This document shows positions 1-64,000 of a DNA stretch of 64,000 nucleotides, piece after piece. The stretch comes from Fibrobacter sp. UWEL (GTDB taxonomy: Bacteria > Fibrobacterota > Fibrobacteria > Fibrobacterales > Fibrobacteraceae), in NCBI RefSeq assembly GCF_900142535.1, contig NZ_FRBE01000008.1:62001-126000 (forward strand), given 5' to 3'. The stretch's first letter is position 1. The number at the start of each line of letters is the position of its first letter. The translations under genes and the position numbers were made by a program. A model generated the notes under the pieces. That model made no database searches and was not told the origin of the DNA. It worked only from the letters and a program-made list of their open reading frames with translations.

Positions 1-954
1 ATTCCGCAGATTGTGAAGAATACCGACCCCATGGGTGACTTCGCGGAAAAGTATCGTGCATCTATCGCTAGAACGGAAACTCAGAAGAAGGTGTTCATGG
101 CTCCTGGCCGCCATATTCTGGTGGTGGACGACGTGAAGATGAACCTGAAGGTGGTGGAAGGCCTCCTGAAGGAAACCAAGATCAAGGTGGATACGGTCAA
201 TAGCGGAAAGCTTGCTTTGGACTTGATCCAGCGCAATCGTTATGACATGATTTATCTGGACCACATGATGCCCGAGATGGATGGTATCGAGACCATGCGC
301 CTCATGCGTCTGTTGCCTAATAACCTGAACAGGAATACTCCTATCATCATGCTTACGGCCAATGCCGTGATTGGCGCCAAGGAATTCTACCTGAAGGAAG
401 GTTTCTCCGATTATCTTTCCAAGCCGGTTCGTGAAGCGGACTTGATCGCGTCTTTGAAGAAGTATCTGCCCCAGGAAGCCGTGGTGGTTACAGAATCACC
501 TGCGGAACCGGTTGCGGAGTCCGTTGTTGCTCCGGTCGCTGCCGAAAAGATGGAAGAGAAAATCCAGAAGGTGGAAGCCAATGTTGCAGCCGGCGGCAGT
601 ACCGCTTTTGAAAAGCTGAATGCCCTGCCGGATATTGATGCCAAGGCGGGTCTTGAACTGTGCATGAACGATGAAGAATTCTACCTGGAAATGGTGGAAG
701 AGTTCTGCAATGGTAACAAGATGGCGGATCTGGAAAGACTGTTTGCCGCTAATGATTTGGCGAACTATAGAATTACGGTACATGCTTTGAAGAGTACTTC
801 GTTGACGATCGGTCTTGCTGAACTTTCTGCTTCGGCAAAGGCGTTGGAGATGGCTTCTGCAAGTAATGATGTGGAATTTGTCAAAAAGAATCACGCTCCG
901 TTGATGGAAAAGTATGGGCGTATCCTTCAATTGCTGAAAGAGGCTATTTCCTGA
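1..954 (+). CDS. Hybrid sensor histidine kinase, C-terminal part (REC-HPt)
   Basis: The reading frame is open at base 1, so the gene starts upstream of the window. The first residues match the end of the HATPase domains of the two full-length kinases that follow. Next comes a receiver domain, with a VVDD acidic pair and the phospho-acceptor Asp in LDHMMP at codon 87. A Pro/Ala/Glu-rich linker leads to a C-terminal HPt domain with the His of HALKSTS at codon 261. Such proteins relay phosphate His-Asp-His on the cytoplasmic side of the inner membrane. It ends 8 nt before the ATG of the next kinase and is probably the first member of the same operon seen here. Confidence 0.9.
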   Translation: MPQIVKNTDPMGDFAEKYRASIARTETQKKVFMAPGRHILVVDDVKMNLKVVEGLLKETKIKVDTVNSGKLALDLIQRNRYDMIYLDHMMPEMDGIETMRLMRLLPNNLNRNTPIIMLTANAVIGAKEFYLKEGFSDYLSKPVREADLIASLKKYLPQEAVVVTESPAEPVAESVVAPVAAEKMEEKIQKVEANVAAGGSTAFEKLNALPDIDAKAGLELCMNDEEFYLEMVEEFCNGNKMADLERLFAANDLANYRITVHALKSTSLTIGLAELSASAKALEMASASNDVEFVKKNHAPLMEKYGRILQLLKEAIS

Positions 955-962
955 GATTGCAT

Positions 963-3647
963 ATGAAGAAGGAAAAGAATAACAGCGAAAGACGTTTTTG
1001 GTTTCAATACCTGGCCATCCTAGTGGTGACGGTGGTATGCCTTGCTTCTGTTACCTGGTTTACATTCAACTCTTTTTCGAGACTGGCGAAGGAAGACGCT
1101 GTTCGCATCGGTCAGAACTCCATCCAGAAGGATGGCGTTGCCCTGAATAATTTCCTCCTGAAGAAGAAGGAACTGCTGGACGTTGCTGCCATCCTCATGG
1201 AATATGAGCTGAAGCAGGAATCTTCTCAGGAATCTATCAAGTCCCTTCTTTACTATGTATCCCAAAGCTACATCGAGGGAACGGACTCCTTGTTCTCCGG
1301 CCTGTATGGCTTTATCAAGGGCGAATACATGGATGGCTTGGGCTGGGTTCCGCCCGAGGGTTACAATCCCTATAAGCGTCCCTGGTATCAGGAAGCGTTC
1401 AAGTCTCGCGGTGGCATTGCCCTTGTTTCTCCTTACGATGATACTCGTACCCACAAGTATGCGGTTTCCCTGTCCAAGCGCCTGTCTGACCGCCAGAGCG
1501 TTCTTTCCATCGATATTGACATGAGCGAAGTTTTTGAAACTTTGGGCAGAGTCCGCAATGGAAGCGATGGCGACTGGATGGTTATTGATGTAAACGGTCT
1601 TGTGGTGGGACACTCCAACGATTCCTTACGCGGTAAGAATTTCCTGAATGCAGAATTCTGGGGAACGCCTCATGAGGAACTTGCCCGTAAGGTGCTCCTG
1701 GCCAACGGGGATGACTTTGAGTTTTCCTTCAAGGGGAAGAACTATATGGTCTTCTCCGACATTGTGTTTGATAACTGGCGCGTGGTGAAACTTTCTGACG
1801 AGACGGTCCTCTTTGAACGTGCTCGCTGGATTCTTGTCCGCAATATCATGGTGTCCGTATTGCTGTTTATCGTGATCGGTATCTTCTGTACGAACAGCTT
1901 CATTAACCGTATCAAGACCCTCCGTTCCAATCGTGCAAAGTCCATCTTCCTTGCCAACATGAGCCATGAAATCCGTACACCGATTAACGGAATCCTGGGC
2001 ATGAATGCAATCGTGTTGAAGGAAGTCCACGACGAGAGCCTGAAGGAATATGCTTCTAACATCCAGAGCGCGGGTCAGACCCTTCTGTCCATTATTAACG
2101 ACATTCTGGATATTTCCAAAATTGAATCCGGCAAGATGACCTTGACTCCTACGGAATACGACTTGTTCAATGTTCTGTCGGACTGCTTTAACATTAACTC
2201 TCCCAAGGCAACCGCAAAGAACCTGCGATTCACGGTGGAATGCGATCCGGATATTCCCTCCGGCTTGTGGGGCGATGAAGTTCGTATCCGCCAGATTATT
2301 AACAACCTGCTTTCCAACGCCGTGAAGTATACGGAGTTTGGCGAAATCAGCCTGTCCGTCGGCTATGATTCCATCCCGAACAGAGATCCCCTGAAGGTGG
2401 AAAATTCTGTCATGCTGAAAATCGTCGTGAAGGATTCTGGCATTGGCATTCATCCCGAGGATATGGACGCCATCTTCGGCGCCTTCCAGCGAGTGGACCA
2501 GAAGAAGAATCGCAATATCGAAGGTACTGGCCTGGGCTTGAATTTGACGAAGCAGCTGGTTCTGATGAATGGCGGTGACATTTCTGTTCGAAGCCATTAC
2601 GGGGAAGGTTCCACCTTTATTGTGTCCATCCCGCAGCTGGTGCTGAACATGGAACCCATGGGTGATTTTGCCAGCAAGTACAAGCAGGCTGCAACAACCA
2701 GCAACCTGCCTACAGAAACCTTGTTTGCACCTAACGCCCGCGTGTTGGTGGTGGATGACGTGGCCTTGAACCTGAAGGTATTCCGCGGCCTTCTGAAGGA
2801 TACCAAGGTAAAGATTGACACCGCAATGAATGGCGCCCAGTGTTTGGAACTGGTGAAGGAAAAGCGTTACGATATTATCTTCCTGGATCACATGATGCCT
2901 GTGATGGACGGTCTAGAAACCTATGAACGTATGAAGGTTCTGGATACGCCCAACAGGAAAACTCCTGTGGTCATGCTGACCGCCAACGCCATTGTGGGTG
3001 CAAAGGAATCTTACCTGAAGTCTGGCTTTGTGGATTACCTCTCCAAGCCGGTGAAGGAATGGGACTTGCTCCGTATGCTCAAGCGCTACCTGCCGGAAGG
3101 ATTGATCCTGACTGCAGACGATTTGGTCGGGGTGGATGGAAAAATTCCAAGCGCTTCCAAGCCTGCTGGGAAAATCGAGAAGGTTACGGAACCCGCCGTT
3201 GAAACGCCTGTTATTCCGGTTGCTCAAGAAACTCCGGCTCAGGAATCCGTTGAGGCTCCGGTGGAGCCCGCAACAGCTCCGGTGGAAACTGCAGTGGATC
3301 CCCTGACGGAACTGGGCAAGTTCATCAATGTCAGAATGGGCGTTTTGTATTGCGCCAACGACGAAGAATTCTACAAGGAAATGCTCCAGGAATATACGGA
3401 CGGCTTTAAACTTCCGGAAATTGAAAGTGCCTTCCAGAAGGATGACTGGAAGAATTACCAGATTCTGGTTCATGCGTTGAAGAGTACTTCCCTGACCATT
3501 GGCGCCGAGGAACTATCCAAGGACGCCAAGTCTCTGGAGTTCGCCTGCAAGGACAGCGACTTTGACTTTGTCAAGGAAAATCACCAGCGCGTCATGAAGG
3601 ATTACGAATCTCTGGTCTCGAATATTAAAAAGGTGATGGGGGCTTAA
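963..3647 (+). CDS. Hybrid histidine kinase (Cache-like sensor, HisKA-HATPase-REC-HPt)
   Basis: 894 aa. I chose the ATG at 963 over a TTG two codons upstream. A transmembrane segment (about 12-34) is followed by an extracytoplasmic Cache-like sensor (about 40-280; the YKRPWY motif is typical of dCache domains) and a second membrane helix (about 290-312). Then come HisKA with the phospho-His in SHEIRTP (H335), HATPase with a GTGLGLNLT box, REC with Asp about 642, a Pro/Glu-rich linker, and HPt with His about 837. The ligand cannot be read from sequence. Its stop overlaps the ATG of a BMP-type binding protein, which suggests a joint sensory role. Confidence 0.93.
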   Translation: MKKEKNNSERRFWFQYLAILVVTVVCLASVTWFTFNSFSRLAKEDAVRIGQNSIQKDGVALNNFLLKKKELLDVAAILMEYELKQESSQESIKSLLYYVSQSYIEGTDSLFSGLYGFIKGEYMDGLGWVPPEGYNPYKRPWYQEAFKSRGGIALVSPYDDTRTHKYAVSLSKRLSDRQSVLSIDIDMSEVFETLGRVRNGSDGDWMVIDVNGLVVGHSNDSLRGKNFLNAEFWGTPHEELARKVLLANGDDFEFSFKGKNYMVFSDIVFDNWRVVKLSDETVLFERARWILVRNIMVSVLLFIVIGIFCTNSFINRIKTLRSNRAKSIFLANMSHEIRTPINGILGMNAIVLKEVHDESLKEYASNIQSAGQTLLSIINDILDISKIESGKMTLTPTEYDLFNVLSDCFNINSPKATAKNLRFTVECDPDIPSGLWGDEVRIRQIINNLLSNAVKYTEFGEISLSVGYDSIPNRDPLKVENSVMLKIVVKDSGIGIHPEDMDAIFGAFQRVDQKKNRNIEGTGLGLNLTKQLVLMNGGDISVRSHYGEGSTFIVSIPQLVLNMEPMGDFASKYKQAATTSNLPTETLFAPNARVLVVDDVALNLKVFRGLLKDTKVKIDTAMNGAQCLELVKEKRYDIIFLDHMMPVMDGLETYERMKVLDTPNRKTPVVMLTANAIVGAKESYLKSGFVDYLSKPVKEWDLLRMLKRYLPEGLILTADDLVGVDGKIPSASKPAGKIEKVTEPAVETPVIPVAQETPAQESVEAPVEPATAPVETAVDPLTELGKFINVRMGVLYCANDEEFYKEMLQEYTDGFKLPEIESAFQKDDWKNYQILVHALKSTSLTIGAEELSKDAKSLEFACKDSDFDFVKENHQRVMKDYESLVSNIKKVMGA

Positions 3648-4738
3648 TGAAACAGTTTGCTTTAATTACGCTTGCGATTGTAATCGCTATTGTAATCGGC
3701 ATCTTCTATATTCAGGTGAATAAGAAGGAAACGGATGTGACCTTGCAGAAGACCCGAGTGGCGGTAATCATGAATGGTGACCGCAATGACCATAGCTGGG
3801 GCGAATCTCATGTGGAAGCCATGGAGAAGGTGGCCAAGTCCTTGAACCTGGAAGTTGCCTATCTTGAACACGCGCCCTTCGGTCCGGAATTGGAGCCCAT
3901 TATAGAAGCGGAAATTGCCAAGGGTGCCAAGGTGGTTATCTGCAATTCCTTTGGCTATGGCGAACAGGAACTGAATGTGGCCGCTAGGCATCCGGAAGTA
4001 AAGTTCTTCCATGCAACTGGTATCCAGACCGCCCATAATTTGTCAACCTACTTTGGACGAATTTATCAGATGCGTTACCTGTCTGGCCTGGTGGCTGGCA
4101 TGATGACCAAAACCAACGAAGTTGGCTATGTGGCCGCTTTCCCCATCTCTGAGGTGAATCGCGGTATTAACGCCTTTGCCATGGGGGTTCAGAAAGTGAA
4201 TCCCGAGGCTAAGGTTTTTGTCAGCTGGACTCATTCCTGGGTCAGCGATTCTACTGCGACGGAAGCAACCAACAAGCTGTTGAACAACCATGATGTGGAC
4301 GTGTTGACCGTGCATACGGATGCCCTTGCCCCATATGAAATTGCGGAAAAGAGGGACGTCTGGATTATCGGTTACAACTTGGATAATCAGGAACGCTATC
4401 CTAAGCGTTTCTTGACGGCGCCTGTTTGGCGTTGGGAAAATTTCTACGAGCCCCGCCTTCTGGAAGTACTCCAGAATAAGTTCACAAGCCGTTCGTATTG
4501 GCTGGGTGCTGAGTCTGGCATGATTGAGCTTTCTCCCATGACCGCTTCTGTGCCTAGCTCTGTGAAGGCCATGGTGGAATCGGAAAAGCAGAAAATTGCC
4601 GATGGTGTTTTTGATGTATTCTATGGTCCGGTCTATGACACGGAAGGAAACGTTCGCGTTGAGGCTGGAGAAAGCATGACGGATGAAGACATGCTGAACC
4701 ATTTTGATTGGTATGTGAAGGGTGTTGTAAATGAGTAA
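3647..4738 (+). CDS. BMP/PnrA-family ligand-binding protein
   Basis: 363 aa. A single N-terminal hydrophobic segment (about 5-23) without a lipobox Cys suggests a membrane-anchored or secreted periplasmic protein. The rest resembles basic membrane proteins (Bmp, PF02608), relatives of purine-nucleoside receptors such as PnrA. Seen features are the early N-D-SWGE-H stretch, 'GYVAAFPISEVNRGINAFAMG' type core (E-V-N-R-G-I-N-A-F) and the C-terminal FYGPVYD region. The start overlaps the preceding kinase stop (TAATG) and the end overlaps the next BMP gene by 8 nt, so it is translationally coupled. No ABC permease or ATPase genes are adjacent, so a role as ligand sensor for the kinases is more likely than transport; this is inference. 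Confidence 0.85.
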   Translation: MKQFALITLAIVIAIVIGIFYIQVNKKETDVTLQKTRVAVIMNGDRNDHSWGESHVEAMEKVAKSLNLEVAYLEHAPFGPELEPIIEAEIAKGAKVVICNSFGYGEQELNVAARHPEVKFFHATGIQTAHNLSTYFGRIYQMRYLSGLVAGMMTKTNEVGYVAAFPISEVNRGINAFAMGVQKVNPEAKVFVSWTHSWVSDSTATEATNKLLNNHDVDVLTVHTDALAPYEIAEKRDVWIIGYNLDNQERYPKRFLTAPVWRWENFYEPRLLEVLQNKFTSRSYWLGAESGMIELSPMTASVPSSVKAMVESEKQKIADGVFDVFYGPVYDTEGNVRVEAGESMTDEDMLNHFDWYVKGVVNE

Positions 4739-5828
4739 GAGAATTAAATTCGCTGTTGCTGTTGTAATGGTTGCCTTGCTGGTGGTCATTTTCAATATGG
4801 TGAATGGCTTTGAGGGAAAGAAAGAAGAAGTCGAAAACAATGTGATTGGTTTGATTCTGCCGGGCGCCATTACGGAAGAAGGCTGGAATGGGGACCATTA
4901 CAAGAGTGTCAAGTCGGTTTCTGATGAACTGGGCGTTGAACTCCTCGTCGAGGAAAACGTGAAGGAAGGCTCCGGCCAGATTGCTGCTGCCACAAAGCGC
5001 TTGATTGCCGCTGGTGCCAAGATGATTATTCTGGGCAGTTTCAACTTTCCCGCAGAGATTGAAGAAGATATGAGAGTCCATCAGGATATCTCCTTCTATG
5101 GCATTTCCGGTGAATTGGATATTCCCAATTTCGTCGCTTATTCTTCCCGCGCCTACCAGGCTCGCTATCTGGCGGGGGTGATTGCTGGATTGAATACCAA
5201 GACGGATAAGTTGGGTTACGTTGCTGCTATGAACAATAGTGAAGTCAATCGCGGAATCAACGCCTTCACTTTAGGTGCCCGCCGAGTGAATCCCAAGGCC
5301 AAGGTTTATGTGGCATGGACCAATTCCTGGGATGATGGCGTCGTGGAACGTGAAAACGTCGACAAGCTGGTAAAGGGTGCTGGTGTAGATGTTTTAGGTT
5401 ACCAGCAGAATCGTTTGAATGTTCTTGAAGAATCCGAAGCCTTGGGCGTTATGTCTGTGGCTTATAGCCTGAAGACTTCTCCCTATTCTCCTAATGTTCT
5501 TGCCTCCACGGTGACGAACTGGGCCAAGGTCTATAAGGAAATTGTTCAGGACTTCCTGCAGAAAAAGCATAGCGTGAATAACTATTGGGTGGGTGCGGAT
5601 AAGGATGCTATTGAAATTCAGTTCTATTCCAGTGCGGTAAGCGATTCTTCCAGGAAGGTGGTGGAAGAAATTCTGGAATCCTTGAAGAACGGGATGGACG
5701 TCTTTGCAGGTCCCATCTATGACAATCGCCACAAGAAGCGTTGTGACAAGAATGAAGTCATCAGTGACTTGATTCTGAGGGATGATATGAGCTGGTTCGT
5801 AGATGGAGTGACAATCTATGAAAAGTAG
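4731..5828 (+). CDS. BMP/PnrA-family ligand-binding protein, second copy
   Basis: 365 aa and a diverged tandem paralogue of the preceding gene. It has the same architecture: an N-terminal membrane segment (about 7-24), then a PnrA-like fold with the conserved SEVNRGINAFTLG stretch, a 'YWVGAD' segment and the C-terminal FAGPIYD. Low identity outside these blocks suggests a different ligand. The start overlaps the upstream gene by 8 nt. The end overlaps the following kinase by 11 nt, so kinase, BMP, BMP and kinase are co-translated. Confidence 0.85.
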   Translation: MSKRIKFAVAVVMVALLVVIFNMVNGFEGKKEEVENNVIGLILPGAITEEGWNGDHYKSVKSVSDELGVELLVEENVKEGSGQIAAATKRLIAAGAKMIILGSFNFPAEIEEDMRVHQDISFYGISGELDIPNFVAYSSRAYQARYLAGVIAGLNTKTDKLGYVAAMNNSEVNRGINAFTLGARRVNPKAKVYVAWTNSWDDGVVERENVDKLVKGAGVDVLGYQQNRLNVLEESEALGVMSVAYSLKTSPYSPNVLASTVTNWAKVYKEIVQDFLQKKHSVNNYWVGADKDAIEIQFYSSAVSDSSRKVVEEILESLKNGMDVFAGPIYDNRHKKRCDKNEVISDLILRDDMSWFVDGVTIYEK

Positions 5829-8484
5829 TAGCAGAAATAAACTGTTTGTCTGGATGGCTTTCTTTACAGCCATCCTGTGCTCCGTGGGCTTCTTACTTCA
5901 GGATAAGCTGCGAGCCCTCTTTGTAGATTACGTTTCCAGCCAGGTAAGCGCCCAGGCCACGACCATGGCGAATCTGGTCAACGAGAAGATTTCTGTCCAG
6001 TTGAAATCCCTCAATGGAATTTCTTATGAGGTGGAAAGGGACAATGCCTATGTAACCAAGGTTCTGGATGCTTACATGGGTAAGGAAGAAGGCGTCTCCT
6101 TTGGTATTCTGGCTTTGGACGGAAAGTTGGTGAGCGGCGATACTGCAGTCCAGGTGACCTCCAAGGACTTCTCCGGAATTACACGATCCTTCCGTGGTAA
6201 TCCTGCAGCCAGTTATTGCAAGGGCAAGGGCTTCCTGCTCAGTACGCCTATTTATCGTAAACGCAACGTGCGTTACGTTCTTTATAAGCTCTATGATGAA
6301 GTCAATGCGCAAAAGCATTTTAGTTCCGACTGCTATGGAGGTCGCTGCTATACTTCTATTCGCGATGAATACAGTGAAGTGGTGATTGGTTCCGACAATA
6401 AGGAACTGGCCGAAAATCCTGTTTGGCAGGGGGATAACTTCTCTGAGATTCGCGGAAAGTTAAAGAACTTGCTGAACATTTCCGTGGCGGCCGCTGTTCG
6501 TGAAAATGTCGAAGGCAAGGCTTACTTCTTCTTTATGGCAGACTTGGAGCTGCCGGGCCTTTCTTTAGTGGGCATGGTTCCCGAAGATGTGGCTGCCCAA
6601 GGGGTAGAGAATATTACCGCCCTCATCATATGGGTGTTTGGCTTGCTTCTGATTCTTTTCATCATTGGTTTTGGATACATCTTCGTGTCTGAACGCAAGG
6701 CCAAGGAAAGCGATGAACTGCGCCATGCCAAGTACCTGGCAGAAAAGGCTAGTACAGCAAAGAGCCAGTTCCTTGCCAACATGAGTCATGAAATCCGTAC
6801 GCCCATTAACGGCATTCTCGGTATGGATACCATGCTCCTGAAGGAATGTAAGGACCCGCAACTCAAGGAATATGCACAGAATATCCAGAGTGCTGGCAAT
6901 ACCTTGCTGTCCCTCATTAACGACGTGCTGGACATTTCCAAGATCGAGTCTGGTAAGATGGAAATCGTGCCGGTGGAATACAACTTGTTCTCTATCCTGA
7001 ATGATAGCTACAACATGGTGGCCATGCGTGCTAGGGATAAATCCCTGAAGTTGGAAATGAAGGTGGACCCCACGATTCCTGCAGCACTCTTTGGCGATGA
7101 AGTTCGTATCCGTCAGGTGATTAACAATTTGCTTTCCAATGCGGTGAAGTACACCGGCCAGGGTGGCATTGTATTCAGTATGGATTTCCAGAGAATCGGT
7201 GGTCAGGGCCCTACGGCGGTTTCCGATCAGAGTTTGATTAACCTGGTGATTTCCGTTAAGGATACTGGCATGGGTATTCGTGAAGAGGATAAGGGAAAAC
7301 TCTTCAATAGCTTCCAGCGACTGGATATGGAAAAGAATCGCAGCGTGGAAGGCACGGGCCTGGGCCTGAACTTGACAAAGCATCTGGTGGAGTTGATGGA
7401 TGGTTCCATTACGGTGGAAAGCGAGTACGGCGTGGGCTCCACGTTTACCGTAGTCATTCCCCAGAAGGTCAAGAAGGAAATTCCCATTGGCGACTTCGGC
7501 TCTCGCTATAAGGAATCTGTGGATATCTCTACGGAACCTGTCAACCGATTCCATGCACCTTCCGCCCATATCCTGGTGGTGGACGATGTGCCCATGAATT
7601 TGCGCGTGATGATTGGTCTCCTGAAGGAAACTGAAATCAAGATTGATACCGCGGACAATGGTATGGAAGCTCTGGAAAAGATCAAGCGTACTCGTTACGA
7701 TGTGATTTTCCTGGACCACATGATGCCTGTCATGGATGGCATTGAAACTCTTGCCGTGATGAAGGCTTTGTCTGAAAATCCCAACGTGAAAACACCTGTG
7801 GTCATGTTGACCGCAAATGCAATCGTAGGTGCGAAGGATACTTACCTGAAGGAAGGCTTTACGGATTACTTGACCAAGCCTGTCCGTGAGGAATCCCTGT
7901 TGGCAATGCTTTTGAAGTATTTGCCCGTGAGCCTGGTAGAACGAGCCGCTCCTCCCCAGAAGACGGAAGACGAAATGCTGGACGATCATGAAGTGTCGCA
8001 CGCTGCGGTGAAACCGATTACCAGTGCCGTTACGAACCAGAGGGATGTAATTCGTACGCAGGTGCTGGATACTCCGAAAGCGCCTGAAACCGCCTCTAGT
8101 TCAAACGGGGTGGGCTCCAGCCGCTTAAAGGCTTTGGGCGCATCTGGCTTTGCTGATATTTCTATTGGTCTTGGCTATTGCATGAACGATGAAGATTTCT
8201 ATGAGGAAATGCTGCAGGAATTCTGCAATGACGTGAAGATTGATCCCTTGAACGACGCCATGGAAAAAGGTGACTTTGAAAACTATCGCGTCATGGTTCA
8301 CGCCCTGAAGAGCACCTCCCTGACGATCGGTGCAGTGGACTTATCCAGCTTGGCAAAGTCTATGGAATTTGCCTGCAAGGAAGGTCGTTACGAGTTTGTG
8401 ACCAAGAATCATAATGAACTGATTCAGCAGTACAGCAACTTCTTGAAGGTGCTGAAGGATATTCTGGATGGAAGAGCAAATTGA
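5818..8484 (+). CDS. Hybrid histidine kinase (HisKA-HATPase-REC-HPt)
   Basis: 888 aa. It has an N-terminal membrane helix (about 10-28), an extracytoplasmic sensor (about 35-255) unlike that of the upstream kinase and containing three Cys near residues 170-182, and a second helix (about 265-290). HisKA follows with His 324, then HATPase (GTGLGLNLT), REC (Asp about 633) and HPt (His about 828). Catalytic modules and linkers are strongly similar to the other two kinases, indicating tandem duplication with swapped or diverged sensors. The ATG lies inside the end of the BMP gene. The gene itself overlaps the NUDIX gene by 17 nt. Confidence 0.93.
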   Translation: MKSSSRNKLFVWMAFFTAILCSVGFLLQDKLRALFVDYVSSQVSAQATTMANLVNEKISVQLKSLNGISYEVERDNAYVTKVLDAYMGKEEGVSFGILALDGKLVSGDTAVQVTSKDFSGITRSFRGNPAASYCKGKGFLLSTPIYRKRNVRYVLYKLYDEVNAQKHFSSDCYGGRCYTSIRDEYSEVVIGSDNKELAENPVWQGDNFSEIRGKLKNLLNISVAAAVRENVEGKAYFFFMADLELPGLSLVGMVPEDVAAQGVENITALIIWVFGLLLILFIIGFGYIFVSERKAKESDELRHAKYLAEKASTAKSQFLANMSHEIRTPINGILGMDTMLLKECKDPQLKEYAQNIQSAGNTLLSLINDVLDISKIESGKMEIVPVEYNLFSILNDSYNMVAMRARDKSLKLEMKVDPTIPAALFGDEVRIRQVINNLLSNAVKYTGQGGIVFSMDFQRIGGQGPTAVSDQSLINLVISVKDTGMGIREEDKGKLFNSFQRLDMEKNRSVEGTGLGLNLTKHLVELMDGSITVESEYGVGSTFTVVIPQKVKKEIPIGDFGSRYKESVDISTEPVNRFHAPSAHILVVDDVPMNLRVMIGLLKETEIKIDTADNGMEALEKIKRTRYDVIFLDHMMPVMDGIETLAVMKALSENPNVKTPVVMLTANAIVGAKDTYLKEGFTDYLTKPVREESLLAMLLKYLPVSLVERAAPPQKTEDEMLDDHEVSHAAVKPITSAVTNQRDVIRTQVLDTPKAPETASSSNGVGSSRLKALGASGFADISIGLGYCMNDEDFYEEMLQEFCNDVKIDPLNDAMEKGDFENYRVMVHALKSTSLTIGAVDLSSLAKSMEFACKEGRYEFVTKNHNELIQQYSNFLKVLKDILDGRAN

Positions 8485-9004
8485 TGTCTTGAATCCGGAC
8501 GGAACTTTTGCAGGTTACGCCCGCGGTCGCACTGAGGTTCACGCAAAGGGCCTGTGGCACAGAACCGTTCATATCTGGGCTTTCGATAAGGCTGGACGCA
8601 TTCTGTTCCAGTTGCGTGCGAAGGTCAAGGAAAACAACCCGGGGCTTCTGGATACGAGCTGCGCTGGCCACATTTCCGCCGGCGATACAAGCCGTAACGC
8701 TGCTGTCCGTGAACTGCGGGAAGAGCTGGGCGTCACCAAGCGTCCCGAAGATCTGGAATATCTTTTCGAGTCCGGACATGAGAGCGTGTTGAACGGCGGC
8801 GCCTATCTGGACAACGAGTATTATGACACCTACAAGATTGTCCTGTCTGATGAAGAGGCCAATTCCCTGGTGCCCCAGCCCGGCGAAGTAGATGATTTCG
8901 TCTGGATGACTCGTGAAGAATTTTTCGCCAAGCACAAGCTGAATCCCGAGAAGTTCGTGGACCACCCGAAGGATTACGTCTGGCTGGAGAGCGGCTGTGT
9001 ATAA
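8468..9004 (+). CDS. NUDIX hydrolase, IPP-isomerase/YfcD-like
   Basis: 178 aa. A NUDIX box runs from SAGDTSRN to RELREELGV at about residues 62-84. The early Glu of the strict NUDIX signature is an Ala here, as is usual in the isopentenyl-diphosphate-isomerase/YfcD-like branch, while the REL-EE-G metal-binding core is intact. These enzymes hydrolyse or isomerise diphosphate-linked compounds; the substrate is unknown. The start overlaps the kinase by 17 nt and the end overlaps the patatin gene by 8 nt, so it belongs to the same transcription unit. Confidence 0.85.
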   Translation: MEEQIDVLNPDGTFAGYARGRTEVHAKGLWHRTVHIWAFDKAGRILFQLRAKVKENNPGLLDTSCAGHISAGDTSRNAAVRELREELGVTKRPEDLEYLFESGHESVLNGGAYLDNEYYDTYKIVLSDEEANSLVPQPGEVDDFVWMTREEFFAKHKLNPEKFVDHPKDYVWLESGCV

Positions 9005-9863
9005 GGACATTGCGTTAGTCCTGGAAGGTGGCGGCATGCGTGGTGCCTATTCCGGCGGTGTTTTGGATGCACTTCACGATGCGGGCCTCAAGTTTGGCGG
9101 TTACGCCGGGACTTCTGCAGGCGCTACCCACATTTGCAGTTTCCTTTCGGAACAGCGTGAACGCAATCTCCGGATTGACACAATCCACTCGAAGGATCCC
9201 CGCTATCGCGGCTTCAAGTGGTTGCTAAAAACGGGAGACTTCTTCCCTCGGGAATTCTGCTACGTCACTATCCCTCGGGAACTGGATCCTTTTGACTACG
9301 CCAAGTTCGAGGAGAACGCCAAGATTTCTCCCTTCTATTGCGTGGCCACCAACGTCGAAACCGGCGAGGGCGAGTACCTCTTGACGCAGGAAGTGGACAC
9401 GGGCGATGGCCTGGAGTGTGTACGTGCGTCGGCCTCGCTTCCCCTCATGAGTAAGATCGTCGAACTCCGCGGGAAGAAACTTCTGGATGGAGGCGTTGCC
9501 GATAGCATTCCCTTTCAGTTTATGGAACGCCAGGGCTTTAAAAAGCAGGTGGTCATCTTGACGCAACAGGATGGCTATGTGAAAAAGCCCAACCCCATGA
9601 TTCCGCTGTTCAAGATTGTCTACCGCAAGTATCCCAAGTTCGTGGAGGCTGCGGCCACCCGACATATCCGTTATAACGAAGCTACCGCCAGGCTGAAAGA
9701 GTATGAAGCCGCCGGCAAGTCCTTCGTGTTCCGCCCCAGCGAGCCCTTCCAGATTTCCCGTCTGGAAAAGGACACCAATAAGCTGGTGGAACTGTACAAG
9801 ATGGGCCTTCGTGATGGTGAACGTAATCTGTCCGCCTTGAAGGAATTCCTGGAAAGGCCTTAA
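8997..9863 (+). CDS. Patatin-like phospholipase (RssA/YjjU type)
   Basis: 288 aa from a GTG start overlapping the NUDIX gene. The oxyanion-hole motif GGGMRG is at the N terminus, the nucleophile Ser lies in GTSAG at about residues 39-43, and the catalytic Asp is in the DGGVADSIP block near residue 164. These are the three hallmarks of bacterial patatin acyl hydrolases, which cleave acyl chains from membrane lipids. There is no signal peptide, so it is probably cytoplasmic or peripheral. The physiological substrate is not visible. Confidence 0.88.
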   Translation: MYKDIALVLEGGGMRGAYSGGVLDALHDAGLKFGGYAGTSAGATHICSFLSEQRERNLRIDTIHSKDPRYRGFKWLLKTGDFFPREFCYVTIPRELDPFDYAKFEENAKISPFYCVATNVETGEGEYLLTQEVDTGDGLECVRASASLPLMSKIVELRGKKLLDGGVADSIPFQFMERQGFKKQVVILTQQDGYVKKPNPMIPLFKIVYRKYPKFVEAAATRHIRYNEATARLKEYEAAGKSFVFRPSEPFQISRLEKDTNKLVELYKMGLRDGERNLSALKEFLERP

Positions 9864-9886
9864 CGGAATCTCGAAGTCTTGGACGT

Positions 9887-11043
9887 ATGGAAAATATCGC
9901 CTCCTTTAATCTGACCTGCATTGTCGTGTCCAACCTGTTGGGCATTTTGTTGCTGCTGGTTTTGCTGTCTGGAAACTTCTGGCGTTTCCGTGATAGCACT
10001 GCAGAAAACAAGGCCTTGAAGTGCGCTATGCTCTTCACGTTCATCAACTGCCTGATGGACCCTTTGACTTACGCCTTTGACGGTGCCTCTGGAACCTTCC
10101 TGCGGATTTTTCTTTACGCCGGAAATTCCTGGATTTACTTTGGCCAGATTGCGGCGGCTGTTAGCTGGGTGGTGTTCTTCTGCTATCACCTGAATGGCGG
10201 CGTCCCCAAGTTCCAGCGGGGCCTCCTGATTTTCGCCCAGTCCGTTGCGGGAATTCTGCTTTTGATCAACTTGTTCCATCCCATCGTATTTGAGATGACG
10301 GAAGCGAACGTCTATGAACGTCGCGCCCTGTTCTTCGTGTATGCTGTTGGCAATTACACCCTCTTTACGGATACCATCATTCTTTACGTGAAGGCCCGTA
10401 TCCGCGGTGGCAATCTAAAGTTCTTTCCCCTCTGGGTTTACATCATTCCCCTTACGGCAGGAGGCACCATCCAGTCTCTTGTTTATGGCGTGTCCGTGAA
10501 TTCCGCCTGCTTGGCAGTTGCCTTGGCCGGCGTTCTCGCCAGTTTACAGAACGAATCTACAGGGATTCTCTAACAGGTCTTTACAACCGCGCCTATCTAG
10601 ATTCCATCCTGAAGAAGGTGGTGAGAAAGCGCTTGAACATGACCGGCATTATGCTTGACCTGAATGGCTTCAAGGCCATCAATGATACCCAAGGTCATTC
10701 CGTCGGTGACCAGGCCCTGATTTCGGCGGCAGAGATTTTCCGCCGTGGTGTTGAAGACCTGGGCATCGTGATTCGCTATGCGGGGGATGAATTCATCATC
10801 ATGATCAACAGCCAGGATGACATTGACATTTCTACCTGCATGTCCAACATTCGCGATGGATTCCAGGAATTCAATAAAAACTCCGGCGCTTCCTACAAGT
10901 TGTCCGTATCCATGGGCTTTTGCAAACTGAATCTTGACGCCATCTCCGTGGATGAATTTCTGAACGAAATCGATTCCCGCATGTACGAGGATAAGAAGGC
11001 CTATTACGCCAAGAACACCCAAGTGGATCGCCGCCGTAGTTAG
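9887..11043 (+). pseudogene. Membrane diguanylate cyclase split by a -1 frameshift
   Basis: The first frame (9887-10573) encodes about 228 residues with six to seven hydrophobic segments and ends in a stop soon after QNES. From about 10552 the -1 frame continues without a stop into D-S-LTGLYNR, the canonical start of a GGDEF domain. It goes on to LDLNGFKAIND, and the active-site motif is AGDEF (about 10780-10795), ending at 11043. The two halves make one plausible c-di-GMP synthase of about 385 aa. A net single-base loss near 10550 would explain the break. It may be a real mutation or a sequencing error. No slippery heptamer is visible. Confidence 0.82.
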
Positions 11044-11067
11044 TAATAACTTTAAACTATTACTAAC
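11039..11067. repeat. AT-rich inverted repeat after the GGDEF gene
   Basis: A perfect 10-bp inverted repeat (GTTAGTAATA / TATTACTAAC) with a 9-nt loop overlaps the stop codon at 11041. It has no T-run, so it is a weak candidate for a transcript end or an operator. Confidence 0.4.
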
Positions 11068-11194
11068 GATAAATTTTACCCCTAGCAAGAGTCTCTTTTA
11101 TATTCCGCAGGGAGTATAATTCAGTAATTTATTGTGCTAGCTATAGGAACTAACTATATTTAAGCTGTTAAATCCGCGACATGGTCGCAAAGAA

Positions 11195-11221
11195 TGTCAT
11201 CCCCGGCTTGACCGGGGATCT
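11195..11221. repeat. Dispersed palindrome, TGTCATCCC..GGGATCT family
   Basis: A perfect 8-bp stem ATCCCCGG / CCGGGGAT (11199-11206 / 11212-11219) with a 5-nt loop is preceded by TGTC. Relatives of this element occur at 53921, 54704 and 54848. Here it lies in the leader of metY, just upstream of the ribosome binding site. Confidence 0.65.
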
Positions 11222-11247
11222 AACGGTTTAAATAAGAGGAAACAAAA

Positions 11248-12525
11248 ATGGCAAATCTCGAAACTTTGTGCGTTCAGGCTGGTTGGACCCCCAAGAAGGG
11301 CGAACCCCGCGTGCTCCCCATCTACCAGAGCACCACTTTCAAGTACGACACTTCCGCCCAGATGGCAGACCTGTTCGACCTGAAGGAATCCGGCTACTTC
11401 TACACCCGCCTGCAGAACCCCACCAACGACGCTGTTGCTAGCAAGATCGCCCAGCTGGAAGGTGGCGTAGGTGCCATGCTTACTTCCTCCGGTCAGGCTG
11501 CAAATTTCTACGCAGTATTCAACATCTGCGAAGCTGGCGACCACTTCATTTCCACTTCCGCAATCTATGGCGGTACCAGCAACCTCTTCAGCGTTACCAT
11601 GAAGAAGCTGGGCATCGAATGCACCTTTATCGACCAGGACGCTTCCGATGAAGAAATCGAGAAGGCTTTCCGTCCCAACACCAAGTGCGTCTTCGGCGAA
11701 ACTGTTGCAAACCCCGCCGGCAAGATTCTTGACCTGGAACGCTTTTCCAATATCGCCCATAAGCATGGCGTGCCCATGATCGTGGACAACACTTTCCCCA
11801 CCCCGATTCTTTGCCGTCCTTTTGAATTCGGTGTGGATATCGTGACCCACTCTACCACCAAGTACATGGACGGTCATGCCATGGCTGTGGGTGGCGCTGT
11901 GGTTGACAGCGGTAACTTTGACTGGGAAGCCCATCACGACAAGTTCAAGGGCCTCACCGAACCGGATCCCTCTTACCATGGTCTTCGTTACACTCAGGCT
12001 TTCGGCAAGCTCTGCTACATCACCAAGGCTACTGTGCAGCTCATGCGCGACCTGGGTTCCATTCAGAGCCCGCAGAACGCATTCCTCCTGAATGTTGGCC
12101 TGGAAACTCTGTTCCTCCGCATGCCCCGTCATTGCGAAAACGCTCTGGCCGCCGCCAAGTGGCTGAAGAACCACCCGAAGGTTGCCTGGGTGGACTACGC
12201 CGGTCTCGAAGACAACGCTTCCTACGCTCTGGCCCAGAAGCAGTTCAAGGGCGGCCTGCCCTGTGGCGTGCTCACCTTCGGTATCAAGGGTGGCCGCGAT
12301 AAGTCCATCCAGTTCATGGATGCCCTGAAGCTGGTTTGCATCGTGACCCATGTGGCCGACGCCCGTAGCTGCGTGCTCCATCCGGCTAGCCACACTCACC
12401 GCCAGCTCACCGATGAACAGCTCATCGAAGCAGGCGTTGCTCCTGACCTGATCCGCTTCAGCGTAGGTATCGAAAACATTGACGATATCATCGCCGATTT
12501 GGAACAGGCTTTGGCACAGGTGTAA
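11248..12525 (+). CDS. metY: O-acetylhomoserine aminocarboxypropyltransferase / cysteine synthase
   Basis: 425 aa, the normal length for the Cys/Met metabolism PLP-enzyme family. It makes homocysteine from O-acetylhomoserine and sulfide in the cytosol. Seen features are YTRLQNPT near residue 52, the SGQAANF block that binds cofactor phosphate, the D-NTFPTP stretch, and the PLP lysine in HSTTKYMDGH (about residue 208). The C-terminal HPASHTHRQ motif is typical of the MetY/Cys3 group. AAGAGGAAA precedes the ATG. The gene is monocistronic, followed by a terminator. No SAM or T-box riboswitch was recognised in the 200-nt leader. Confidence 0.93.
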   Translation: MANLETLCVQAGWTPKKGEPRVLPIYQSTTFKYDTSAQMADLFDLKESGYFYTRLQNPTNDAVASKIAQLEGGVGAMLTSSGQAANFYAVFNICEAGDHFISTSAIYGGTSNLFSVTMKKLGIECTFIDQDASDEEIEKAFRPNTKCVFGETVANPAGKILDLERFSNIAHKHGVPMIVDNTFPTPILCRPFEFGVDIVTHSTTKYMDGHAMAVGGAVVDSGNFDWEAHHDKFKGLTEPDPSYHGLRYTQAFGKLCYITKATVQLMRDLGSIQSPQNAFLLNVGLETLFLRMPRHCENALAAAKWLKNHPKVAWVDYAGLEDNASYALAQKQFKGGLPCGVLTFGIKGGRDKSIQFMDALKLVCIVTHVADARSCVLHPASHTHRQLTDEQLIEAGVAPDLIRFSVGIENIDDIIADLEQALAQV

Positions 12526-12619
12526 CAGGTGTGAGGGCGGCCTTCTCCCGCGAAAAAAATCCAGAAAAAACGCGGCGGAGCCGCCTAGCCTTATCTCGTA
12601 ATTTGTAAATCAAATAAAG

Positions 12620-12656
12620 AACAAGACCTGCAAAAAAGTAGGCCTTGTTTTTTTTG
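12620..12656 (+). terminator. Terminator after metY
   Basis: An imperfect 12-bp stem, AACAAGACCTGC against GTAGGCCTTGTT, with an A-rich loop, is followed by a run of T. It separates metY from the restriction-modification genes. Confidence 0.75.
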
Positions 12657-12705
12657 TCATTTTACTGTCAAAAACAAAATGTATATTTATGAAAAAGGCG
12701 AATCT

Positions 12706-13539
12706 ATGGCAAAAAAGAATCAATCAAAACGTTTGACTAGCCAGCATAAGGAATCCAAAGGAGCGAAGGGTATTTTTGGGGACGAGGCAAAGTATCATGA
12801 CATGGACGTGTCCGACCTCTCCGTTCTGGCCAAGGATCTTCTAGAAAAAGATTATCCGCAGTTGGTCTTTAGATACAGGAAAAGCGTTTCCAAGAAAGAA
12901 ATAAATGAATCCCTAGCTCAAATTGACCCTGAATTAGGACAGACTCTTTTTGTTGAAGATTCAAGTATCAAGCCGGATGGTGGAATAATTGAGGTTAAGG
13001 ATGATAATGGTAACTGGCGTATAGTTTTAGTTTCTGAGGCTAAACGCCAGGGTAAGGATATTGAAAATATCAAGCAAGGAAAGTTGGTTGGCAAAAAAAA
13101 TGATCAGGATATAATGAATGCAGGGAACGCCATCGAGCGAGCCCATAAAAACATTTCAGAAATAGCAAATTTTATGTTAAAGGAATCCTATTTCCCCTAT
13201 GTCCTTTTCTTGGAGGGTTCCAATTTTTTGACAAAAGATGTTGTGGTTGAAAGGCCTGATGGGAGAATGGTTACTTTGGCTTGTAATTCAGGTGCTATCA
13301 ATAGAATTGATCGCCTAACGGCGTCAAACTATGGTATGCCGATAAACAAGAATCTATGTAAGAACAAGGTTATCCAAGTTGACGATTCTTGTGTAATGCT
13401 CCATGCAGCATCTCTTTATACCCAGGGAGACGGAAAACGCTGGAGTATCAAGGATATGATTAAGGTTATGCTGGATGTTGCGAAAACGTCCTTGCAAATG
13501 CTAGGAAGAGACTTGTTCAAACAACTGACAAAATCGTAA
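12706..13539 (+). CDS. EcoRI-like type II restriction endonuclease
   Basis: 277 aa from the ATG at 12706, exactly the length of EcoRI. An in-frame ATG 27 nt upstream is less likely because the protein beginning MAKKNQSKRLT aligns with the EcoRI N terminus. Catalytic residues Asp91, Glu111 and Lys113 sit at the same numbers as in EcoRI (KPDGG and SEAKRQGKD). The recognition segment GNAIERxHKNISEIANFML is conserved, as are FLEGSNFLT and NYGMPIN. This predicts cleavage of GAATTC. It forms a two-gene unit with the methyltransferase 12 nt downstream. No controller gene is present. Base composition is more AT-rich than the surroundings, consistent with transfer. Confidence 0.95.
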   Translation: MAKKNQSKRLTSQHKESKGAKGIFGDEAKYHDMDVSDLSVLAKDLLEKDYPQLVFRYRKSVSKKEINESLAQIDPELGQTLFVEDSSIKPDGGIIEVKDDNGNWRIVLVSEAKRQGKDIENIKQGKLVGKKNDQDIMNAGNAIERAHKNISEIANFMLKESYFPYVLFLEGSNFLTKDVVVERPDGRMVTLACNSGAINRIDRLTASNYGMPINKNLCKNKVIQVDDSCVMLHAASLYTQGDGKRWSIKDMIKVMLDVAKTSLQMLGRDLFKQLTKS

Positions 13540-13551
13540 TAGGGTGCTCGT

Positions 13552-14508
13552 ATGGTTCGTAAAGTAAATCATTCCCTTTTAGATAATGCCAAGGTACAAA
13601 AAAAGGATGAGTTTTATACGCAGCTTTCGGATATCGAAAGAGAGTTGCAATATTACAAAAAACATTTTAAGAACAAAACTGTTTTCTGTAACTGTGATGA
13701 TGTAAAAGTCAGCAATTTCTACAAATACTTTGTGGAGCATTTTGAAGAACTTGGCTTGAAAAGGCTAATTTGCGCATGCTACAAAAAGAATGAACCAGAC
13801 TTATTTTCTAAAACAGAGTCTGCGTTCTACTACGAATATACTGGCAAAGAAAAAAAATATCCAGCTAAGAAGGATGTATCTTTCTTCAAGGGCGATGGCG
13901 ATTTTCGCAGTAAGGAAAGTATTGAACTGCTGAAAAAAGCGGACATTGTTGTTACGAATCCTCCTTTTTCGTTATTTAGAGAATTTGTCTCTCAGCTAGA
14001 TGAATTCAACAAGAAATTTCTGATAATAAGTAATATAAATGCGATTACTTATAAGGAGGTTTTTGCGCTCATCAAGGAAAATAAAGTTTGGATGGGTGTG
14101 AATATGGGACGAGGCATTTCGGGATTTATCGTTCCCGATCATTATGAGCTTTATGGCCTAGAGACTAAGATAAATGAGGCTGGAGAAAGAATTATATCTC
14201 CGAACAATTGTATGTGGCTCACGAATCTAGACAATGCCCAAAGACATGAATTTATTCCTTTGACCAAGGAATATTGTGGAAACGAAAGTGCCTATCCTCG
14301 TTTTGACAATTATAACGCGATTAATGTAAATAAAACCCAGGATATTCCTATGGATTATAAGGGAATTATGGGGGTTCCCATTACATTCTTGCACAGATTC
14401 AATCCAGACCAATTCAAAATCATCAAATTTCGCAAAGGAGATGATGACCGGGACTTGGCGATAAACGGCAAACCGACATATTTTAGAATATTGATTCAAG
14501 GGTGCTGA
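13552..14508 (+). CDS. EcoRI-like adenine-specific DNA methyltransferase
   Basis: 318 aa against 326 in M.EcoRI. The N-terminal KKDEFYTQLxDIERELxxYKxHF block, the NCDD motif and the catalytic NPPF motif (TNPPFSLFREFV, about residues 143-154) match the EcoRI methylase family (PF13651). It should methylate the second adenine of GAATTC from S-adenosylmethionine and so protect host DNA from the endonuclease encoded just upstream. Only 12 nt separate the genes, so they are probably co-transcribed. A strong terminator follows. Confidence 0.95.
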   Translation: MVRKVNHSLLDNAKVQKKDEFYTQLSDIERELQYYKKHFKNKTVFCNCDDVKVSNFYKYFVEHFEELGLKRLICACYKKNEPDLFSKTESAFYYEYTGKEKKYPAKKDVSFFKGDGDFRSKESIELLKKADIVVTNPPFSLFREFVSQLDEFNKKFLIISNINAITYKEVFALIKENKVWMGVNMGRGISGFIVPDHYELYGLETKINEAGERIISPNNCMWLTNLDNAQRHEFIPLTKEYCGNESAYPRFDNYNAINVNKTQDIPMDYKGIMGVPITFLHRFNPDQFKIIKFRKGDDDRDLAINGKPTYFRILIQGC

Positions 14509-14538
14509 TGCATCAAGAAACCAGCTCTGAGCAAAAAA

Positions 14539-14570
14539 CTCCCGCGACGTACAATCGCGGGAGATTTTGT
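14539..14570 (+). terminator. Terminator after the EcoRI-like genes
   Basis: A perfect 9-bp stem CTCCCGCGA / TCGCGGGAG (14539-14547 / 14555-14563) with a 7-nt loop is followed by ATTTTGTTT. Confidence 0.85.
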
Positions 14571-14592
14571 TTATATTTCAAAAGAGGTCCTC

Positions 14593-15510
14593 ATGAAATT
14601 TCGTATTTGCAATATAGCCTTGGCAATGTTGTTCATTGTTCTGCTGGTAGGGTGTGGTACTCCCGTTTATAGACAAGGTATCGTTAACAAGGGCTCTTTT
14701 GAAATCGGGGTGCCGGAGAATTTTGCCGGTGTAGGAAAGGCCATTCCTGAAAATTCCACTATCAACAGTTTTTCCGTTGGCTTTGATTATACCACGTCTG
14801 CCGAGATGAAGGTGAGCGGAGTCAAGAATTCGGAACTTAAACTCAGCGATTACGACCCTTTGTACGGCGGTTCCGATAATGATTTCACCGTTATAAAAGA
14901 AACGAAAGTCAAGAGTTTCAAGTATAAAAGAAATCGTTTTCCTCTATCTGCAAGCTATACGCGCCTTACCAAAAAGTCATCTGAGTTCTATGGTTTTTCT
15001 GCGGGGGTTGATCCTGAGCCCTATGGTCGCTTTATTTTCGGGGCCAACAAGGAATCCTTTGAATTTGGCGGCTATGTAGACTTGGGACTGGGAGTTTTTG
15101 GAATTGGAGACGTGACGGTTGACTATTACGAATGTCTGTACGTTTATTCAAAGGAAGAACGGTGTTCCGAACGGACCAAGGAACGGCATTTCGAGACAGA
15201 TGACGGGGCCTTCTGGCGGGCAGGCCTTGGAGTTTTTGCCTCATACTTTGTGAAGAACTTTGCCCTATCATACTCTCCATATCTGTATAAACCGCATCTC
15301 CAGGAATTTTTTGACATAAAGGATGAGGACGGAATTTCTGCGGAATTTGGAATACCTGTAATCTATCCGTGGGTGCTTAGCCAGTATGCCGGTGCGTCCC
15401 TGTGGCTTAACGAGCACTGGAAAGTGTCCCTAGGCGTAACAGTGTTGAACAGTCTGGATTTTGATGACTTCTTCTTGACAGCCAACGGCTCCATAGGATT
15501 CTGGTTCTAG
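14593..15510 (+). CDS. Lipoprotein with probable beta-barrel character, unknown function
   Basis: 305 aa. The signal peptide ends in a lipobox, LLVGC, with Cys at about residue 21, so the protein is probably lipid-anchored. The mature part is rich in alternating aromatic/hydrophobic strands and Gly, and ends in GFWF. A terminal aromatic residue is typical of outer-membrane barrels. It may be an outer-membrane or surface-layer protein. I do not recognise a family. The ATG follows AAAGAGG at good spacing. It stands alone between the restriction-modification terminator and a convergent transporter gene. Confidence 0.75.
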   Translation: MKFRICNIALAMLFIVLLVGCGTPVYRQGIVNKGSFEIGVPENFAGVGKAIPENSTINSFSVGFDYTTSAEMKVSGVKNSELKLSDYDPLYGGSDNDFTVIKETKVKSFKYKRNRFPLSASYTRLTKKSSEFYGFSAGVDPEPYGRFIFGANKESFEFGGYVDLGLGVFGIGDVTVDYYECLYVYSKEERCSERTKERHFETDDGAFWRAGLGVFASYFVKNFALSYSPYLYKPHLQEFFDIKDEDGISAEFGIPVIYPWVLSQYAGASLWLNEHWKVSLGVTVLNSLDFDDFFLTANGSIGFWF

Positions 15511-15520
15511 TGCGAATTTC

Positions 15521-15634
15521 TTAACGGTCCAGAGTCCATTGGCAATATTCCAGGGGCTCAAATCCCAGCTTCTTGTACAGGAGTACTGCAGCTTCGTTGG
15601 AATAGGTTTTGGTGACCGCGCCATAGCCCGCGGT
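15521..15634 (-). pseudogene. C-terminal remnant of a GNAT acetyltransferase
   Basis: About 37 codons read, in the same frame directly behind the stop of the EamA gene, a typical GNAT C terminus: SNEAAVLLYKKLGFEP followed by a final beta-strand. The stop complement is at 15521-15523. There is no start codon and no acetyl-CoA-binding motif A, so only the tail of a gene survives, probably after a deletion that joined it to the transporter gene. Confidence 0.7.
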
Positions 15635-16570
15635 TTATCGTTTCTTGTATTCCGCCATGATCATGCCAGTCACAATGGCGGCGGCACCTGCAATGGCTAC
15701 GGAGGAAATGTGTTCCCCGATGGTGATGGCTGCCGTAATGATGGTAATGAGAGGGAGGGCGAAAATGTAGTTGGAAGCAAGAACTGTTCCCAACCTTTCC
15801 ATTACTTTATTCCAGATCAGGTAACCAAACAGGTTGCTGAAAATGCAGAGGCATAAAAAGTTGCCTATGACCACCGGTTCCTTGAAGGCGTCCCATGGAA
15901 TAGGATGTGCGACGAAATTCCCTTCGGTTCCAAGGCCGAAGTAGTCCAATGCGAAAATGGGAAGGGATGTCAAAAATCCATAGAAGAAAATTTTTCGGAT
16001 GGCGAATAGGGTGGAATACTTGCTCCGAACCGATTCCGTGGAGTAGGAATAGACGGTCCAGGCAATGGCTGCGCCGAAGGCCAGCATGTCGCCTACGGGG
16101 GAGAGTTTCAGCACGAATTTCCCGTTAAGGACCACCAGGATCATTCCAAGGAAGGTGATGAAGGAACCTGCGATTTGTCGTTTGCACAACTGCTCCCGCT
16201 TAAAGAGGAATACGCCCACCAGCATGATCAACAGGGGGTTGGTGCATACGATCAGGGAAACGTTGCTGCTCTGTGAAATGGTGAGGGCGGTGTTTTCCGA
16301 CCAGAAGTAGATGGTGCAGCCGGTGACGCCGCCTAGCAGGAAGAATAGTTCATCTTTCCAGCTGTTGGAGCGGAAGCGAATATTTCGTAACCCTACTACC
16401 AGCAGCATCAAATAAGTTGCCGCGAAGCGGATGGTGAAAATCTGCACCGCGGAAAAACCGTGGTTGATCAGCACCTTGGTGCTCACGAAGCTTGTGCCCC
16501 AGAACAAAATGGTGATAATGGCAAAAAGATGCCACACCGCCAAGGAACCCGAAGATGTCTTGATGCCCAT
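15635..16570 (-). CDS. EamA/DMT-family transporter
   Basis: 311 aa from the ATG at 16570; a GTG four codons upstream is an alternative. About ten hydrophobic helices occur in two homologous halves. The first half starts with a WGTSFVSTKVL motif and the second has AIAWTVYS, as in EamA/RhaT drug-metabolite exporters of the inner membrane. The substrate is unknown. A TATATTTG element lies 11 nt before the ATG on this strand. Confidence 0.85.
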   Translation of the reverse strand: MGIKTSSGSLAVWHLFAIITILFWGTSFVSTKVLINHGFSAVQIFTIRFAATYLMLLVVGLRNIRFRSNSWKDELFFLLGGVTGCTIYFWSENTALTISQSSNVSLIVCTNPLLIMLVGVFLFKREQLCKRQIAGSFITFLGMILVVLNGKFVLKLSPVGDMLAFGAAIAWTVYSYSTESVRSKYSTLFAIRKIFFYGFLTSLPIFALDYFGLGTEGNFVAHPIPWDAFKEPVVIGNFLCLCIFSNLFGYLIWNKVMERLGTVLASNYIFALPLITIITAAITIGEHISSVAIAGAAAIVTGMIMAEYKKR

Positions 16571-16647
16571 TTTCACGGGCACAAATATAAAATCAAAAAA
16601 ACTACATTTGGGGTAACACTTTTACTTCCCTGTGGTGTTTTACAGGT

Positions 16648-17151
16648 ATGAATAGGCAAGATATTGCAGACAGAATGGCTTTTTCCAAGGTTTACGAGAC
16701 CTTCGCACCCATGGTGATGCGTCGCTGCCTCGCTCTCCTGAAGGATGAAGCCGAAGCCAGCGATATGATGCAGAACGTCTTTTTACGGATTTATACCAAC
16801 CGGAACACCCTGGATCTTTCGTCTCCGTCCAGCCTTCTGTGGAATACGGCTACCAGGCTTTGCCTGAATCGTATTCGCGACAAGAAACGCCGCGGCCTCC
16901 ATGTGGACTGCAGCGAAATGCTGTTGCAGATTGCTGTAGCCGACGACGAGCAGGATGCCTATGCAGCCGCCGGAATCCTCACGAAGATTTTCGCCAAGGA
17001 GCCGGAATCCACCCGCACCATGGCCGTTTTGCATTTCGTCGACGGCATGACTTTAGAAGAAACGGCAGAAGCTGTTGGACTTTCCGTTAGCGGTGTCCGT
17101 AAACGTCTCCGCACTTTGCAGGAGAAGGTCAAGAATCTGGAGGTAAAGTAA
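16648..17151 (+). CDS. ECF-type RNA polymerase sigma factor
   Basis: 167 aa. Region 2 (about 10-80) includes the DEAEASDMMQNVFLRI stretch, and region 4 (about 110-160) is a helix-turn-helix with LEETAEAVGLSVSGVRKRL. There is no sigma-3 domain, as expected for group 4 sigma factors that direct RNA polymerase to a small regulon. The stop overlaps the start of a membrane protein with the layout of an anti-sigma factor (TAATG), and a caspase-like gene follows in the same way, so the three form one operon. Confidence 0.88.
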   Translation: MNRQDIADRMAFSKVYETFAPMVMRRCLALLKDEAEASDMMQNVFLRIYTNRNTLDLSSPSSLLWNTATRLCLNRIRDKKRRGLHVDCSEMLLQIAVADDEQDAYAAAGILTKIFAKEPESTRTMAVLHFVDGMTLEETAEAVGLSVSGVRKRLRTLQEKVKNLEVK

Positions 17152-17969
17152 TGAATTCCAAGAATTTTGGTCCCGTATCGGACTACAAGATGGAGCAGTA
17201 CCTGATTGGTGCTTTGCCCGAAAAAGAAATGAAGGAACTTCAGGAACGTGAAGCATCCGACGAAATTTTTGCAGCCCGCGTGGCAAGCCTGAAGGAACAG
17301 AACGAAAAGATTCTGGCAGAGAACCCCTTTGAGAATCTGGCTCTTGACTTGGACAAGCTGGATGCTGCGAATGGTGATGCTGGCGTAAGCACCGCAGATA
17401 TTCATGCGACGGTGGCCCGCTTCAACATCCTGAAGATTGCGGCTGCGGTGGTAATTGCCCTGGGCATTTTCTCTGCGGTATTTGTGGGTGGCAAGTCTGA
17501 CGTCATTCAGGAATCCGTGACTACACAAAATGCGGGCGTGGATGTGGCCATGGCCACTGTAGATTCCGACACTCGCATCAAGGGTTTGGACGCCCGCATG
17601 GAAGTGTGGAAAAAGTCTGAAAGCGGAATTGTTCAGATGGATGACATGTCCACCGCTTCCGAAGGGGATGAAATTCAGCTCCGCTACTCCGTTCCGGAAA
17701 AATGCTACGGCATGATTTTCAGTATGGATGGTAACGGTGCTTTGACAGTGCACCTGGGTAATGACAACGAAGCCGTTGCCCTGGAGCCGGGAAAGATGGT
17801 GTCTCTGCCTTACGCCTATAAGCTGGACGATGCACCGCACTTTGAAAAATTCTTCCTGCTGACTTCCGCGAAGGAGTTCGCCGTATATGCCGGCAAGCTG
17901 GATGAAATCTTGAAACAGGACGGCCTCAAGGCTGTTACTGTAACGCTTCGTAAGAATGGGGGAGTATAA
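17151..17969 (+). CDS. Membrane protein, probable anti-sigma factor with DUF4384-like domain
   Basis: 272 aa. An N-terminal cytoplasmic segment (about 1-88) contains DYKMEQYLIGALPEKE, resembling the zinc-less anti-sigma start seen in many ECF pairs. One transmembrane helix lies at about 89-108. The extracytoplasmic part contains a beta-rich domain (about 150-250; YGMIFSMDGNGALTVHLG) like the DUF4384 domains found beside or inside caspase-like proteins. Position between the sigma factor and the caspase gene, with one-base overlaps at both ends, supports an anti-sigma or signal-transmission role. This is inference. Confidence 0.65.
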   Translation: MNSKNFGPVSDYKMEQYLIGALPEKEMKELQEREASDEIFAARVASLKEQNEKILAENPFENLALDLDKLDAANGDAGVSTADIHATVARFNILKIAAAVVIALGIFSAVFVGGKSDVIQESVTTQNAGVDVAMATVDSDTRIKGLDARMEVWKKSESGIVQMDDMSTASEGDEIQLRYSVPEKCYGMIFSMDGNGALTVHLGNDNEAVALEPGKMVSLPYAYKLDDAPHFEKFFLLTSAKEFAVYAGKLDEILKQDGLKAVTVTLRKNGGV

Positions 17970-20188
17970 TGTTTAGGAATGCGATCAACACGTTTATGAC
18001 GCTCTGCGGATTTTCCCTGCTGGCTCTTCTGGGCCTTGCAAGCGCCTCTCACGCTGCAGAAAATAATACCATCGATCGCTATGTCATTGCCATCAGTGCT
18101 AACAACGGCGGCAAGGGTCGCCCCATGCTGCGCTATGCGGAAAGCGATGCGAAGTCTTTCGCCAACGTGCTGAAGGACATGGGCGGTGTTAAACAACAGA
18201 ATTTGATTTTGATTCAGGAACCAAGCGTTAGTTTTTTAAACTCCCGCATGGACGATCTGGACAAGATCATCTCTGCAAACAAGGGTAAGAACGGTCGTGA
18301 AGAAATCCTGGTCTACTACAGCGGTCACGCAGACGAAAAGGGCCTGCGCCTGGGCAATGAAGTTTATGCCTGGTCTGAGTTCCGCAAGCGTGTGGATGCG
18401 CTTTCTGCAGACGTGAAGATTGCGGTCATCGATGCTTGCGGTTCCGGCGCCATTACCCGCGCTAAGGGCGGTGTGGCAGTACCTGCCTTCATGATGGACC
18501 AGAGCAGCGATATGAAGGGATACGCCTTCATTACCAGCAGCACCCAGGATGAATCCAGCCAGGAAAGCGACAAGCTGAAAGGCTCCTTCTTTACCCACTC
18601 TCTGGTCAGCGGCCTTCGCGGGGCTGGCGACTTGAGCGGTGACGGGAAGGTCACTCTTTCTGAAGCCTATCAGTTTGCCTTCAACGAAACTCTCCAGAAG
18701 ACTCAGAGCACCATGGGCGGCGCCCAGCATCCTAGCCGCGATATGAATCTGGCTGGTACCGGCGACGTGGTCATGACCGACTTGCGCAGCATGGGTGCAG
18801 GCGTTACCTTCGACGAATATCTGGAAGGCCGCCTCTTCATCCGCGATGAAAAGGGCTCCCTGGTGGCGGAACTTTACAAGGCTGCCGGCCGTAACATGTC
18901 CCTGGGTCTTCCCGCGGGTAATTACGAACTTCATCTGGAACGTTCCGCCGCTCACAAGGCCGCAAACATCACGCTGTCCAACGGCAAGATTGAAAACGTT
19001 GCCCTCGCACAGTTTAAGGATGTAAAGGCCGAGAAGACGGTGGCTCGCGGTGAAATCAAGTCCGAAAGAACTTGCGCCGCTGGCGATCCCGTCATGTGTT
19101 CTTTGGACTCTCTGGATCATAATGCAAGCTTCCGCACTACCTTCAACGCTGTGGATCACGAGAAGGAACCTCGGAAGGGCTTGCAGATCGGTGTCTTTGC
19201 TTCCATCGCCGATGACTACATGATTGGAAGTCAGTTGAGCCTTATTGCAAACGTGGCCAAGAAGGAAATGCACGGCATTCAGGTTTCCAGCGTTGTGAAC
19301 GTGGCTAAGGATCATATGGAAGGCGCCCAGGTTGGATCTACCTTGAACTACGCAAGAAGTTTTGATGGTGTACAGGTTGCTCCTTTTAACATTGCCGCAA
19401 GAAAGTCTGAAGGTGTTCAAATTGGAAACATCAATGTGGCTGCAGATACCTTAAGTGCCGTCCAGATTGGCGCCATCAACTATGCAGGTTACACTCCTGT
19501 TCAGATTAGCGCCATTAACGTAGCCGGCGGTGCAAATGTTCAGGTCTCTGCAATTAACGTGACTGGTGGACTGTTTGGCCCTCAGGTGGGGGCCATCAAC
19601 TATGCCCATAAGGCGGAGGGCCGTCAGTGGGGTGTCATCAACATCTGTGCTGAATGCGAGAAGACTCCTATCGGCCTCATCAATATCGTCGGTAATGGCG
19701 TGTGGTCTCTGACAGGTACCTTTAATGAAATGGGTGGCACTGCCTACAAGGTGGACTTGGGTACGGCCTACTATTACATCAGCTGGGAATCCTCCAGAAA
19801 CTTCGAGAAAGGCCACCTCTTCGGTCGCTACGATGACGTCTGGGAATCCGGCCTTGGCATTGGAACTCACTTCGGCAAGTATGGCTCCCATTTCGAACTG
19901 GAATACATGTTCCTGAATGTGGCCGATAAAGTGGTGGGTGGCTATGGTACTCCTGCAGAGGATGCTGACGCCTCGTTCCACCATCGCCTGCGCTTCGGTT
20001 CCACCTGGGAAATCATCCGCGGTATTGGCCTTACGGGAGGTCTCTCTCTCAACCTCTTGACCGAAGGCTTTGGCGACAGTCTGCCGCTGAAGCCTAGAGG
20101 GGACTATCACGAAGATGTTTCCGCAAAGGGTCACGAAGGCCGTATCTGGCCCGGCTTCTACGCAGGCCTTACTGTGGGACGTTTCTAA
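17969..20188 (+). CDS. Secreted caspase-like (C14) protease with surface repeats
   Basis: 739 aa. The signal peptide runs to about residue 30 (ASHAA). The C14 caspase/metacaspase domain (about 35-260) has catalytic His120 in YYSGH and Cys157 in DACGSGA. A short PEGA-like beta domain (about 270-340) follows. Next are tandem repeats (about 400-570) with the pattern GVQIG-IN-A, as in LA_2272-type surface repeats. The C terminus is strand-rich and may form a barrel. It would act outside the inner membrane. Expression is probably set by the sigma factor encoded two genes upstream. Confidence 0.85.
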   Translation: MFRNAINTFMTLCGFSLLALLGLASASHAAENNTIDRYVIAISANNGGKGRPMLRYAESDAKSFANVLKDMGGVKQQNLILIQEPSVSFLNSRMDDLDKIISANKGKNGREEILVYYSGHADEKGLRLGNEVYAWSEFRKRVDALSADVKIAVIDACGSGAITRAKGGVAVPAFMMDQSSDMKGYAFITSSTQDESSQESDKLKGSFFTHSLVSGLRGAGDLSGDGKVTLSEAYQFAFNETLQKTQSTMGGAQHPSRDMNLAGTGDVVMTDLRSMGAGVTFDEYLEGRLFIRDEKGSLVAELYKAAGRNMSLGLPAGNYELHLERSAAHKAANITLSNGKIENVALAQFKDVKAEKTVARGEIKSERTCAAGDPVMCSLDSLDHNASFRTTFNAVDHEKEPRKGLQIGVFASIADDYMIGSQLSLIANVAKKEMHGIQVSSVVNVAKDHMEGAQVGSTLNYARSFDGVQVAPFNIAARKSEGVQIGNINVAADTLSAVQIGAINYAGYTPVQISAINVAGGANVQVSAINVTGGLFGPQVGAINYAHKAEGRQWGVINICAECEKTPIGLINIVGNGVWSLTGTFNEMGGTAYKVDLGTAYYYISWESSRNFEKGHLFGRYDDVWESGLGIGTHFGKYGSHFELEYMFLNVADKVVGGYGTPAEDADASFHHRLRFGSTWEIIRGIGLTGGLSLNLLTEGFGDSLPLKPRGDYHEDVSAKGHEGRIWPGFYAGLTVGRF

Positions 20189-20230
20189 CCTAAAGTCTTG
20201 TCGAGGAAACTCGGCATCCGCTATTCAAAA

Positions 20231-20261
20231 AAACGAGCCTTCCATTCCGGAGGGCTCGTTT
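20231..20261. terminator. Bidirectional terminator
   Basis: A 13-bp stem (AAACGAGCCTTCC / GGAGGGCTCGTTT, one G-T pair) with A and T runs on the two sides lies between the convergent caspase-like and RavA-like genes. Confidence 0.85.
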
Positions 20262-20287
20262 CTCGTAAAGAGTTTTTATCTGGAAGC

Positions 20288-21826
20288 CTACTTGGCGGCG
20301 TCTGCCTTTGCAGCGGGTGCTTCAGCCTTGGCCGCGTCCGGTTTAGCAGCTGCTTCAGCCGGCTTATTTGCTTCCTTTGCAGGCGGATACAGTTCCAGGG
20401 TCTCCTTCAGCTTGCTTGCAACTGCAATGGCACTGTCGAAGATGGCTCGAATCTCGTTCTGAATCTGGTCGAACAATTCCTTGTTGCAGAACAGATCTTC
20501 ACGAGCCTGCTTGTTTGCCAGGAACAGTTCCTTCAGGGCCAGCATGTTCTTGGTCTGCCTTTCCATCTGGGCCTTGGCTTCCACCTTGCATTCTTCCAGC
20601 TGGACTTGCTTCTGCTGGTAGATTTCCGGATCGTTTTCCTTCAGGATGTAGCTGGGCAAAGTAGCGAAGTCTTCGAACTTGTTACTTGGGGTTGTGGTGT
20701 TGAAGGAACTGCGTAGGCCAATACCCTTCACTGCCGCATCGATGGAGATGGTGCAGCTGGAGGTGCCGTGATAGTTGCAGCGAACGCGGGTTTCCACCTT
20801 GCGGAATTCGTTGAAGGGGTTGAAGTCTTCGTCGGTTTCCATGTAGCGCAGGGGAACGTACAGCGGGGTAGGTTCGCCGGCGATCGTCACGCGGTAGGAA
20901 AGGCAGGGCTCGTTGTTGAAAACCTTCGTCTCGTAAAGATTGCAACTGCTGTGGAACAGACGATGCACATTCTTGTAGAGGGCGACAGCATCGTAAGGAT
21001 CCTTCAGCAGGTCAGGAATCTCCTTCATGATCTGCGCCTTCACGATGTCGTTAAAGTTGGTACCGATGGTGGCGTTAGAGCTGTTCTTGCCCCAGATGGC
21101 GGTGCCCAGGAACAAGGCATCCGTAAACTTGGTTTCCGTTCTTTCGTTAAAGAAAGCAACCGCCTTTACCATGTTGGTCAGGGCGATCCACTTGCGGATA
21201 GAAACGTAAATACCTTCCTTGTCGCAGAGTTCTGCCATCTTGCCGATGATGCCCAAGGTATCGGCAGACAAGGTCACCTTCTTGATTTCTGCAGTCCAGG
21301 TCTTGATCTCTTCGGGAGAGATGGCGATACCCATGGGCACGCGGAAATCTTCCAGCTTGCTCTGGTTCTGCAGCAACTCGCACAATGCCGCCGGAGAGAG
21401 ACTTTCCGGCAGGGGGATGCTCAAGGTGACGCGGTCTGCGATGTCGGCGCGGTTCAAGGTCACTTCCGGACGCTGGTCGCTGGTAATGATCAGCGGGGCG
21501 TTTCCACGATCCGAAAGGGCAATCTTGACATTTTCCTTGGTTTCTTCATCCGTGGGATTGAAGTTCTGGAAAATGATAACGTCAAAAGTGCTCAGGTTGT
21601 TGGGGAAGGCCTGCTGGCGGGTTCCCACTTTCAAAATCTTTGCGTTCTTAAATGCGCTGGCAAGACGTTCTGCCAAGAGGTTCTTGCCGGAGCCTGATCT
21701 GCCGAAAAGGTAGAAGGGTTCGCCGCTCACTGCGGCAAGGAAACCCAGCTGAAAACAGGCTTCCCTTTCTGGGATGCCCTTATTCAGCGCTTGAAGCAAT
21801 TCCGAAATTCTTTTCGTAAGCGTCAT
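20288..21826 (-). CDS. RavA/MoxR-like AAA+ ATPase with degenerate Walker B
   Basis: 512 aa. The N-terminal helix KGIPEREACFQLGFLAAVSGEPFYLFG and the Walker A GRSGSGKN (about residues 42-49) match RavA-type MoxR AAA+ proteins. Where RavA has hhhhDE (Walker B), this protein reads VIIFQNF, so the catalytic acidic pair is missing. The usual sensor Asn also lies in a different context (IITSDQRPE). The C-terminal third is a charged helical region ending in an Ala/Lys/Pro-rich low-complexity tail. It may bind but not hydrolyse ATP. Its function is unknown, and no VWA partner (ViaA) is adjacent. Confidence 0.7.
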   Translation of the reverse strand: MTLTKRISELLQALNKGIPEREACFQLGFLAAVSGEPFYLFGRSGSGKNLLAERLASAFKNAKILKVGTRQQAFPNNLSTFDVIIFQNFNPTDEETKENVKIALSDRGNAPLIITSDQRPEVTLNRADIADRVTLSIPLPESLSPAALCELLQNQSKLEDFRVPMGIAISPEEIKTWTAEIKKVTLSADTLGIIGKMAELCDKEGIYVSIRKWIALTNMVKAVAFFNERTETKFTDALFLGTAIWGKNSSNATIGTNFNDIVKAQIMKEIPDLLKDPYDAVALYKNVHRLFHSSCNLYETKVFNNEPCLSYRVTIAGEPTPLYVPLRYMETDEDFNPFNEFRKVETRVRCNYHGTSSCTISIDAAVKGIGLRSSFNTTTPSNKFEDFATLPSYILKENDPEIYQQKQVQLEECKVEAKAQMERQTKNMLALKELFLANKQAREDLFCNKELFDQIQNEIRAIFDSAIAVASKLKETLELYPPAKEANKPAEAAAKPDAAKAEAPAAKADAAK

Positions 21827-21885
21827 AATTCCAATCCTCGTATGAAAAATATAATAAATGGAGGCGGAATTATAAACAAAAGGCT

Positions 21886-22815
21886 CTATTTTGCCAAAAC
21901 TTCCTGAATTTGAGCCCTGGCCGGGTCACTGACTTGCACCGTCTGACGGGCTATAAAAATCCTCGGGTTTTGCAACAGGTCTTCGGAAAGTCGAAGTGCA
22001 TCTTTCTGCGAGAGGATCAAGTTTGATTGAGGGTCGTCACGAAGTGCTAATCGAGTGATTTTTTCAAAATTCCTGTCGTGATCCGGTCGGATAATCTGTT
22101 TCGTCAAGGTCAGTTCCGCCCGCTGCAAATCCCGAATAAAACGTTTTGGATCGCCTAAACCGCAGATAGCGATATTTTGTCTGTACTGCGGGAACTCGCC
22201 CTTACAGTTGGAGATGCTGTCGATGTGGAACAGGATGTCGGGATTCACTCCATAGCAGCGAAGCCCTAAGGTCTTGTTCAGGTCCCGGGCGTGGTCCTGC
22301 AGGAGGCTTCGGAACTTACCTGCGGGAATCAGCTGCTCCACTGCCGTGGGCGCCTTCTCCCAGTCCATCCGGAAAATGGCGTGGGGCCGAAGGCGACTGT
22401 CCTCGAATCCGTCATCGCAAAGAATGAAGTCCGGCGCTGTTCCCGTCCCGTGGAGTCCGTCGGGCTCGCCCGCTCGGTCCAGCTCTCGGGCTGTCCTGTA
22501 GCGGTTGTCCGTTCCCACCACGTTGACCGCTCCCGTCTGGATTTGTTCCGCCAGCTCCTGCTGGAACAGGCGAATCTCATCGAAGGCAGCCTTATGGCAA
22601 AGGATCGCCACCCGCTTCCCTTGGGCTGTTAAACGTCGGGCCAGCCATAAGGTGAAGGGCGTCTTCCCCGCACCGCCGGCTCTGAAACTTCCCACCACAA
22701 TCAGGCGGGAACGCTTAAGCTCCCTCCCTGGCCTCAGGCACAAAGCATGATGCAACGAATAAGCCGCCCAATAATAGGCGGCGATTATTCTGCGAATGGC
22801 GTCGAGAAGTTTCAT
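21886..22815 (-). CDS. lpxK: Tetraacyldisaccharide 4'-kinase
   Basis: 309 aa from the ATG at 22815, 20 nt after the aroC stop; a longer reading would overlap aroC. LpxK phosphorylates the lipid A disaccharide at the inner membrane to give lipid IVA. Seen features are an N-terminal membrane-associated helix, the P-loop VGSFRAGGAGKTP (about residues 38-50), the DDGFEDSRLRP motif (DDGFQ in most homologues) and PAGKFRSLL. All fit LpxK, although the P-loop prefix (GSFRAGG rather than GNITVGG) and overall sequence are divergent. Co-oriented with aroC, so probably one transcript. Confidence 0.85.
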   Translation of the reverse strand: MKLLDAIRRIIAAYYWAAYSLHHALCLRPGRELKRSRLIVVGSFRAGGAGKTPFTLWLARRLTAQGKRVAILCHKAAFDEIRLFQQELAEQIQTGAVNVVGTDNRYRTARELDRAGEPDGLHGTGTAPDFILCDDGFEDSRLRPHAIFRMDWEKAPTAVEQLIPAGKFRSLLQDHARDLNKTLGLRCYGVNPDILFHIDSISNCKGEFPQYRQNIAICGLGDPKRFIRDLQRAELTLTKQIIRPDHDRNFEKITRLALRDDPQSNLILSQKDALRLSEDLLQNPRIFIARQTVQVSDPARAQIQEVLAK

Positions 22816-22834
22816 CCCGCGACCTTCGGGACGA

Positions 22835-23917
22835 TTAAAGAAAATTTCGTTTTTGCTGCAGGAATAGATCCGCAAGAACCAACGCAGCCATGCTTTCCAC
22901 GATCACGGGAGCGCGCACTGCCACGCAGGGGTCATGTCTACCGCGGGCTGCCAGGGTGCCGTTTTCGCCACCGCGGCCAGCAGTCTTCTGTTCCTGGCTG
23001 ATGGTTGCTGTAGGCTTGAAGGCCACCTTGCAGTAGATAGGCTCGCCATTGCTGATGCCACCCAAAGAACCGCCAGCGTTGTTGGTCTTGGTGTGGTAGG
23101 CGTTGCCGTCAAAGAACAGTTCGTCGTTATGTTCGCTACCGTGCATGCGGGCTGCTGCAAAACCGCTACCGATTTCAAAGCCCTTGCTTGCGGGGATGGA
23201 AAGCATTGCCTGAGCCAGCAGAGCATCCAGACGGTCGAACACCGGTTCGCCCAGTGCGATGGGCGGGTTCTTCACCAGCAGGCAGACGGTGCCGCCCACG
23301 CTGTCCATGTTCATGCGGGCGTCAGTCACCACCTGTTCCATCTTGGCGCTGGCTTCCGGATCCGGGCAACGGACGGGGGAGGCTTCAATCTGGGAGAGTG
23401 TCAAGGTGTCCAAGTTCAGGGGGCCGCAGTCTACATTGCCAATGGAGTTCACCCAGGCCATGATCTCGGTGCCTGCCACCTGCTTCAAGAGCTTCTTGGC
23501 CACGGCGCCTGCGGCAACGCGACCGATGGTTTCGCGGGCGGAACTACGTCCACCGCCACGGTAATCTCTAAAACCGTACTTCAGGTCGTAGCACAGGTCT
23601 GCGTGTCCCGGACGGTACCACTTCTGGATTTCAGAGTAGTCATGACTGCGCTGGTCTTCGTTGAAAACCGCGAAAGAAATGGGGGTACCTGTGGTTTTTC
23701 CTTCAAAAACGCCAGAAAGGATCTTTACCTGGTCCTTTTCGTCGCGGGGAGTGGTCAGCTTGTTCTGGCCAGGGCGACGGCGGTTCAGTTCAGCCTGAAC
23801 GTCTTCTTCGGTGAGGGGGAGGCCAGCAGGGCAGCCGTCCAGGACGGAACCAACACCTGCACCATGGGATTCACCCCAGGTCGTGACGGAAAAAATCTTA
23901 CCAAAAGTGCTAGACAT
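22835..23917 (-). CDS. aroC: Chorismate synthase
   Basis: 360 aa, the family's normal length. It converts EPSP to chorismate with reduced FMN, the last step of the shikimate pathway. Signatures are the N-terminal TWGESHG, the RRRPGQ block, RPGHADLCYDLKYG and GGGRSSARET. No Shine-Dalgarno sequence is visible before the ATG. A TATATTTT element ends only 5 nt upstream. Confidence 0.97.
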   Translation of the reverse strand: MSSTFGKIFSVTTWGESHGAGVGSVLDGCPAGLPLTEEDVQAELNRRRPGQNKLTTPRDEKDQVKILSGVFEGKTTGTPISFAVFNEDQRSHDYSEIQKWYRPGHADLCYDLKYGFRDYRGGGRSSARETIGRVAAGAVAKKLLKQVAGTEIMAWVNSIGNVDCGPLNLDTLTLSQIEASPVRCPDPEASAKMEQVVTDARMNMDSVGGTVCLLVKNPPIALGEPVFDRLDALLAQAMLSIPASKGFEIGSGFAAARMHGSEHNDELFFDGNAYHTKTNNAGGSLGGISNGEPIYCKVAFKPTATISQEQKTAGRGGENGTLAARGRHDPCVAVRAPVIVESMAALVLADLFLQQKRNFL

Positions 23918-23922
23918 GTGGC

Positions 23923-23930
23923 AAAATATA
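23923..23930 (-). promoter_or_regulatory. TAnnTTTG-like -7 element of aroC
   Basis: TATATTTT on the minus strand, 5 nt before the ATG at 23917, would place transcription initiation at or next to the start codon. Confidence 0.5.
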
Positions 23931-24022
23931 GATAAAAGTCACTTTTTACAAAAAAAAGAGGTGTGAGCAGCAACACTTTAAAGAAAGTTTACTATCTTTT
24001 ACATTGGTTTTTAGGAGATACC

Positions 24023-24622
24023 GTGCGTAGAGCAACCCTTATCATAATGGTTTTAATGATGCTTCTGTCTGCAGAGGTGTTCGCTCGTCGTGCGCCCGAA
24101 CATACCCAGGATTTTGCTGGTATCGCTTTCGGATCCTCCCGTGAAACTGTTATCGAAGAAGTCATGAAGATGGGCTACCAGCCTTATGGCCAGTCCGGTA
24201 AGGAAGGTGAACGTGTTGTCGTTCCTATCTTCAAGTTCGGCGAACTGCCGGTCCAGGTTGACTTCATTTTCAACAGCAACGAAAAGTTCAGTTCCTTCGA
24301 AATCCGTACCGGTCGTGTGGAACGTTCCCGTATGAGCAAGGCTTTCGAGGCTGTAGAATACATGTCTGACCAGTTTACCCTCAAGTACGGTAAGCCCAAC
24401 AGCAATCCCCGTATTGACGAAGAATCCAACCTGAAGGAAGGCGTTCGCAACTTCTATCTGGAATGGCTCTCTGTTTCTACCCTGGATATCAATACTGCTG
24501 TGGTCCAGATCGAAGGCCGCTACTTCGCTGTAGGTACCGTGACCCATCGCCTGCTGAGCAATGAAAAGGTCAAGAGTGCCGCTCCCGCCAAGGCGAAGGC
24601 TTCTAACGCTCCAGTATTTTAA
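24023..24622 (+). CDS. Conserved hypothetical exported protein
   Basis: 199 aa from a GTG at 24023, chosen because AGGAG lies 6 nt upstream and a signal peptide (RRATLIIMVLMMLLSAEVFA) starts there. An in-frame ATG 60 nt upstream would hide the signal peptide. TATCTTTT at 23993 is a likely -7 element. The mature protein, about 175 aa, has the look of a small periplasmic domain (DFAGIAFGSSRETVIEEVMKMGY). I do not recognise a family. Confidence 0.75.
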   Translation: MRRATLIIMVLMMLLSAEVFARRAPEHTQDFAGIAFGSSRETVIEEVMKMGYQPYGQSGKEGERVVVPIFKFGELPVQVDFIFNSNEKFSSFEIRTGRVERSRMSKAFEAVEYMSDQFTLKYGKPNSNPRIDEESNLKEGVRNFYLEWLSVSTLDINTAVVQIEGRYFAVGTVTHRLLSNEKVKSAAPAKAKASNAPVF

Positions 24623-24654
24623 GTTAAACGCTAGCTTGTTATTCTAGCTGGGTC

Positions 24655-24682
24655 GTCGGGCTTCAAGGTCCGGCTTTTTTTA
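24655..24682 (+). terminator. Terminator
   Basis: A 7-bp stem GTCGGGC / GTCCGGC (two G-T pairs) with a 6-nt loop is followed by seven T. Confidence 0.8.
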
Positions 24683-24793
24683 TTCCCCTGGAAAATACTC
24701 TTGTCATTGGGGGAAGTTTCTATTTAGTTTAATGGGGACGTGATCCTTGGTTGGGGGTCAGATTTTTTTTTTCAAAAAATTTTGATTTGCCTA

Positions 24794-24837
24794 TTGACTT
24801 TTTGTTGTAATGATTATAAATTTGTAATAGTTACAAA
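24794..24837 (+). promoter_or_regulatory. Rubrerythrin promoter with PerR-box-like operators
   Basis: 24805-24819 matches the Bacillus PerR box TTATAATnATTATAA at all but one fixed position. Directly after it, 24821-24837 is a perfect palindrome TTTGTAA-tag-TTACAAA. A TTGA (24794) with 19 nt to TAAATTTG (24817-24824) gives a promoter of the Bacteroidota type that both boxes overlap. A Fur/PerR regulator is encoded downstream. This points to peroxide-controlled repression. Confidence 0.75.
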
Positions 24838-24944
24838 GGAAAGAGCCGGTTGAGATAGTGCCGGCTTCACAAAAATAACCCGCGCGATGGTTTTATGGCA
24901 ATAGACGTTGCGCAAATCTCGGCGAAGGCCGAAGGAGACATAAT

Positions 24945-25529
24945 ATGAAGGTTTGGAAGTGCAAGGTCTGCGGTTACATCCACATGGGTGAAGAAGCTCC
25001 CGATGAATGCCCCCTCTGCAAGGCTAAGAAGGCTGCATTCGTATGCGAAGGTGAATCCGCTGCAGCAGCTGCATCCAACGGCGCAAAGGTCGTGAAGACT
25101 GTTTTCGCTGACGAACACAAGGTGGGCATCGCCAAGGGTCTGGATCCGGAAGTGGTTCAGGGTCTCCGCGAAAACTTCAACGGCGAATGCTGCGAAGTGG
25201 GTATGTACCTTGCCATGAGCCGTCAGGCTGATCGCGAAGGCTATCCCGAAGTTGCAGAAGCTTACAAGCGTATCGCTTTCGAAGAAGCTGAACATGCTGC
25301 AAAGTTTGCAGAACTCCTGGGCGAAGTGGTTCACGCTGACACCAAGATGAACCTCCAGCTCCGCGTTGCCGCAGAAGCAGGCGCAACTGAAGGCAAGCTC
25401 GCTCTCGCCAAGCGCGCTAAGGAACTGAACTATGATGCTATCCACGACACCGTCCACGAAATGTGCAAGGACGAAGCTCGTCACGGTGGCGCATTCGAAG
25501 GTCTCCTGAACCGCTACTTCAACAAGTAA
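24945..25529 (+). CDS. rbr: Rubrerythrin with N-terminal rubredoxin domain (reverse type)
   Basis: 194 aa. A rubredoxin-like iron site lies at the N terminus (CKVCGY and CPLC, residues 6-9 and 24-27), opposite to classical rubrerythrin. A ferritin-like di-iron domain follows, with Glu/His ligands in [24 protein letters not shown] and DEARHG. Such proteins reduce hydrogen peroxide in anaerobes. The promoter carries PerR-like boxes and a perR-type gene follows 22 nt later. Confidence 0.92.
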
Positions 25530-25551
25530 TGAGATCCGTTTGAGGTAAGTC

Positions 25552-26070
25552 ATGAAAGATTCCGCAGCAATCCTTACGAGGCATAAGATTCGCCCCTCCG
25601 TACAGAGGGTCAGTGTGCTCCGTTACCTGCGGGGCGTCAAGACTCATCCTACGGTGGATACCATTTACCAGGCGCTCCTTCAGGATAATCCCGGCATGTC
25701 AAGGACTACGGTCTACAACACGCTGGAACTCTTGAGGTCCAACGGTATCGTGACGGCGCTGGACTTTGGTGAAGGCTTCCTGCGTTATGACGCGCAGAGA
25801 CTTCCCCACAGTCACTTCCATTGCGATTGCTGTGGCCGGGTATATGACATCATGACGCCGCCACCCAACTGTCTGGACTTGCTTCCAAGAGGTTTCTGCC
25901 TGAAGCATACCCAGCTGAATATGAGTGGTGTCTGCGCTGAATGTATGCAGAAACCCGAGCCCGCCGCTTCCGTCGAGTCTGCTGCATCCGTCGAGTCTGC
26001 CGCTGCGGTGGCGGAATCCGGAGCGAAGGAGCTGAGTGGCGGTGACGCTAGCTCGCAGGTTCATTCATAG
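25552..26070 (+). CDS. perR: Fur-family regulator, probable PerR
   Basis: 172 aa. It has a winged helix (HPTVDTIYQALLQDNPGMSRTTVYNTLELL) and a metal-binding domain with HSHFHCDCCGRVYDI and a C-terminal CAEC pair. Both CxxC motifs needed for the structural zinc are present. Linkage to rubrerythrin and to PerR-box-like sites argues for PerR rather than Fur. The last 40 residues are a low-complexity AASVESAASVESAA tail not usual in the family. Confidence 0.85.
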   Translation: MKDSAAILTRHKIRPSVQRVSVLRYLRGVKTHPTVDTIYQALLQDNPGMSRTTVYNTLELLRSNGIVTALDFGEGFLRYDAQRLPHSHFHCDCCGRVYDIMTPPPNCLDLLPRGFCLKHTQLNMSGVCAECMQKPEPAASVESAASVESAAAVAESGAKELSGGDASSQVHS

Positions 26071-26096
26071 GGAAGACGTTTTCTCCTAATAACAAG

Positions 26097-26130
26097 GCCC
26101 GGTGGCATCTGCCATCGGGCTGTTTTTGCA
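26097..26130 (+). terminator. Terminator after perR
   Basis: GCCCGGTGGCA pairs with TGCCATCGGGC (one G-T pair), followed by TGTTTTT. Confidence 0.8.
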
Positions 26131-26677
26131 GGTGGATATCGTCGGAATACGGTTTTCCGAGGGTGGAAGTCGTCGCGGGAGGTTCCCCGCTGGCGGGTTC
26201 CGCGGGGTGTTTGTCGCGAAAATGCGGGTTCTCGCGGATAGAACATCCTCGCGGGATGGAATCGCGGGTGGACATCGCCGCAGGCTGAAAAAGTCGCGAA
26301 AGGCGGGTCGAAAAAGTCGCAAAATCGCGAAATGCTAGTGCGAAAATCAATTTTTCTTGAAATTCATACTACAAAAGCGGTCTTGTGGTGGCCGGCACTA
26401 GTATGAATTTCCGTAATTGCTAGAAATTGCACTAGCTTTTACCCGACGAGAGCGTTTTCTCGCTGGTAATTGTAGTGCAAAAACGCCTTTTCGCGGGAAT
26501 TCATCCTACTGCTGCAGGAAAGTGCTGGAAATTGCCCCGAAAAAATAGTGCGAATCCCGGTGTTTCCGAAGATTCGCACTACAAAATCCTGAAATCGCAC
26601 TGCAAAATGCCCAATCGCAGGTCCCGCGGGCTGCCAACCCGCCGTTTTTTTCCTGACGGGGCTGTCGACCCGTGGAT
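26131..26677. repeat. Noncoding block of G/C-rich and palindromic repeats
   Basis: No credible gene in about 550 bp. The left part (26160-26330) is packed with short TCGCGGG/GTCGCGAAA words. The right part (26333-26600) repeats a unit like GAAATTCGCACTACAAAA in both orientations. Two inverted repeats stand out: a perfect 13-bp pair GAAATTCATACTA / TAGTATGAATTTC (26359-26371 / 26399-26411) and an 11-bp pair TAGTGCGAATC / GATTCGCACTA (26546-26556 / 26571-26581). It may be a REP-like cluster or a decayed mobile element. Confidence 0.6.
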
Positions 26678-27334
26678 TTAAGCTTTCAGCTTATCCAGCG
26701 CTTCGTTGGAGCCGATGACGAACAGCACATCGTTTTCCTTAAGGACATAGTCTGCGATGTTACCGATCTTAGGCGTAGGTTCCAGCGGGTCGCGGATGGC
26801 AATCACCTGAATGCCGTACTTGTGGGTGAGGCTCAGGTCCTTCAAAGTCTTGTTCCAGAAGGCTTCCGGACAGGCCAGTTCCACGATGGAGTAACCTTCC
26901 ATGAAAGGCAGGTAGTCCAGCATGTTGGGGCGGTTCAATCTTTCTGCCAGAGAGATCGCCATGTCACGTTCCGGATGGAAGATGTCTGCAACGCCCAGCT
27001 TTTCCAGGATGGTAGTATGTGCGGGGCTACTGGACTTAGCGATGATGTGCTTCACGCCCAGTTCGCGCAGGTTCAGTACTGTCAGGAGAGAAGCCTGCAG
27101 GTCTTCGCCGATACAGCAGATCACGCTGTCCACCTTAGCCAGGGGCAGGGACTGGAGCTGTTTCTTGCGGGTGCCGTCGGCAACCACTGCCTGGGCAACC
27201 TGGTTGGAAATATCTTGAATCTTTTCGGGACTGGGGTCCACCACCATCACGTCATGACCAAGGGCGGTCAGGTGACGTGCCAGGAAGTAGCCTGTATTAC
27301 CCAGGCCGATTACTACGAATTGTTTAGATGCCAT
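26678..27334 (-). CDS. ktrA: Potassium-channel regulatory subunit (KtrA/TrkA RCK)
   Basis: 218 aa. The N-terminal Rossmann fold has GLGNTG (residues 10-15) and the acidic residue that ends strand 2 (VVDPS), giving NAD/ATP-binding RCK_N; the C-terminal half is RCK_C. It gates a KtrB/TrkH pore from the cytoplasmic face. The pore gene lies on the same strand at 28132-29538, with a FISUMP gene between. No Shine-Dalgarno sequence is present; TATCTTTA ends 4 nt before the ATG. Confidence 0.9.
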   Translation of the reverse strand: MASKQFVVIGLGNTGYFLARHLTALGHDVMVVDPSPEKIQDISNQVAQAVVADGTRKKQLQSLPLAKVDSVICCIGEDLQASLLTVLNLRELGVKHIIAKSSSPAHTTILEKLGVADIFHPERDMAISLAERLNRPNMLDYLPFMEGYSIVELACPEAFWNKTLKDLSLTHKYGIQVIAIRDPLEPTPKIGNIADYVLKENDVLFVIGSNEALDKLKA

Positions 27335-27338
27335 ATCC

Positions 27339-27346
27339 TAAAGATA
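27339..27346 (-). promoter_or_regulatory. -7-like TATCTTTA element of ktrA
   Basis: It is separated from the ATG at 27334 by only 4 nt, suggesting a leaderless transcript. Confidence 0.55.
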
Positions 27347-27363
27347 GAAAATATGGGAGGCGT

Positions 27364-28077
27364 CTAGAGATTGTCGAAGCTGGATGCCTTGCTAGGGCTT
27401 CGGAAGAATTTGGCCTTATTGGGCGCTTCGCCCTTGATACAGCGTACGGAATTGGCCTGATCCTTGTAAAAACCCTTCTTTTTCCACCCGCTTGGGGATT
27501 CATAGGTGTAAAAGAAGGCGTAGTCAGCGTAATCCGGGTCGGATTCCGCGGTCCAGAAGGTGGCGGTGTAGTCGTAGGCGTAAAAATCCCCGTTGAAGGC
27601 TCTGTAACCGCCCTTATGGGGGAAGATGTCTTCGTCGTAGATAACGTTGGACAGTTCCGCTACGGTGGGGAGACGCCAACCCTCGGGACAGGCCCTCTTG
27701 GCCATTTCCCAGGTGTACAGTCTTCCGGTCTTGAGGCAGGTCCTGTCGTTGTTCTCGAAGCAGACGCTAGGGACCTTACGGATGTTCATGTTCTGGGTCA
27801 TCCAGAGATTGCCGTTGATCCACTTGACAGTGTAGGTCTTGTTGTCTCGAGGGTCCGTGAAGGTCCCTTCCATACTACCCGGGTTGGAACCGTCGTCGGT
27901 TCTCTTAATCTCTAGCTTTTCTTTAGCCGCGATGGAGTCTAGTCTTGCTTTTTCCGCGGCGTCTCGGCGGGCCTGTTTTTCGGCCTTTGTCTCAAAGGGG
28001 CTTTCGTTCCAAACGGACGCATTGGCGCCCACGGCCGCGAGCAATAGAACCGTAGATAAGAGTTTCAGAAAACGCAT
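27364..28077 (-). CDS. FISUMP-domain exported protein
   Basis: 237 aa from the ATG at 28077, which opens a signal peptide (RFLKLLSTVLLLAAVGANA). After a Lys/Glu/Ala-rich helix (about 30-65) comes a FISUMP domain: DPRDNKTYTVKWINGNLWMTQNMN, CPEGWRLPTVAEL and a closing SVRCIKG. Paired Cys suggest disulfides outside the cytoplasm. The domain family is expanded in Fibrobacter; its role is not established. It lies between the two genes of a K+ transporter on the same strand. Confidence 0.85.
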   Translation of the reverse strand: MRFLKLLSTVLLLAAVGANASVWNESPFETKAEKQARRDAAEKARLDSIAAKEKLEIKRTDDGSNPGSMEGTFTDPRDNKTYTVKWINGNLWMTQNMNIRKVPSVCFENNDRTCLKTGRLYTWEMAKRACPEGWRLPTVAELSNVIYDEDIFPHKGGYRAFNGDFYAYDYTATFWTAESDPDYADYAFFYTYESPSGWKKKGFYKDQANSVRCIKGEAPNKAKFFRSPSKASSFDNL

Positions 28078-28131
28078 AGACCTAACCTCGTTTCCGTCCA
28101 ATATATAAAAGATGATAGACTGGAGGCTAGA

Positions 28132-29538
28132 TTAGCCCACCATGATGTCTTCTTCGGCGTACCACATACCATCATCCTTGTTGGTTGCCACCGCAGAAAT
28201 CAAGAACAAGGGTCCCATACGACCGATGAACATGACCGTACAAATCAGGATCTTGCCCGGGATGGACAGGTCGGGGGTGATGCCCATGGACAGACCGCAG
28301 GTACTGTAGGCGCTGACCACTTCGAAGAGGATGGTCAGGAAGTTGGACTGCTCGATGGAGTTTCCGTTGGCCTCGGTCTGGAGCAAAATCAGGGTTGCCG
28401 CCACCACAACAACGATGGCCACCACGAAGATTCGCACCGCCTTATCCACCGTAGTTTCCGGGATGGTGCGGCCGAGAATTTGAGTCTTTTTACGGCCCAG
28501 CAGGCGGTTGAACCCCAGGAGGGCGATCACTGCCGTAGTGGTGGTCTTGATGCCGCCACCGCAGCTACCCGGGTTGGCACCGATGAGCATGATCACGATA
28601 AAGAAGAAAAGGCTGCCGATACTGAGGGAGGGCACGTCCACGTTGTTGAGACCTGCGGTACGGCTGGTAAACGCCATGAACACGCTGGACTGGACCTTTT
28701 CCCCGAAGGTAAGGCTAGCGAAGACGTTGCTCCATTCGCTAAAGATGAAGAACGCGATGCTGACGCCTACGATAATCAGGGTAAAGCCGGTAGCGATGCG
28801 GGTATGGAGGGATACCTTCTGGAAGGAACGCTTCTTGAAGTCGAAAACATAGCGGGCTTCCGTAATGGCCAAAAAGCCGAAACCGCCGGCCAGCGCCAGG
28901 ACGCAGGTGGTGATGTTCACGATGGGATTCAGCTGGAAACGGACCATGGAATCCGGGAACAGGGTAAAGCCCACGTTACAGAAGGAGCTGATAGCCTGGA
29001 AGACGCTCCCGAAGATGCGATCGTAAAGGGAGTACTCCTCCAGGGCGAATTCGTTGAACTGGGTAAAGTACATGACCGCGCCCACCGCTTCCAGCCCGAA
29101 CATGAAGGGCAGCACTGCCTTAAGGATTCGGGTGGCGTCCACGTTACCTTCCTGGGTGTAGTTGGCCAGCAGGGCGGACTGATGGTTGAATCCCGGATGC
29201 ATACCGGCCAGCAGGATAATCACCGTAGAAATCGTCATGATACCCAGACCGCCAGCCTGCATGAGGATGACCAGAATCCAGTTACCGAAGATGTTGAAAC
29301 TGCTACTAATATCAATAGTGGAAAGCCCCGTCACGCAGACTGCGGAGGTAGCCGTAAAGAAGGCGTCCAGGATACCGATGTGTTCGCGCTGGGCAAACGG
29401 CATGGACAGCAAGAAGGCTCCAAGAGAAATCAGGGCCAGGTAACCCGCCACGATCATCACGATGGGGTTGCCGGTCTTTTTCTTCTTGTCGACCGTCTTT
29501 TCGACATAGTCGAATGCTTCATATCTAGAACGTAACAT
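28132..29538 (-). CDS. ktrB: KtrB/TrkH-family potassium transporter
   Basis: 468 aa with about ten membrane helices and four selectivity-filter repeats, for example TSAVCVTGLS in the first and SCGGGIKTT in the third. The size matches KtrB rather than the longer TrkH. It imports K+, probably coupled to Na+, with KtrA. No Shine-Dalgarno sequence is present; TACATTTG, an exact TAnnTTTG match, ends 5 nt before the ATG. Confidence 0.92.
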   Translation of the reverse strand: MLRSRYEAFDYVEKTVDKKKKTGNPIVMIVAGYLALISLGAFLLSMPFAQREHIGILDAFFTATSAVCVTGLSTIDISSSFNIFGNWILVILMQAGGLGIMTISTVIILLAGMHPGFNHQSALLANYTQEGNVDATRILKAVLPFMFGLEAVGAVMYFTQFNEFALEEYSLYDRIFGSVFQAISSFCNVGFTLFPDSMVRFQLNPIVNITTCVLALAGGFGFLAITEARYVFDFKKRSFQKVSLHTRIATGFTLIIVGVSIAFFIFSEWSNVFASLTFGEKVQSSVFMAFTSRTAGLNNVDVPSLSIGSLFFFIVIMLIGANPGSCGGGIKTTTTAVIALLGFNRLLGRKKTQILGRTIPETTVDKAVRIFVVAIVVVVAATLILLQTEANGNSIEQSNFLTILFEVVSAYSTCGLSMGITPDLSIPGKILICTVMFIGRMGPLFLISAVATNKDDGMWYAEEDIMVG

Positions 29539-29543
29539 GGCGC

Positions 29544-29551
29544 CAAATGTA
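29544..29551 (-). promoter_or_regulatory. -7-like TACATTTG element of ktrB
   Basis: Exact TAnnTTTG match on the minus strand, 5 nt from the ATG at 29538. Confidence 0.55.
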
Positions 29552-29655
29552 GTAAATCATTGCCTATAAGTCACTTGCATAATTGGGTTTCTTGCGAGGA
29601 GCAAGGTCGCCGAGCCTTGCCGAGGCGTCCGCCTTTAGCTATTTTTGGCGCCGTT

Positions 29656-30552
29656 ATGAAGAATTTGCGCGCCATTTTGATGCCGATTGCCATTATTTTG
29701 GGCATTTTGCTTCCTCAAGCCAGCGTTCTTGCGCCGACCCTTCCTTTCCAGATCGGAACCATGATGCTCCTGACCTTCATTGGAAAGGTCCCTCCCCAGG
29801 AACACGGCTATACCTTCAAGATTGAAGTTCGAGCCTTTATCGCAAGCCTTTTCCTGCTGGCACTCCTCTGGATTTCTGTGGAAGTTTTCGGCCTGCCTCG
29901 CGAAGTTCTTCTGGGTGGCGCCATTATCTGTTTGTGCCCTCCCGCAAATGCCGCTCCCGCCATGGCCAAGATGCTGGGCGGAAACCCGGTACTTGCCCTG
30001 AAGATTTTCCTCAGCGGCCACTTGATCGCCTGCTTCAGCATCCCTATTATCTATGGCTACCTGACCGGTTCCGAGGCGGGCTTTGCTGACATTGCCCTGC
30101 GCATCTTCAATTCTATCCAGCCCATCATTTCCATCCCCCTGGCGTTGGCCCTGGGCGTGCGCTCCTTCTACCCGGAGTTGGCCGATAAGGTGGCGAAGTT
30201 CTCCAAGTACACCATCTTTATCTGGACCTTCAGCGTGTTCGTGATTCTCGCCAAGGCCAGCCGCGACATTCGCGAAATGGGTTTTGCTGACTTGTGGAAT
30301 AGCGGAACCCTCCCCATGCTTGCCATCGTGGCGCTAGTGATTTGCATTCTGCAGTTTGTGCTGGGCTGGTTCTGCGACAAGAAACATCCCATTGAAAGCT
30401 CCCAGAGTATGGGCCAGAAGAATACAACGCTAGTGATTTGGATTGCAAGCCTGTATGCTGGCCCTGTTGCCGCCATCGCCCCCACTTGCTACGTGGTGTG
30501 GCAGAATCTGGTGCTCACCTACATGAGTGCAAAAGTCAAACCGAAGAAATAG
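29656..30552 (+). CDS. BASS-type (bile acid:sodium symporter-like) transporter
   Basis: 298 aa from the ATG at 29656, where the first membrane helix begins (MKNLRAILMPIAIILGILLP). About nine to ten helices are present. A CPPANAAPAMAKMLGG segment resembles the conserved crossover helix of SBF/BASS transporters. Substrates in the family are organic anions; none can be named here. The AlkD-like gene starts 12 nt downstream but has its own -7-like element. Confidence 0.75.
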   Translation: MKNLRAILMPIAIILGILLPQASVLAPTLPFQIGTMMLLTFIGKVPPQEHGYTFKIEVRAFIASLFLLALLWISVEVFGLPREVLLGGAIICLCPPANAAPAMAKMLGGNPVLALKIFLSGHLIACFSIPIIYGYLTGSEAGFADIALRIFNSIQPIISIPLALALGVRSFYPELADKVAKFSKYTIFIWTFSVFVILAKASRDIREMGFADLWNSGTLPMLAIVALVICILQFVLGWFCDKKHPIESSQSMGQKNTTLVIWIASLYAGPVAAIAPTCYVVWQNLVLTYMSAKVKPKK

Positions 30553-30560
30553 TATCTTTG
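30553..30560 (+). promoter_or_regulatory. -7-like TATCTTTG element of the AlkD-like gene
   Basis: An exact TAnnTTTG match ends 4 nt before the ATG at 30565. It implies initiation at the start codon. Confidence 0.6.
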
Positions 30561-30564
30561 GTTT

Positions 30565-31371
30565 ATGACTCACGCGGAACTCGTCAAGAAACTTTTTAAA
30601 AATCAGGATTTGAAGTACAAGGAATTCCATACGGCTTTGGTGCCGGGAATTCCTATGGACACTTATATAGGCGTGCGTGTGCCCCTGCTGCGAAAACTGG
30701 CGAAAGAGTTTTTTGGTACGACGGGAAATGTCGCGGGTGGGAACGTTGTCGCGGGTGGTGAAGTCGCGAAGTTTATGGATCAGCTTCCTCACAAGTATTT
30801 CGAGGAAAACCACATCCATTCCATGCTGCTGGAACATATCAAGGATTTCGATGAGTGTTTGGCTCGTACGGAACAGTTCCTGCCTTACATAAACAACTGG
30901 GCCATTTGCGATGGAAAAAAGCCCCGCGCCCTTTTGAAAAAGCCGGACGTGTTCCTGAAACGCATCGCGGAATGGGTCAAGTCGGACCATCCCTATGTAG
31001 CCCGCTTTGGCATCAACATGCTGATGGATCTCTTTCTGGATGACCGCTTCGACCCGAAATATTTAAAGTGGGTGGCCTCGGTGGATACGGCCAAGTACAG
31101 GTCCCTGCCCGACGGCAGTTTGAATTCGCGGGTGGCGGCGGTGACGCCGGCCGGAGTTCCGCTGGCAAATCCCGAATATTACGTCCAGATGGAAGTGGCC
31201 TGGTACTTCGCTACCGCACTTGCAAAACAGTGGGATGCCGCCATCCCTTATATTGAAAAGCGAAAGCTGGACGCCTGGACCCACAATAAGTCCATCCAGA
31301 AATCCATTGAAAGCTACCGCGTGTCCGACGAACATAAGGAATACCTGCGGGGGTTGAAAATTTTAAAGTAG
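30565..31371 (+). CDS. AlkD-like DNA alkylation-repair glycosylase
   Basis: 268 aa of HEAT-like helices (PF08713). Motifs include YIGVRVPLLRKLAKEF, NNWAICD, HPYVARFGINMLM and the C-terminal EVAWYFATALAKQW with KRKLDAWTHNKSIQKSIES. These proteins excise alkylated bases or act as related DNA-binding folds. A Gly/Val insertion near residues 52-66 (two VAGG units) is encoded by GTCGCGGGTGG repeats like those in the 26.2-kb noncoding block. Confidence 0.87.
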   Translation: MTHAELVKKLFKNQDLKYKEFHTALVPGIPMDTYIGVRVPLLRKLAKEFFGTTGNVAGGNVVAGGEVAKFMDQLPHKYFEENHIHSMLLEHIKDFDECLARTEQFLPYINNWAICDGKKPRALLKKPDVFLKRIAEWVKSDHPYVARFGINMLMDLFLDDRFDPKYLKWVASVDTAKYRSLPDGSLNSRVAAVTPAGVPLANPEYYVQMEVAWYFATALAKQWDAAIPYIEKRKLDAWTHNKSIQKSIESYRVSDEHKEYLRGLKILK

Positions 31372-31395
31372 CGAAGATGTAACTTTCCCTTCCGT

Positions 31396-31440
31396 TGTCA
31401 TTCTGAGCGAAGCCCGTTAGGGCGAAGTCGAAGAATCTAT
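31396..31440. repeat. Dispersed repeat, TGTCATTCTGAGCGAAGC family
   Basis: It begins TGTCATTCTGAGCGAAG and ends CGAAGTCGAAGAATCTA, with an inner GCCCG/GGGC hairpin. Related copies are at 34351 (inverted), 37870, 53764 and 54502. Confidence 0.65.
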
Positions 31441-31452
31441 CGTTCTAAATAG

Positions 31453-32196
31453 ATGTACATTTGTCTCGTGCAAGAAAATCTGCTATCAAGAATCCTCCAT
31501 CTGCCGGCCTCCGGACCTAGCGAAACTAGCCCGCTGAGTGCGGATGTGTACGCCATTCGCGGGGAAACCGCCTGGTGGATTTTTGACGTGGGCGCCTGCG
31601 ACGAGGCTGCCGACTTCGTGAACAGCCTGCCATGTGATCGTGGGGAGGGCACCGCACCCCTCCAGAAAAATATCGTCATTTCCCATTTCCATCGGGACCA
31701 TGCCTTCAATCTTTCGCGGGTTCGTTTTGACCGTCTCTTTGTGGGCCGCGAAACTTTCCGTCATTGCGACGCCACCATCCAGGCGCGCCGCGACGTAACT
31801 GTGGTGGAATCGCCTGTTGTGATTGAAGACGGCTTGCGATTTTGCATTGAGCCCATTCCCAGCAGTCATGCCAAAGGTTCCTTGATGCTGACCGTGGGCG
31901 GCGACGAATCCGCCTGCGACGCTGCTAACCCGAGTACAGCCCGCGATGAGACCAACCCGATTGTCGCCTTCCTAGGCGACTCTACGTATCCTACCGTCGG
32001 TCACGGCAAACCCGACTCTTACAACGTGCAGTTGCTCTTCCAGCAGATACAATTCCTGCGGGCCTGCGAGGCACGAAACTTCTATATGAGTCACCGCCGT
32101 TTTGTTCCGCGAGAAAAGGAATCGGTCCTGCAGATTCTTGAAGGCTATTACGCCCAGCGGCAACCCAATAAAAATCTGATCGAAGTCTCCCGATAA
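31453..32196 (+). CDS. MBL-fold metallo-hydrolase
   Basis: 247 aa. The metal-binding motif HFHRDH (about residues 77-82), further His residues in PSSHAKG and the GDST segment fit the metallo-beta-lactamase fold. The hydrolysed substrate is unknown. The N terminus (MYICLVQENLLSRI) has no signal peptide, so the protein is cytosolic. It starts just after a dispersed repeat, with no clear Shine-Dalgarno sequence, so the exact start is uncertain. Confidence 0.8.
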   Translation: MYICLVQENLLSRILHLPASGPSETSPLSADVYAIRGETAWWIFDVGACDEAADFVNSLPCDRGEGTAPLQKNIVISHFHRDHAFNLSRVRFDRLFVGRETFRHCDATIQARRDVTVVESPVVIEDGLRFCIEPIPSSHAKGSLMLTVGGDESACDAANPSTARDETNPIVAFLGDSTYPTVGHGKPDSYNVQLLFQQIQFLRACEARNFYMSHRRFVPREKESVLQILEGYYAQRQPNKNLIEVSR

Positions 32197-32352
32197 GCGA
32201 TTGTCGAGGGACCTTTTTTCATGTCGCTTTTGAAGCGACCATTCTTTCTTTCTTTGCGGCTATATTTATCGCATAAAATCAAATTCTTGCGCCTGCATCT
32301 GGCGGGGTTTACTAAAGCCATTTTGGAAACGATAAAGAAAAAGGAGGTTCAT

Positions 32353-33360
32353 ATGACAGAAGAACAGAAAAAGAATATGACGGAAGAACAGCGTAAGGCT
32401 TATGATAAGAGAATGAGGGAAATCTATCGCAGCGCCGCCAGCAATATGTGCTGGGGCGAATTGGATGAGGAGATGGATTGTTCTCTCGCGTCAGTGGCCC
32501 GTCACAAATCAAAGGCTGCTTTGAAGCGCAACTCTTGCCTTCTGGGCGCCATCGCAGGGGATACCATCGGATCGCCTTACGAATTCGACTGCAATAACAT
32601 TAAGACTACCGAGTTCCCGCTGTTCAATCGAGCCTCCGGTTTTACGGACGATAGCGTTATGACTGTGGCTGTGGCCAATGCTCTCCTGATGGCGGCGGAC
32701 GACCTGGCCGACGAACTTGACGAAGCAAAAGTGGAAGAATCCATGATTTTCTCCATGCGATCCTTTGGCCGTCGCTGGCCATACGCGGGTTATGGCGGTC
32801 GTTTCTGCGACTGGCTGGTTGCTAAAAATCCTCAGCCCTACAACAGCTGGGGCAACGGTTCCGCCATGCGCGTGTCTGCCGTAGGATGGGCATTCGACAC
32901 TCTTGAAGAAGTGGAAAAGTATGCGGAAATTTCAGCCCGCGTCACCCATAACCATCCCGAGGGAATCAAGGGCGCCAAGGCGGTGGCTGCAGCCATCTTC
33001 CTGGGTCGTGCGGGCAAGTCTAAAGAGGAAATCCTCGACTATGTGGAACGTACCTACGGCTATCCCATCAGTCAGATGACCTGCGATAAGATTCGCCCCA
33101 CCTACCATATGGACGAATCCTGCCAGAACACAGTTCCTCAGGCATTCTGCGCCTTCCGTGAAGGAAATTCCTTCGAGGAAATTGCCCGATTGGCAGTGTC
33201 CCTGGGGGGCGACAGCGATACCCTCTGCTGTATCGCCTGCGCCATGGCCGAACCTATCTACGGCATTCCCGAAAACATCCAGCAGGAAACCATCAACCGC
33301 CTGGATGAAGAACTCCTGACCGTTCTGACCCGCTTCCAGAAATTTGTAGCAAGTAAGTAG
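32353..33360 (+). CDS. ADP-ribosylglycohydrolase (DraG-like)
   Basis: 335 aa from the ATG at 32353, 6 nt after a strong AAGGAGG; a longer in-frame reading lacks support. A charged, helical N-terminal extension of about 60 residues precedes the catalytic domain. Metal ligands appear in GAIAGDTIGSPYE, GFTDDSVMT and the C-terminal GGDSDTLCCI, the signature of the DraG/ARH fold that removes ADP-ribose from proteins or small molecules. No ADP-ribosyltransferase gene is adjacent. Confidence 0.9.
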   Translation: MTEEQKKNMTEEQRKAYDKRMREIYRSAASNMCWGELDEEMDCSLASVARHKSKAALKRNSCLLGAIAGDTIGSPYEFDCNNIKTTEFPLFNRASGFTDDSVMTVAVANALLMAADDLADELDEAKVEESMIFSMRSFGRRWPYAGYGGRFCDWLVAKNPQPYNSWGNGSAMRVSAVGWAFDTLEEVEKYAEISARVTHNHPEGIKGAKAVAAAIFLGRAGKSKEEILDYVERTYGYPISQMTCDKIRPTYHMDESCQNTVPQAFCAFREGNSFEEIARLAVSLGGDSDTLCCIACAMAEPIYGIPENIQQETINRLDEELLTVLTRFQKFVASK

Positions 33361-33369
33361 GGGCGTTTT

Positions 33370-33996
33370 TTACTGAGCGTCTTTATTGATGTTCACGCTG
33401 GCGTAGCACACCAGGCATCCGCCGATCAGGTTACCGATGGTAATGACGGCGAGGCGAAGCGCTGTGCTTCCGATTTCCGGTGCGCCTGCAAAAGTCCCTG
33501 CGGCGCAACCCTTGATGATTGCGAAAATAAAGTAGAACATGTCTGCAATGCAGTGTTCAAAACCGCAAAGGATAAATCCCATCACCGGGAGCACCACGAT
33601 CAACGGGTTGTTGCAGCGCTTGTAGCCTTCCACCGCAATAAACATGAGCATGCCGCAGAACACGCCTAGAATCAGGAGGCTCAGCAGGTTGTCGTTATGC
33701 TTTACCGCTACCAGCGCGCTAGTGCTGATGGTGAGGCGAGTGGCTGCTACCGTCGCAGCGCCAATGCCCGTACCAATCAAGTTGCCCAGCCAGACCTTGC
33801 CCAGATACTTCAGGTAATCCAAGTTCCTGTTGGTGGACAAGTAGCCCACTTTTCCCGTAAATAAGTCAAATTTCAGCAAAATGATGGTGTAAAGCCCCAG
33901 GGAAAACAGGAACGTTCCCGCGATCTTGTTATCGACGGAAAGGAAGCTGACGCAACCCACACTAATCATGAGGCCGGCAAAAATGGATTTGATCAT
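33370..33996 (-). CDS. Formate/nitrite-transporter (FNT) family channel
   Basis: 208 aa with six hydrophobic segments, shorter than most FNT proteins (about 250-280). Helix pairs resemble FNT pores, for example KFDLFTGKVGY near residue 42 and the C-terminal AGTFAGAPEIGSTALRLAVITIGNLIGG. The substrate (formate, nitrite or another small anion) cannot be told. TATCTTTA ends 4 nt before the ATG and no Shine-Dalgarno sequence is present. A terminator and a probable RNA gene lie upstream on the same strand. Confidence 0.82.
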   Translation of the reverse strand: MIKSIFAGLMISVGCVSFLSVDNKIAGTFLFSLGLYTIILLKFDLFTGKVGYLSTNRNLDYLKYLGKVWLGNLIGTGIGAATVAATRLTISTSALVAVKHNDNLLSLLILGVFCGMLMFIAVEGYKRCNNPLIVVLPVMGFILCGFEHCIADMFYFIFAIIKGCAAGTFAGAPEIGSTALRLAVITIGNLIGGCLVCYASVNINKDAQ

Positions 33997-34000
33997 GCCG

Positions 34001-34008
34001 TAAAGATA
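34001..34008 (-). promoter_or_regulatory. -7-like TATCTTTA element of the FNT gene
   Basis: Minus strand, 4 nt before the ATG at 33996 and directly behind the terminator at 34011-34042. Confidence 0.55.
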
Positions 34009-34010
34009 GA

Positions 34011-34042
34011 AAAATCCCGCCCCTCTTTTTTAGGGGGACGGG
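34011..34042 (-). terminator. Strong terminator between the RNA candidate and the FNT gene
   Basis: On the minus strand a G/C-rich stem of about 10 bp (CCCGTCCCCC against GAGGGGCGGG, one mismatch) is followed by ATTTTTC. It isolates the upstream transcription unit from the FNT gene. Confidence 0.75.
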
Positions 34043-34045
34043 ACG

Positions 34046-34275
34046 AAAAAGGTATGGCATCCGTTCCACGGCAAAATACTCGAAGCTACTCTTATATAAA
34101 AGATAGCAGTGCCTTCGGATTTCGTTTTTCCCACCTTTTTAAGCTTTGAAGCATGGTCAAGCCAAGTCAGGGAGCCGTGGGCCTAAACTGTACCATAAGA
34201 GCGACGAGCTTTAATAATACTGTTAGATCGGGCATTGATCCGTGAGGATGCCTAGGCCTAATATACCTAAATCAA
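34046..34275 (-). ncRNA. Candidate structured noncoding RNA (6S-like rod)
   Basis: No open frame is credible here, yet distant segments pair consecutively: 34051-34055 with 34263-34267, 34056-34062 (GGCATCC) with 34246-34252, 34067-34071 with 34240-34244, 34083-34087 with 34207-34211, 34089-34095 (CTCTTAT) with 34195-34201, 34107-34110 with 34187-34190, and 34130-34134 with 34177-34181. This makes a long rod with internal loops. On the minus strand the closing stem is followed by TTTTT and then a strong terminator, so that orientation is preferred. Size and shape recall 6S RNA. tmRNA, RNase P and SRP RNA signatures were not found. Confidence 0.5.
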
Positions 34276-34350
34276 GTCCGTAAAACAACCCAAAAGTCGA
34301 GATAACTTTTTCTTACTCATTCCAAGACGGAATAGGAAAACTTTTTCCTG

Positions 34351-34375
34351 GATTCTTCGCTTCGCTCAGAATGAC
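34351..34375. repeat. Dispersed repeat, inverted copy of the TGTCATTCTGAGCGAAGC family
   Basis: GATTCTTCGCTTCGCTCAGAATGAC, the reverse complement of the 31396 family, lies between the RNA candidate and uvrC. Confidence 0.6.
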
Positions 34376-34408
34376 GTGTGGAGGGACGACATGACGAATG
34401 GGGATTAT

Positions 34409-36274
34409 TTAGCCTTCTTCGTCCTTAAAGGGTGTAATAAAGTCGGCGCAGTACTGGGCGATCTGTTCCCGGAGTTTGTTGCCGCGGACTTTGCCCAGGA
34501 GGAGTTCGATGTCCTCTAGGGGGGCGGCCATGAAGGCTTCGGCGCTCTTGTACTTGCTGAGGACTTTCACCCGGGTCTCGTGACCCACGCCGGGCTGTTT
34601 CAGCCATTCCACTTCCAGGTCCTTTTTGCGCTTGCTGCGCTGGTAGGTAATGGCAAATCGATGGGCCTCGTCACGGGCGTTCTGCAAGAGTTTTAGTGCA
34701 GGGCTGGTGCGCTGCAGGACAATACTCTTGCGGTCATCGGGAAACACAATCTCTTCTAGACGTTTTGCAAGGCCAATGAGCGGCAGGTCCGTATCGTGCC
34801 CCAGCTCCTTCAGGATCTGCATGGTGGCGTCTACCTGGCCCTTACCGCCATCGCATACCCATAGGTCGGGCATGGGCGTGCCTTCGTCTTCCAGACGGCG
34901 GATACGGCGGGTCATGACTTCGCGCATGCTGGCGAAATCGTCCACACCTTCTACTGTCTTGATAATGAACTTGCGGTAGTTTGCCTTGTCGGGCTTGCCG
35001 TTCTTGAAGGCTACAAGACTTGCCACAGTGTTCGTTCCCGACAGATGGGAGATATCCACACATTCAATCCGGAAGGGGGTCTTTTTCAGCCCCAGCACTT
35101 TTTGCAGTTCAAATACACTCTGGTCGATTTCGCTGTACTTCTGGACTTCTGCCCGCATTTCCACCAGGATCATGTCGGCGTTGGCGCCTGCCAATTTCAG
35201 GAACCCAAGCTTTTCCCCTCGCTGGGGAACGTTGAAGAAGACTTTCCGTCCCGCCTTTTCACTCAGGGCATCGCTCAACAGGGCGGCATCCTCGGGAAGG
35301 GTAATGTCGGTGGCAATTTCCTTCGGGATGAATTCTGCGTCGGCGTACCAGGTTAAAATCATCTGGCGGAAGATTTCAGTTTCGTCATCTTCCAGCTCGC
35401 ATTTCAGGCGGTAATGTCTACGCCCCGTAAGCACCCCGGCGCGGTATTCCAGAATCACGGCGGCAGCAAGAGCGCCGTTCCGGCGGAGGGCCACAATATC
35501 CAGAGAAAGATTGGGGTCGGACGTATCCGTCTTGGCGTGAATGCCGGTGGACTGCAATGCCTGAATGGCATCCCGCTTTTTGGCCGCAGTTTCAAAATCC
35601 AGATTGGCGGCGGCAGCCTCCATCTCCTTGGTCCAGATTTCCTGAAGGTCGTCCCGCTTTCCTTCCAGTAACAGGCGTGCCTGTAAGACGTCCTTGTAAT
35701 AATCTTCCTGGCTGATGAGGCCTGCACAAGGTGCCTTGCATCTTCCGATATGATAGTTCAGGCAGGGCCTCTGGGGCGAACGAGCTGGCAACTCCATGGT
35801 GCACTCACGAATACCGAACAGTCTTGCCGCGATGTCCTTTAGTTTGTCTACATATCGGGAGCTCATGAACGGGCCGTAGTACTGGTTGCTGTCCTTTTTT
35901 ACAGATCTCGTAAGGAACAGGCGAGGGAAGGGCTCGCGAACACTGAAGGCCAGGTAGGGAAAGTGCTTGTCGTCTTTCAGCAGCACGTTGTACTTGGGAG
36001 TGTGCTTGCGGACTAGGTTTGCTTCCAGGATCAGGGCTTCCGCTTCGGTTTCGGTAATAATCCACTCAATGTCCCGAATGTAAGGTAACATAAGGGTTGC
36101 AGCGCGATGTCCCTGGTGATCGCTTCCGTCAAAGTAACTGCGGACTCGGTTTTTAAGGACCTTTGCCTTGCCGATGTAAATGATCTTCCCGGCGGCGTTC
36201 TTCATGATGTAAACGCCGGGGCGGTCGGGCAGTTCGTCTAGCCTACGCTGGATGTGTTCATTCACCGAAATCAT
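34409..36274 (-). CDS. uvrC: UvrABC excinuclease subunit C
   Basis: 621 aa. It has an N-terminal GIY-YIG nuclease (PGVYIMKN, IIYIGKA), a Cys cluster (RPCLNYHIGRCKAPC), a UVR motif (about 200-235), an RNase-H-like C-terminal nuclease (CVDISHLSGT, VCDGGKGQ) and a helix-hairpin-helix end. It makes both incisions in nucleotide excision repair. TATCTTGG ends 6 nt before the ATG. Confidence 0.97.
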   Translation of the reverse strand: MISVNEHIQRRLDELPDRPGVYIMKNAAGKIIYIGKAKVLKNRVRSYFDGSDHQGHRAATLMLPYIRDIEWIITETEAEALILEANLVRKHTPKYNVLLKDDKHFPYLAFSVREPFPRLFLTRSVKKDSNQYYGPFMSSRYVDKLKDIAARLFGIRECTMELPARSPQRPCLNYHIGRCKAPCAGLISQEDYYKDVLQARLLLEGKRDDLQEIWTKEMEAAAANLDFETAAKKRDAIQALQSTGIHAKTDTSDPNLSLDIVALRRNGALAAAVILEYRAGVLTGRRHYRLKCELEDDETEIFRQMILTWYADAEFIPKEIATDITLPEDAALLSDALSEKAGRKVFFNVPQRGEKLGFLKLAGANADMILVEMRAEVQKYSEIDQSVFELQKVLGLKKTPFRIECVDISHLSGTNTVASLVAFKNGKPDKANYRKFIIKTVEGVDDFASMREVMTRRIRRLEDEGTPMPDLWVCDGGKGQVDATMQILKELGHDTDLPLIGLAKRLEEIVFPDDRKSIVLQRTSPALKLLQNARDEAHRFAITYQRSKRKKDLEVEWLKQPGVGHETRVKVLSKYKSAEAFMAAPLEDIELLLGKVRGNKLREQIAQYCADFITPFKDEEG

Positions 36275-36280
36275 TGCTCC

Positions 36281-36288
36281 CCAAGATA
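36281..36288 (-). promoter_or_regulatory. -7-like TATCTTGG element of uvrC
   Basis: Minus strand, 6 nt before the ATG at 36274; it overlaps a GGGGAG that could serve as a ribosome binding site. Confidence 0.45.
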
Positions 36289-36302
36289 GTAAATAGTTTT
36301 TT

Positions 36303-36389
36303 AGGGTCTAGGGGCTAGGGTCTAGGGATTAGGTTTGACATCTATCCCCTGTACCCTACTCTCTAGCCTCTAGTTTCTAATTTCTAACA
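36303..36389. repeat. CTAGGG/CCCTAG-rich spacer
   Basis: Short words TCTAGGG, GGGCTAGGG and GGATTAGG on the left, and CCCTAC, CTAGCC and CTAGTTTC on the right, form a loose inverted arrangement upstream of the coiled-coil gene. No gene is visible. Confidence 0.4.
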
Positions 36390-36460
36390 GTCTCATCGCG
36401 CTTTTTTTATATTATCTTATAAGAGTAAGGTTTCAAAACATTTTAAGTTATGGAGCAAGG

Positions 36461-37414
36461 ATGAATTTTGAAAACATGAATGCCCTTTCCCAGAAGATCG
36501 AGGCGATCCTGGGAACGGTGCGGGTCCTCAAGGAGGACAACGCGAAACTTCGCCAGCAGCTCAATGCGGCACACGCCGAGGCTCAGGATAAGAGCTTGCT
36601 GCTGGAAACTGCAAATGCAAATTTGATTGACTGCAAGGCTGCTCTTGATGCTCGTGCCAACCAGGCCAGCGCTCAGGAAGACAACCTGAATGCAAAGCAG
36701 GCTGAAATCGATAACCTGAACGGTCAGATTTCCGAAAAGAATGGCATCATCGATTCCCTCAATGGTCAGGTCACCGAAAAGAACGGCATCATTGATTCCC
36801 TCAACGGTCAGGTGGCCGAGAAGAACGGTGCCATTGACGGTCTCAACGGTCAGATTTCCGAGAAGAACGGTATCATCGATTCTCTCAACGGTCAGATCTC
36901 CGAGAAGAACGGAATCATCGATTCCCTCAACGGTCAGATTTCCGAAAAGAACGGCATCATTGATTCCCTCAACGGACAGATCAATGACAAGCTGGTTTCC
37001 CTGGCTAACATGGCTGAACAGGTCAACGCTCTCAAGAGCCAGATTGCTTCCAAGGATGCTGAACTGGCAGCCAAGCAGGACGAAATCGGTAACCTGAATG
37101 GGCAGATTGAAGGCCTCCAGAATCAGACTCAGGACCAGGCTCACGAATTTGCCGAAGTCCAGCAGCAGTTCAACAACCTTCTTTCCACCATCGAAACGGA
37201 ACTGGGCGAAACCCTCCCCGTTGCCCCTGTGGAAATCAAGGACGAGACTTTCGAAGAACCTCAGGTTGTTGCTGAAGAAGTTCAGGAAGAACCCCAGGAA
37301 GACGTGCCCTCTATCGAAGTGCATGGCGCTGAAGAAAACAATGAATCTGAAGAAAAAACCGGGGAACAGTCCTCTGCTGGTCAGGAGGGCCGGCAAACAA
37401 GTTTTTTCGACTAA
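36461..37414 (+). CDS. Coiled-coil protein with 14-residue tandem repeats (ZapB-like partner?)
   Basis: 317 aa. A coiled coil (about 5-85) is followed by about seven tandem 14-residue units of the form SEKNGIIDSLNGQI (about 85-185; DNA period 42 bp), more coiled coil to about 245, and an acidic Glu/Val/Pro-rich tail. There is no signal peptide, so it is cytoplasmic. A zapA gene follows 43 nt downstream, so the pair may act on the division ring, with this protein in the place of ZapB. That role is inference. TATCTTAT at 36413 is a possible -7 element. Confidence 0.8.
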   Translation: MNFENMNALSQKIEAILGTVRVLKEDNAKLRQQLNAAHAEAQDKSLLLETANANLIDCKAALDARANQASAQEDNLNAKQAEIDNLNGQISEKNGIIDSLNGQVTEKNGIIDSLNGQVAEKNGAIDGLNGQISEKNGIIDSLNGQISEKNGIIDSLNGQISEKNGIIDSLNGQINDKLVSLANMAEQVNALKSQIASKDAELAAKQDEIGNLNGQIEGLQNQTQDQAHEFAEVQQQFNNLLSTIETELGETLPVAPVEIKDETFEEPQVVAEEVQEEPQEDVPSIEVHGAEENNESEEKTGEQSSAGQEGRQTSFFD

Positions 37415-37457
37415 ACTGGCTGATGGATGACGATCCATTCGGCGTAGGAAGTAAATA

Positions 37458-37787
37458 ATGGCAGAAATCGAACCTCTCAGATCAGTAAGTATCGACGTTG
37501 CGCAGGAATGCATTCAGATTCGCACGGATTTGCCCGATGCGGAACTGAAGGAAATCGGCGAGTTCATTGACTCCCGTTTTAGCCGTTCCGCGAAATTCCA
37601 GATGGATAACAAGAAGCGCCTGGCCCTGCTTGCCGTGGAGCTTACCTCCGAGATTTTCGAATTGCGCAAACAGCTCCGTCGTGCCAAGGTGTATTACGAC
37701 ACCATGGAAAAGGACGTGAAGAATTTGTCCCTGTTGCTGGACGAAGGAATTGCACGAGCCACTTCCGGAAGGGAAGACGACATTTAG
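37458..37787 (+). CDS. zapA: Cell division protein ZapA-like
   Basis: 109 aa, the length of ZapA. It has an N-terminal beta-rich head (about 1-45), then a helix with NKKRLALLAVELTSEIFELRKQL, the conserved A-L-A dimer helix, and a coiled-coil end. ZapA crosslinks FtsZ filaments in the cytoplasm. It follows the coiled-coil gene and precedes a strong terminator. Confidence 0.8.
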   Translation: MAEIEPLRSVSIDVAQECIQIRTDLPDAELKEIGEFIDSRFSRSAKFQMDNKKRLALLAVELTSEIFELRKQLRRAKVYYDTMEKDVKNLSLLLDEGIARATSGREDDI

Positions 37788-37834
37788 CTAAATCGTCTAG
37801 CTAAATAAGCCTGCGATTATAAAGAACTACAAGG

Positions 37835-37863
37835 GGCCTCGGCTAACGCCGAGGCCGTTTTGT
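37835..37863 (+). terminator. Terminator after zapA
   Basis: A perfect 9-bp stem GGCCTCGGC / GCCGAGGCC with loop TAAC is followed by GTTTTGTTT. Confidence 0.88.
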
Positions 37864-37869
37864 TTGAAA

Positions 37870-37914
37870 TGTCATCCTGAGCGAAGCACCGATGGTGCGA
37901 AGTCGATGGATCTA
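37870..37914. repeat. Dispersed repeat, TGTCATCCTGAGCGAAGC family
   Basis: It has the same head and tail words as the copy at 31396 (TGTCATcCTGAGCGAAGC ... GCGAAGTCGATGGATCTA), with a CACCGATGGTG inner hairpin. Confidence 0.65.
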
Positions 37915-37928
37915 TTTCAGGGTATTTA

Positions 37929-38786
37929 TTAGTTCTGGACGCAGCGGACGTTGTAAGCGCGTTCGCCAGTGGTGCCTGTCTGGAACTCGTGGAGATTATC
38001 TTCGCCACCGTAGTTCTTTACGCGGAAGGAAGTGTAATCGCCATCAGGCTGAATCCAGATGTAACCCTGTTCTTCCTTCAGGCCGTAATCCGGAGTATCG
38101 GTTTCCAGCTTGAAGCGGCCGCCGACCTGCCACCAGTCGTGATCCACGGCTGCATCCAAAGCTTTCACTTCGGCTTCGGTGGGCAAGCGCCAACCATCGG
38201 GGCATGCGCTGAGTGCTGCTGCATAGGTGTAGTAGCCACCATAGGTTGCACACATGTCGTCACCGGAAGTGGTGGTGCAGTAGTAACCCTTGCTGGTCTT
38301 GTAGTTGATGTTTTCTTCCATCCACATCTTGCCGGCGATGGTCTTGATCTTGTAGCTCTTCTGATCGCGCTGGTCGATCATCTGGTTGCCACTGACCAGA
38401 GGGGGCGTGGGGATGGTGGAAGACATGTTGATTTCAATCGTTGCAGCAGAAGTCGGGGCCGAAGACGCTGCGCTATTTGCAGTAGCATCGCATTCTGCAC
38501 TCCAACAGAACGTACCGCTGCTATAGTAAGGAACTTCGTAGCTCACATTTTCTTGCTGAATATACACGGTCTCGTGAACGACGGTGGTGTCACGGGTGCC
38601 GCTATTGCTAGACGGAGTTGCGGAAGCGGAGCTTTTTGCGCTGGGCTGGACAGAACCTGCGGCGCTGGAAGTACCTACGCTAGTGTGGTTGTCTGCCATC
38701 GGTGGTTCGCTGATGGTATCCTCAGCGCAGGCAGAAAACATGCTTACTACACCCAAAAATCCCAATAATGCAGTAATTTTTTTCAT
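37929..38786 (-). CDS. FISUMP-domain lipoprotein
   Basis: 285 aa. The signal peptide has a lipobox MFSAC (Cys about residue 20), then a Ser/Ala/Thr-rich linker. The FISUMP domain (about 135-285) has DQRDQKSYKIKTIAGKMWMEENI, CPDGWRLPTEAEV and the closing NVRCVQN. Cys residues probably form disulfides. It is likely displayed on the outer envelope; the function is unknown. TATATTTA ends 5 nt before the ATG. Confidence 0.88.
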   Translation of the reverse strand: MKKITALLGFLGVVSMFSACAEDTISEPPMADNHTSVGTSSAAGSVQPSAKSSASATPSSNSGTRDTTVVHETVYIQQENVSYEVPYYSSGTFCWSAECDATANSAASSAPTSAATIEINMSSTIPTPPLVSGNQMIDQRDQKSYKIKTIAGKMWMEENINYKTSKGYYCTTTSGDDMCATYGGYYTYAAALSACPDGWRLPTEAEVKALDAAVDHDWWQVGGRFKLETDTPDYGLKEEQGYIWIQPDGDYTSFRVKNYGGEDNLHEFQTGTTGERAYNVRCVQN

Positions 38787-38791
38787 GAGTG

Positions 38792-38799
38792 TAAATATA
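38792..38799 (-). promoter_or_regulatory. -7-like TATATTTA element of the FISUMP lipoprotein
   Basis: Minus strand, 5 nt before the ATG at 38786. Confidence 0.5.
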
Positions 38800-38838
38800 G
38801 TTTACAAATCCTGGTCTTACGCGAAAAAACTTTTTTAC

Positions 38839-38846
38839 TATCTTTG
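38839..38846 (+). promoter_or_regulatory. -7-like TATCTTTG element of nuoA
   Basis: Exact TAnnTTTG match, 8 nt before the ATG at 38855, with no Shine-Dalgarno sequence between. Confidence 0.6.
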
Positions 38847-38854
38847 AACCCACT

Positions 38855-39247
38855 ATGACGAACGTTGAAATCTTTGATACTACTTTTGCTATGACCATTC
38901 TGGTGGTCCTGGCTCTCGTTGTCCCCACCGTTCTGCTGCTGGCCAACTGGCTGCTCCACCCCGGTAAGATCAAAAATGCCGAAATTAAGGGTACCTCCTA
39001 CGAATGCGGTATCGCACACGTTTCCGGCACTTCCAACGAACGTTATCCTGTTAAGTATTACATGGTTGCCATGTTGTTCCTGGTCTTCGACCTGGAAGTG
39101 GCATTCCTCTATCCCTGGACCATCCAGTTCCTCGTAGGCGACTGGAGCCTCCTGTTCGTCCTTCTCGGATTCCTCGTGATCCTGGAAGCTGGCTATATCT
39201 ACCTCATGAAGAAGGGCATCCTCAACTGGACCCGCATTCAGGACTAA
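38855..39247 (+). CDS. nuoA: NADH:quinone oxidoreductase subunit A
   Basis: 130 aa with three membrane helices. The NuoA/ND3 signature is present: YECGI followed by RYPVKYYMVAMLFLVFDLEVAFLYPW. NuoA is a membrane-arm subunit of complex I at the quinone-site junction. It stands alone here. A terminator follows directly, and the neighbours are a FISUMP gene and a convergent barrel gene, so the other nuo genes must lie elsewhere if complex I is complete. Confidence 0.95.
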   Translation: MTNVEIFDTTFAMTILVVLALVVPTVLLLANWLLHPGKIKNAEIKGTSYECGIAHVSGTSNERYPVKYYMVAMLFLVFDLEVAFLYPWTIQFLVGDWSLLFVLLGFLVILEAGYIYLMKKGILNWTRIQD

Positions 39248-39298
39248 TTGAGGGCTCGGCCCCTCGGTAGACATCCAAAAGTATTCTATCTCAAAAAT

Positions 39299-39336
39299 GA
39301 CGGTCACAGGGATTCCTGTGGCCGTCTCTTTTTATA
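39299..39336 (+). terminator. Terminator after nuoA
   Basis: A 12-bp stem GACGGTCACAGG / CCTGTGGCCGTC (one G-T pair) is followed by TCTTTTTAT. Confidence 0.88.
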
Positions 39337-39430
39337 ACCGGCTAGGCAGTACATCTTGAATGGAACCTACGCTTTGCCTAGCCTCTCGCAAACACCGTGT
39401 GTTTGCTCACGTAATGTCTGGTTGGCGTTA

Positions 39431-40585
39431 TTAGAACGCCTGCCTGATGTAGACGGTCATGCCTAGATGGTCGAAGTCTACCCAGCTGAGTTCACCGCGG
39501 GCGTAGAGCTGTTCCTTCATGTTGAGGATCAGCATGCCGCCGAACCCGACGGAGCGATGCCACTTGTTGCGCATCAGCTCGCTGAAGTGATCGCCAGATT
39601 TTCCACCCTCGAAGAAGATGTCGCCGGCGAGACGCCAGCCTAAGTATTTGCGGAGTTCCGCCTGCAGGATCAAGGCTTGGTTATCTCTAAAGTAGAGGCT
39701 CTCCACACCGCGGAATCTCTTGTTGCCATCGGGACCGGCCAGCATATCGAAGGGCACGTCACCGCCGGATCGCTGCCAGAGGGCGCCAACCGCCATGGAG
39801 GTTCCCCAGAAGAGGTAGGTGTATCCGCGAAGGTCTAAGGTCTCGATATCAAAGGTGTAATCGCCCAGAAGGTCGCTGTAGAACATCTGCTGCCATTGGG
39901 CTAAAAATCCGTGACGTGTCCAGTTGGTGTTATCCCGCGTGTCAAACGCAAGAAGGTAGCCGGCGCCGTTACGCCAGCCCGAACGCGTATTTGCGGGAGG
40001 CGTGATCAATCTGTGATTTTCCGAGGCGTCGCCGTCGGTGGGATCGTCAAACTGGATATCGGAATGTTCGATGTGCAGCTCCACGCCGTACTTAAACTGC
40101 TTGGGGACGCCAACCGTCGATTCCAATTCCGCGCCGAAATAAAACCTCTGGCGATCGAAGGTTACGTACTTGTCAATGTCCGGATCGTTGCCCATCCCGA
40201 AGTAGCTGGCCACCCAGTTCTGGTAGCGCAAATCCAGCCATCCGCTAATCTCATCGTGATAGAGGTAGAAGTAGGGCGTTATCAGGAACTGAAATTGCCC
40301 GCGGGTGGAGCCGTAGGCGGATACGTCAATCTCTGGAACCTTCCCGTCTTTTTCGTCCGGCTTCAGGAAGACGATGGCCATTGCGCCAAACTGCAGTTTT
40401 GTTTCCTCACTGTATCCAAGTACCGGCAGCGCTGTAAAGCGCTGGAAATTTTCCGCGGCAGAAGTATCCGCGACGCCGCCCGGCAAATCTGCAACGCCAC
40501 CCGACGAATCTGCGACGGCCTCGCTCCCGAAGGAAAGAGACGCCGTCATTGCGGCCAATAGCAGTGTTTTGGAATACCAGCGCAT
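39431..40585 (-). CDS. BamA/TamA-like outer-membrane beta-barrel without POTRA domains
   Basis: 384 aa. After a signal peptide (to about residue 20) and a short repeat (SSGGVADLPGGVADTS), the rest is amphipathic strands. RFRGVESLYFRDNQALILQAELR fits the Omp85 L6 (V)RGF motif with its following strand. The protein ends in Phe, as barrels recognised by the Bam machine do. There is no room for POTRA domains. It may be an Omp85-related surface antigen. TACATTAG lies 5 nt before the ATG. Confidence 0.75.
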   Translation of the reverse strand: MRWYSKTLLLAAMTASLSFGSEAVADSSGGVADLPGGVADTSAAENFQRFTALPVLGYSEETKLQFGAMAIVFLKPDEKDGKVPEIDVSAYGSTRGQFQFLITPYFYLYHDEISGWLDLRYQNWVASYFGMGNDPDIDKYVTFDRQRFYFGAELESTVGVPKQFKYGVELHIEHSDIQFDDPTDGDASENHRLITPPANTRSGWRNGAGYLLAFDTRDNTNWTRHGFLAQWQQMFYSDLLGDYTFDIETLDLRGYTYLFWGTSMAVGALWQRSGGDVPFDMLAGPDGNKRFRGVESLYFRDNQALILQAELRKYLGWRLAGDIFFEGGKSGDHFSELMRNKWHRSVGFGGMLILNMKEQLYARGELSWVDFDHLGMTVYIRQAF

Positions 40586-40590
40586 GCCTC

Positions 40591-40598
40591 CTAATGTA
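40591..40598 (-). promoter_or_regulatory. -7-like TACATTAG element of the barrel gene
   Basis: Minus strand, 5 nt before the ATG at 40585; it overlaps an AGGAGG, so a short leader is also possible. Confidence 0.4.
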
Positions 40599-40668
40599 GT
40601 AATAAAAATTCCCGCACACCCATTTTACAACTACTCCCTTTGCTTCGATATACTATTAGAGGGATTGT

Positions 40669-42267
40669 ATGTCGATGTGCTTAAATGAAGATGTTGTGGA
40701 TGCGTTGCTGGAGAAGGTGGAGCTTTGTTGCTGCGATTCGGTGGGTGCAATCTCCGTGCTGCGGGCGTTGGGGAAAACTTCCTTGGTGGTGCCGGATTGT
40801 GTGGCGTTGGGAATCTATCCTGTCAGCGGACTTTTCAAGGACTTCAGCTCCAAGGTCAAAAACAAGTTGAAGAGTTCCCTTCCCGCTCTTGATGAATGCA
40901 TCGATATGATGGATTACCTGATTCAGGAAAATGCCCACGCCATGAATTGCGGGGGCGTTCAATCCTACGTCCGCAAGCGTTTCGAAGAGGACTGGCACAA
41001 GGCTCATCCCTGTACGGAGAAGAATCTAAAGGCGGCGCTAACCTTCAGGAAAAAACGGGGCGAAGACATCCCTCAGGATTGGTCGCCAATCCTGAATCGT
41101 CATCTGGAGATTGACTTCAATGAAGCGGGATGTTGTGAATCCATTCAGTCCTCCAATTACTGGACGGAACATCAGGCGAGGCGCATTGATACGATAGCTC
41201 GGGACTACAATTTCAGTGAATTGTATAACGTTGCCGATTGCTTTTCGTATCGCGAGTACATTCGCTATTTGGCCTATGTTCCCATGCCCATCATTCAGTT
41301 TCCCCGCCTTTATGAATTTGTATGTGGTGTCCCCCAGAAAATCACCCGCAGTGTTGACTTCAAGTTTGTGGCTAAACATATGGATTGTACTGGCGAAGGC
41401 TTTTTGAAGGTGGCTAAAAGTTTCATTAAGGATCACTTGCACTTGAGTACGGCTGCGGAAACAGTGAACATCGACATGGGTAGCCTGCGAATTGAAAATG
41501 TTCAGTATGAAACGCGAGACTTTGGGGACACGGTTCGAGAGCAACTGAAACATTCTCTCTTTGGAAACAATCACTATTTTGAGGAAGATTGCGATACCAC
41601 CTACGATAATGTTTTTCATCAAGATCAATCGGACATTACCTTCGTGAAATTTACCTGCACCTTCGATGCCACTGTAACTGCAATCCCCGATTCTAAAACG
41701 CCGCCTCTCTTGCTGGATGGTACGGAACAATCCCAGCTGGGGATGCCCCTGACGGGTTCTGCAAATGAAATGCTGTCGGTGCTTCGCTTTGTCTTTGAAC
41801 ATCCCATGCAGTGTTGTGTCATCGGGGACTGGATCTGCCCTGTCCCCACTTTGGACGTCTTGAAAAAGGTGCTTTATGCCAAGCACCTGCAAGAGTGTGA
41901 AAGTAACTTTTTTGCCTTGCTGAAGGAAATCAATACTTTCGGAACCGACCGGGAGAAAAATCTTATAAAGCCCATAAACAAGTCTCCTCAAATGGGGGAG
42001 TACGATGTGTTCTACAAGGGCGTGTCCATGGATTTTTTTATTCGGGATTTTGGGACGCAGAACTCGGAGGATATTCTCAAGACTGAGCGAAATCTTTTTG
42101 AATTCAGCCGAGATGCCATCCAGCTGGTCTTGCCCTATTGGAACATCTTGAGTTCAAATGTTCGCCTGGTGGAATTCATTCATGATTCTATCCAGGGTGA
42201 TCCCCTGAATTATGTGGACAGCGAGGTTGATTTAGTACGTGATGTGGCCCTTGCCTTGATATCCTGA
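40669..42267 (+). CDS. Hypothetical protein, Cys-containing, 532 aa
   Basis: No family recognised. There is no signal peptide or membrane helix, so it is probably cytosolic. The N-terminal region has a Cys cluster (KVELCCCDSVGAISVLRALGK) and the middle has single Cys residues (NCGG, GCCES). The C-terminal third is mixed alpha/beta. The ATG at 40669 follows GAGGGATT; a second ATG is 6 nt downstream. It stands alone, 43 nt before a FISUMP gene on the same strand. Codon use matches the host, so this may be a lineage-specific gene. Confidence 0.75.
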   Translation: MSMCLNEDVVDALLEKVELCCCDSVGAISVLRALGKTSLVVPDCVALGIYPVSGLFKDFSSKVKNKLKSSLPALDECIDMMDYLIQENAHAMNCGGVQSYVRKRFEEDWHKAHPCTEKNLKAALTFRKKRGEDIPQDWSPILNRHLEIDFNEAGCCESIQSSNYWTEHQARRIDTIARDYNFSELYNVADCFSYREYIRYLAYVPMPIIQFPRLYEFVCGVPQKITRSVDFKFVAKHMDCTGEGFLKVAKSFIKDHLHLSTAAETVNIDMGSLRIENVQYETRDFGDTVREQLKHSLFGNNHYFEEDCDTTYDNVFHQDQSDITFVKFTCTFDATVTAIPDSKTPPLLLDGTEQSQLGMPLTGSANEMLSVLRFVFEHPMQCCVIGDWICPVPTLDVLKKVLYAKHLQECESNFFALLKEINTFGTDREKNLIKPINKSPQMGEYDVFYKGVSMDFFIRDFGTQNSEDILKTERNLFEFSRDAIQLVLPYWNILSSNVRLVEFIHDSIQGDPLNYVDSEVDLVRDVALALIS

Positions 42268-42310
42268 TGTTTAAAAATTCTATCTTAATCCTATCAAGAA
42301 GGATGATGTT

Positions 42311-43531
42311 ATGGATTTTAAGAAACTGTTTGGCGTAGGCGCTGCTGCCTCCTTGGCCCTGATGGCCGGCTGTGGGGATGATTCCTCCACCAGCGCAAAG
42401 GACTCCGAAAAAGACAGAGATCCTGTTGTAGATACTCTTTATGTCATTACCAAGGATACCCTGGTCCAAAGCAATGTGGACACCTTGGTCCTGAATAACG
42501 TGGACACTCTGGTTCTGAATAACGTGGACACCTTGTATGTCAGAGACACTCTGGTTGTCAAGGACACCGTGGTCGTTAAGGATACCTTGGTGGTCCTCGA
42601 CACTCTGGTGGGCCTCAACGGTGAAAGCTGCTCTGCCGAAGATACGGTAAGCTCAAGCGGTCTGCCTGGTTTCAACATTACTTGCGGAACAACTCGAGTA
42701 GGCACCCTGTGGAATGGTGAGAAGGGAAGCTCCGCTTATGAGCAGGCTGTTGCCGCCGGCTTCGTGGGGACCGAAGAAGAATGGCAGGCTACCATCGCCA
42801 AGCGCATCAACCAGGATCATTTCGTGGACTTCCGCGACGGTCAGGAATACAGAACCGTAAAGATTGGCAATCAGACCTGGATGGCCGAAAACCTGAATTA
42901 CAGATACCTGCAGAAGACCGATGACTTCGACTCTTCCAGCTTCTGCTTTGATGGCCTGCTGGAAAACTGCGACAAGTATGGCCGTCTGTATCTTTACTCT
43001 GCTGCAATTGACTCCGCCGGCGCTCTGGCAAATGGCGACTACGAATGTGGCGACGGCCTCTCCTGCGAAGGCGAAATGCCCGACGTGGTCAAGGGTATCT
43101 GCCCCGATGGCTGGCATCTGCCGGATACCACCGAGTTCCGCGAACTGCTGAACTTTGTGGACCCGAGCGACAACGATACCAAGGACATTTCCGGACTGAA
43201 GTCTACCTACGGCTGGCGCGAAGTCACCGTCCATGCTACCGGTCAGAAGGTCATCTACGGCGGCCCCGGTTCCGACATCTATGGCTACGAGGCATTCCCC
43301 GCAGGCCATGGCAACCTGGCCCTGGGCGCTACCATGAATTACGAACTGGATAATGTCAGCGCATTCTTCTGGACCGCAAACCCCGAAGTCGATGACGCCA
43401 CCAAGGCTCACCTCTTCCGCATTACTTCCTTCTCCTACCTGATGGGCGCACACTCCAAGAGTGACGCAAGCTCCATCCGCTGCGTGAAGGATCTGCCTGT
43501 TGTCGAGGAAGAGGAAGAAGACGACGAGTAG
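42311..43531 (+). CDS. FISUMP-domain lipoprotein with VDTL repeats
   Basis: 406 aa. The lipobox LMAGC (Cys about residue 21) is followed by an acidic linker and about nine short repeats such as NVDTLVLN and KDTLVV (about 40-100). A GSSAYEQAVAAGFVGTEEEW segment (about 137-156), also found in tail-fibre-like and surface proteins, precedes the FISUMP domain (about 170-400). That domain has DGQEYRTVKIGNQTWMAENLN, CPDGWHLPDTTEF and SIRCVKD. The C-terminal tail is poly-Glu/Asp. It is probably outer-membrane anchored. The following gene starts 12 nt later. Confidence 0.88.
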   Translation: MDFKKLFGVGAAASLALMAGCGDDSSTSAKDSEKDRDPVVDTLYVITKDTLVQSNVDTLVLNNVDTLVLNNVDTLYVRDTLVVKDTVVVKDTLVVLDTLVGLNGESCSAEDTVSSSGLPGFNITCGTTRVGTLWNGEKGSSAYEQAVAAGFVGTEEEWQATIAKRINQDHFVDFRDGQEYRTVKIGNQTWMAENLNYRYLQKTDDFDSSSFCFDGLLENCDKYGRLYLYSAAIDSAGALANGDYECGDGLSCEGEMPDVVKGICPDGWHLPDTTEFRELLNFVDPSDNDTKDISGLKSTYGWREVTVHATGQKVIYGGPGSDIYGYEAFPAGHGNLALGATMNYELDNVSAFFWTANPEVDDATKAHLFRITSFSYLMGAHSKSDASSIRCVKDLPVVEEEEEDDE

Positions 43532-43542
43532 TTTAAACCCGT

Positions 43543-44124
43543 ATGAGTGATAACGTGAAAACTGGGATACTCGCCGTCGAGGATCCCTACTACATCGAAC
43601 AGAACATTGTTCCTATGAACGATAGGGGTATTTTCCGCCCCCATCCTCTGGAAAACGGTATCACTCCGTTCCTGAAGCCCCTGGTAAAGAAGGAACGCTT
43701 CGACAAGTACTTTTCCTTCCTCTTTGACTACCAGAAAATCAGCGGCCGCATCGTCTTCGAAAAGAAAGACTATAGCCACCTGGTTTCCGCGTTCTCCGTC
43801 AAGTTCTTCCCCAAGGAAGACGATTACGACGAAGATACCCTGCAGGAAGTGTGCCGCCTGTTATCCTTGAAACTGCAAGGATTCATCCAGGTGAAAGTAT
43901 CCAACAAGAAGCTGATCAGTTTCGTCAAGGGCGTTGAACTCAAGTCCAAGACTCCCAAGAAGCAGGATTTCACCTTCCACAAACTTTTTGAACACGCGGC
44001 CAATACCGCCCAGGAATCCCTGCAGAAATACATGGACTCCCATTTTGATTTCTGGTTCGCCTGCGGCGAGAACGAAGCCGCCGAATGCAACGCTGTTTAT
44101 GGGGATGCCGATCCGGAATATTAA
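43543..44124 (+). CDS. Hypothetical protein, 193 aa
   Basis: Not recognised. It is soluble, with mixed charge and no signal peptide. It contains a FLFDYQKISGRIVFEKKDYSHLVSAFSVKFFP stretch whose middle looks like two beta strands (about 60-90), then a Lys-rich segment and helices near 140-165. It follows the FISUMP gene by 12 nt on the same strand, so it may be co-transcribed. Confidence 0.7.
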   Translation: MSDNVKTGILAVEDPYYIEQNIVPMNDRGIFRPHPLENGITPFLKPLVKKERFDKYFSFLFDYQKISGRIVFEKKDYSHLVSAFSVKFFPKEDDYDEDTLQEVCRLLSLKLQGFIQVKVSNKKLISFVKGVELKSKTPKKQDFTFHKLFEHAANTAQESLQKYMDSHFDFWFACGENEAAECNAVYGDADPEY

Positions 44125-44281
44125 GTTGTGCGGTGGTTAAATCGCGAAGGCGCATTACGCGAATCGCATTTTATTTGCTAAGCGCATGTTTGCATCTAGC
44201 AGATTTTTTCAAAAAAAATTTTGATATCAGCGCTGTAAAGGGCGATAAAATTTATAGCCAAACTATAAGCGAGGATGTCGT

Positions 44282-46111
44282 ATGTCCAAAATCGATCAGG
44301 TTTTTTACGAAAACGGGACCCCTAAGCACGTAATTCCCTATAACGGTGAGTTTATCGATGGCATTGCGGAGTATTTCCACTCTAACGGCCGCTTACGATG
44401 CAGGATAGCCTATAATATGGGCAATGTGGTGGATGGGGTCGTCCCGGTTATTGACGAAGACGGCGAAGTGTTCCGGATTGACGTCTGGAAGGGCGGTCAT
44501 TGTGAAGTATATACCGTGGATCACAAGCTTTTGGGCAAGTTTTCCCTCTTTAATGGCAAAACCGAAGGGGAGGAGGTATGGTATCATCCTAATGGAGTCC
44601 TGAAAGAAACCGCCTTTTGTAAGGATGGCAAGTACGAAGGCCACCGTAAGTTTTACGACGAGAAGGGTAATCTTTACGATGATGCCATTTTTGTGAATGA
44701 CCGACGACATGGAATCCGAGTCCTTTATCACGAAAACGGTGCCGTCCGCGAAACTATTCCCTACGTTGATGATAAAGCCTGCGGGGAGGCAATTCACTAT
44801 TTTCCGGATGGCAAGATTTTCCGCCGCCGAAACTTCGTGGATGGCTTTATAGAGGGACTGGAAACCTTGTATCATGAAAATGGTTCTGTACGTGCTCTGC
44901 TTCACTATCAGAAAGACCTCCTGCATGGACGTTGCGAATACTTTTTCCCCAATGGGAATATCCGCAAGGTGGTGGAGTGCAAGGTTGGCGAGGTCGTCGA
45001 TGGCAAGGTGCAGATTTATAATCCCGATGGAACCTTGGACCGAGAGGAAGTTTGGGAAAACGGCACGTGCAAATCCTATTACGAGAATGGCGCTCTGATG
45101 TCCGAATTCCCCATGTTTAATGGCAAACTCCAGGGGATGATGCGTATTTATCATGAAAATGGTCAGCTTGCCCATGCATATTTTGCCAACAAAGATGTTG
45201 TGGAAGGTACTGACCTGACCTATGATGAAAAGGGAAACCTTTACCGTACTACGACATTTGCCAATGGCCAGAAGGAAGGACCCCGCAGGTATTACGATGA
45301 AAACGGGATGATGCGTGCAGAGGAACTGTTTAGCGGTGGCCTGAGAAATGGACCTACCAGAGTTTACGATGAGAAAGGAAGGCTTTGCCAGACGATCATG
45401 TATGTAGATGGTGTGGAATGTGGCCAAAAAAGTTTCTGCTATCACGAAAACGGCCAACTGGATTCTGAAATCGAAATCATGAATGGTTTGCCCAACGGGG
45501 AGGAAATATCCTATCATGAAAATGGTGCGCTGTTCTCTAAGGTCCAGTACAGGAACGGCATGGTGAGCGATGCCGAAACCGATATTTTTGATGAAGACGG
45601 GAACCCATTCATACATGTCTTCTGGAAAAATAATGTGGCTCGGGCCTATTACGAGGATGGCACCCTGAAATTTATAGCCTACAATTACAGGAATTGTACG
45701 AACGGGATCCAGGTGGATTACCGTGAAGACGGTTCCGTGGAAAACGAAAGTTACTTTTATGATGGCTATGCTTGCGAAAACGAAGAGGAATTTCTGGATC
45801 TCACTTTTGAGGGACTCGCAAGATCTAGCCTGCTTGCGTTCGGGCCACTCGGTGTAATCCTGGATCTTGATGCCTATACGGAATTTTTCCGCACAATGCA
45901 CGAACGTATCGTGCAGCAATCCGAAGCAAAAATCGTGTATGAGGACTATTGCGAGATTACCGATATCGATACCACGGGCAAGTTGACCCTGGAAGACCAA
46001 CTGCGCCTGATTGCCCGCGAGTTCGTGTTGCGCCTGCGTCTGCCCAATGATGGCCCCACCGAACAGAACATCATCAAATCCTTAAGGAAGCTGGTGATGG
46101 GGGGTGTTTAA
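44282..46111 (+). CDS. MORN-variant repeat protein (YwqK-like)
   Basis: 609 aa built from about 20 repeats of about 23 residues with the core YHENGxLxxxxxYxNGxxxG (PF07661-type MORN variant), from residue about 5 to about 500. A helical C-terminal domain of about 100 residues carries one hydrophobic stretch (ARSSLLAFGPLGVILDL). There is no signal peptide. Such proteins are often labelled YwqK-family antitoxins, but that function is unproven here. No toxin gene is adjacent. The 3' flank is interrupted by an IS3-family element. Confidence 0.82.
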   Translation: MSKIDQVFYENGTPKHVIPYNGEFIDGIAEYFHSNGRLRCRIAYNMGNVVDGVVPVIDEDGEVFRIDVWKGGHCEVYTVDHKLLGKFSLFNGKTEGEEVWYHPNGVLKETAFCKDGKYEGHRKFYDEKGNLYDDAIFVNDRRHGIRVLYHENGAVRETIPYVDDKACGEAIHYFPDGKIFRRRNFVDGFIEGLETLYHENGSVRALLHYQKDLLHGRCEYFFPNGNIRKVVECKVGEVVDGKVQIYNPDGTLDREEVWENGTCKSYYENGALMSEFPMFNGKLQGMMRIYHENGQLAHAYFANKDVVEGTDLTYDEKGNLYRTTTFANGQKEGPRRYYDENGMMRAEELFSGGLRNGPTRVYDEKGRLCQTIMYVDGVECGQKSFCYHENGQLDSEIEIMNGLPNGEEISYHENGALFSKVQYRNGMVSDAETDIFDEDGNPFIHVFWKNNVARAYYEDGTLKFIAYNYRNCTNGIQVDYREDGSVENESYFYDGYACENEEEFLDLTFEGLARSSLLAFGPLGVILDLDAYTEFFRTMHERIVQQSEAKIVYEDYCEITDIDTTGKLTLEDQLRLIAREFVLRLRLPNDGPTEQNIIKSLRKLVMGGV

Positions 46112-46116
46112 GTTTT

Positions 46117-46154
46117 TGAATTTCATTGAAAAGCAGAAATAGAACGAAAGGACC
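46117..46154 (+). repeat. Remnant of an Rpn-gene 3' end, copy 1
   Basis: TTGAATTTCATTGAAAAGCAGAAATAGAACGAAAGGACC closely matches the last codons, stop and terminator head of the Rpn-type gene ending at 53716, and the copy at 52132. It has no gene body here. The IS element is inserted at its right end. Confidence 0.65.
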
Positions 46155-46196
46155 TGATGTGAACCCCGAAAGTTGGACACAACTTTCGGGGTTTTC

Positions 46197-46709
46197 ATGT
46201 ATAAGAAACACACAGAAAAAGAATGGATCGATGCTTTTGAGATGCATCAAAAACATTTTGGTCCGTCGTATATCTCCAGGCAAACAGGGCTGAGCGAAAG
46301 CGAGGTCAAACGAAAGATCAGACAACATCGCGACACAGGGGTGTGGCTGACTGAAAGACTACCCTACACGCGGTCTACACCGGAACTTAAGCGACTCGTT
46401 GTTGACGCCGCTGTCAAACAAAGGCTATCTTATGGCGAGATAACAATCAAGTACGGCATAAGTTTCAGCTGCTTACTGTCCTGGCTACGTAAGTTCAGAC
46501 ACGGCGGCTACGAGGAACTTTTCGCCATAAAGCCCAAAGGTAGGCCTCCACAAATGGGACGTCCAAAGAAGACCAGGAAGGAACCGCAGACAGAGCTTGA
46601 AAAGGCCCTGAGAGAGAACGAGCTTCTCCGAGCCGAGGTAGCCCTGTTAAAAAAAGTGAGAGCCTTAGTCGAGGAAAGAATCGCCCGGGAACAAGGGAAT
46701 GGGCGTTAG
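46197..46709 (+). CDS. IS150-type transposase OrfA
   Basis: 170 aa from the ATG at 46197. Two helix-turn-helix units (about 5-50 and 60-105) and a C-terminal leucine-zipper-like helix (ELEKALRENELLRAEVALLKKV) fit OrfA of the IS150 group, which binds the terminal repeats. The slippery run A7G at 46649-46656 lies near its end and should give the OrfAB transposase by -1 frameshifting. Confidence 0.9.
   Translation: MYKKHTEKEWIDAFEMHQKHFGPSYISRQTGLSESEVKRKIRQHRDTGVWLTERLPYTRSTPELKRLVVDAAVKQRLSYGEITIKYGISFSCLLSWLRKFRHGGYEELFAIKPKGRPPQMGRPKKTRKEPQTELEKALRENELLRAEVALLKKVRALVEERIAREQGNGR
46649..46656 (+). promoter_or_regulatory. Programmed -1 frameshift site (A7G)
   Basis: Seven A then G, within codons TTA AAA AAA GTG of orfA. 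After a -1 slip the frame stays open through KSESLSRGKN into orfB, giving a continuous OrfAB protein. Confidence 0.8.
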
Positions 46710-46753
46710 CCATCAATGAACTAAGGCGGAAATACAGGCTTGAGGATCTGCTG

Positions 46754-47545
46754 ATGCTCAAGGGGATGGCCCGTTCCACCTTCTTCTACCATCTGCGCCA
46801 GAAGCCGGACCGTTATGCGGGAGAACGCAAAAGGGTCAAGGCAATACATGCGGAAAACAAGGGACGCTACGGCTATCGCCGCATAGCCGCCCAGCTACGG
46901 AACGAAGGATTTAAGATAAACCATAAGACCGTGTACAGGCTCATGAAAGAAATGGGGCTGAAAAACGTCCGCAAGACATGCAGGTACCGCTCGTACAAAG
47001 GCGAAGTCGGAAAGACTGCGCCCAACAGGCTGAATCGAAACTTCAGTACCGGAGCCCCCAACAGGAAATGGACTACGGACGTGACACAGATAAATATCGG
47101 GAATGAGAAATGTTACCTGTCTCCGATACTGGATATGTACAATGGGGAAATCGTGAGCTACACAATCTCGGATAGACCAAATCTCCAAATGGTGATGGAT
47201 ATGCTTGACAAGGCCTATGCCAAGGGTTACAAGTGGAAACGGCTGATACTGCACTCCGATCAGGGGTGGCACTATCAGCATGCTGACTATCAGCAGTCCC
47301 TGAAGGACCATAAAATCATCCAGAGCATGAGCCGCAAGGGCAACTGTCTGGACAACGCCATGATGGAGAACTTCTTCGGTATCATGAAATCAGAACTTCT
47401 CTATCCAAACACGTTCAGAAATATGGCCCACTTCAAGCAGGAACTCAAAAAATACATCGAGTACTATAACAATGACCGTATAAAACTGCGCCTAAAAGGA
47501 ATGAGCCCGGTTGGGTACCGGACTCACAACTCAGTTTTATCCTAA
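46754..47545 (+). CDS. IS150-type transposase OrfB (DDE integrase domain)
   Basis: 263 aa from the first ATG, but normally made as part of OrfAB; its frame is open upstream to the slippery site. It has the HTH_21 block (RYGYRRIAAQL) and an rve integrase core with the DDE triad: Asp in TTDVTQI (about residue 109), Asp in LHSDQGWHY, and Glu in DNAMMENFFG. The C-terminal YYNNDRIKLRLKGMSPVGYR is typical. All catalytic residues are present. Confidence 0.93.
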   Translation: MLKGMARSTFFYHLRQKPDRYAGERKRVKAIHAENKGRYGYRRIAAQLRNEGFKINHKTVYRLMKEMGLKNVRKTCRYRSYKGEVGKTAPNRLNRNFSTGAPNRKWTTDVTQINIGNEKCYLSPILDMYNGEIVSYTISDRPNLQMVMDMLDKAYAKGYKWKRLILHSDQGWHYQHADYQQSLKDHKIIQSMSRKGNCLDNAMMENFFGIMKSELLYPNTFRNMAHFKQELKKYIEYYNNDRIKLRLKGMSPVGYRTHNSVLS

Positions 47546-47578
47546 CTTTAAACTGTCCAACTTTTTGGGGTCAGTTCA

Positions 47579-47600
47579 ACCCTTGCGGGTCCTTTTTTTA
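47579..47600 (+). terminator. Right half of a terminator split by the IS
   Basis: ACCCTTGCGGGTCC then seven T. Joined to AAAGG at 46147-46151 it reforms GGACCC-TTGC-GGGTCC plus the T-run. Confidence 0.75.
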
Positions 47601-47634
47601 ATGACGTCACTAGATTCGCATATACTCCCGTGAA

Positions 47635-47883
47635 TCACCCTAGCTCCCGTGCATTTTTTTTCAAAGCAAACCAGTCCACTAAAGCATCGTAATCTGTTTT
47701 GGGTAAACCGCATAATTCCCAAACGGCAGTGTTTAACTCATCTTTGTAATTTCCCATTCGGTGACAGATTTGCAAAGCGCTTTCCATGCGCCCTATCGTA
47801 TAGCCATCATTGAAACCCTCAGAAAATGCTGAACTGGATGACTCATTCCAAAATTTCAAAGATCTCTTTCCAACGCGTTTCAT
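47635..47883 (-). CDS. Small hypothetical protein, 82 aa
   Basis: Its ATG at 47883 lies 41 nt inside the 3' end of the GHKL/HExxH gene in another frame. The residues after about 18 (SEGFNDGYTIGRMESALQ) resemble the C-terminal tail of Rpn/DUF4351-type proteins, so this may be a remnant tail rather than a full gene. No domain could be assigned. Confidence 0.5.
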   Translation of the reverse strand: MKRVGKRSLKFWNESSSSAFSEGFNDGYTIGRMESALQICHRMGNYKDELNTAVWELCGLPKTDYDALVDWFALKKNARELG

Positions 47884-49414
47884 AGCTATCTAATTCATTC
47901 CTTTTGATAATAAGATATTCCATGGCAAGTGTTAAGGCAAGACTAAATGACACGGAGGCATCCCCGCCAAAAACATGGCATTTTTCATGAACAAAAGTTC
48001 CAAGGGCCTCGTGAAATTTTAGAGCGTCAAAGCACCTGCGTTTCAAATAAATTGCCTTTGTGCGGAACTTAAAGGAGATACCCTGGTTATTGAATTTTTT
48101 TGAATAATTTTTCACCAGGCTCGCCATTCCTGTAACACCTGGCGAATCGTTACCTATGATTCTTTGATCGTATTTAGCTGTACTGTCAAAAAAATCTCCA
48201 TATATGTCCTGGACAACTTCTTCTAAAAGGTCAAAGGCCCTTTGTTCATGCGGCAAAAGTTCCGCGTCCATTACCATTCCGCCATTTTCTTCGCAAGCTT
48301 CTTCCAAGGATTTGTACCCCATCAAGGAGAACGTGCTCTGCCCAAGAATGTATTTGGTACTCTGCTTTTTAAGCCAGCTTTCCGCCTGCAACCTGCGATT
48401 CCTGCCGTACTGGGTAAAGACAGGGCTGATACAGAGTAAATTAGGAAATTCTTTCACGAATAAATCGCGTACACTTTTATCTTCACAAATTCGCCTTACG
48501 AGTCCATTGACTATCGGATACCAACTCTTCGAATCATAGTTTTTTGCAGGGTATTGCCGCCACACCTTCTTCATCTGTACAAGCATTTTCATTGCGCCAC
48601 TTGCAGAAATGTTGTCAACAACGTGGCCAATAACACGAATGATTTCACTATGGTAAATCGTTTCTCGTTCGCGGTCGCGTTCCTCGTACGAATGCAGGCA
48701 TACAACCAAATCGAACGGAATGGATCCCCTCAATTGATAACTGCAAAAAACAGGACCTCTGGGTCCAAAACCAAATGTAAAAGGCAGCGAATCGGAATAC
48801 GATTCTTTGGCACTGTAATATACAGCGCCTTTTTTCCCTTCCCATATAAGTTCTCCTAGCAAGGGATTTTCTGGATAATAAAAGGAATTCACAACCTCCT
48901 GAAATAATTCATAATCACTGGCGCTCACGCCTTCTAATTCCAGGCATGTTGTGTCAGATTTGTCTTCAACAACGTCATAGGCAAGCATTTCCATGTGCTT
49001 GCCATCGATTTGGTGGTCAATGTCAATAACTTTCAAACTCCAATCGCCTGAGCGCATTCTCACAGTCCATTTTTTATCACGATATGCACAAAGCGCTGCT
49101 ATTTTAAAGCCTTCGCCAAAATAGCCTGCATGGGTTTCCTGGCCGTCCCTTTTTGTGGATGCTCCTATATGCACTAGCCACTCATAATTGAAATTTATGC
49201 CAGCAGCCTCTAGCATCACAACCCCCTCTTTATACGAGAGTGAAAAACCGGAATGCCATTTGTCGTAACCTACGGCGTCATAAAAATTCTGCAGAAAATC
49301 TCTGGCGATAGAAAACGTTTTCCATTTTACGGGATACGTCAAAGCGATATTCAAGGGAACAATCGTACTGGATGACGTTTCACGAGATTCTTTATTGAGC
49401 GTGTTATAAAACAA
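47843..49414 (-). CDS. GHKL-ATPase-like protein with C-terminal HExxHxxGxxD motif
   Basis: 523 aa from a TTG at 49414, chosen because AAGGAGAGG lies 6 nt upstream and no in-frame ATG occurs until residue about 67. The N terminus looks like a GHKL (Hsp90/MutL/histidine-kinase) ATP site: an N-box ARDFLQNFYDAVG (Asn43, Asp46) and a lid GYFGEGFK (about 98-104). The D-box (EAAGINF) is weak. Near the C terminus, HEKCHVFGGD (His476) matches the extended zinc-protease motif HExxHxxGxxD of metzincin-like enzymes. I know no named family with this pairing. It lies among mobile and defence genes. Confidence 0.72.
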   Translation of the reverse strand: MFYNTLNKESRETSSSTIVPLNIALTYPVKWKTFSIARDFLQNFYDAVGYDKWHSGFSLSYKEGVVMLEAAGINFNYEWLVHIGASTKRDGQETHAGYFGEGFKIAALCAYRDKKWTVRMRSGDWSLKVIDIDHQIDGKHMEMLAYDVVEDKSDTTCLELEGVSASDYELFQEVVNSFYYPENPLLGELIWEGKKGAVYYSAKESYSDSLPFTFGFGPRGPVFCSYQLRGSIPFDLVVCLHSYEERDRERETIYHSEIIRVIGHVVDNISASGAMKMLVQMKKVWRQYPAKNYDSKSWYPIVNGLVRRICEDKSVRDLFVKEFPNLLCISPVFTQYGRNRRLQAESWLKKQSTKYILGQSTFSLMGYKSLEEACEENGGMVMDAELLPHEQRAFDLLEEVVQDIYGDFFDSTAKYDQRIIGNDSPGVTGMASLVKNYSKKFNNQGISFKFRTKAIYLKRRCFDALKFHEALGTFVHEKCHVFGGDASVSFSLALTLAMEYLIIKRNELDSYETRWKEIFEILE

Positions 49415-49415
49415 A

Positions 49416-49446
49416 ACGTACCTCTCCTTAGAAAAGAGAAGTACGT
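49416..49446 (-). promoter_or_regulatory. Hairpin masking the Shine-Dalgarno site
   Basis: In the mRNA, ACGTACTTCTC pairs with GAGAGGTACGT over 11 contiguous base pairs (one G-U) with a 9-nt loop. The 3' strand contains the Shine-Dalgarno core and the TTG follows at once, so translation of the GHKL/HExxH gene should be low unless the hairpin opens. There is no T-run, so it is not a terminator. Confidence 0.65.
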
Positions 49447-49496
49447 CGGGCAGTAATGTAGGTACAAATTAAAAAGCTGGCAAGGTGTTTAAAGAA

Positions 49497-49556
49497 ATTT
49501 TACAAAAAACTTCGCGCAAACGGGATGAAAAAAGCGTGTATAGTAATGAATAGGGA
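49497..49556 (+). promoter_or_regulatory. Upstream element shared by both Rpn-family genes, copy 1
   Basis: The order of words TTTTACAAA, CGCGCAAA, GTGTATA, AGTA and ATAGG is repeated at 52741-52800, about 50 nt before the other Rpn gene. It probably carries the promoter and argues for a start at 49606 rather than further upstream. Confidence 0.55.
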
Positions 49557-49605
49557 TGCTCTACTATTCCGCAGAGTGATATCATTCTGTGAACAAAAAA
49601 TGTAT

Positions 49606-50496
49606 ATGAATAAATCATTGCATCACGATTCTTTCTGCAGGGACGTTCTTTCCGATGTGGATAGTTTCCTGGAATTTATGGATTATCTTGCATTCCAGAA
49701 TGCGGATCTGCAGGTAATCATCAATCTTCTGGATATGAAAACCTTGGAGCGTATTCCGGGAGACTTCAGTGACACGGCGAATACAGGGTTCGCGGATCTT
49801 GCGTTCCGAGCCAAGGTAAAGCCGGAATACCTTCCGGGTGAAAAACCCGTGCAGGTGTGCGTGGGGTTCCTGGTGGAGCACAAGTCCTACATGGACAATG
49901 ACGTCCTGGAACAGTTCCGCAAATATCATTATCACCTGATGGTAGAAAAATTGAAGGAAAATGCAGTCAAGGGCATCCCCTCGATTGCAATCATTCTCTA
50001 CAATGGCAAGGAAAGCTGGAACCCGCTTGAAAAACTAAACTACTATCCCGATGTTCTGCGGGACATTGTACTTCCCTTCAAGGGAATCTTTGTGGATGTG
50101 GAAGGCATCGCAGACGAGGTTTGCCTAGAAAAGTTCAGCCCGCGCCTGGGGGCTTTCATTATCGCTTTGAAATATGCGCGCGAGCTGGAGCCCCACAGGG
50201 ACATCTTCAAGAATGCCCTTGAACGGCTTGATCTGGAAAAGGACCCTGACTTGGTGGCTTCCATTGATGTATATTTAAGGCGTTGGATATCAAAAAACTT
50301 TAAGGAGGTTTTCAAGATGGATTTCGTCAGACCGCCCTATAAGACAATTGAAGATGATGCACGTGAACAGCGCGAAGCCCTTGAGCGGAAAGTCGCCGAT
50401 AGGGATGCGTTGATTGCCGACAAGGATGCGGAAAATGCATCTTTGATTGCCCGCATCAAGGAACTTGAGGCGGCGCTTGCTGCTAAAAATGGCTAA
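49606..50496 (+). CDS. Rpn/YhgA-family PD-(D/E)XK nuclease
   Basis: 296 aa from the ATG at 49606, which gives the normal family N terminus (NKSLHHDSFCRDVLSD). The nuclease core shows GFADLAFRAK and VCVGFLVEHKS, with Asp and E-x-K metal-binding residues (PF04754-like). The C terminus is a charged coiled coil (REALERKVADRDALIADKDAE). Rpn proteins are DNA endonucleases that promote RecA-independent recombination; some act with a small inner-start product. An ATG at 49600 is an alternative start. A terminator follows. Confidence 0.85.
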   Translation: MNKSLHHDSFCRDVLSDVDSFLEFMDYLAFQNADLQVIINLLDMKTLERIPGDFSDTANTGFADLAFRAKVKPEYLPGEKPVQVCVGFLVEHKSYMDNDVLEQFRKYHYHLMVEKLKENAVKGIPSIAIILYNGKESWNPLEKLNYYPDVLRDIVLPFKGIFVDVEGIADEVCLEKFSPRLGAFIIALKYARELEPHRDIFKNALERLDLEKDPDLVASIDVYLRRWISKNFKEVFKMDFVRPPYKTIEDDAREQREALERKVADRDALIADKDAENASLIARIKELEAALAAKNG

Positions 50497-50523
50497 GTAG
50501 TTTTCAGTCACTATAAAATTTAG

Positions 50524-50553
50524 GCTACCCTGAATGATCGGGGTAGCTTTTTT
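50524..50553 (+). terminator. Terminator after the first Rpn gene
   Basis: A 7-bp stem GCTACCC / GGGTAGC is followed by TTTTTTTG. Confidence 0.8.
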
Positions 50554-50576
50554 GTTAGTTGAATCTTTTCAAGATA

Positions 50577-50592
50577 TGACACTAAAGTGTCA
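50577..50592. promoter_or_regulatory. Palindrome TGACACT-aa-AGTGTCA
   Basis: A perfect 7-2-7 palindrome 15 nt before the broken TonB-like gene. The same half-sites recur at 55034-55069 upstream of the DISARM-like operon, suggesting a common regulator. Confidence 0.5.
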
Positions 50593-50606
50593 AAATTCAA
50601 AACTAT

Positions 50607-50896
50607 TTTAATAGGTATGAAGTACTGTATTCTTGCGTTATTTGGCTTGCTGGCCTCCTGGGCTTCACCATATCTATAACAAATTATTAAAACACAGGCC
50701 AGGATTCGCGGGAAAGGTGACCTTAAATATCACCATTGCCCCGGATGGCGATGTCTCCAAAATCTCCGTGGCCTCTTCGACAACAGGCTATAGTGAATTT
50801 GATGGCGAAATCAAGTCCGCAGTCAGCCGCTGGAAGTTCAGCAAGGTTAAAAGCGGAAACACCACGGTGACAATACCGTTCGATTTTAGTGAATAG
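50607..50896 (+). pseudogene. Remnant of a TonB/AgmX-type C-terminal-domain protein
   Basis: An ATG at 50607 starts a signal-peptide-like stretch (KYCILALFGLLASWASPYL) that stops after 20 codons. In another frame, from about 50664, IYNKLLKHRPGFAGKVTLNITI continues to WKFSKVKSGNTTVTIPF, the C-terminal domain typical of AgmX/PglI and TonB-like proteins. A deletion with frame change seems to have joined the signal peptide to this domain. Confidence 0.65.
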
Positions 50897-50937
50897 GATT
50901 TGTAAAGTCCGCATCTCACAAAAAAGTAAAAATTTCA

Positions 50938-50978
50938 TTGTTTACATTTTGTATAATATATTGTATATTTGTAAACAA
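50938..50978 (+). promoter_or_regulatory. Candidate operator/promoter of the XRE-ImmA gene
   Basis: A 9-bp inverted repeat TTGTTTACA / TGTAAACAA (50938-50946 / 50970-50978) encloses AT-rich DNA with TATATTTG (50964-50971), an exact TAnnTTTG match. It ends 2 nt before the ATG at 50981. Autoregulation by the encoded XRE domain is plausible. Confidence 0.6.
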
Positions 50979-50980
50979 CA

Positions 50981-52051
50981 ATGGAGTTTGCGAATATGTC
51001 CGAAGTTTCCACTTTTGCTTTGCGATTGAAGAGCGCCCGCCTTATGAAGGGGTTCTCCATGGACGACCTTTGTGAAAGAATGGAACCGAAGGTCTCCAAA
51101 ATGGCAATTTCCAAGTACGAATCCGGGAAAATGGACCCAGACAGCGAAGTTCTGATTTCCTTGGCAGACGCGTTGGATCAAACCCCCGATTATTTTTTCC
51201 GCCCGTTCACTTTCAAACTGGAATCCATGCGCTTTAGAAAAAAGCAGAACCTAGGGGCCAAGCAAATTGAAAGCGTGAAAATGAACATTGCGGATTTCGT
51301 GGAGCGCTATGTCAATATCGAAGAAATCTGCAATGACGCCAACATCGATGTTGATTTTTCCTCCGTTCCTGTCGCCTCTGCAGAACAGGTCAAGGCCGCC
51401 GCAGTCAAGCTTCGTGAACGTTGGTGCCTGGGCAAGGACGGCATTGTCAATGTGATAGAAATGCTTGAAGAACACGGCGTAAAAGTTGTGGAGATTGATG
51501 CTCCTGACGGATTCGATGGCGTAAGTACCAAGGTCAACGATGTTATCCCGGTGATTGTCCTTGGAAAAAACTTTTTGTACGAACGAAAGCGTTTTACCGC
51601 GTTGCACGAACTTGGCCATTTGCTGCTGAATTTTGAAGACCGTTTTTCTGACAAGGAGCAGGAATCCCTTTGCAACCTGTTTGCAAACGAAATGCTGCTT
51701 CCTGAAACTGAACTTAGGCGTATCCTTGGCAATTGCAGGAAGAAGGTCTCCGTTAAGGAACTTCGACCGATTCAGATGCGATTCGGTATTTCCTGCGATG
51801 CCATTATGTACAAGGCCAAGGAATGTGGAATTGTATCTGCAGCGCTTCATAGGGGCTATTGCATAAGGAAAAACCAAAGTCCAGAATACAAGTCGTTCGT
51901 TGAAAGATCCGATTCTCCTGCAGAAACCTCACATCGTTTTGAGTCCCTGGTATATAAGGCTCTTGAAAACGAACTGATTACCATGTCGAAAGCGGCGAGC
52001 CTGCTTCGCACTGATGTCATGACTATCCGTAAGGAAATGCTGATAATCTAG
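50981..52051 (+). CDS. XRE regulator fused to ImmA/IrrE metallopeptidase
   Basis: 356 aa. The XRE helix-turn-helix is at about 10-70 (LRLKSARLMKGFSMDDL, ISKYESGKMDPDSE). The ImmA/IrrE peptidase follows, with zinc motif HELGH at 209-213 and downstream ANEMLLPE. These fusions control mobile-element or toxin-antitoxin genes and can cleave repressors. The ATG at 50981 abuts the operator; a second in-frame ATG is at 50996. No obvious partner gene is adjacent. Confidence 0.9.
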   Translation: MEFANMSEVSTFALRLKSARLMKGFSMDDLCERMEPKVSKMAISKYESGKMDPDSEVLISLADALDQTPDYFFRPFTFKLESMRFRKKQNLGAKQIESVKMNIADFVERYVNIEEICNDANIDVDFSSVPVASAEQVKAAAVKLRERWCLGKDGIVNVIEMLEEHGVKVVEIDAPDGFDGVSTKVNDVIPVIVLGKNFLYERKRFTALHELGHLLLNFEDRFSDKEQESLCNLFANEMLLPETELRRILGNCRKKVSVKELRPIQMRFGISCDAIMYKAKECGIVSAALHRGYCIRKNQSPEYKSFVERSDSPAETSHRFESLVYKALENELITMSKAASLLRTDVMTIRKEMLII

Positions 52052-52131
52052 AAGCCTTGATGGACGAAAACCCGAGATTGCCAAGGCAGATCTGTGAACA
52101 GAAGATTAGTGCGTGGAGATCTGCTTAAATC

Positions 52132-52190
52132 TTTGAATTTCGCTGAAATGCAGAAATAGAACGAAAGGACCCCTTGTGGGTCCTATTTTT
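52132..52190 (+). repeat. Remnant of an Rpn-gene 3' end with terminator, copy 2
   Basis: TTGAATTTCGCTGAAATGCAGAAATAG, then AACGAAAGGACCCC and a hairpin GGACCC / GGGTCC (52167-52172 / 52178-52183) with a T-rich tail, nearly identical to the end of the Rpn gene at 53690-53748. No matching gene body precedes it, but it may still terminate the XRE-ImmA transcript. Confidence 0.65.
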
Positions 52191-52249
52191 GCAATTGGCG
52201 GCGCTTCCTCACCATAGAAGCGGTATGGCGCCTGGGACGATTTCGCCCA

Positions 52250-52486
52250 TTAGGCTGCTCGTGTTTTTCGTCCCCTTGGGGCGCTTACAAATTGAGGAAC
52301 CATTTTCTGATTTTTAACCTGTTGCAGGAACATGTTGATTAGCCCCTGATACGGAACCCCGACTTTTTCGGCAAGTTCCTTAAAATAATCAATGACATCC
52401 TCGTCAAGTTTGATGCAGATAGTCTTCTTCAATTTTTTCGCATAAGGATTTTGAACTGCATTGGAAAAATCATAATTTGGCTTCAT
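52250..52486 (-). CDS. BrnA/CopG-like ribbon-helix-helix antitoxin, apparently orphan
   Basis: 78 aa from the second of two adjacent ATGs, chosen for its spacing to AAAGGAG. KPNYDFSNAVQNPYAKKLKK then ITIRLD-like ICIKLDEDVIDYFKELA and GVPYQGLINMFL match the BrnA/CopG antitoxin type. No BrnT-like toxin is visible upstream or downstream. An AT-rich palindrome lies in its promoter (52526-52546). Confidence 0.82.
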   Translation of the reverse strand: MKPNYDFSNAVQNPYAKKLKKTICIKLDEDVIDYFKELAEKVGVPYQGLINMFLQQVKNQKMVPQFVSAPRGRKTRAA

Positions 52487-52525
52487 CATTTTCTCCTTTC
52501 CCAATACTGAGCTGATTCCCATTCG

Positions 52526-52546
52526 AATATATATAATGTATATATT
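52526..52546 (-). promoter_or_regulatory. AT palindrome in the antitoxin promoter
   Basis: AATATATA-taatg-TATATATT, a perfect 8-bp inverted repeat about 40 nt before the antitoxin start. It is a candidate autoregulatory operator. Confidence 0.5.
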
Positions 52547-52740
52547 GATTCTTCTTTAGTCAAGGGATTTTTTTCATCCATTCTTCCTCCAGTCGCTACA
52601 TGCCTAAAAAGCGACGGCTTGATTCATCTAATAAATGCGCGGCACTCACCGCAAAAAGAACAAAGGCGTACTTGCTCTCGACTTTTGGGCGTTCCCTGGC
52701 TCCCATTCCCCACGTCATCCCTTCGGCAGGAAAAATTATT

Positions 52741-52800
52741 TTTTTACAAAGATTTCTCGCGCAAATGAGACGTTTGCTTCGTGTATATAAGTAGATAGGA
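52741..52800 (+). promoter_or_regulatory. Upstream element shared by both Rpn-family genes, copy 2
   Basis: TTTTACAAA, CTCGCGCAAA, GTGTATATAAGTAGATAGG in the same order as at 49497-49556, about 50 nt before the GTG start of the second Rpn gene. The rest of the interval 52550-52740 shows nothing recognisable. Confidence 0.55.
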
Positions 52801-52849
52801 ACCGTTCTATCTGCGAGCCGGCCGCGTCGCCGGATTATTCAGGATTCAA

Positions 52850-53716
52850 GTGGAAAAAAACAAGACGAAACTCGCGGAATGCGTTGACAATGCAACTGGC
52901 GTCGACAAAAAGGAGAAGATTATAGACTTCTCGAAAATCTATATCACCGACAGGTTCATGTTCCCTCTGGTCATGAGCCACAAGGAAATCGCAAAGCCAT
53001 TCATCGAGGCGGCTCTCGGCATCAAGATTTATGACCTCAAGGACCCCGAGCAGGAAAAGACGGAGCAGGTGGGCATCTTCAGCAAAAGCGTACGCTACGA
53101 CGTGTTCACACAGCAAATCAACGAAAACGGTGAAATCATCAGCTCCTTTGATATCGAGATGCAAATTGTTGATACAAAGGAACTTCCCAAGCGAGCTCGC
53201 TACTACCAGTCTGTTCGCGATACCAACGACCTGCGCAAGGGGGCCATGTACAAAAGTCTCAAGGACCAGTACGTACTCTTCATCTGCCCCGACGACATCT
53301 TTGGTGCGAAACAGGCCGTTTACAGTTTCCAGAACTATGCGACGGAAAATAAAAACATCGCTCTTAACGATCGTTCTTTCAAGAATTTTTATATTTTCAG
53401 TAACTACGGGAAACTTCCGGACGCACATCCCCTTAAGCCGTATCTGAAGTATTTCGCAACCAACACCGCCGACTCCACGGAGACTGAGGAAATCGATACC
53501 AAGGTGAAGTGGTACCAGGCTGACGAAGACACACAGGAGCGCTATATGACATGGGAACAGGAAATCCAGCTCGCCAGAGAAGATGCAGCCGAAGCCGCTA
53601 CCGAAAAAGAGCGCGAACGTAGTCAGAGAATCATCGCCGAAAAGGACAATGTCCTGGCCGAAAAGGATCGCAGAATTGCGGAACTTGAAGCGAAACTCGC
53701 TGAAATGCAGAAATAG
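52850..53716 (+). CDS. PD-(D/E)XK nuclease-family putative transposase (Rpn type)
   Basis: 288 aa from a GTG. Core motifs are DFSKIYITDRFMFPLVM, VRYDVF and SFDIEMQIVD, where Asp and E-x-Q stand at the PD-(D/E)XK positions (PF12784-like). The usual catalytic Lys appears replaced by Gln, as is common in this branch. The C terminus is a coiled coil of AEKD repeats. The family is linked to recombination and mobile DNA. A terminator lies 5 nt after the stop. Confidence 0.85.
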   Translation: MEKNKTKLAECVDNATGVDKKEKIIDFSKIYITDRFMFPLVMSHKEIAKPFIEAALGIKIYDLKDPEQEKTEQVGIFSKSVRYDVFTQQINENGEIISSFDIEMQIVDTKELPKRARYYQSVRDTNDLRKGAMYKSLKDQYVLFICPDDIFGAKQAVYSFQNYATENKNIALNDRSFKNFYIFSNYGKLPDAHPLKPYLKYFATNTADSTETEEIDTKVKWYQADEDTQERYMTWEQEIQLAREDAAEAATEKERERSQRIIAEKDNVLAEKDRRIAELEAKLAEMQK

Positions 53717-53721
53717 AACAT

Positions 53722-53748
53722 AAGGACCCCTTGGGGGTCCTTTTTTTG
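53722..53748 (+). terminator. Terminator after the second Rpn gene
   Basis: AAGGACCCC pairs with GGGGTCCTT, followed by T7. The same sequence is found as fragments at 46147 and 52167. Confidence 0.85.
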
Positions 53749-53763
53749 CAAATGTCGGCGCTA

Positions 53764-53980
53764 TGTCATTGCGAGGCGATGCCGAAGCAATCGAAGCATC
53801 ATCATCCTTCAGCAACACCATTCCGCTGTCCACGCATTCCATGGGCAAGTCCCCGTCGATATCGAGGCACTCCGGCCGGAACCGGTTCCAGATTACATAA
53901 TCGGTATAGCCCTCGGCAATGTCGTCCCGACCCTGAGACGGGATAAAATAAAGCAACGCATGTTCTAACATGCGCTGCAA
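53764..53980 (-). pseudogene. Truncated paralogue of the 54431-54781 gene
   Basis: From the ATG at 53980, MQRMLEHALLYFIP, DIAEGYTDYVIWNRFRPE and DSGMVLL match the intact gene at 54431-54781. The similarity ends at a TGTCATTGCGAGG-type dispersed repeat (53764-53792), after which the frame runs antisense through the Rpn gene. A second repeat (TGTCGTCCC..GGGAT, 53921-53945) encodes the residues right after YFIP. Confidence 0.7.
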
Positions 53981-53988
53981 CTTAAAGA

Positions 53989-54388
53989 CTACAACTTTTC
54001 AACAGTCTTTGTTTTAGGATTGATTCTGAATGTTTTGGGAGCATCTATTCCGATAATCAATAACGGAGATGTTAATTGGTTGCACAAATGATGATTCCAG
54101 CCGAGGTTTGAATTGCCTTTTCCACATGGTTCAGCTCAGACGCCAGGCATCGCCTGTGTAGGCTTCGTCTTTGAAGATGGGACAGTCTGTATTCCATTGC
54201 AAGGATGTCAAACGTTCTTTTAAAAGCTCAAAAAATGACTCGGAAAGGCTATTTTTGAAATTTTGGATTAAATCTTCATCCAGTATTGAATCAATGGCTG
54301 TTAATACCTCTCTGTAGAGAGACGAGTATTTTTCAATTTTCTTGAAGATCGTTTCTGCGTTTCTGTGGCTATATGTTTTAAATAACAT
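53989..54388 (-). pseudogene. Frameshifted hypothetical gene, possibly a restriction-endonuclease remnant
   Basis: The first frame (54388-54131) encodes 85 aa, LFKTYSHRNAETIFKKIEKY to LKERLTSLQWNTDCPIFKD. After its stop the +1 frame continues from about 54126 with CGKGNSNLGWNHHLCNQL to INPKTKTVEKL, ending at 53989. Together they look like one small protein broken near 54130. The YSHRNAE start and W-x-x-D-x-P-I segment faintly recall BglII-type endonuclease N termini. This is weak. Confidence 0.45.
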
Positions 54389-54430
54389 AAGGTGGAAGTC
54401 CTCCTAAAAATATTATGGAAATGAAAGTTG

Positions 54431-54781
54431 CTAGTCCCCTAGAAGAAAAACAGTATCCAGGCTCCTGTCGCCATACGCCTGCTCCAGAACCTCCTTCAGA
54501 ATGTCATCCTGGAGCGTAGCGATAGGGTCCATAAGTAACACCATCCCACTATCCAAACATTCCATATCCAATTCCCCGTCAATATCGAGGTACTCCGGCC
54601 GGAACCGGTTCCAGATTACATAATCGGTATAGCCCTCGGCAATATCTTCAGGCGAGAGGTTGTCGCCCGTACCCGGCTGAATCTTGAGGAATTCTCCACC
54701 ACATGTCATCCCGGGCTTTGACACGGAATTCCCCTTTCTCGGGATAAAGTAAAGCATCGCATGATCTAACATGCGCTGCAA
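54431..54781 (-). CDS. Hypothetical protein with repeat-derived segments
   Basis: 116 aa. Core words YTDYVIWNRFRPEYLDIDGELDMECLDSGMVLL are shared with the truncated copy at 53.9 kb. Two segments coincide with dispersed palindromes: RKGNSVSKPGMT (54704-54746) and DPIATLQDD (54502-54530). Both read through in frame. No known domain or signal peptide. Its reality is supported by the partial paralogue, which keeps the frame. Confidence 0.6.
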   Translation of the reverse strand: MQRMLDHAMLYFIPRKGNSVSKPGMTCGGEFLKIQPGTGDNLSPEDIAEGYTDYVIWNRFRPEYLDIDGELDMECLDSGMVLLMDPIATLQDDILKEVLEQAYGDRSLDTVFLLGD

Positions 54782-54847
54782 TCTAGAGATCGTTCTTTAG
54801 ATCGTCAAGGGTTTAATTTTGGGCGTTCCCCCGGCTCCTCCCTCATA

Positions 54848-54876
54848 TGTCATCCCGGCCTCCGAGCCGGGATCTC
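54848..54876. repeat. Dispersed palindrome, TGTCATCCC..GGGATCT family
   Basis: ATCCCGGC / GCCGGGAT (54852-54859 / 54866-54873) with a 6-nt loop, preceded by TGTC; same family as 11195. The rest of 54877-55020 shows no gene. Confidence 0.65.
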
Positions 54877-55023
54877 CTTTCCCGCGCGAGTCCGAACCGC
54901 TTCGCGGCTTCACGCCCTAACGCATCGCAGACAGGGACATCCTTTAAAACGTTGTTCGAAGCGCGTTAGGAAATGTCGCCTAAAAGAGCTAAATTTAAAA
55001 AAAATATGAAAAAAGACGCTCTT

Positions 55024-55069
55024 TGTCATATCATGACACTGAAAAAAAATATTTTTTGAGAGAGTGTCA
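55024..55069 (+). promoter_or_regulatory. Overlapping palindromes upstream of the DISARM-like operon
   Basis: TGTCAT-atc-ATGACA (55024-55038) overlaps TGACACT ... AGTGTCA (55034-55040 / 55063-55069), whose interior AAAAAA/TTTTTT can extend the pairing. It lies about 85 nt before the drmE ATG and shares the TGACACT half-site with 50577-50592. It is a candidate operator. Confidence 0.5.
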
Positions 55070-55154
55070 AAAAACACCTCACTCCCTCTTTTAAAAAGAA
55101 TAAATACTCAAAATCATCCCAAAAATTGTATTTTAAGACCTAAAGGATAAAAAA

Positions 55155-57746
55155 ATGGAAACAAAAGAGATTATAGCTAAAGCATTTCAGAAATGTGACC
55201 TTGCCTTAAATGGTAATATCATTTCTAGAGAATACATTCTGCAATCTCTTTTTACGTTTCTAAATGATTCTTCTGAAAAAAAAGCGCATAATAGCAGCTT
55301 CGTGTTGCATACGGGATCCATTTGTTATGATGCAATAGCCGTTGCATTTGCGTTTTTAACGTGTCTTGTAAAGAATACATCAAATTCTATCGATATAATC
55401 AATAATTTAAAGATAGGGGATTTTGTTCTCTATGCGCGAGGCAATAAACAGGAAAAATGCAAGTATAACGGAAAAATATTTTCTGATAATGAGGATGCCG
55501 TAAAATTAATCTCCGGAAAAAAAACGGAGTTCACCGTTCCCAAAAGCCGTTGGAATTTGATATTCCCTTACAATGGAAAATCAAAAAGATTAGATGCCAG
55601 AGGAATAAAAAAAATTCCTCCCTCGAGAGAATTGTTTTACACTAATATTCTAGATATAGAAAAAAAAGAAATTCCAAGCATAATAGATTGTTCTGTTGTC
55701 TTTGTAATGGATCGAAATCGCGCAACAGAAATTATTAAAAATTTATCGTTTAAAACCAACAACGGGAATGAATTCAAAATTCTCGATATGATAAATGCCG
55801 CCTATTATTCTGAAGATGAGGATTATTCTATTGGAAGCAACAATACAAAAAGCGAAGCAAATATAAAAATTACAAGTAAGGTTTCTGTCGCAAGACAATT
55901 AGTTGTGAATCAAGATGGCAATAACCACATTGGATTAATCATTTCTGGAAATGACATTGTTTCAAAGAATATTACTGAGATTCCAGAAATGCTCAAAAAA
56001 AGATCTTTGTCATTTGTCCATACATTCTTGAACATTGACTCAGATAATACTCTACAGCTAATTCGAGAATCCCAGGATCCCGAAATTTTCGCATGTACTA
56101 AAAGTTTCCTGTCAAAAACTTCTTTAGAAATCTGTCTTGAAAATGAATACACTCAGGAACTTATATCACAAGCAAATTTGGTCAAAAATCATAGTGTAAA
56201 TACGCATTATTTAGATGGATTTTTAACCTGGAATGATTATAAACAATTTAAGAAATCTGTTTTTATCATAAAAAAATCTGATTATGAATCAGAGCACAAA
56301 GAAAATTTTATTTTATGCGCTTATTCTATGATGAAACTTTTTCTAACAGCAATTTTCCCCTTAGAAAAGTTAGAAGCATGCGTAGAAAAAAAACTTATAG
56401 ACATTGAGTCCTTAAAACAGCGATTTGATTTGCTTAAGTCATCTGTACATCATTTTCCAGATGATTTAAAAATAAAGGCAGAAGAAATTATTTCTATGCT
56501 TGAACTTTTACAGGAATCTTTACTAACAAAATCTGATAAATGTGCATGTATTGTAAATAATTTAATTACGAGTACTGATGAAAAAATTGCCATTGTTGTT
56601 CCCAAAGCGTATTATATTACGATTGTTAGAGAATGCGGCTTATACGATACAATAAAACAGAAAAATACCATAACAGTGGTTACTGCTAATAAATTTGACA
56701 ATAGCGAAAACTATAGGCAAATTATTGTTGTTGGAAATTTTGGAGGAAAAAGGTTCAATATTTTCAAATGCATGAGTTCGTCGCAAATAGACGTTTTACT
56801 GTACAAATTTGAAGAAAAAATATTCAAACATTGGGAAAAGAAAAATAATTTGGAAGAAAAGGAAATTCTCCAAGCATCTTCTGAATCCTTCTTCAATCAA
56901 CCAATAAGTCAGATATACGATGATGAAGTAAACGAAATCGAATCTATTGAAAAAAGTGTTGATGATTATATTAACATGCTAGAATGTAAAAAATTGGCTC
57001 GAGATGCAGATTCTGTGAATAAATCTGAAAACTTTTCTCAAAAATCGGAAATAATTGCAATAGGGCAATTTGATAACGGAGATCACGTATTTTTCTCTAA
57101 GTTTTACAAGGCATATGTGTTTGATGAAAATAACGGAAAAGTCAAAGAAGTTGAGGCAAATGATCTAACAGAAGGTGATTCTATTGTTTTTACAAGAAAC
57201 AGCGATAAAACCAGTGACATTGTTGATTCCGTTTTTGAAAACTTAAAAGACAATAACAAACTAGGACAAGATTTGATTACGCATTGGGCTTTTTCGATTA
57301 CTTGGAAATCAAATTTTCAAAGTTTTATGCTCTCAAATAATTTAACCGCAAAAGAAATTGCGGATAAAATGTTGAAAAATGGCATTCAAGTAAAAGAAAT
57401 GACTATCCGAAGATGGCTTGATCCATACGCACACATTGTTGGACCCAGAGACATGGAGTCTATTCAACATATTGCATTAGTTATAAATCACAATGGTATG
57501 TTTGATAATGCTGACAAAATCTTTGAAGGATGCCAGGCTATCAGAAAATTCCGCAAGGAGTTGATAAAAGAAATCGGTTTTGCAATGATTGATAAACTCA
57601 ATGGCAGAACAACACCGAGAAACAAACTTATGGAAGGATTTTTTGATCAACTTAATACATTTACCCGTGTTCTTAGATTAGAAAAAATAACATTTGTAAA
57701 TACATCTGTTCCAATAAATTTAATCAATCGACCTCTTCATCCTTAG
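55155..57746 (+). CDS. drmE: DISARM anti-phage protein DrmE-like
   Basis: 863 aa, soluble, low GC. No classical motif is obvious. Its size, its place as first gene before drmA-drmB, and its C-terminal region suggest DrmE of class 2 DISARM; that region has TAKEIADKMLKNGIQVKEMTIRRWLDPYAHIVGPRDMESI, a wHTH-like stretch. Codon use and AT content differ sharply from the chromosome to the left. AAAGGAT precedes the ATG. The next gene starts 7 nt after the stop. The molecular role of DrmE is not established. Confidence 0.75.
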   Translation: METKEIIAKAFQKCDLALNGNIISREYILQSLFTFLNDSSEKKAHNSSFVLHTGSICYDAIAVAFAFLTCLVKNTSNSIDIINNLKIGDFVLYARGNKQEKCKYNGKIFSDNEDAVKLISGKKTEFTVPKSRWNLIFPYNGKSKRLDARGIKKIPPSRELFYTNILDIEKKEIPSIIDCSVVFVMDRNRATEIIKNLSFKTNNGNEFKILDMINAAYYSEDEDYSIGSNNTKSEANIKITSKVSVARQLVVNQDGNNHIGLIISGNDIVSKNITEIPEMLKKRSLSFVHTFLNIDSDNTLQLIRESQDPEIFACTKSFLSKTSLEICLENEYTQELISQANLVKNHSVNTHYLDGFLTWNDYKQFKKSVFIIKKSDYESEHKENFILCAYSMMKLFLTAIFPLEKLEACVEKKLIDIESLKQRFDLLKSSVHHFPDDLKIKAEEIISMLELLQESLLTKSDKCACIVNNLITSTDEKIAIVVPKAYYITIVRECGLYDTIKQKNTITVVTANKFDNSENYRQIIVVGNFGGKRFNIFKCMSSSQIDVLLYKFEEKIFKHWEKKNNLEEKEILQASSESFFNQPISQIYDDEVNEIESIEKSVDDYINMLECKKLARDADSVNKSENFSQKSEIIAIGQFDNGDHVFFSKFYKAYVFDENNGKVKEVEANDLTEGDSIVFTRNSDKTSDIVDSVFENLKDNNKLGQDLITHWAFSITWKSNFQSFMLSNNLTAKEIADKMLKNGIQVKEMTIRRWLDPYAHIVGPRDMESIQHIALVINHNGMFDNADKIFEGCQAIRKFRKELIKEIGFAMIDKLNGRTTPRNKLMEGFFDQLNTFTRVLRLEKITFVNTSVPINLINRPLHP

Positions 57747-57753
57747 GAATAAA

Positions 57754-60700
57754 ATGCAAGAATATATTCAAGCCCGTAAAAATTATGTATCACTCATAAA
57801 AAAAGAATTATTAGGTCCTGGATCTGAAGTTTCTATCCCAGATGAGGAACATGAGTTAATATCGAACACACCTGATGTCCGATATTCTATTGGTATTTTA
57901 TTTCCCCAAAATAACAAGTTGAACGCCGATAATGATGATAGTGTTCGCGGAAAAGAGAATGATGAAGAAAAAGATTTAGACGATGCAGACGATGATGATG
58001 TTGGAAATGGGAAAAACGTAAATAATGAATCAAAAGAAACTATATATTCTCCTGCAGACGAAGAAAACTTAGATGAAGAAATTGGACTTGCGTCGCAAAA
58101 TATGCCCTCATCAATGGGTATAACTTTTTTTGCAAAAGGAGATACTTCTGTTGTAAAATGCGATGTTTCTTTTGGCACATATCGTCATGCGGAACCCAAA
58201 GATTGCAGGATTCCGTTTTGTCCCCAAAATATAGAGTCGTATGAGGTGCCAACAGAATTATCAGGTTATATAAACCATGATAAAGACGAGAACTGCCTCA
58301 AATTTAAAAACGGAAAATTTGAAAAGAAAGATATAAAGCATTTGTGGGAAAATGAATTCCTTAATACAGAACCAAACGGAACCTTGAATTACGCATATAA
58401 GTTATGTGATCAATTGAGGGGTTATGTTAGAATTCCTCATCAAATTGTAGTGCAGGTGAATTTTGATGGCGGCGATTATGTTGATAATAACGAAAAGCTT
58501 GATGGTGTAGATGTCAAATTAACAGCATTACGTCGAAAAGTTGGAGAAAATCTTTACTCTGTTACGATTATGCTTGTTAATAGTTGTACAGAAAAATCAA
58601 ATGGCACTAGGTGTATTTTTCAGCCAGAAATCCGCATTGACACAGAAAAAAATGATTTCGTTTTTTGTGAGTATTATGGGCAAACTGATTTTTTATTACT
58701 TGATGAAGAAGAACAATCCCTTGATTTACAATATCGTAATAAAAAAAAATATGGCACGGGATTAGGAGTATCTCTTTCATGGAACGTTGATGATAATGGA
58801 CATGGAAAAATATTTAGTGATTTTTTTCCAGAAAATGAAGTTCCCCAAATGGATTTTAGCATGCCTGCCAAATGTATGTTAGATGGCAGAATCCTTTCAA
58901 TGAAATTTTTATCAGATTTAAATGATGTTTCAAAATCAGAAAAAATAAGTCTACTGAAAAAATTTGTTGATTCTTATAAAAATTGGATTGATGAACTTCA
59001 AGAAAAATTAACTAAACTAGATGCTAAATACAAAAATATTGGACAACGTAATATTGATAAGTGCACAACATCTTATAAGCGAATGATGAAGGGTATAGAA
59101 AACCTTGATAAAGATGATTTGCAATGGCAAGCGTTTGAATTGGCCAATAGAGCGATGTTTATGCAGAGAGTACATCTTGAACTTCAGAAAAAAACGGCAA
59201 ACATAGACAGATTCCCAGATGATGAAGAATTATCTAAATTATTAAATTCTATAAACTACAATGCTTCAGATGAACTTACTGCGGATAAGTACACTTGGCG
59301 TCCGTTCCAGTTAGCATTCTTATTAATGAGTGTAGATTCCATTACTAATGATAAATCTGATGATAGAGAAATTGTGGATTTAATATGGTTCCCAACGGGT
59401 GGTGGAAAAACAGAAGCTTATCTTGGCTTAACCGCATTTACAATTTTCTATAGACGAATAGCTCATAGTAAAGTATCGGGTGGAACTTCTGTAATCATGC
59501 GATACACGTTGCGATTACTTGCAGCGCAGCAATTTACACGAGCCGCAACATTGATTTGTGCATGTGAGTATATTCGTCAAGATTCATTAAGAAAAAAACC
59601 TCAATATAAAACATATCCCCTTGGCGAAGAGGAAATATCTATTGGTTTGTGGATTGGGCGCGAGCATACTCCAAACAAAAATGATGATGCAAAGAAAAAT
59701 TTAAAAGAGTTAACTAATGATGTAAGAGTTGATAATTTAAGAGAAAAAAAAGATAGATTCAACAAATTCCAAGTTTTAAAGTGTCCGTGGTGTGGAACAA
59801 AACTGGTAAAGGGAATAAAGGACAAGCGTTTAGTTGGAGAATTTGGCTATAGAATGAAGAATAACAGCCATTTCCAGTTTTTCTGTCCACAAGAAAGTTG
59901 TTCTTTTAACCTATTCGGCAAATTACCTTTACAGGTAATAGACGAAGAACTTTATGCAAATCCACCAACACTACTCTTTGGTACGGTTGATAAATTTGCA
60001 ATGTTACCATGGAATAATAATATAGGATCTTTCTTCGGATTGAAATCCGATAATCGAACTCCAGAATTAATAATTCAAGATGAACTTCATCTTATTTCTG
60101 GACCTTTAGGCACTATGGTTGGCTTATATGAAACGGTAATTGACGCCTTGTGTGAGTCAAAAGGCGTAAAATCCAAAATCATCGCATCAACTGCGACAAT
60201 TCGTCGTGCGCATGAACAATGCTCTGCTCTGTATAACAGAGAGGTTTTGCAATTTCCACATCCTGGCTTAGATGCTGAAGACTCTTTTTTCGCCCGGGAA
60301 TCGTTGATTGATTATGAAAAAAATAAGTATGGAAGATTGTATGTTGGTTTAATGCCTTCTGGCAAGACGAAAGCAATGATGGAAGTTCGTTCCATTGCGG
60401 CTTTGCTTCAAAAAATCAACACAATGCCATTGCCAGATGCGATTAAAGATAAGTATTGGACTTTAACGACATACTTTAATTCCTTAAAGGATTTGGGCAA
60501 GTGTTCTACTCTTGTAGATGATGACGTTAAGGACTTTATTAAACGTTCTGCTTATAGGTTAGGTTCCAAAAAAGACGGTCGATTAGTTACAAGAGCAGAT
60601 GAATTAACTAGCCGAGTTTCTACTGGGCAATTAAATGAAACTTTAGATAAGCTTGAGAAACTGGAATATTCTGAAGAAAATATAAAGAATAAACGATACG

Positions 60701-61407
60701 CTTCAAATATTCTTCTTGCGACCAATATGATTTCTGTTGGTATCGATGTTGCAAGATTGAATGTAATGCTTTTAGTCGGGCAGCCCAAATTGACCAGTGA
60801 ATACATTCAGGCATCAAGCCGCGTTGGACGTTCTTACCCAGGCGTTGCCTTTGCAATGTACGATGGTTCAAAAAGTAGAGATAGATCTCATTATGAACAA
60901 TTTAAGCCTTATCATGAATCATTCTACAAATATGTAGAACCTACTGGAGCAACGCCATTTTCTGAACCCGCAAGAGAGCGAGCTCTAAAGGCAATTGTAG
61001 TTTCACTACTAAGGCATTTGAATCCTGAATTGTCTCCAGAAGATGGTGTTGCAAAATTTTCTAAAAATAACTATGCTAAGCAAATTGCTGATTTAAAACA
61101 ACTTATCATTTCAAGAGATAAGGCAATTATAGCACGTTTAAAATCCGGCATGAACGATGATTGTGAAAAAATAGAATATGAAATAGATAGAATTGTGGAA
61201 GATTGGGATCATTTGGCACAGGTATATAAAGATGAACTATTTGTGTACGGAGAACGCTTCTTAATGTCGCCACCCAAAGAAAAACAGCATAGATTGTTAA
61301 AAATATATAATACAGACACTTATGATACTGCAGCATTTAACACTATGACTTCTATGAGAAATGTTGATTCTGCGGTTCCTGGTAATGTTGTGATATGGGA
61401 GAAATAG
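57754..61407 (+). CDS. drmA: DISARM helicase DrmA
   Basis: 1217 aa. An acidic low-complexity segment (about 65-110) precedes a superfamily 2 helicase core: Walker A FPTGGGKTEAY (Lys552), a DELH box (Asp776), IIASTATI, and motif VI QASSRVGRS (about 1019-1027). A four-Cys zinc-binding insertion (CPWC about 677 and CPQESC about 711) lies between motifs I and II. This layout is that of DrmA, the DNA-binding motor of DISARM that with DrmB recognises phage DNA. It sits between drmE and drmB with gaps of 7 and 1 nt. Confidence 0.9.
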   Translation: MQEYIQARKNYVSLIKKELLGPGSEVSIPDEEHELISNTPDVRYSIGILFPQNNKLNADNDDSVRGKENDEEKDLDDADDDDVGNGKNVNNESKETIYSPADEENLDEEIGLASQNMPSSMGITFFAKGDTSVVKCDVSFGTYRHAEPKDCRIPFCPQNIESYEVPTELSGYINHDKDENCLKFKNGKFEKKDIKHLWENEFLNTEPNGTLNYAYKLCDQLRGYVRIPHQIVVQVNFDGGDYVDNNEKLDGVDVKLTALRRKVGENLYSVTIMLVNSCTEKSNGTRCIFQPEIRIDTEKNDFVFCEYYGQTDFLLLDEEEQSLDLQYRNKKKYGTGLGVSLSWNVDDNGHGKIFSDFFPENEVPQMDFSMPAKCMLDGRILSMKFLSDLNDVSKSEKISLLKKFVDSYKNWIDELQEKLTKLDAKYKNIGQRNIDKCTTSYKRMMKGIENLDKDDLQWQAFELANRAMFMQRVHLELQKKTANIDRFPDDEELSKLLNSINYNASDELTADKYTWRPFQLAFLLMSVDSITNDKSDDREIVDLIWFPTGGGKTEAYLGLTAFTIFYRRIAHSKVSGGTSVIMRYTLRLLAAQQFTRAATLICACEYIRQDSLRKKPQYKTYPLGEEEISIGLWIGREHTPNKNDDAKKNLKELTNDVRVDNLREKKDRFNKFQVLKCPWCGTKLVKGIKDKRLVGEFGYRMKNNSHFQFFCPQESCSFNLFGKLPLQVIDEELYANPPTLLFGTVDKFAMLPWNNNIGSFFGLKSDNRTPELIIQDELHLISGPLGTMVGLYETVIDALCESKGVKSKIIASTATIRRAHEQCSALYNREVLQFPHPGLDAEDSFFARESLIDYEKNKYGRLYVGLMPSGKTKAMMEVRSIAALLQKINTMPLPDAIKDKYWTLTTYFNSLKDLGKCSTLVDDDVKDFIKRSAYRLGSKKDGRLVTRADELTSRVSTGQLNETLDKLEKLEYSEENIKNKRYASNILLATNMISVGIDVARLNVMLLVGQPKLTSEYIQASSRVGRSYPGVAFAMYDGSKSRDRSHYEQFKPYHESFYKYVEPTGATPFSEPARERALKAIVVSLLRHLNPELSPEDGVAKFSKNNYAKQIADLKQLIISRDKAIIARLKSGMNDDCEKIEYEIDRIVEDWDHLAQVYKDELFVYGERFLMSPPKEKQHRLLKIYNTDTYDTAAFNTMTSMRNVDSAVPGNVVIWEK

Positions 61408-61408
61408 A

Positions 61409-63769
61409 ATGAGTCTCGATTGCAAATCTAAAAAACAGCCATTAAATAAAGTTACCCACTCTGTAAGAGCATCTCAATCCGTATTGCAGTACGGTGTTGG
61501 TGCAATGGTTGATTTTCCAGATCAAACTCTTATGACCGCGGCTCCCGAATTATGGGAAAGTTGTGTAAGGCCCATTCACGATGAACGTTTAGAAAAGGCT
61601 TTGCATGTTGATTTTTTGGGAATGCCCGATGGTGAAAAAATTTCAAAAGATGGTAATAATGGGATTTCTTACGCCCGTTTTCCAGAATGGTATTTTTGTC
61701 CCAAATGCAGACAATTTCAATCTATTAACTCTTGGGTTGACGAATTTAAACATAAAGCAAGTTCCAAGGCTCAAGAATACGACCCCTTTATGGTAAAACA
61801 GATGCGCTGCCCTACATGTAAGCAAGGACTTGTTGTCGCGCGTATTATTACAGTTTGTGAACACGGCCATATTGATGATTTCCCATGGGTAAAATGGGTA
61901 CATTGCAAAAATATATATGGGGGAAACAAACCTATTTGTTCGAGCCCAAAGCTAACATTTAAAACTGGAGCCACATCAACTGAAGGCCTGGAAGGCCTTG
62001 TTATTACATGTGAAAGCTGTGGCGTAAAGACCACATTAAAAGGAGCTTTTGATCCAGAAATCTTTCAAAACTTAGATAAAAAATACAATAATCAATATGA
62101 TTTTTCTTGTACAGGGCGACATCCATGGAAGAACGAATCCGAGACTTGTACTGAATATCCTAAAGTTTTGCAACGAGGTAGTTCATCTGTTTATTTCCCT
62201 GTCACTTCAAGTTCTTTAGTTATACCCCCATATTCAAGCATTCTTACAACCAAAATTGAGAATTCTCAAGCATTTGAGGCCGGTAGAAACGCAATTATGG
62301 CTTTTTTAAAAATGCCTGGTATTGCTCAAGAGATGAAAAATCAGTTTCTGGATACGCAAATAGGCGATATCGCTAAAAAGGTTGCGCTTGAAATAGTAGA
62401 GTCTTCTGAGCAGATAAAGAATGTTTTAATTCGTAAGTGGAAATCTGAATCAGAAGAAGAATATAGCACAGTCAGTGTTAAATATCGTTCTGAAGAATAT
62501 GAAGCATTGAGCGGCGAAGTAGCTTTGGAATCTATGGCAGGAGATTTTCAACGAGAAGAAACAAATATTGAAGATTATAATCTACCCTTTGTAAAACAAA
62601 TTTCCCTTATTCATAAGATTCGAGAAGTTCAGGCTCTTACGGGTTTTTCCCGGATAAATCCTGCAGATAAATCAGAACCGATTGGGAAACAGGGACATGT
62701 TGTATCGGTCAAAAAAAACGATACAAATTGGTATCCAGCTTATGAAGTAAATGGTGAAGGAATTTTTATTGAATTTGATTCTGACGCTATCAATGAATGG
62801 CGAACACAAAATTCAGAATTACAACATAGAGTAGAACTTTTGAACGATAACTATAAAAAATCATTTATTGGTTCGCATAATCCACGAATCATAACTGGCA
62901 AATTTCTTCTCTTACATACCATATCCCACTTATTAATTAAGCAGCTAAGTTTTGAATGTGGATATAGCATTGCGTCGTTACGAGAACGTTTGTATTGTAG
63001 TGAACCTGCAGAAGGAAAAGATATGTCAGGGATTTTTATTTATACAGCATCTGGCGATTCTGAAGGCACTTTGGGCGGTTTGGTTCGACAAGGAAGACCC
63101 GACACATTCCCATATATATTCAAAAAAGCGATAGAATCCGGAATGGTTTGTTCTAATGATCCTGTTTGCAGTTTAAGTTTAGGGCAGGGCCGAGATTCGC
63201 TAAATCTTTCGGCCTGTTATTCATGTGGATTACTTCCAGAAACTAGTTGTGAAGAGTTCAATATTTTCTTAGATAGAGGAACTGTTGTCGGAACATTCAA
63301 AAATAAAGAATTGGGATTCTTTTATAGGCAACTATATTGCAATGAAAAATGGGGGACTCTGCCAAAATCACAAAATGAAAAAACAGATACAACACCATTA
63401 GCAGAAACTATTTTGCCAAAAGAAGGTACAGGAATCAATTATACCGATGAAAGCTTCATAAATATATGGTCAAATATAAAACAGTGGTCTGACAACGAAA
63501 ATGAAATGAAATTGCTAGATGCATTGATTACTGAAAGCGCAAAATTTAATTGTAAAGAAAAACCTATTGGAGAAGGTGAATTTATAACTTTCAGCTCTAA
63601 TACATCGTACAAAGCTTCGCTTCTTTGGAAAAAATCTAAAGTAATGTTTTTCTCTTCAGAACAACAAGAAGATTATGATGTTGCCAAAAAAAGTAATTGG
63701 AAATGTTTCATTGGTAGCGATGAAACTTTAAATGTAGATGATATTTTAAAAAATCTACAAGGGGTGTGA
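61409..63769 (+). CDS. drmB: DISARM protein DrmB (DUF1998, zinc-binding)
   Basis: 786 aa. The start RASQSVLQYGVGAMVDFPDQTLM, the Cys pairs in YFCPKC, RCPTC and ITCESCG, and the CEHGHIDDFPWVKWVH block are typical of DrmB. The C-terminal DUF1998 part (about 490-640) has HTISHLLIKQLSFECGYSIASLRERLYCS and further Cys (SNDPVC, ACYSCG). DrmB pairs with DrmA in the DISARM core complex. The gene starts 1 nt after drmA and ends 1 nt before the NERD gene. Confidence 0.9.
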   Translation: MSLDCKSKKQPLNKVTHSVRASQSVLQYGVGAMVDFPDQTLMTAAPELWESCVRPIHDERLEKALHVDFLGMPDGEKISKDGNNGISYARFPEWYFCPKCRQFQSINSWVDEFKHKASSKAQEYDPFMVKQMRCPTCKQGLVVARIITVCEHGHIDDFPWVKWVHCKNIYGGNKPICSSPKLTFKTGATSTEGLEGLVITCESCGVKTTLKGAFDPEIFQNLDKKYNNQYDFSCTGRHPWKNESETCTEYPKVLQRGSSSVYFPVTSSSLVIPPYSSILTTKIENSQAFEAGRNAIMAFLKMPGIAQEMKNQFLDTQIGDIAKKVALEIVESSEQIKNVLIRKWKSESEEEYSTVSVKYRSEEYEALSGEVALESMAGDFQREETNIEDYNLPFVKQISLIHKIREVQALTGFSRINPADKSEPIGKQGHVVSVKKNDTNWYPAYEVNGEGIFIEFDSDAINEWRTQNSELQHRVELLNDNYKKSFIGSHNPRIITGKFLLLHTISHLLIKQLSFECGYSIASLRERLYCSEPAEGKDMSGIFIYTASGDSEGTLGGLVRQGRPDTFPYIFKKAIESGMVCSNDPVCSLSLGQGRDSLNLSACYSCGLLPETSCEEFNIFLDRGTVVGTFKNKELGFFYRQLYCNEKWGTLPKSQNEKTDTTPLAETILPKEGTGINYTDESFINIWSNIKQWSDNENEMKLLDALITESAKFNCKEKPIGEGEFITFSSNTSYKASLLWKKSKVMFFSSEQQEDYDVAKKSNWKCFIGSDETLNVDDILKNLQGV

Positions 63770-63770
63770 T

Positions 63771-64000
63771 ATGGCAATTATGATTCCTGTGACACCGCAT
63801 CAATTTGCTCCTGCAAGTCAAGAAGGTTTGATGTTTGACGCATTAAGCCTTTTACCAAATGACTATTACATTTTTCATTCGTTCCGAATAACAACCGTAT
63901 CAAACTTGCAATTCAACGAAAGCGAAACTGACTTCGTTATTTTCAATCCAAAGCTAGGAATTATATGTTTAGAAGCAAAAGCGGGTTTGGTAAAATACGA
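63771..64000 (+). CDS. NERD-domain nuclease-like protein, N-terminal fragment
   Basis: Cut by the window end after about 76 codons. The visible part has a NERD nuclease core: SQEGLMFDAL, the ESETDFVIF acidic strand and IICLEAKAG, where Glu, Asp and E-x-K form a PD-(D/E)XK site. The ATG comes 1 nt after the drmB stop, so it belongs to the operon. Many NERD proteins continue into a helicase domain; that part, if any, is outside. In textbook DISARM a PLD-type drmC would be expected in this area. Confidence 0.8.
   Translation, partial: MAIMIPVTPHQFAPASQEGLMFDALSLLPNDYYIFHSFRITTVSNLQFNESETDFVIFNPKLGIICLEAKAGLVKY

Follow-up and report, generated by a model that had tools for sequence, protein, structure and literature searches.

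A class 2-type DISARM operon of Fibrobacter with a NERD-helicase gene directly behind drmB

Introduction

DISARM systems of class 2 comprise the genes drmMII, drmE, drmA, drmB and drmC, and in class 1 the position corresponding to DrmE is held by the SNF2 helicase DrmD. DrmAB of Serratia is autoinhibited by a trigger loop and activated by unmethylated DNA with a 5' overhang, with its methylation sensitivity running through V1296 (PMC9142583). The PLD nuclease DrmC is typical of DISARM but dispensable and often missing, and the way in which these systems destroy DNA is therefore unsettled (PMC9142583). Many uncharacterised DISARM-like classes have been noted (PMC12458937), and McrBC was reported beside DISARM-like cassettes (PMC11090510). 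The former study mentions NERD for TALON only, a system that unites a NERD nuclease in one operon with an ARMADA-like YprA helicase containing a fused inactivated RNase H domain, and with TPR-CSD and TBP genes, while a domain review lists NERD for Mokosh and Nhi-like systems. In stand-alone NERD-helicases (Nhi-like proteins and the DRT-associated RTasNERD-Hel), which act either by themselves or together with a reverse transcriptase, the domain is fused to an SF1 helicase.

Here we describe a locus of Fibrobacter sp. UWEL (genome G000, 3.53 Mb), in which a DISARM operon of class 2 type runs directly into the gene of a NERD-helicase. The analysed window comprises 64,000 nucleotides (C8:62001-126000), and its contig was followed further to the right in the stretch L003, whose positions are converted to window coordinates by adding 61999. 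No description of a pairing of DISARM with NERD was found in the open-access literature (subscription papers lay outside the scope of the search), and an earlier description elsewhere is possible. Since neither PADLOC nor NCBIfam links the NERD protein to DISARM, such systems are likely read as nuclease-less DISARM.

Results

Organization of the operon

An earlier note, made from the letters of the window alone, had described three genes separated by gaps of 7 and 1 nt with a fourth one starting 1 nt later, and had named the first three drmE, drmA and drmB. ORF calls reproduce this arrangement on the plus strand, and the three names, each belonging to a complete gene, were confirmed with curated NCBIfam and Pfam models:

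55155-57746, + strand: drmE, 863 aa (NF038316, 601 bits; PF24957, 53 bits)
57754-61407, + strand: drmA, SF2 (YprA-like) helicase, 1217 aa (NF038325, 957.5 bits; PDB 7s9v_A, E 8.6e-149)
57937-58107, + strand: low-complexity, acidic loop at about residues 62-118 of DrmA, aligning with the trigger-loop region of Serratia DrmA
61363-61365, + strand: V1204 of DrmA, equivalent to V1296, which is proposed as methylation sensor in Serratia (alignment SMRNV / SMREV)
61409-63769, + strand: drmB, 786 aa (NF038324, 461 bits; PDB 7s9v_B matches residues 17-638)
63323-63766, + strand: C-terminal extension of DrmB, residues 639-786, beyond the solved Serratia DrmB
63771-64000 in the window, L003:1772-3487 as a whole, + strand: NERD-SF1 (UvrD-like) helicase gene, 571 aa (ORF and family scans)

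The respective cut-offs are 80 bits for NF038316, 27 bits for the Pfam family DrmE_C (PF24957), 950 bits for NF038325 and 240 bits for NF038324, and DrmB additionally matches PF09369 with 36.4 bits (cut-off 24.2). The window thus contains the class 2 components DrmE, DrmA and DrmB, latter being a DUF1998/MZB protein encoded apart from the helicase. The sensor valine of DrmA is conserved as in class 2 DISARM, as part of an SMRxV motif found in 55 of 87 DrmAs, and the acidic loop was placed by a phmmer alignment to residues 178-265 of 7s9v_A that is weak on its own (12 bits).

The fourth gene, which extends past the window edge, had been taken for a NERD nuclease. The NERD domain stands, with 37.4 bits in Pfam against a cut-off of 22.1, whereas the bare nuclease does not, as the gene also matches UvrD_C_2 and encodes a fusion of NERD to a helicase, for which RTasNERD-Hel scores best in PADLOC (194 bits). 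Six aligned NERD proteins share residues D54, E68 and K70, the Walker A motif and the DEGQD box. The window protein resembles the stand-alone NERD-helicases in its fusion to an SF1 helicase, although it differs from them in being tied to drmAB. With TALON, the operon shares a YprA-family helicase and a NERD protein, but, as in DISARM, it encodes the helicase and the DUF1998 part separately, and none of the fused RNase H domain, TPR-CSD or TBP genes was detected in the operon by family scans.

The earlier note had suggested a variant form of DISARM, with a NERD protein in place of drmC or ahead of it. This proposal is supported: neither ORFs nor family scans revealed a drmC in the operon or the remaining contig, a standard drmC set behind the NERD gene, named at the time as a contrary outcome, is not found on the continuing contig, and the genome contains no match to the DrmC family (NF038319). 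In contrast to class 2 DISARM, the window system thus has no drmC and instead a NERD-SF1 helicase.

The G+C content drops at ~55 kb from about 0.45-0.50 to 0.30-0.40 and stays low until ~71 kb, which points to a horizontal acquisition of the operon. Within the phylum, DrmB is carried by 2 of 168 genomes, and a scan of the phylum detected full-length NERD relatives of more than 60% identity only in these two.

Genes downstream and a second Fibrobacter locus

The earlier note had seen no methyltransferase within the operon, a view that is overturned by the continuing contig, where a C5 methyltransferase lies just outside the window and opens a run of further genes:

L003:3528-4586, + strand: C5 methyltransferase MTase1, 40 bp after the NERD gene (PF00145, 174 bits)
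L003:4579-6441, + strand: GHKL protein (NF050001, 296 bits, nearly full length)
L003:6438-7541, + strand: C5 methyltransferase MTase2 (ORF and family scans)
L003:7538-9586, + strand: McrB, a McrB-like AAA protein
L003:9583-11442, + strand: McrC-like protein, named from its position after McrB
L003:11502-11517: terminator-like hairpin, a kind of match that is also expected by chance

With MTase1, which scores 209 bits for DrmMII in PADLOC and 268 bits for a general type II methyltransferase model, the run contains the C5 cytosine methyltransferase of class 2 DISARM, though placed after NERD and not before drmE. Its relatives among the surveyed loci (described below) are methyltransferases directly upstream of drmE (42-44% in L036, L037 and L050), which is consistent with MTase1 acting as DrmMII. 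The junctions downstream of MTase1 overlap by 4-8 nt. The GHKL protein is related to the restriction enzymes BbrUII/HgiDII, although its score is below the NF050001 cut-off of 550. Since pairs of GHKL protein and C5 methyltransferase were found alone on plasmids, GHKL and MTase2 are most readily regarded as a restriction-modification unit of their own. For the McrC-like protein, Pfam, PADLOC and NCBIfam gave no match, and the G+C content of its gene is above that of the rest of the block. The run may be related to LlaJI, in which two C5 methyltransferases are combined with subunits akin to McrB and McrC. Its methyltransferases and McrB-like AAA protein are present in that order, but the methyltransferases are separated by the GHKL gene, and the run as a whole is preceded by DISARM. 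McrBC was reported beside DISARM-like cassettes (PMC11090510), and its presence here is therefore no surprise.

In the second DrmB-bearing Fibrobacter genome (G008, L006/L023), drmE, drmA, drmB, NERD and MTase1 follow in the same order, with identities to the window of 49, 72, 69, 62 and 83%, respectively. Behind them are a different GHKL protein (30% over 146 residues), a 307-aa protein and McrBC (McrC 48%; McrB 48%, in its C-terminal part only), whereas MTase2 is missing, leaving a single methyltransferase. The conserved block therefore extends from drmE to MTase1, and part of the rest is exchangeable. At L006:2943-6215, the place of the GHKL and MTase2 pair is taken by a 733-aa protein, which matches GHKL ATPases twice, and by the 307-aa protein, which has no convincing Pfam family.

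The surroundings of the Fibrobacter sp. UWEL run hold several other genes. To its left, the window encodes at 46754-53716 an IS3-type integrase, YhgA-like and PD-(D/E)XK-family transposases and a protein with HTH and IrrE-like peptidase parts. At 47843-49414 on the minus strand lies the gene of a 523-aa protein without a Pfam family, in which an HEKCH (HExxH) motif and boxes resembling those of GHKL proteins were discerned by eye. Just to the right, L003:12188-13285 encodes a DUF1016/YhcG PD-(D/E)XK nuclease.

Recurrence of the drmAB-NERD pairing

Relatives were collected with an alignment of DrmB, as patterns from the window NERD protein alone were too specific and found none. The 80 genome loci with the DrmB closest to that of the window, together with plasmid loci, gave 88 usable ones. 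NERD adjoins drmAB in 46 of these 88 DISARM loci, a proportion that is biased towards window-like DrmBs and provides no frequency for DISARM at large. The gene immediately follows drmB in 22 cases and immediately precedes drmA in 24. The earlier note had proposed to survey the recurrence of drmB followed by NERD, and NERD is indeed found beside drmAB elsewhere, including 10 of 59 plasmid records with DrmB. In 41 of the 88 loci neither arrangement is found, and NERD is therefore not required.

Three gene orders are distinguished, namely drmE-drmA-drmB-NERD in Fibrobacter and gut Firmicutes (group a), drmE-NERD-drmA-drmB in many phyla (group b) and UvrD-drmA-drmB-NERD mostly in alphaproteobacteria (group c). 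Representatives of each order gave Pfam matches to NERD, and the divergent members L061 and L101, which are below Pfam detection, have kept the D...ExK motif. Near-zero gaps or overlaps at the junction are also found in the other NERD loci. In viral contigs, the NERD alignment detected two loci; of these, L108 clusters with the Rhizobium NERD of a DISARM locus.

DrmB phylogeny nests the clade of the window, which comprises 8 loci and has an SH-aLRT of 98, within a broader NERD-less drmE group. The NERDs of group (a) form one clade, with a stand-alone gene of a Selenomonas plasmid as sister (100/99), and in two loci of group (c), L073 and L090, the NERD protein belongs to the lineage of group (b). 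A single clade of all DISARM-linked NERDs is rejected (AU p = 0.0013, in a test with six outgroup rows and groups partly named after a first tree was seen). Within each of the three arrangements the NERD and DrmB trees agree, and the distances of both proteins correlate with r of 0.90-0.92, a value reached in at most 1 of 2000 permutations.

DrmC, as identified by a profile and its HKD motif, is found among the surveyed loci only in the class 1-like plasmids L020 and L022, from which alone the profile was built, so that distant PLD nucleases could be missed. In the 59 plasmid records with DrmB, DrmC is beside DrmB in 18, mostly cyanobacterial, NERD beside drmAB in 10 and both in none. The chance of such absent overlap, uncorrected for taxonomy, is 0.018, or 0.051 with near-copies removed, which is no more than suggestive of a mutual exclusion of DrmC and NERD on plasmids.

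The neighbourhoods of these loci contain additional defence-related genes. A C5 methyltransferase and an HpaII-type restriction enzyme are directly upstream of drmE at L027:1393-6320 and L038:1326-6282, and Vsr with a C5 methyltransferase was found in L024 and L026; restriction enzymes are thus mixed and matched around the DISARM clade of the window. In the UvrD-drmA-drmB locus of Anaerosalibacter, a reverse transcriptase (group II/Drt3a-like) follows drmB (L070:11857-13968), in a slot that in its relative L073 is occupied by NERD.

Structural features of DrmE and DrmB

The predicted structure of DrmE (pLDDT 86) matches SF2 helicases including RIG-I, MDA5, Snf2 and Chd1 with E-values down to 9.7e-7 and a probability of 1.00. 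The TM-scores are low (0.2-0.3), and the domain arrangement therefore differs or the match is partial. A P-loop at the expected place was found in 0 of 35 DrmEs. By its model, DrmE is probably an SF2-like fold of a dead helicase. The drmE position of the group (c) loci is occupied by a UvrD helicase, and the equation of this alphaproteobacterial protein with DrmE was dropped, as these are true UvrD helicases whereas DrmEs are without a P-loop.

A further difference to described class 2 DISARM is the additional C-terminal domain of DrmB, which covers roughly 140 aa and has no counterpart in the solved Serratia DrmB. It is present in group (a), the NERD-bearing gut clade including L039, and was not found in the nearest NERD-less relatives L028-L031. 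The DrmBs of L078 and L099, whose genes are followed by that of a NERD-less SF1 helicase, have a similar tail, which is therefore not exclusive to NERD systems. AlphaFold models the extension with a pLDDT of ~90 over residues 670-784 and the order H-H-E-E-E-H-E-H. The best PDB matches in Foldseek are PvuRts1I and AbaSI and, lower, Can2, none of them significant (best E 0.17), and no catalytic D-ExK set is conserved in the extension. As judged from the model, the domain may adopt a PD-(D/E)xK fold, and we hypothesize that it could serve the NERD protein as docking site.

The UvrD helicases that follow the tailed DrmBs are encoded at L078:12074-14182 and L099:6960-9137. The N-terminal part of the former weakly matches a ParE-like toxin domain, a combination that recalls the fusion of RelE to a helicase in ARMADA type II.

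Discussion

The genomic association between NERD and DISARM is solid, and the mechanism proposed for it below is tentative. We regard it as likely that the locus encodes a horizontally acquired class 2-type DISARM with the NERD-SF1 nuclease-helicase filling the optional slot of DrmC. In favour are the matches to curated models, the 1-nt junction of drmB and NERD, the absence of DrmC from operon and genome, its lack of overlap with NERD in the plasmid sample, intact residues, the sensor valine, the recurrence and the correlated divergence. The repeated occurrence of the pairing across many bacteria and several separate lineages suggests that NERD contributes to the working of these systems, presumably as their effector.

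A replacement of DrmC need not be an effector, since DrmC is itself dispensable in the tested DISARM (PMC9142583). The NERD protein might thus be an accessory helicase-nuclease for repair, processing or counter-defence that travels with DISARM, with DNA destroyed by the downstream GHKL/McrBC proteins or host nucleases, as could also be argued from close relatives such as L028 and L031, which are devoid of NERD, and from the restriction enzymes beside the operons of others (e.g. HpaII-type in L027 and L038). We consider this unlikely in view of the intact nuclease and helicase motifs, the divergence correlated with DrmB and the repeated association in separate lineages, and since McrBC was seen beside the two Fibrobacter operons only. 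The uninterrupted run on one strand with short gaps in Fibrobacter would also agree with a NERD gene that belongs to a downstream restriction module (NERD-MTase-GHKL-MTase-McrBC) and adjoins drmB by chance. This origin is disfavoured and appears highly improbable, because six gut relatives (L024-L027, L032, L038) carry NERD behind drmB without such a module and with a methyltransferase upstream of drmE, because NERD and DrmB have concordant trees in every arrangement, and because the closely related full-length NERDs of the phylum are confined to the two DrmB genomes.

The nine genes could also form one composite defence system, in which DISARM and a LlaJI-like restriction system with two C5 methyltransferases and McrB/McrC share their methylation. 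The restriction part has a precedent in LlaJI (PMC1459862), and the composite finds support in the published association of McrBC with DISARM-like cassettes and methyltransferases (PMC11090510); it would account for the common strand, the overlapping downstream junctions and the presence of a GHKL protein and McrBC after MTase1 in both Fibrobacter genomes. Yet the GHKL proteins of the two differ, G008 lacks MTase2, the N-terminal parts of McrB are unmatched, McrBC adjoins NERD-DISARM among the surveyed loci in Fibrobacter only, GHKL and C5 methyltransferase pairs occur alone on plasmids and the G+C content of McrC is higher than in the rest of the block, which together make a composite system improbable.

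Returning to a class 2-type DISARM with NERD in the DrmC slot, the most economical reading would assign the role of sensor and motor to DrmAB, that of self-marker to MTase1 and that of unwinding and cutting enzyme to the NERD-helicase. MTase1 would mark host DNA as self, and DrmAB, following the precedent of the Serratia structures, would load on 5'-overhanging ends of unmethylated DNA and translocate. The NERD-helicase, perhaps docked via the clade-specific C-terminal domain of DrmB, would then unwind and cut the bound foreign DNA; its nuclease role, the docking and an anti-phage activity are what we infer for these systems. A wider proposal, which we find somewhat doubtful, sees a distinct and widespread branch of DISARM that captured nuclease-helicases as effector at least twice and probably three times, with the pseudo-nuclease domain of the gut-clade DrmB as docking site and DrmE, a dead SF2 helicase, as DNA-end or loading platform. 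With a second, unrelated nuclease beside DrmAB that co-diverges with DrmB and is not seen together with DrmC, the question of how DISARM destroys DNA becomes directly testable.
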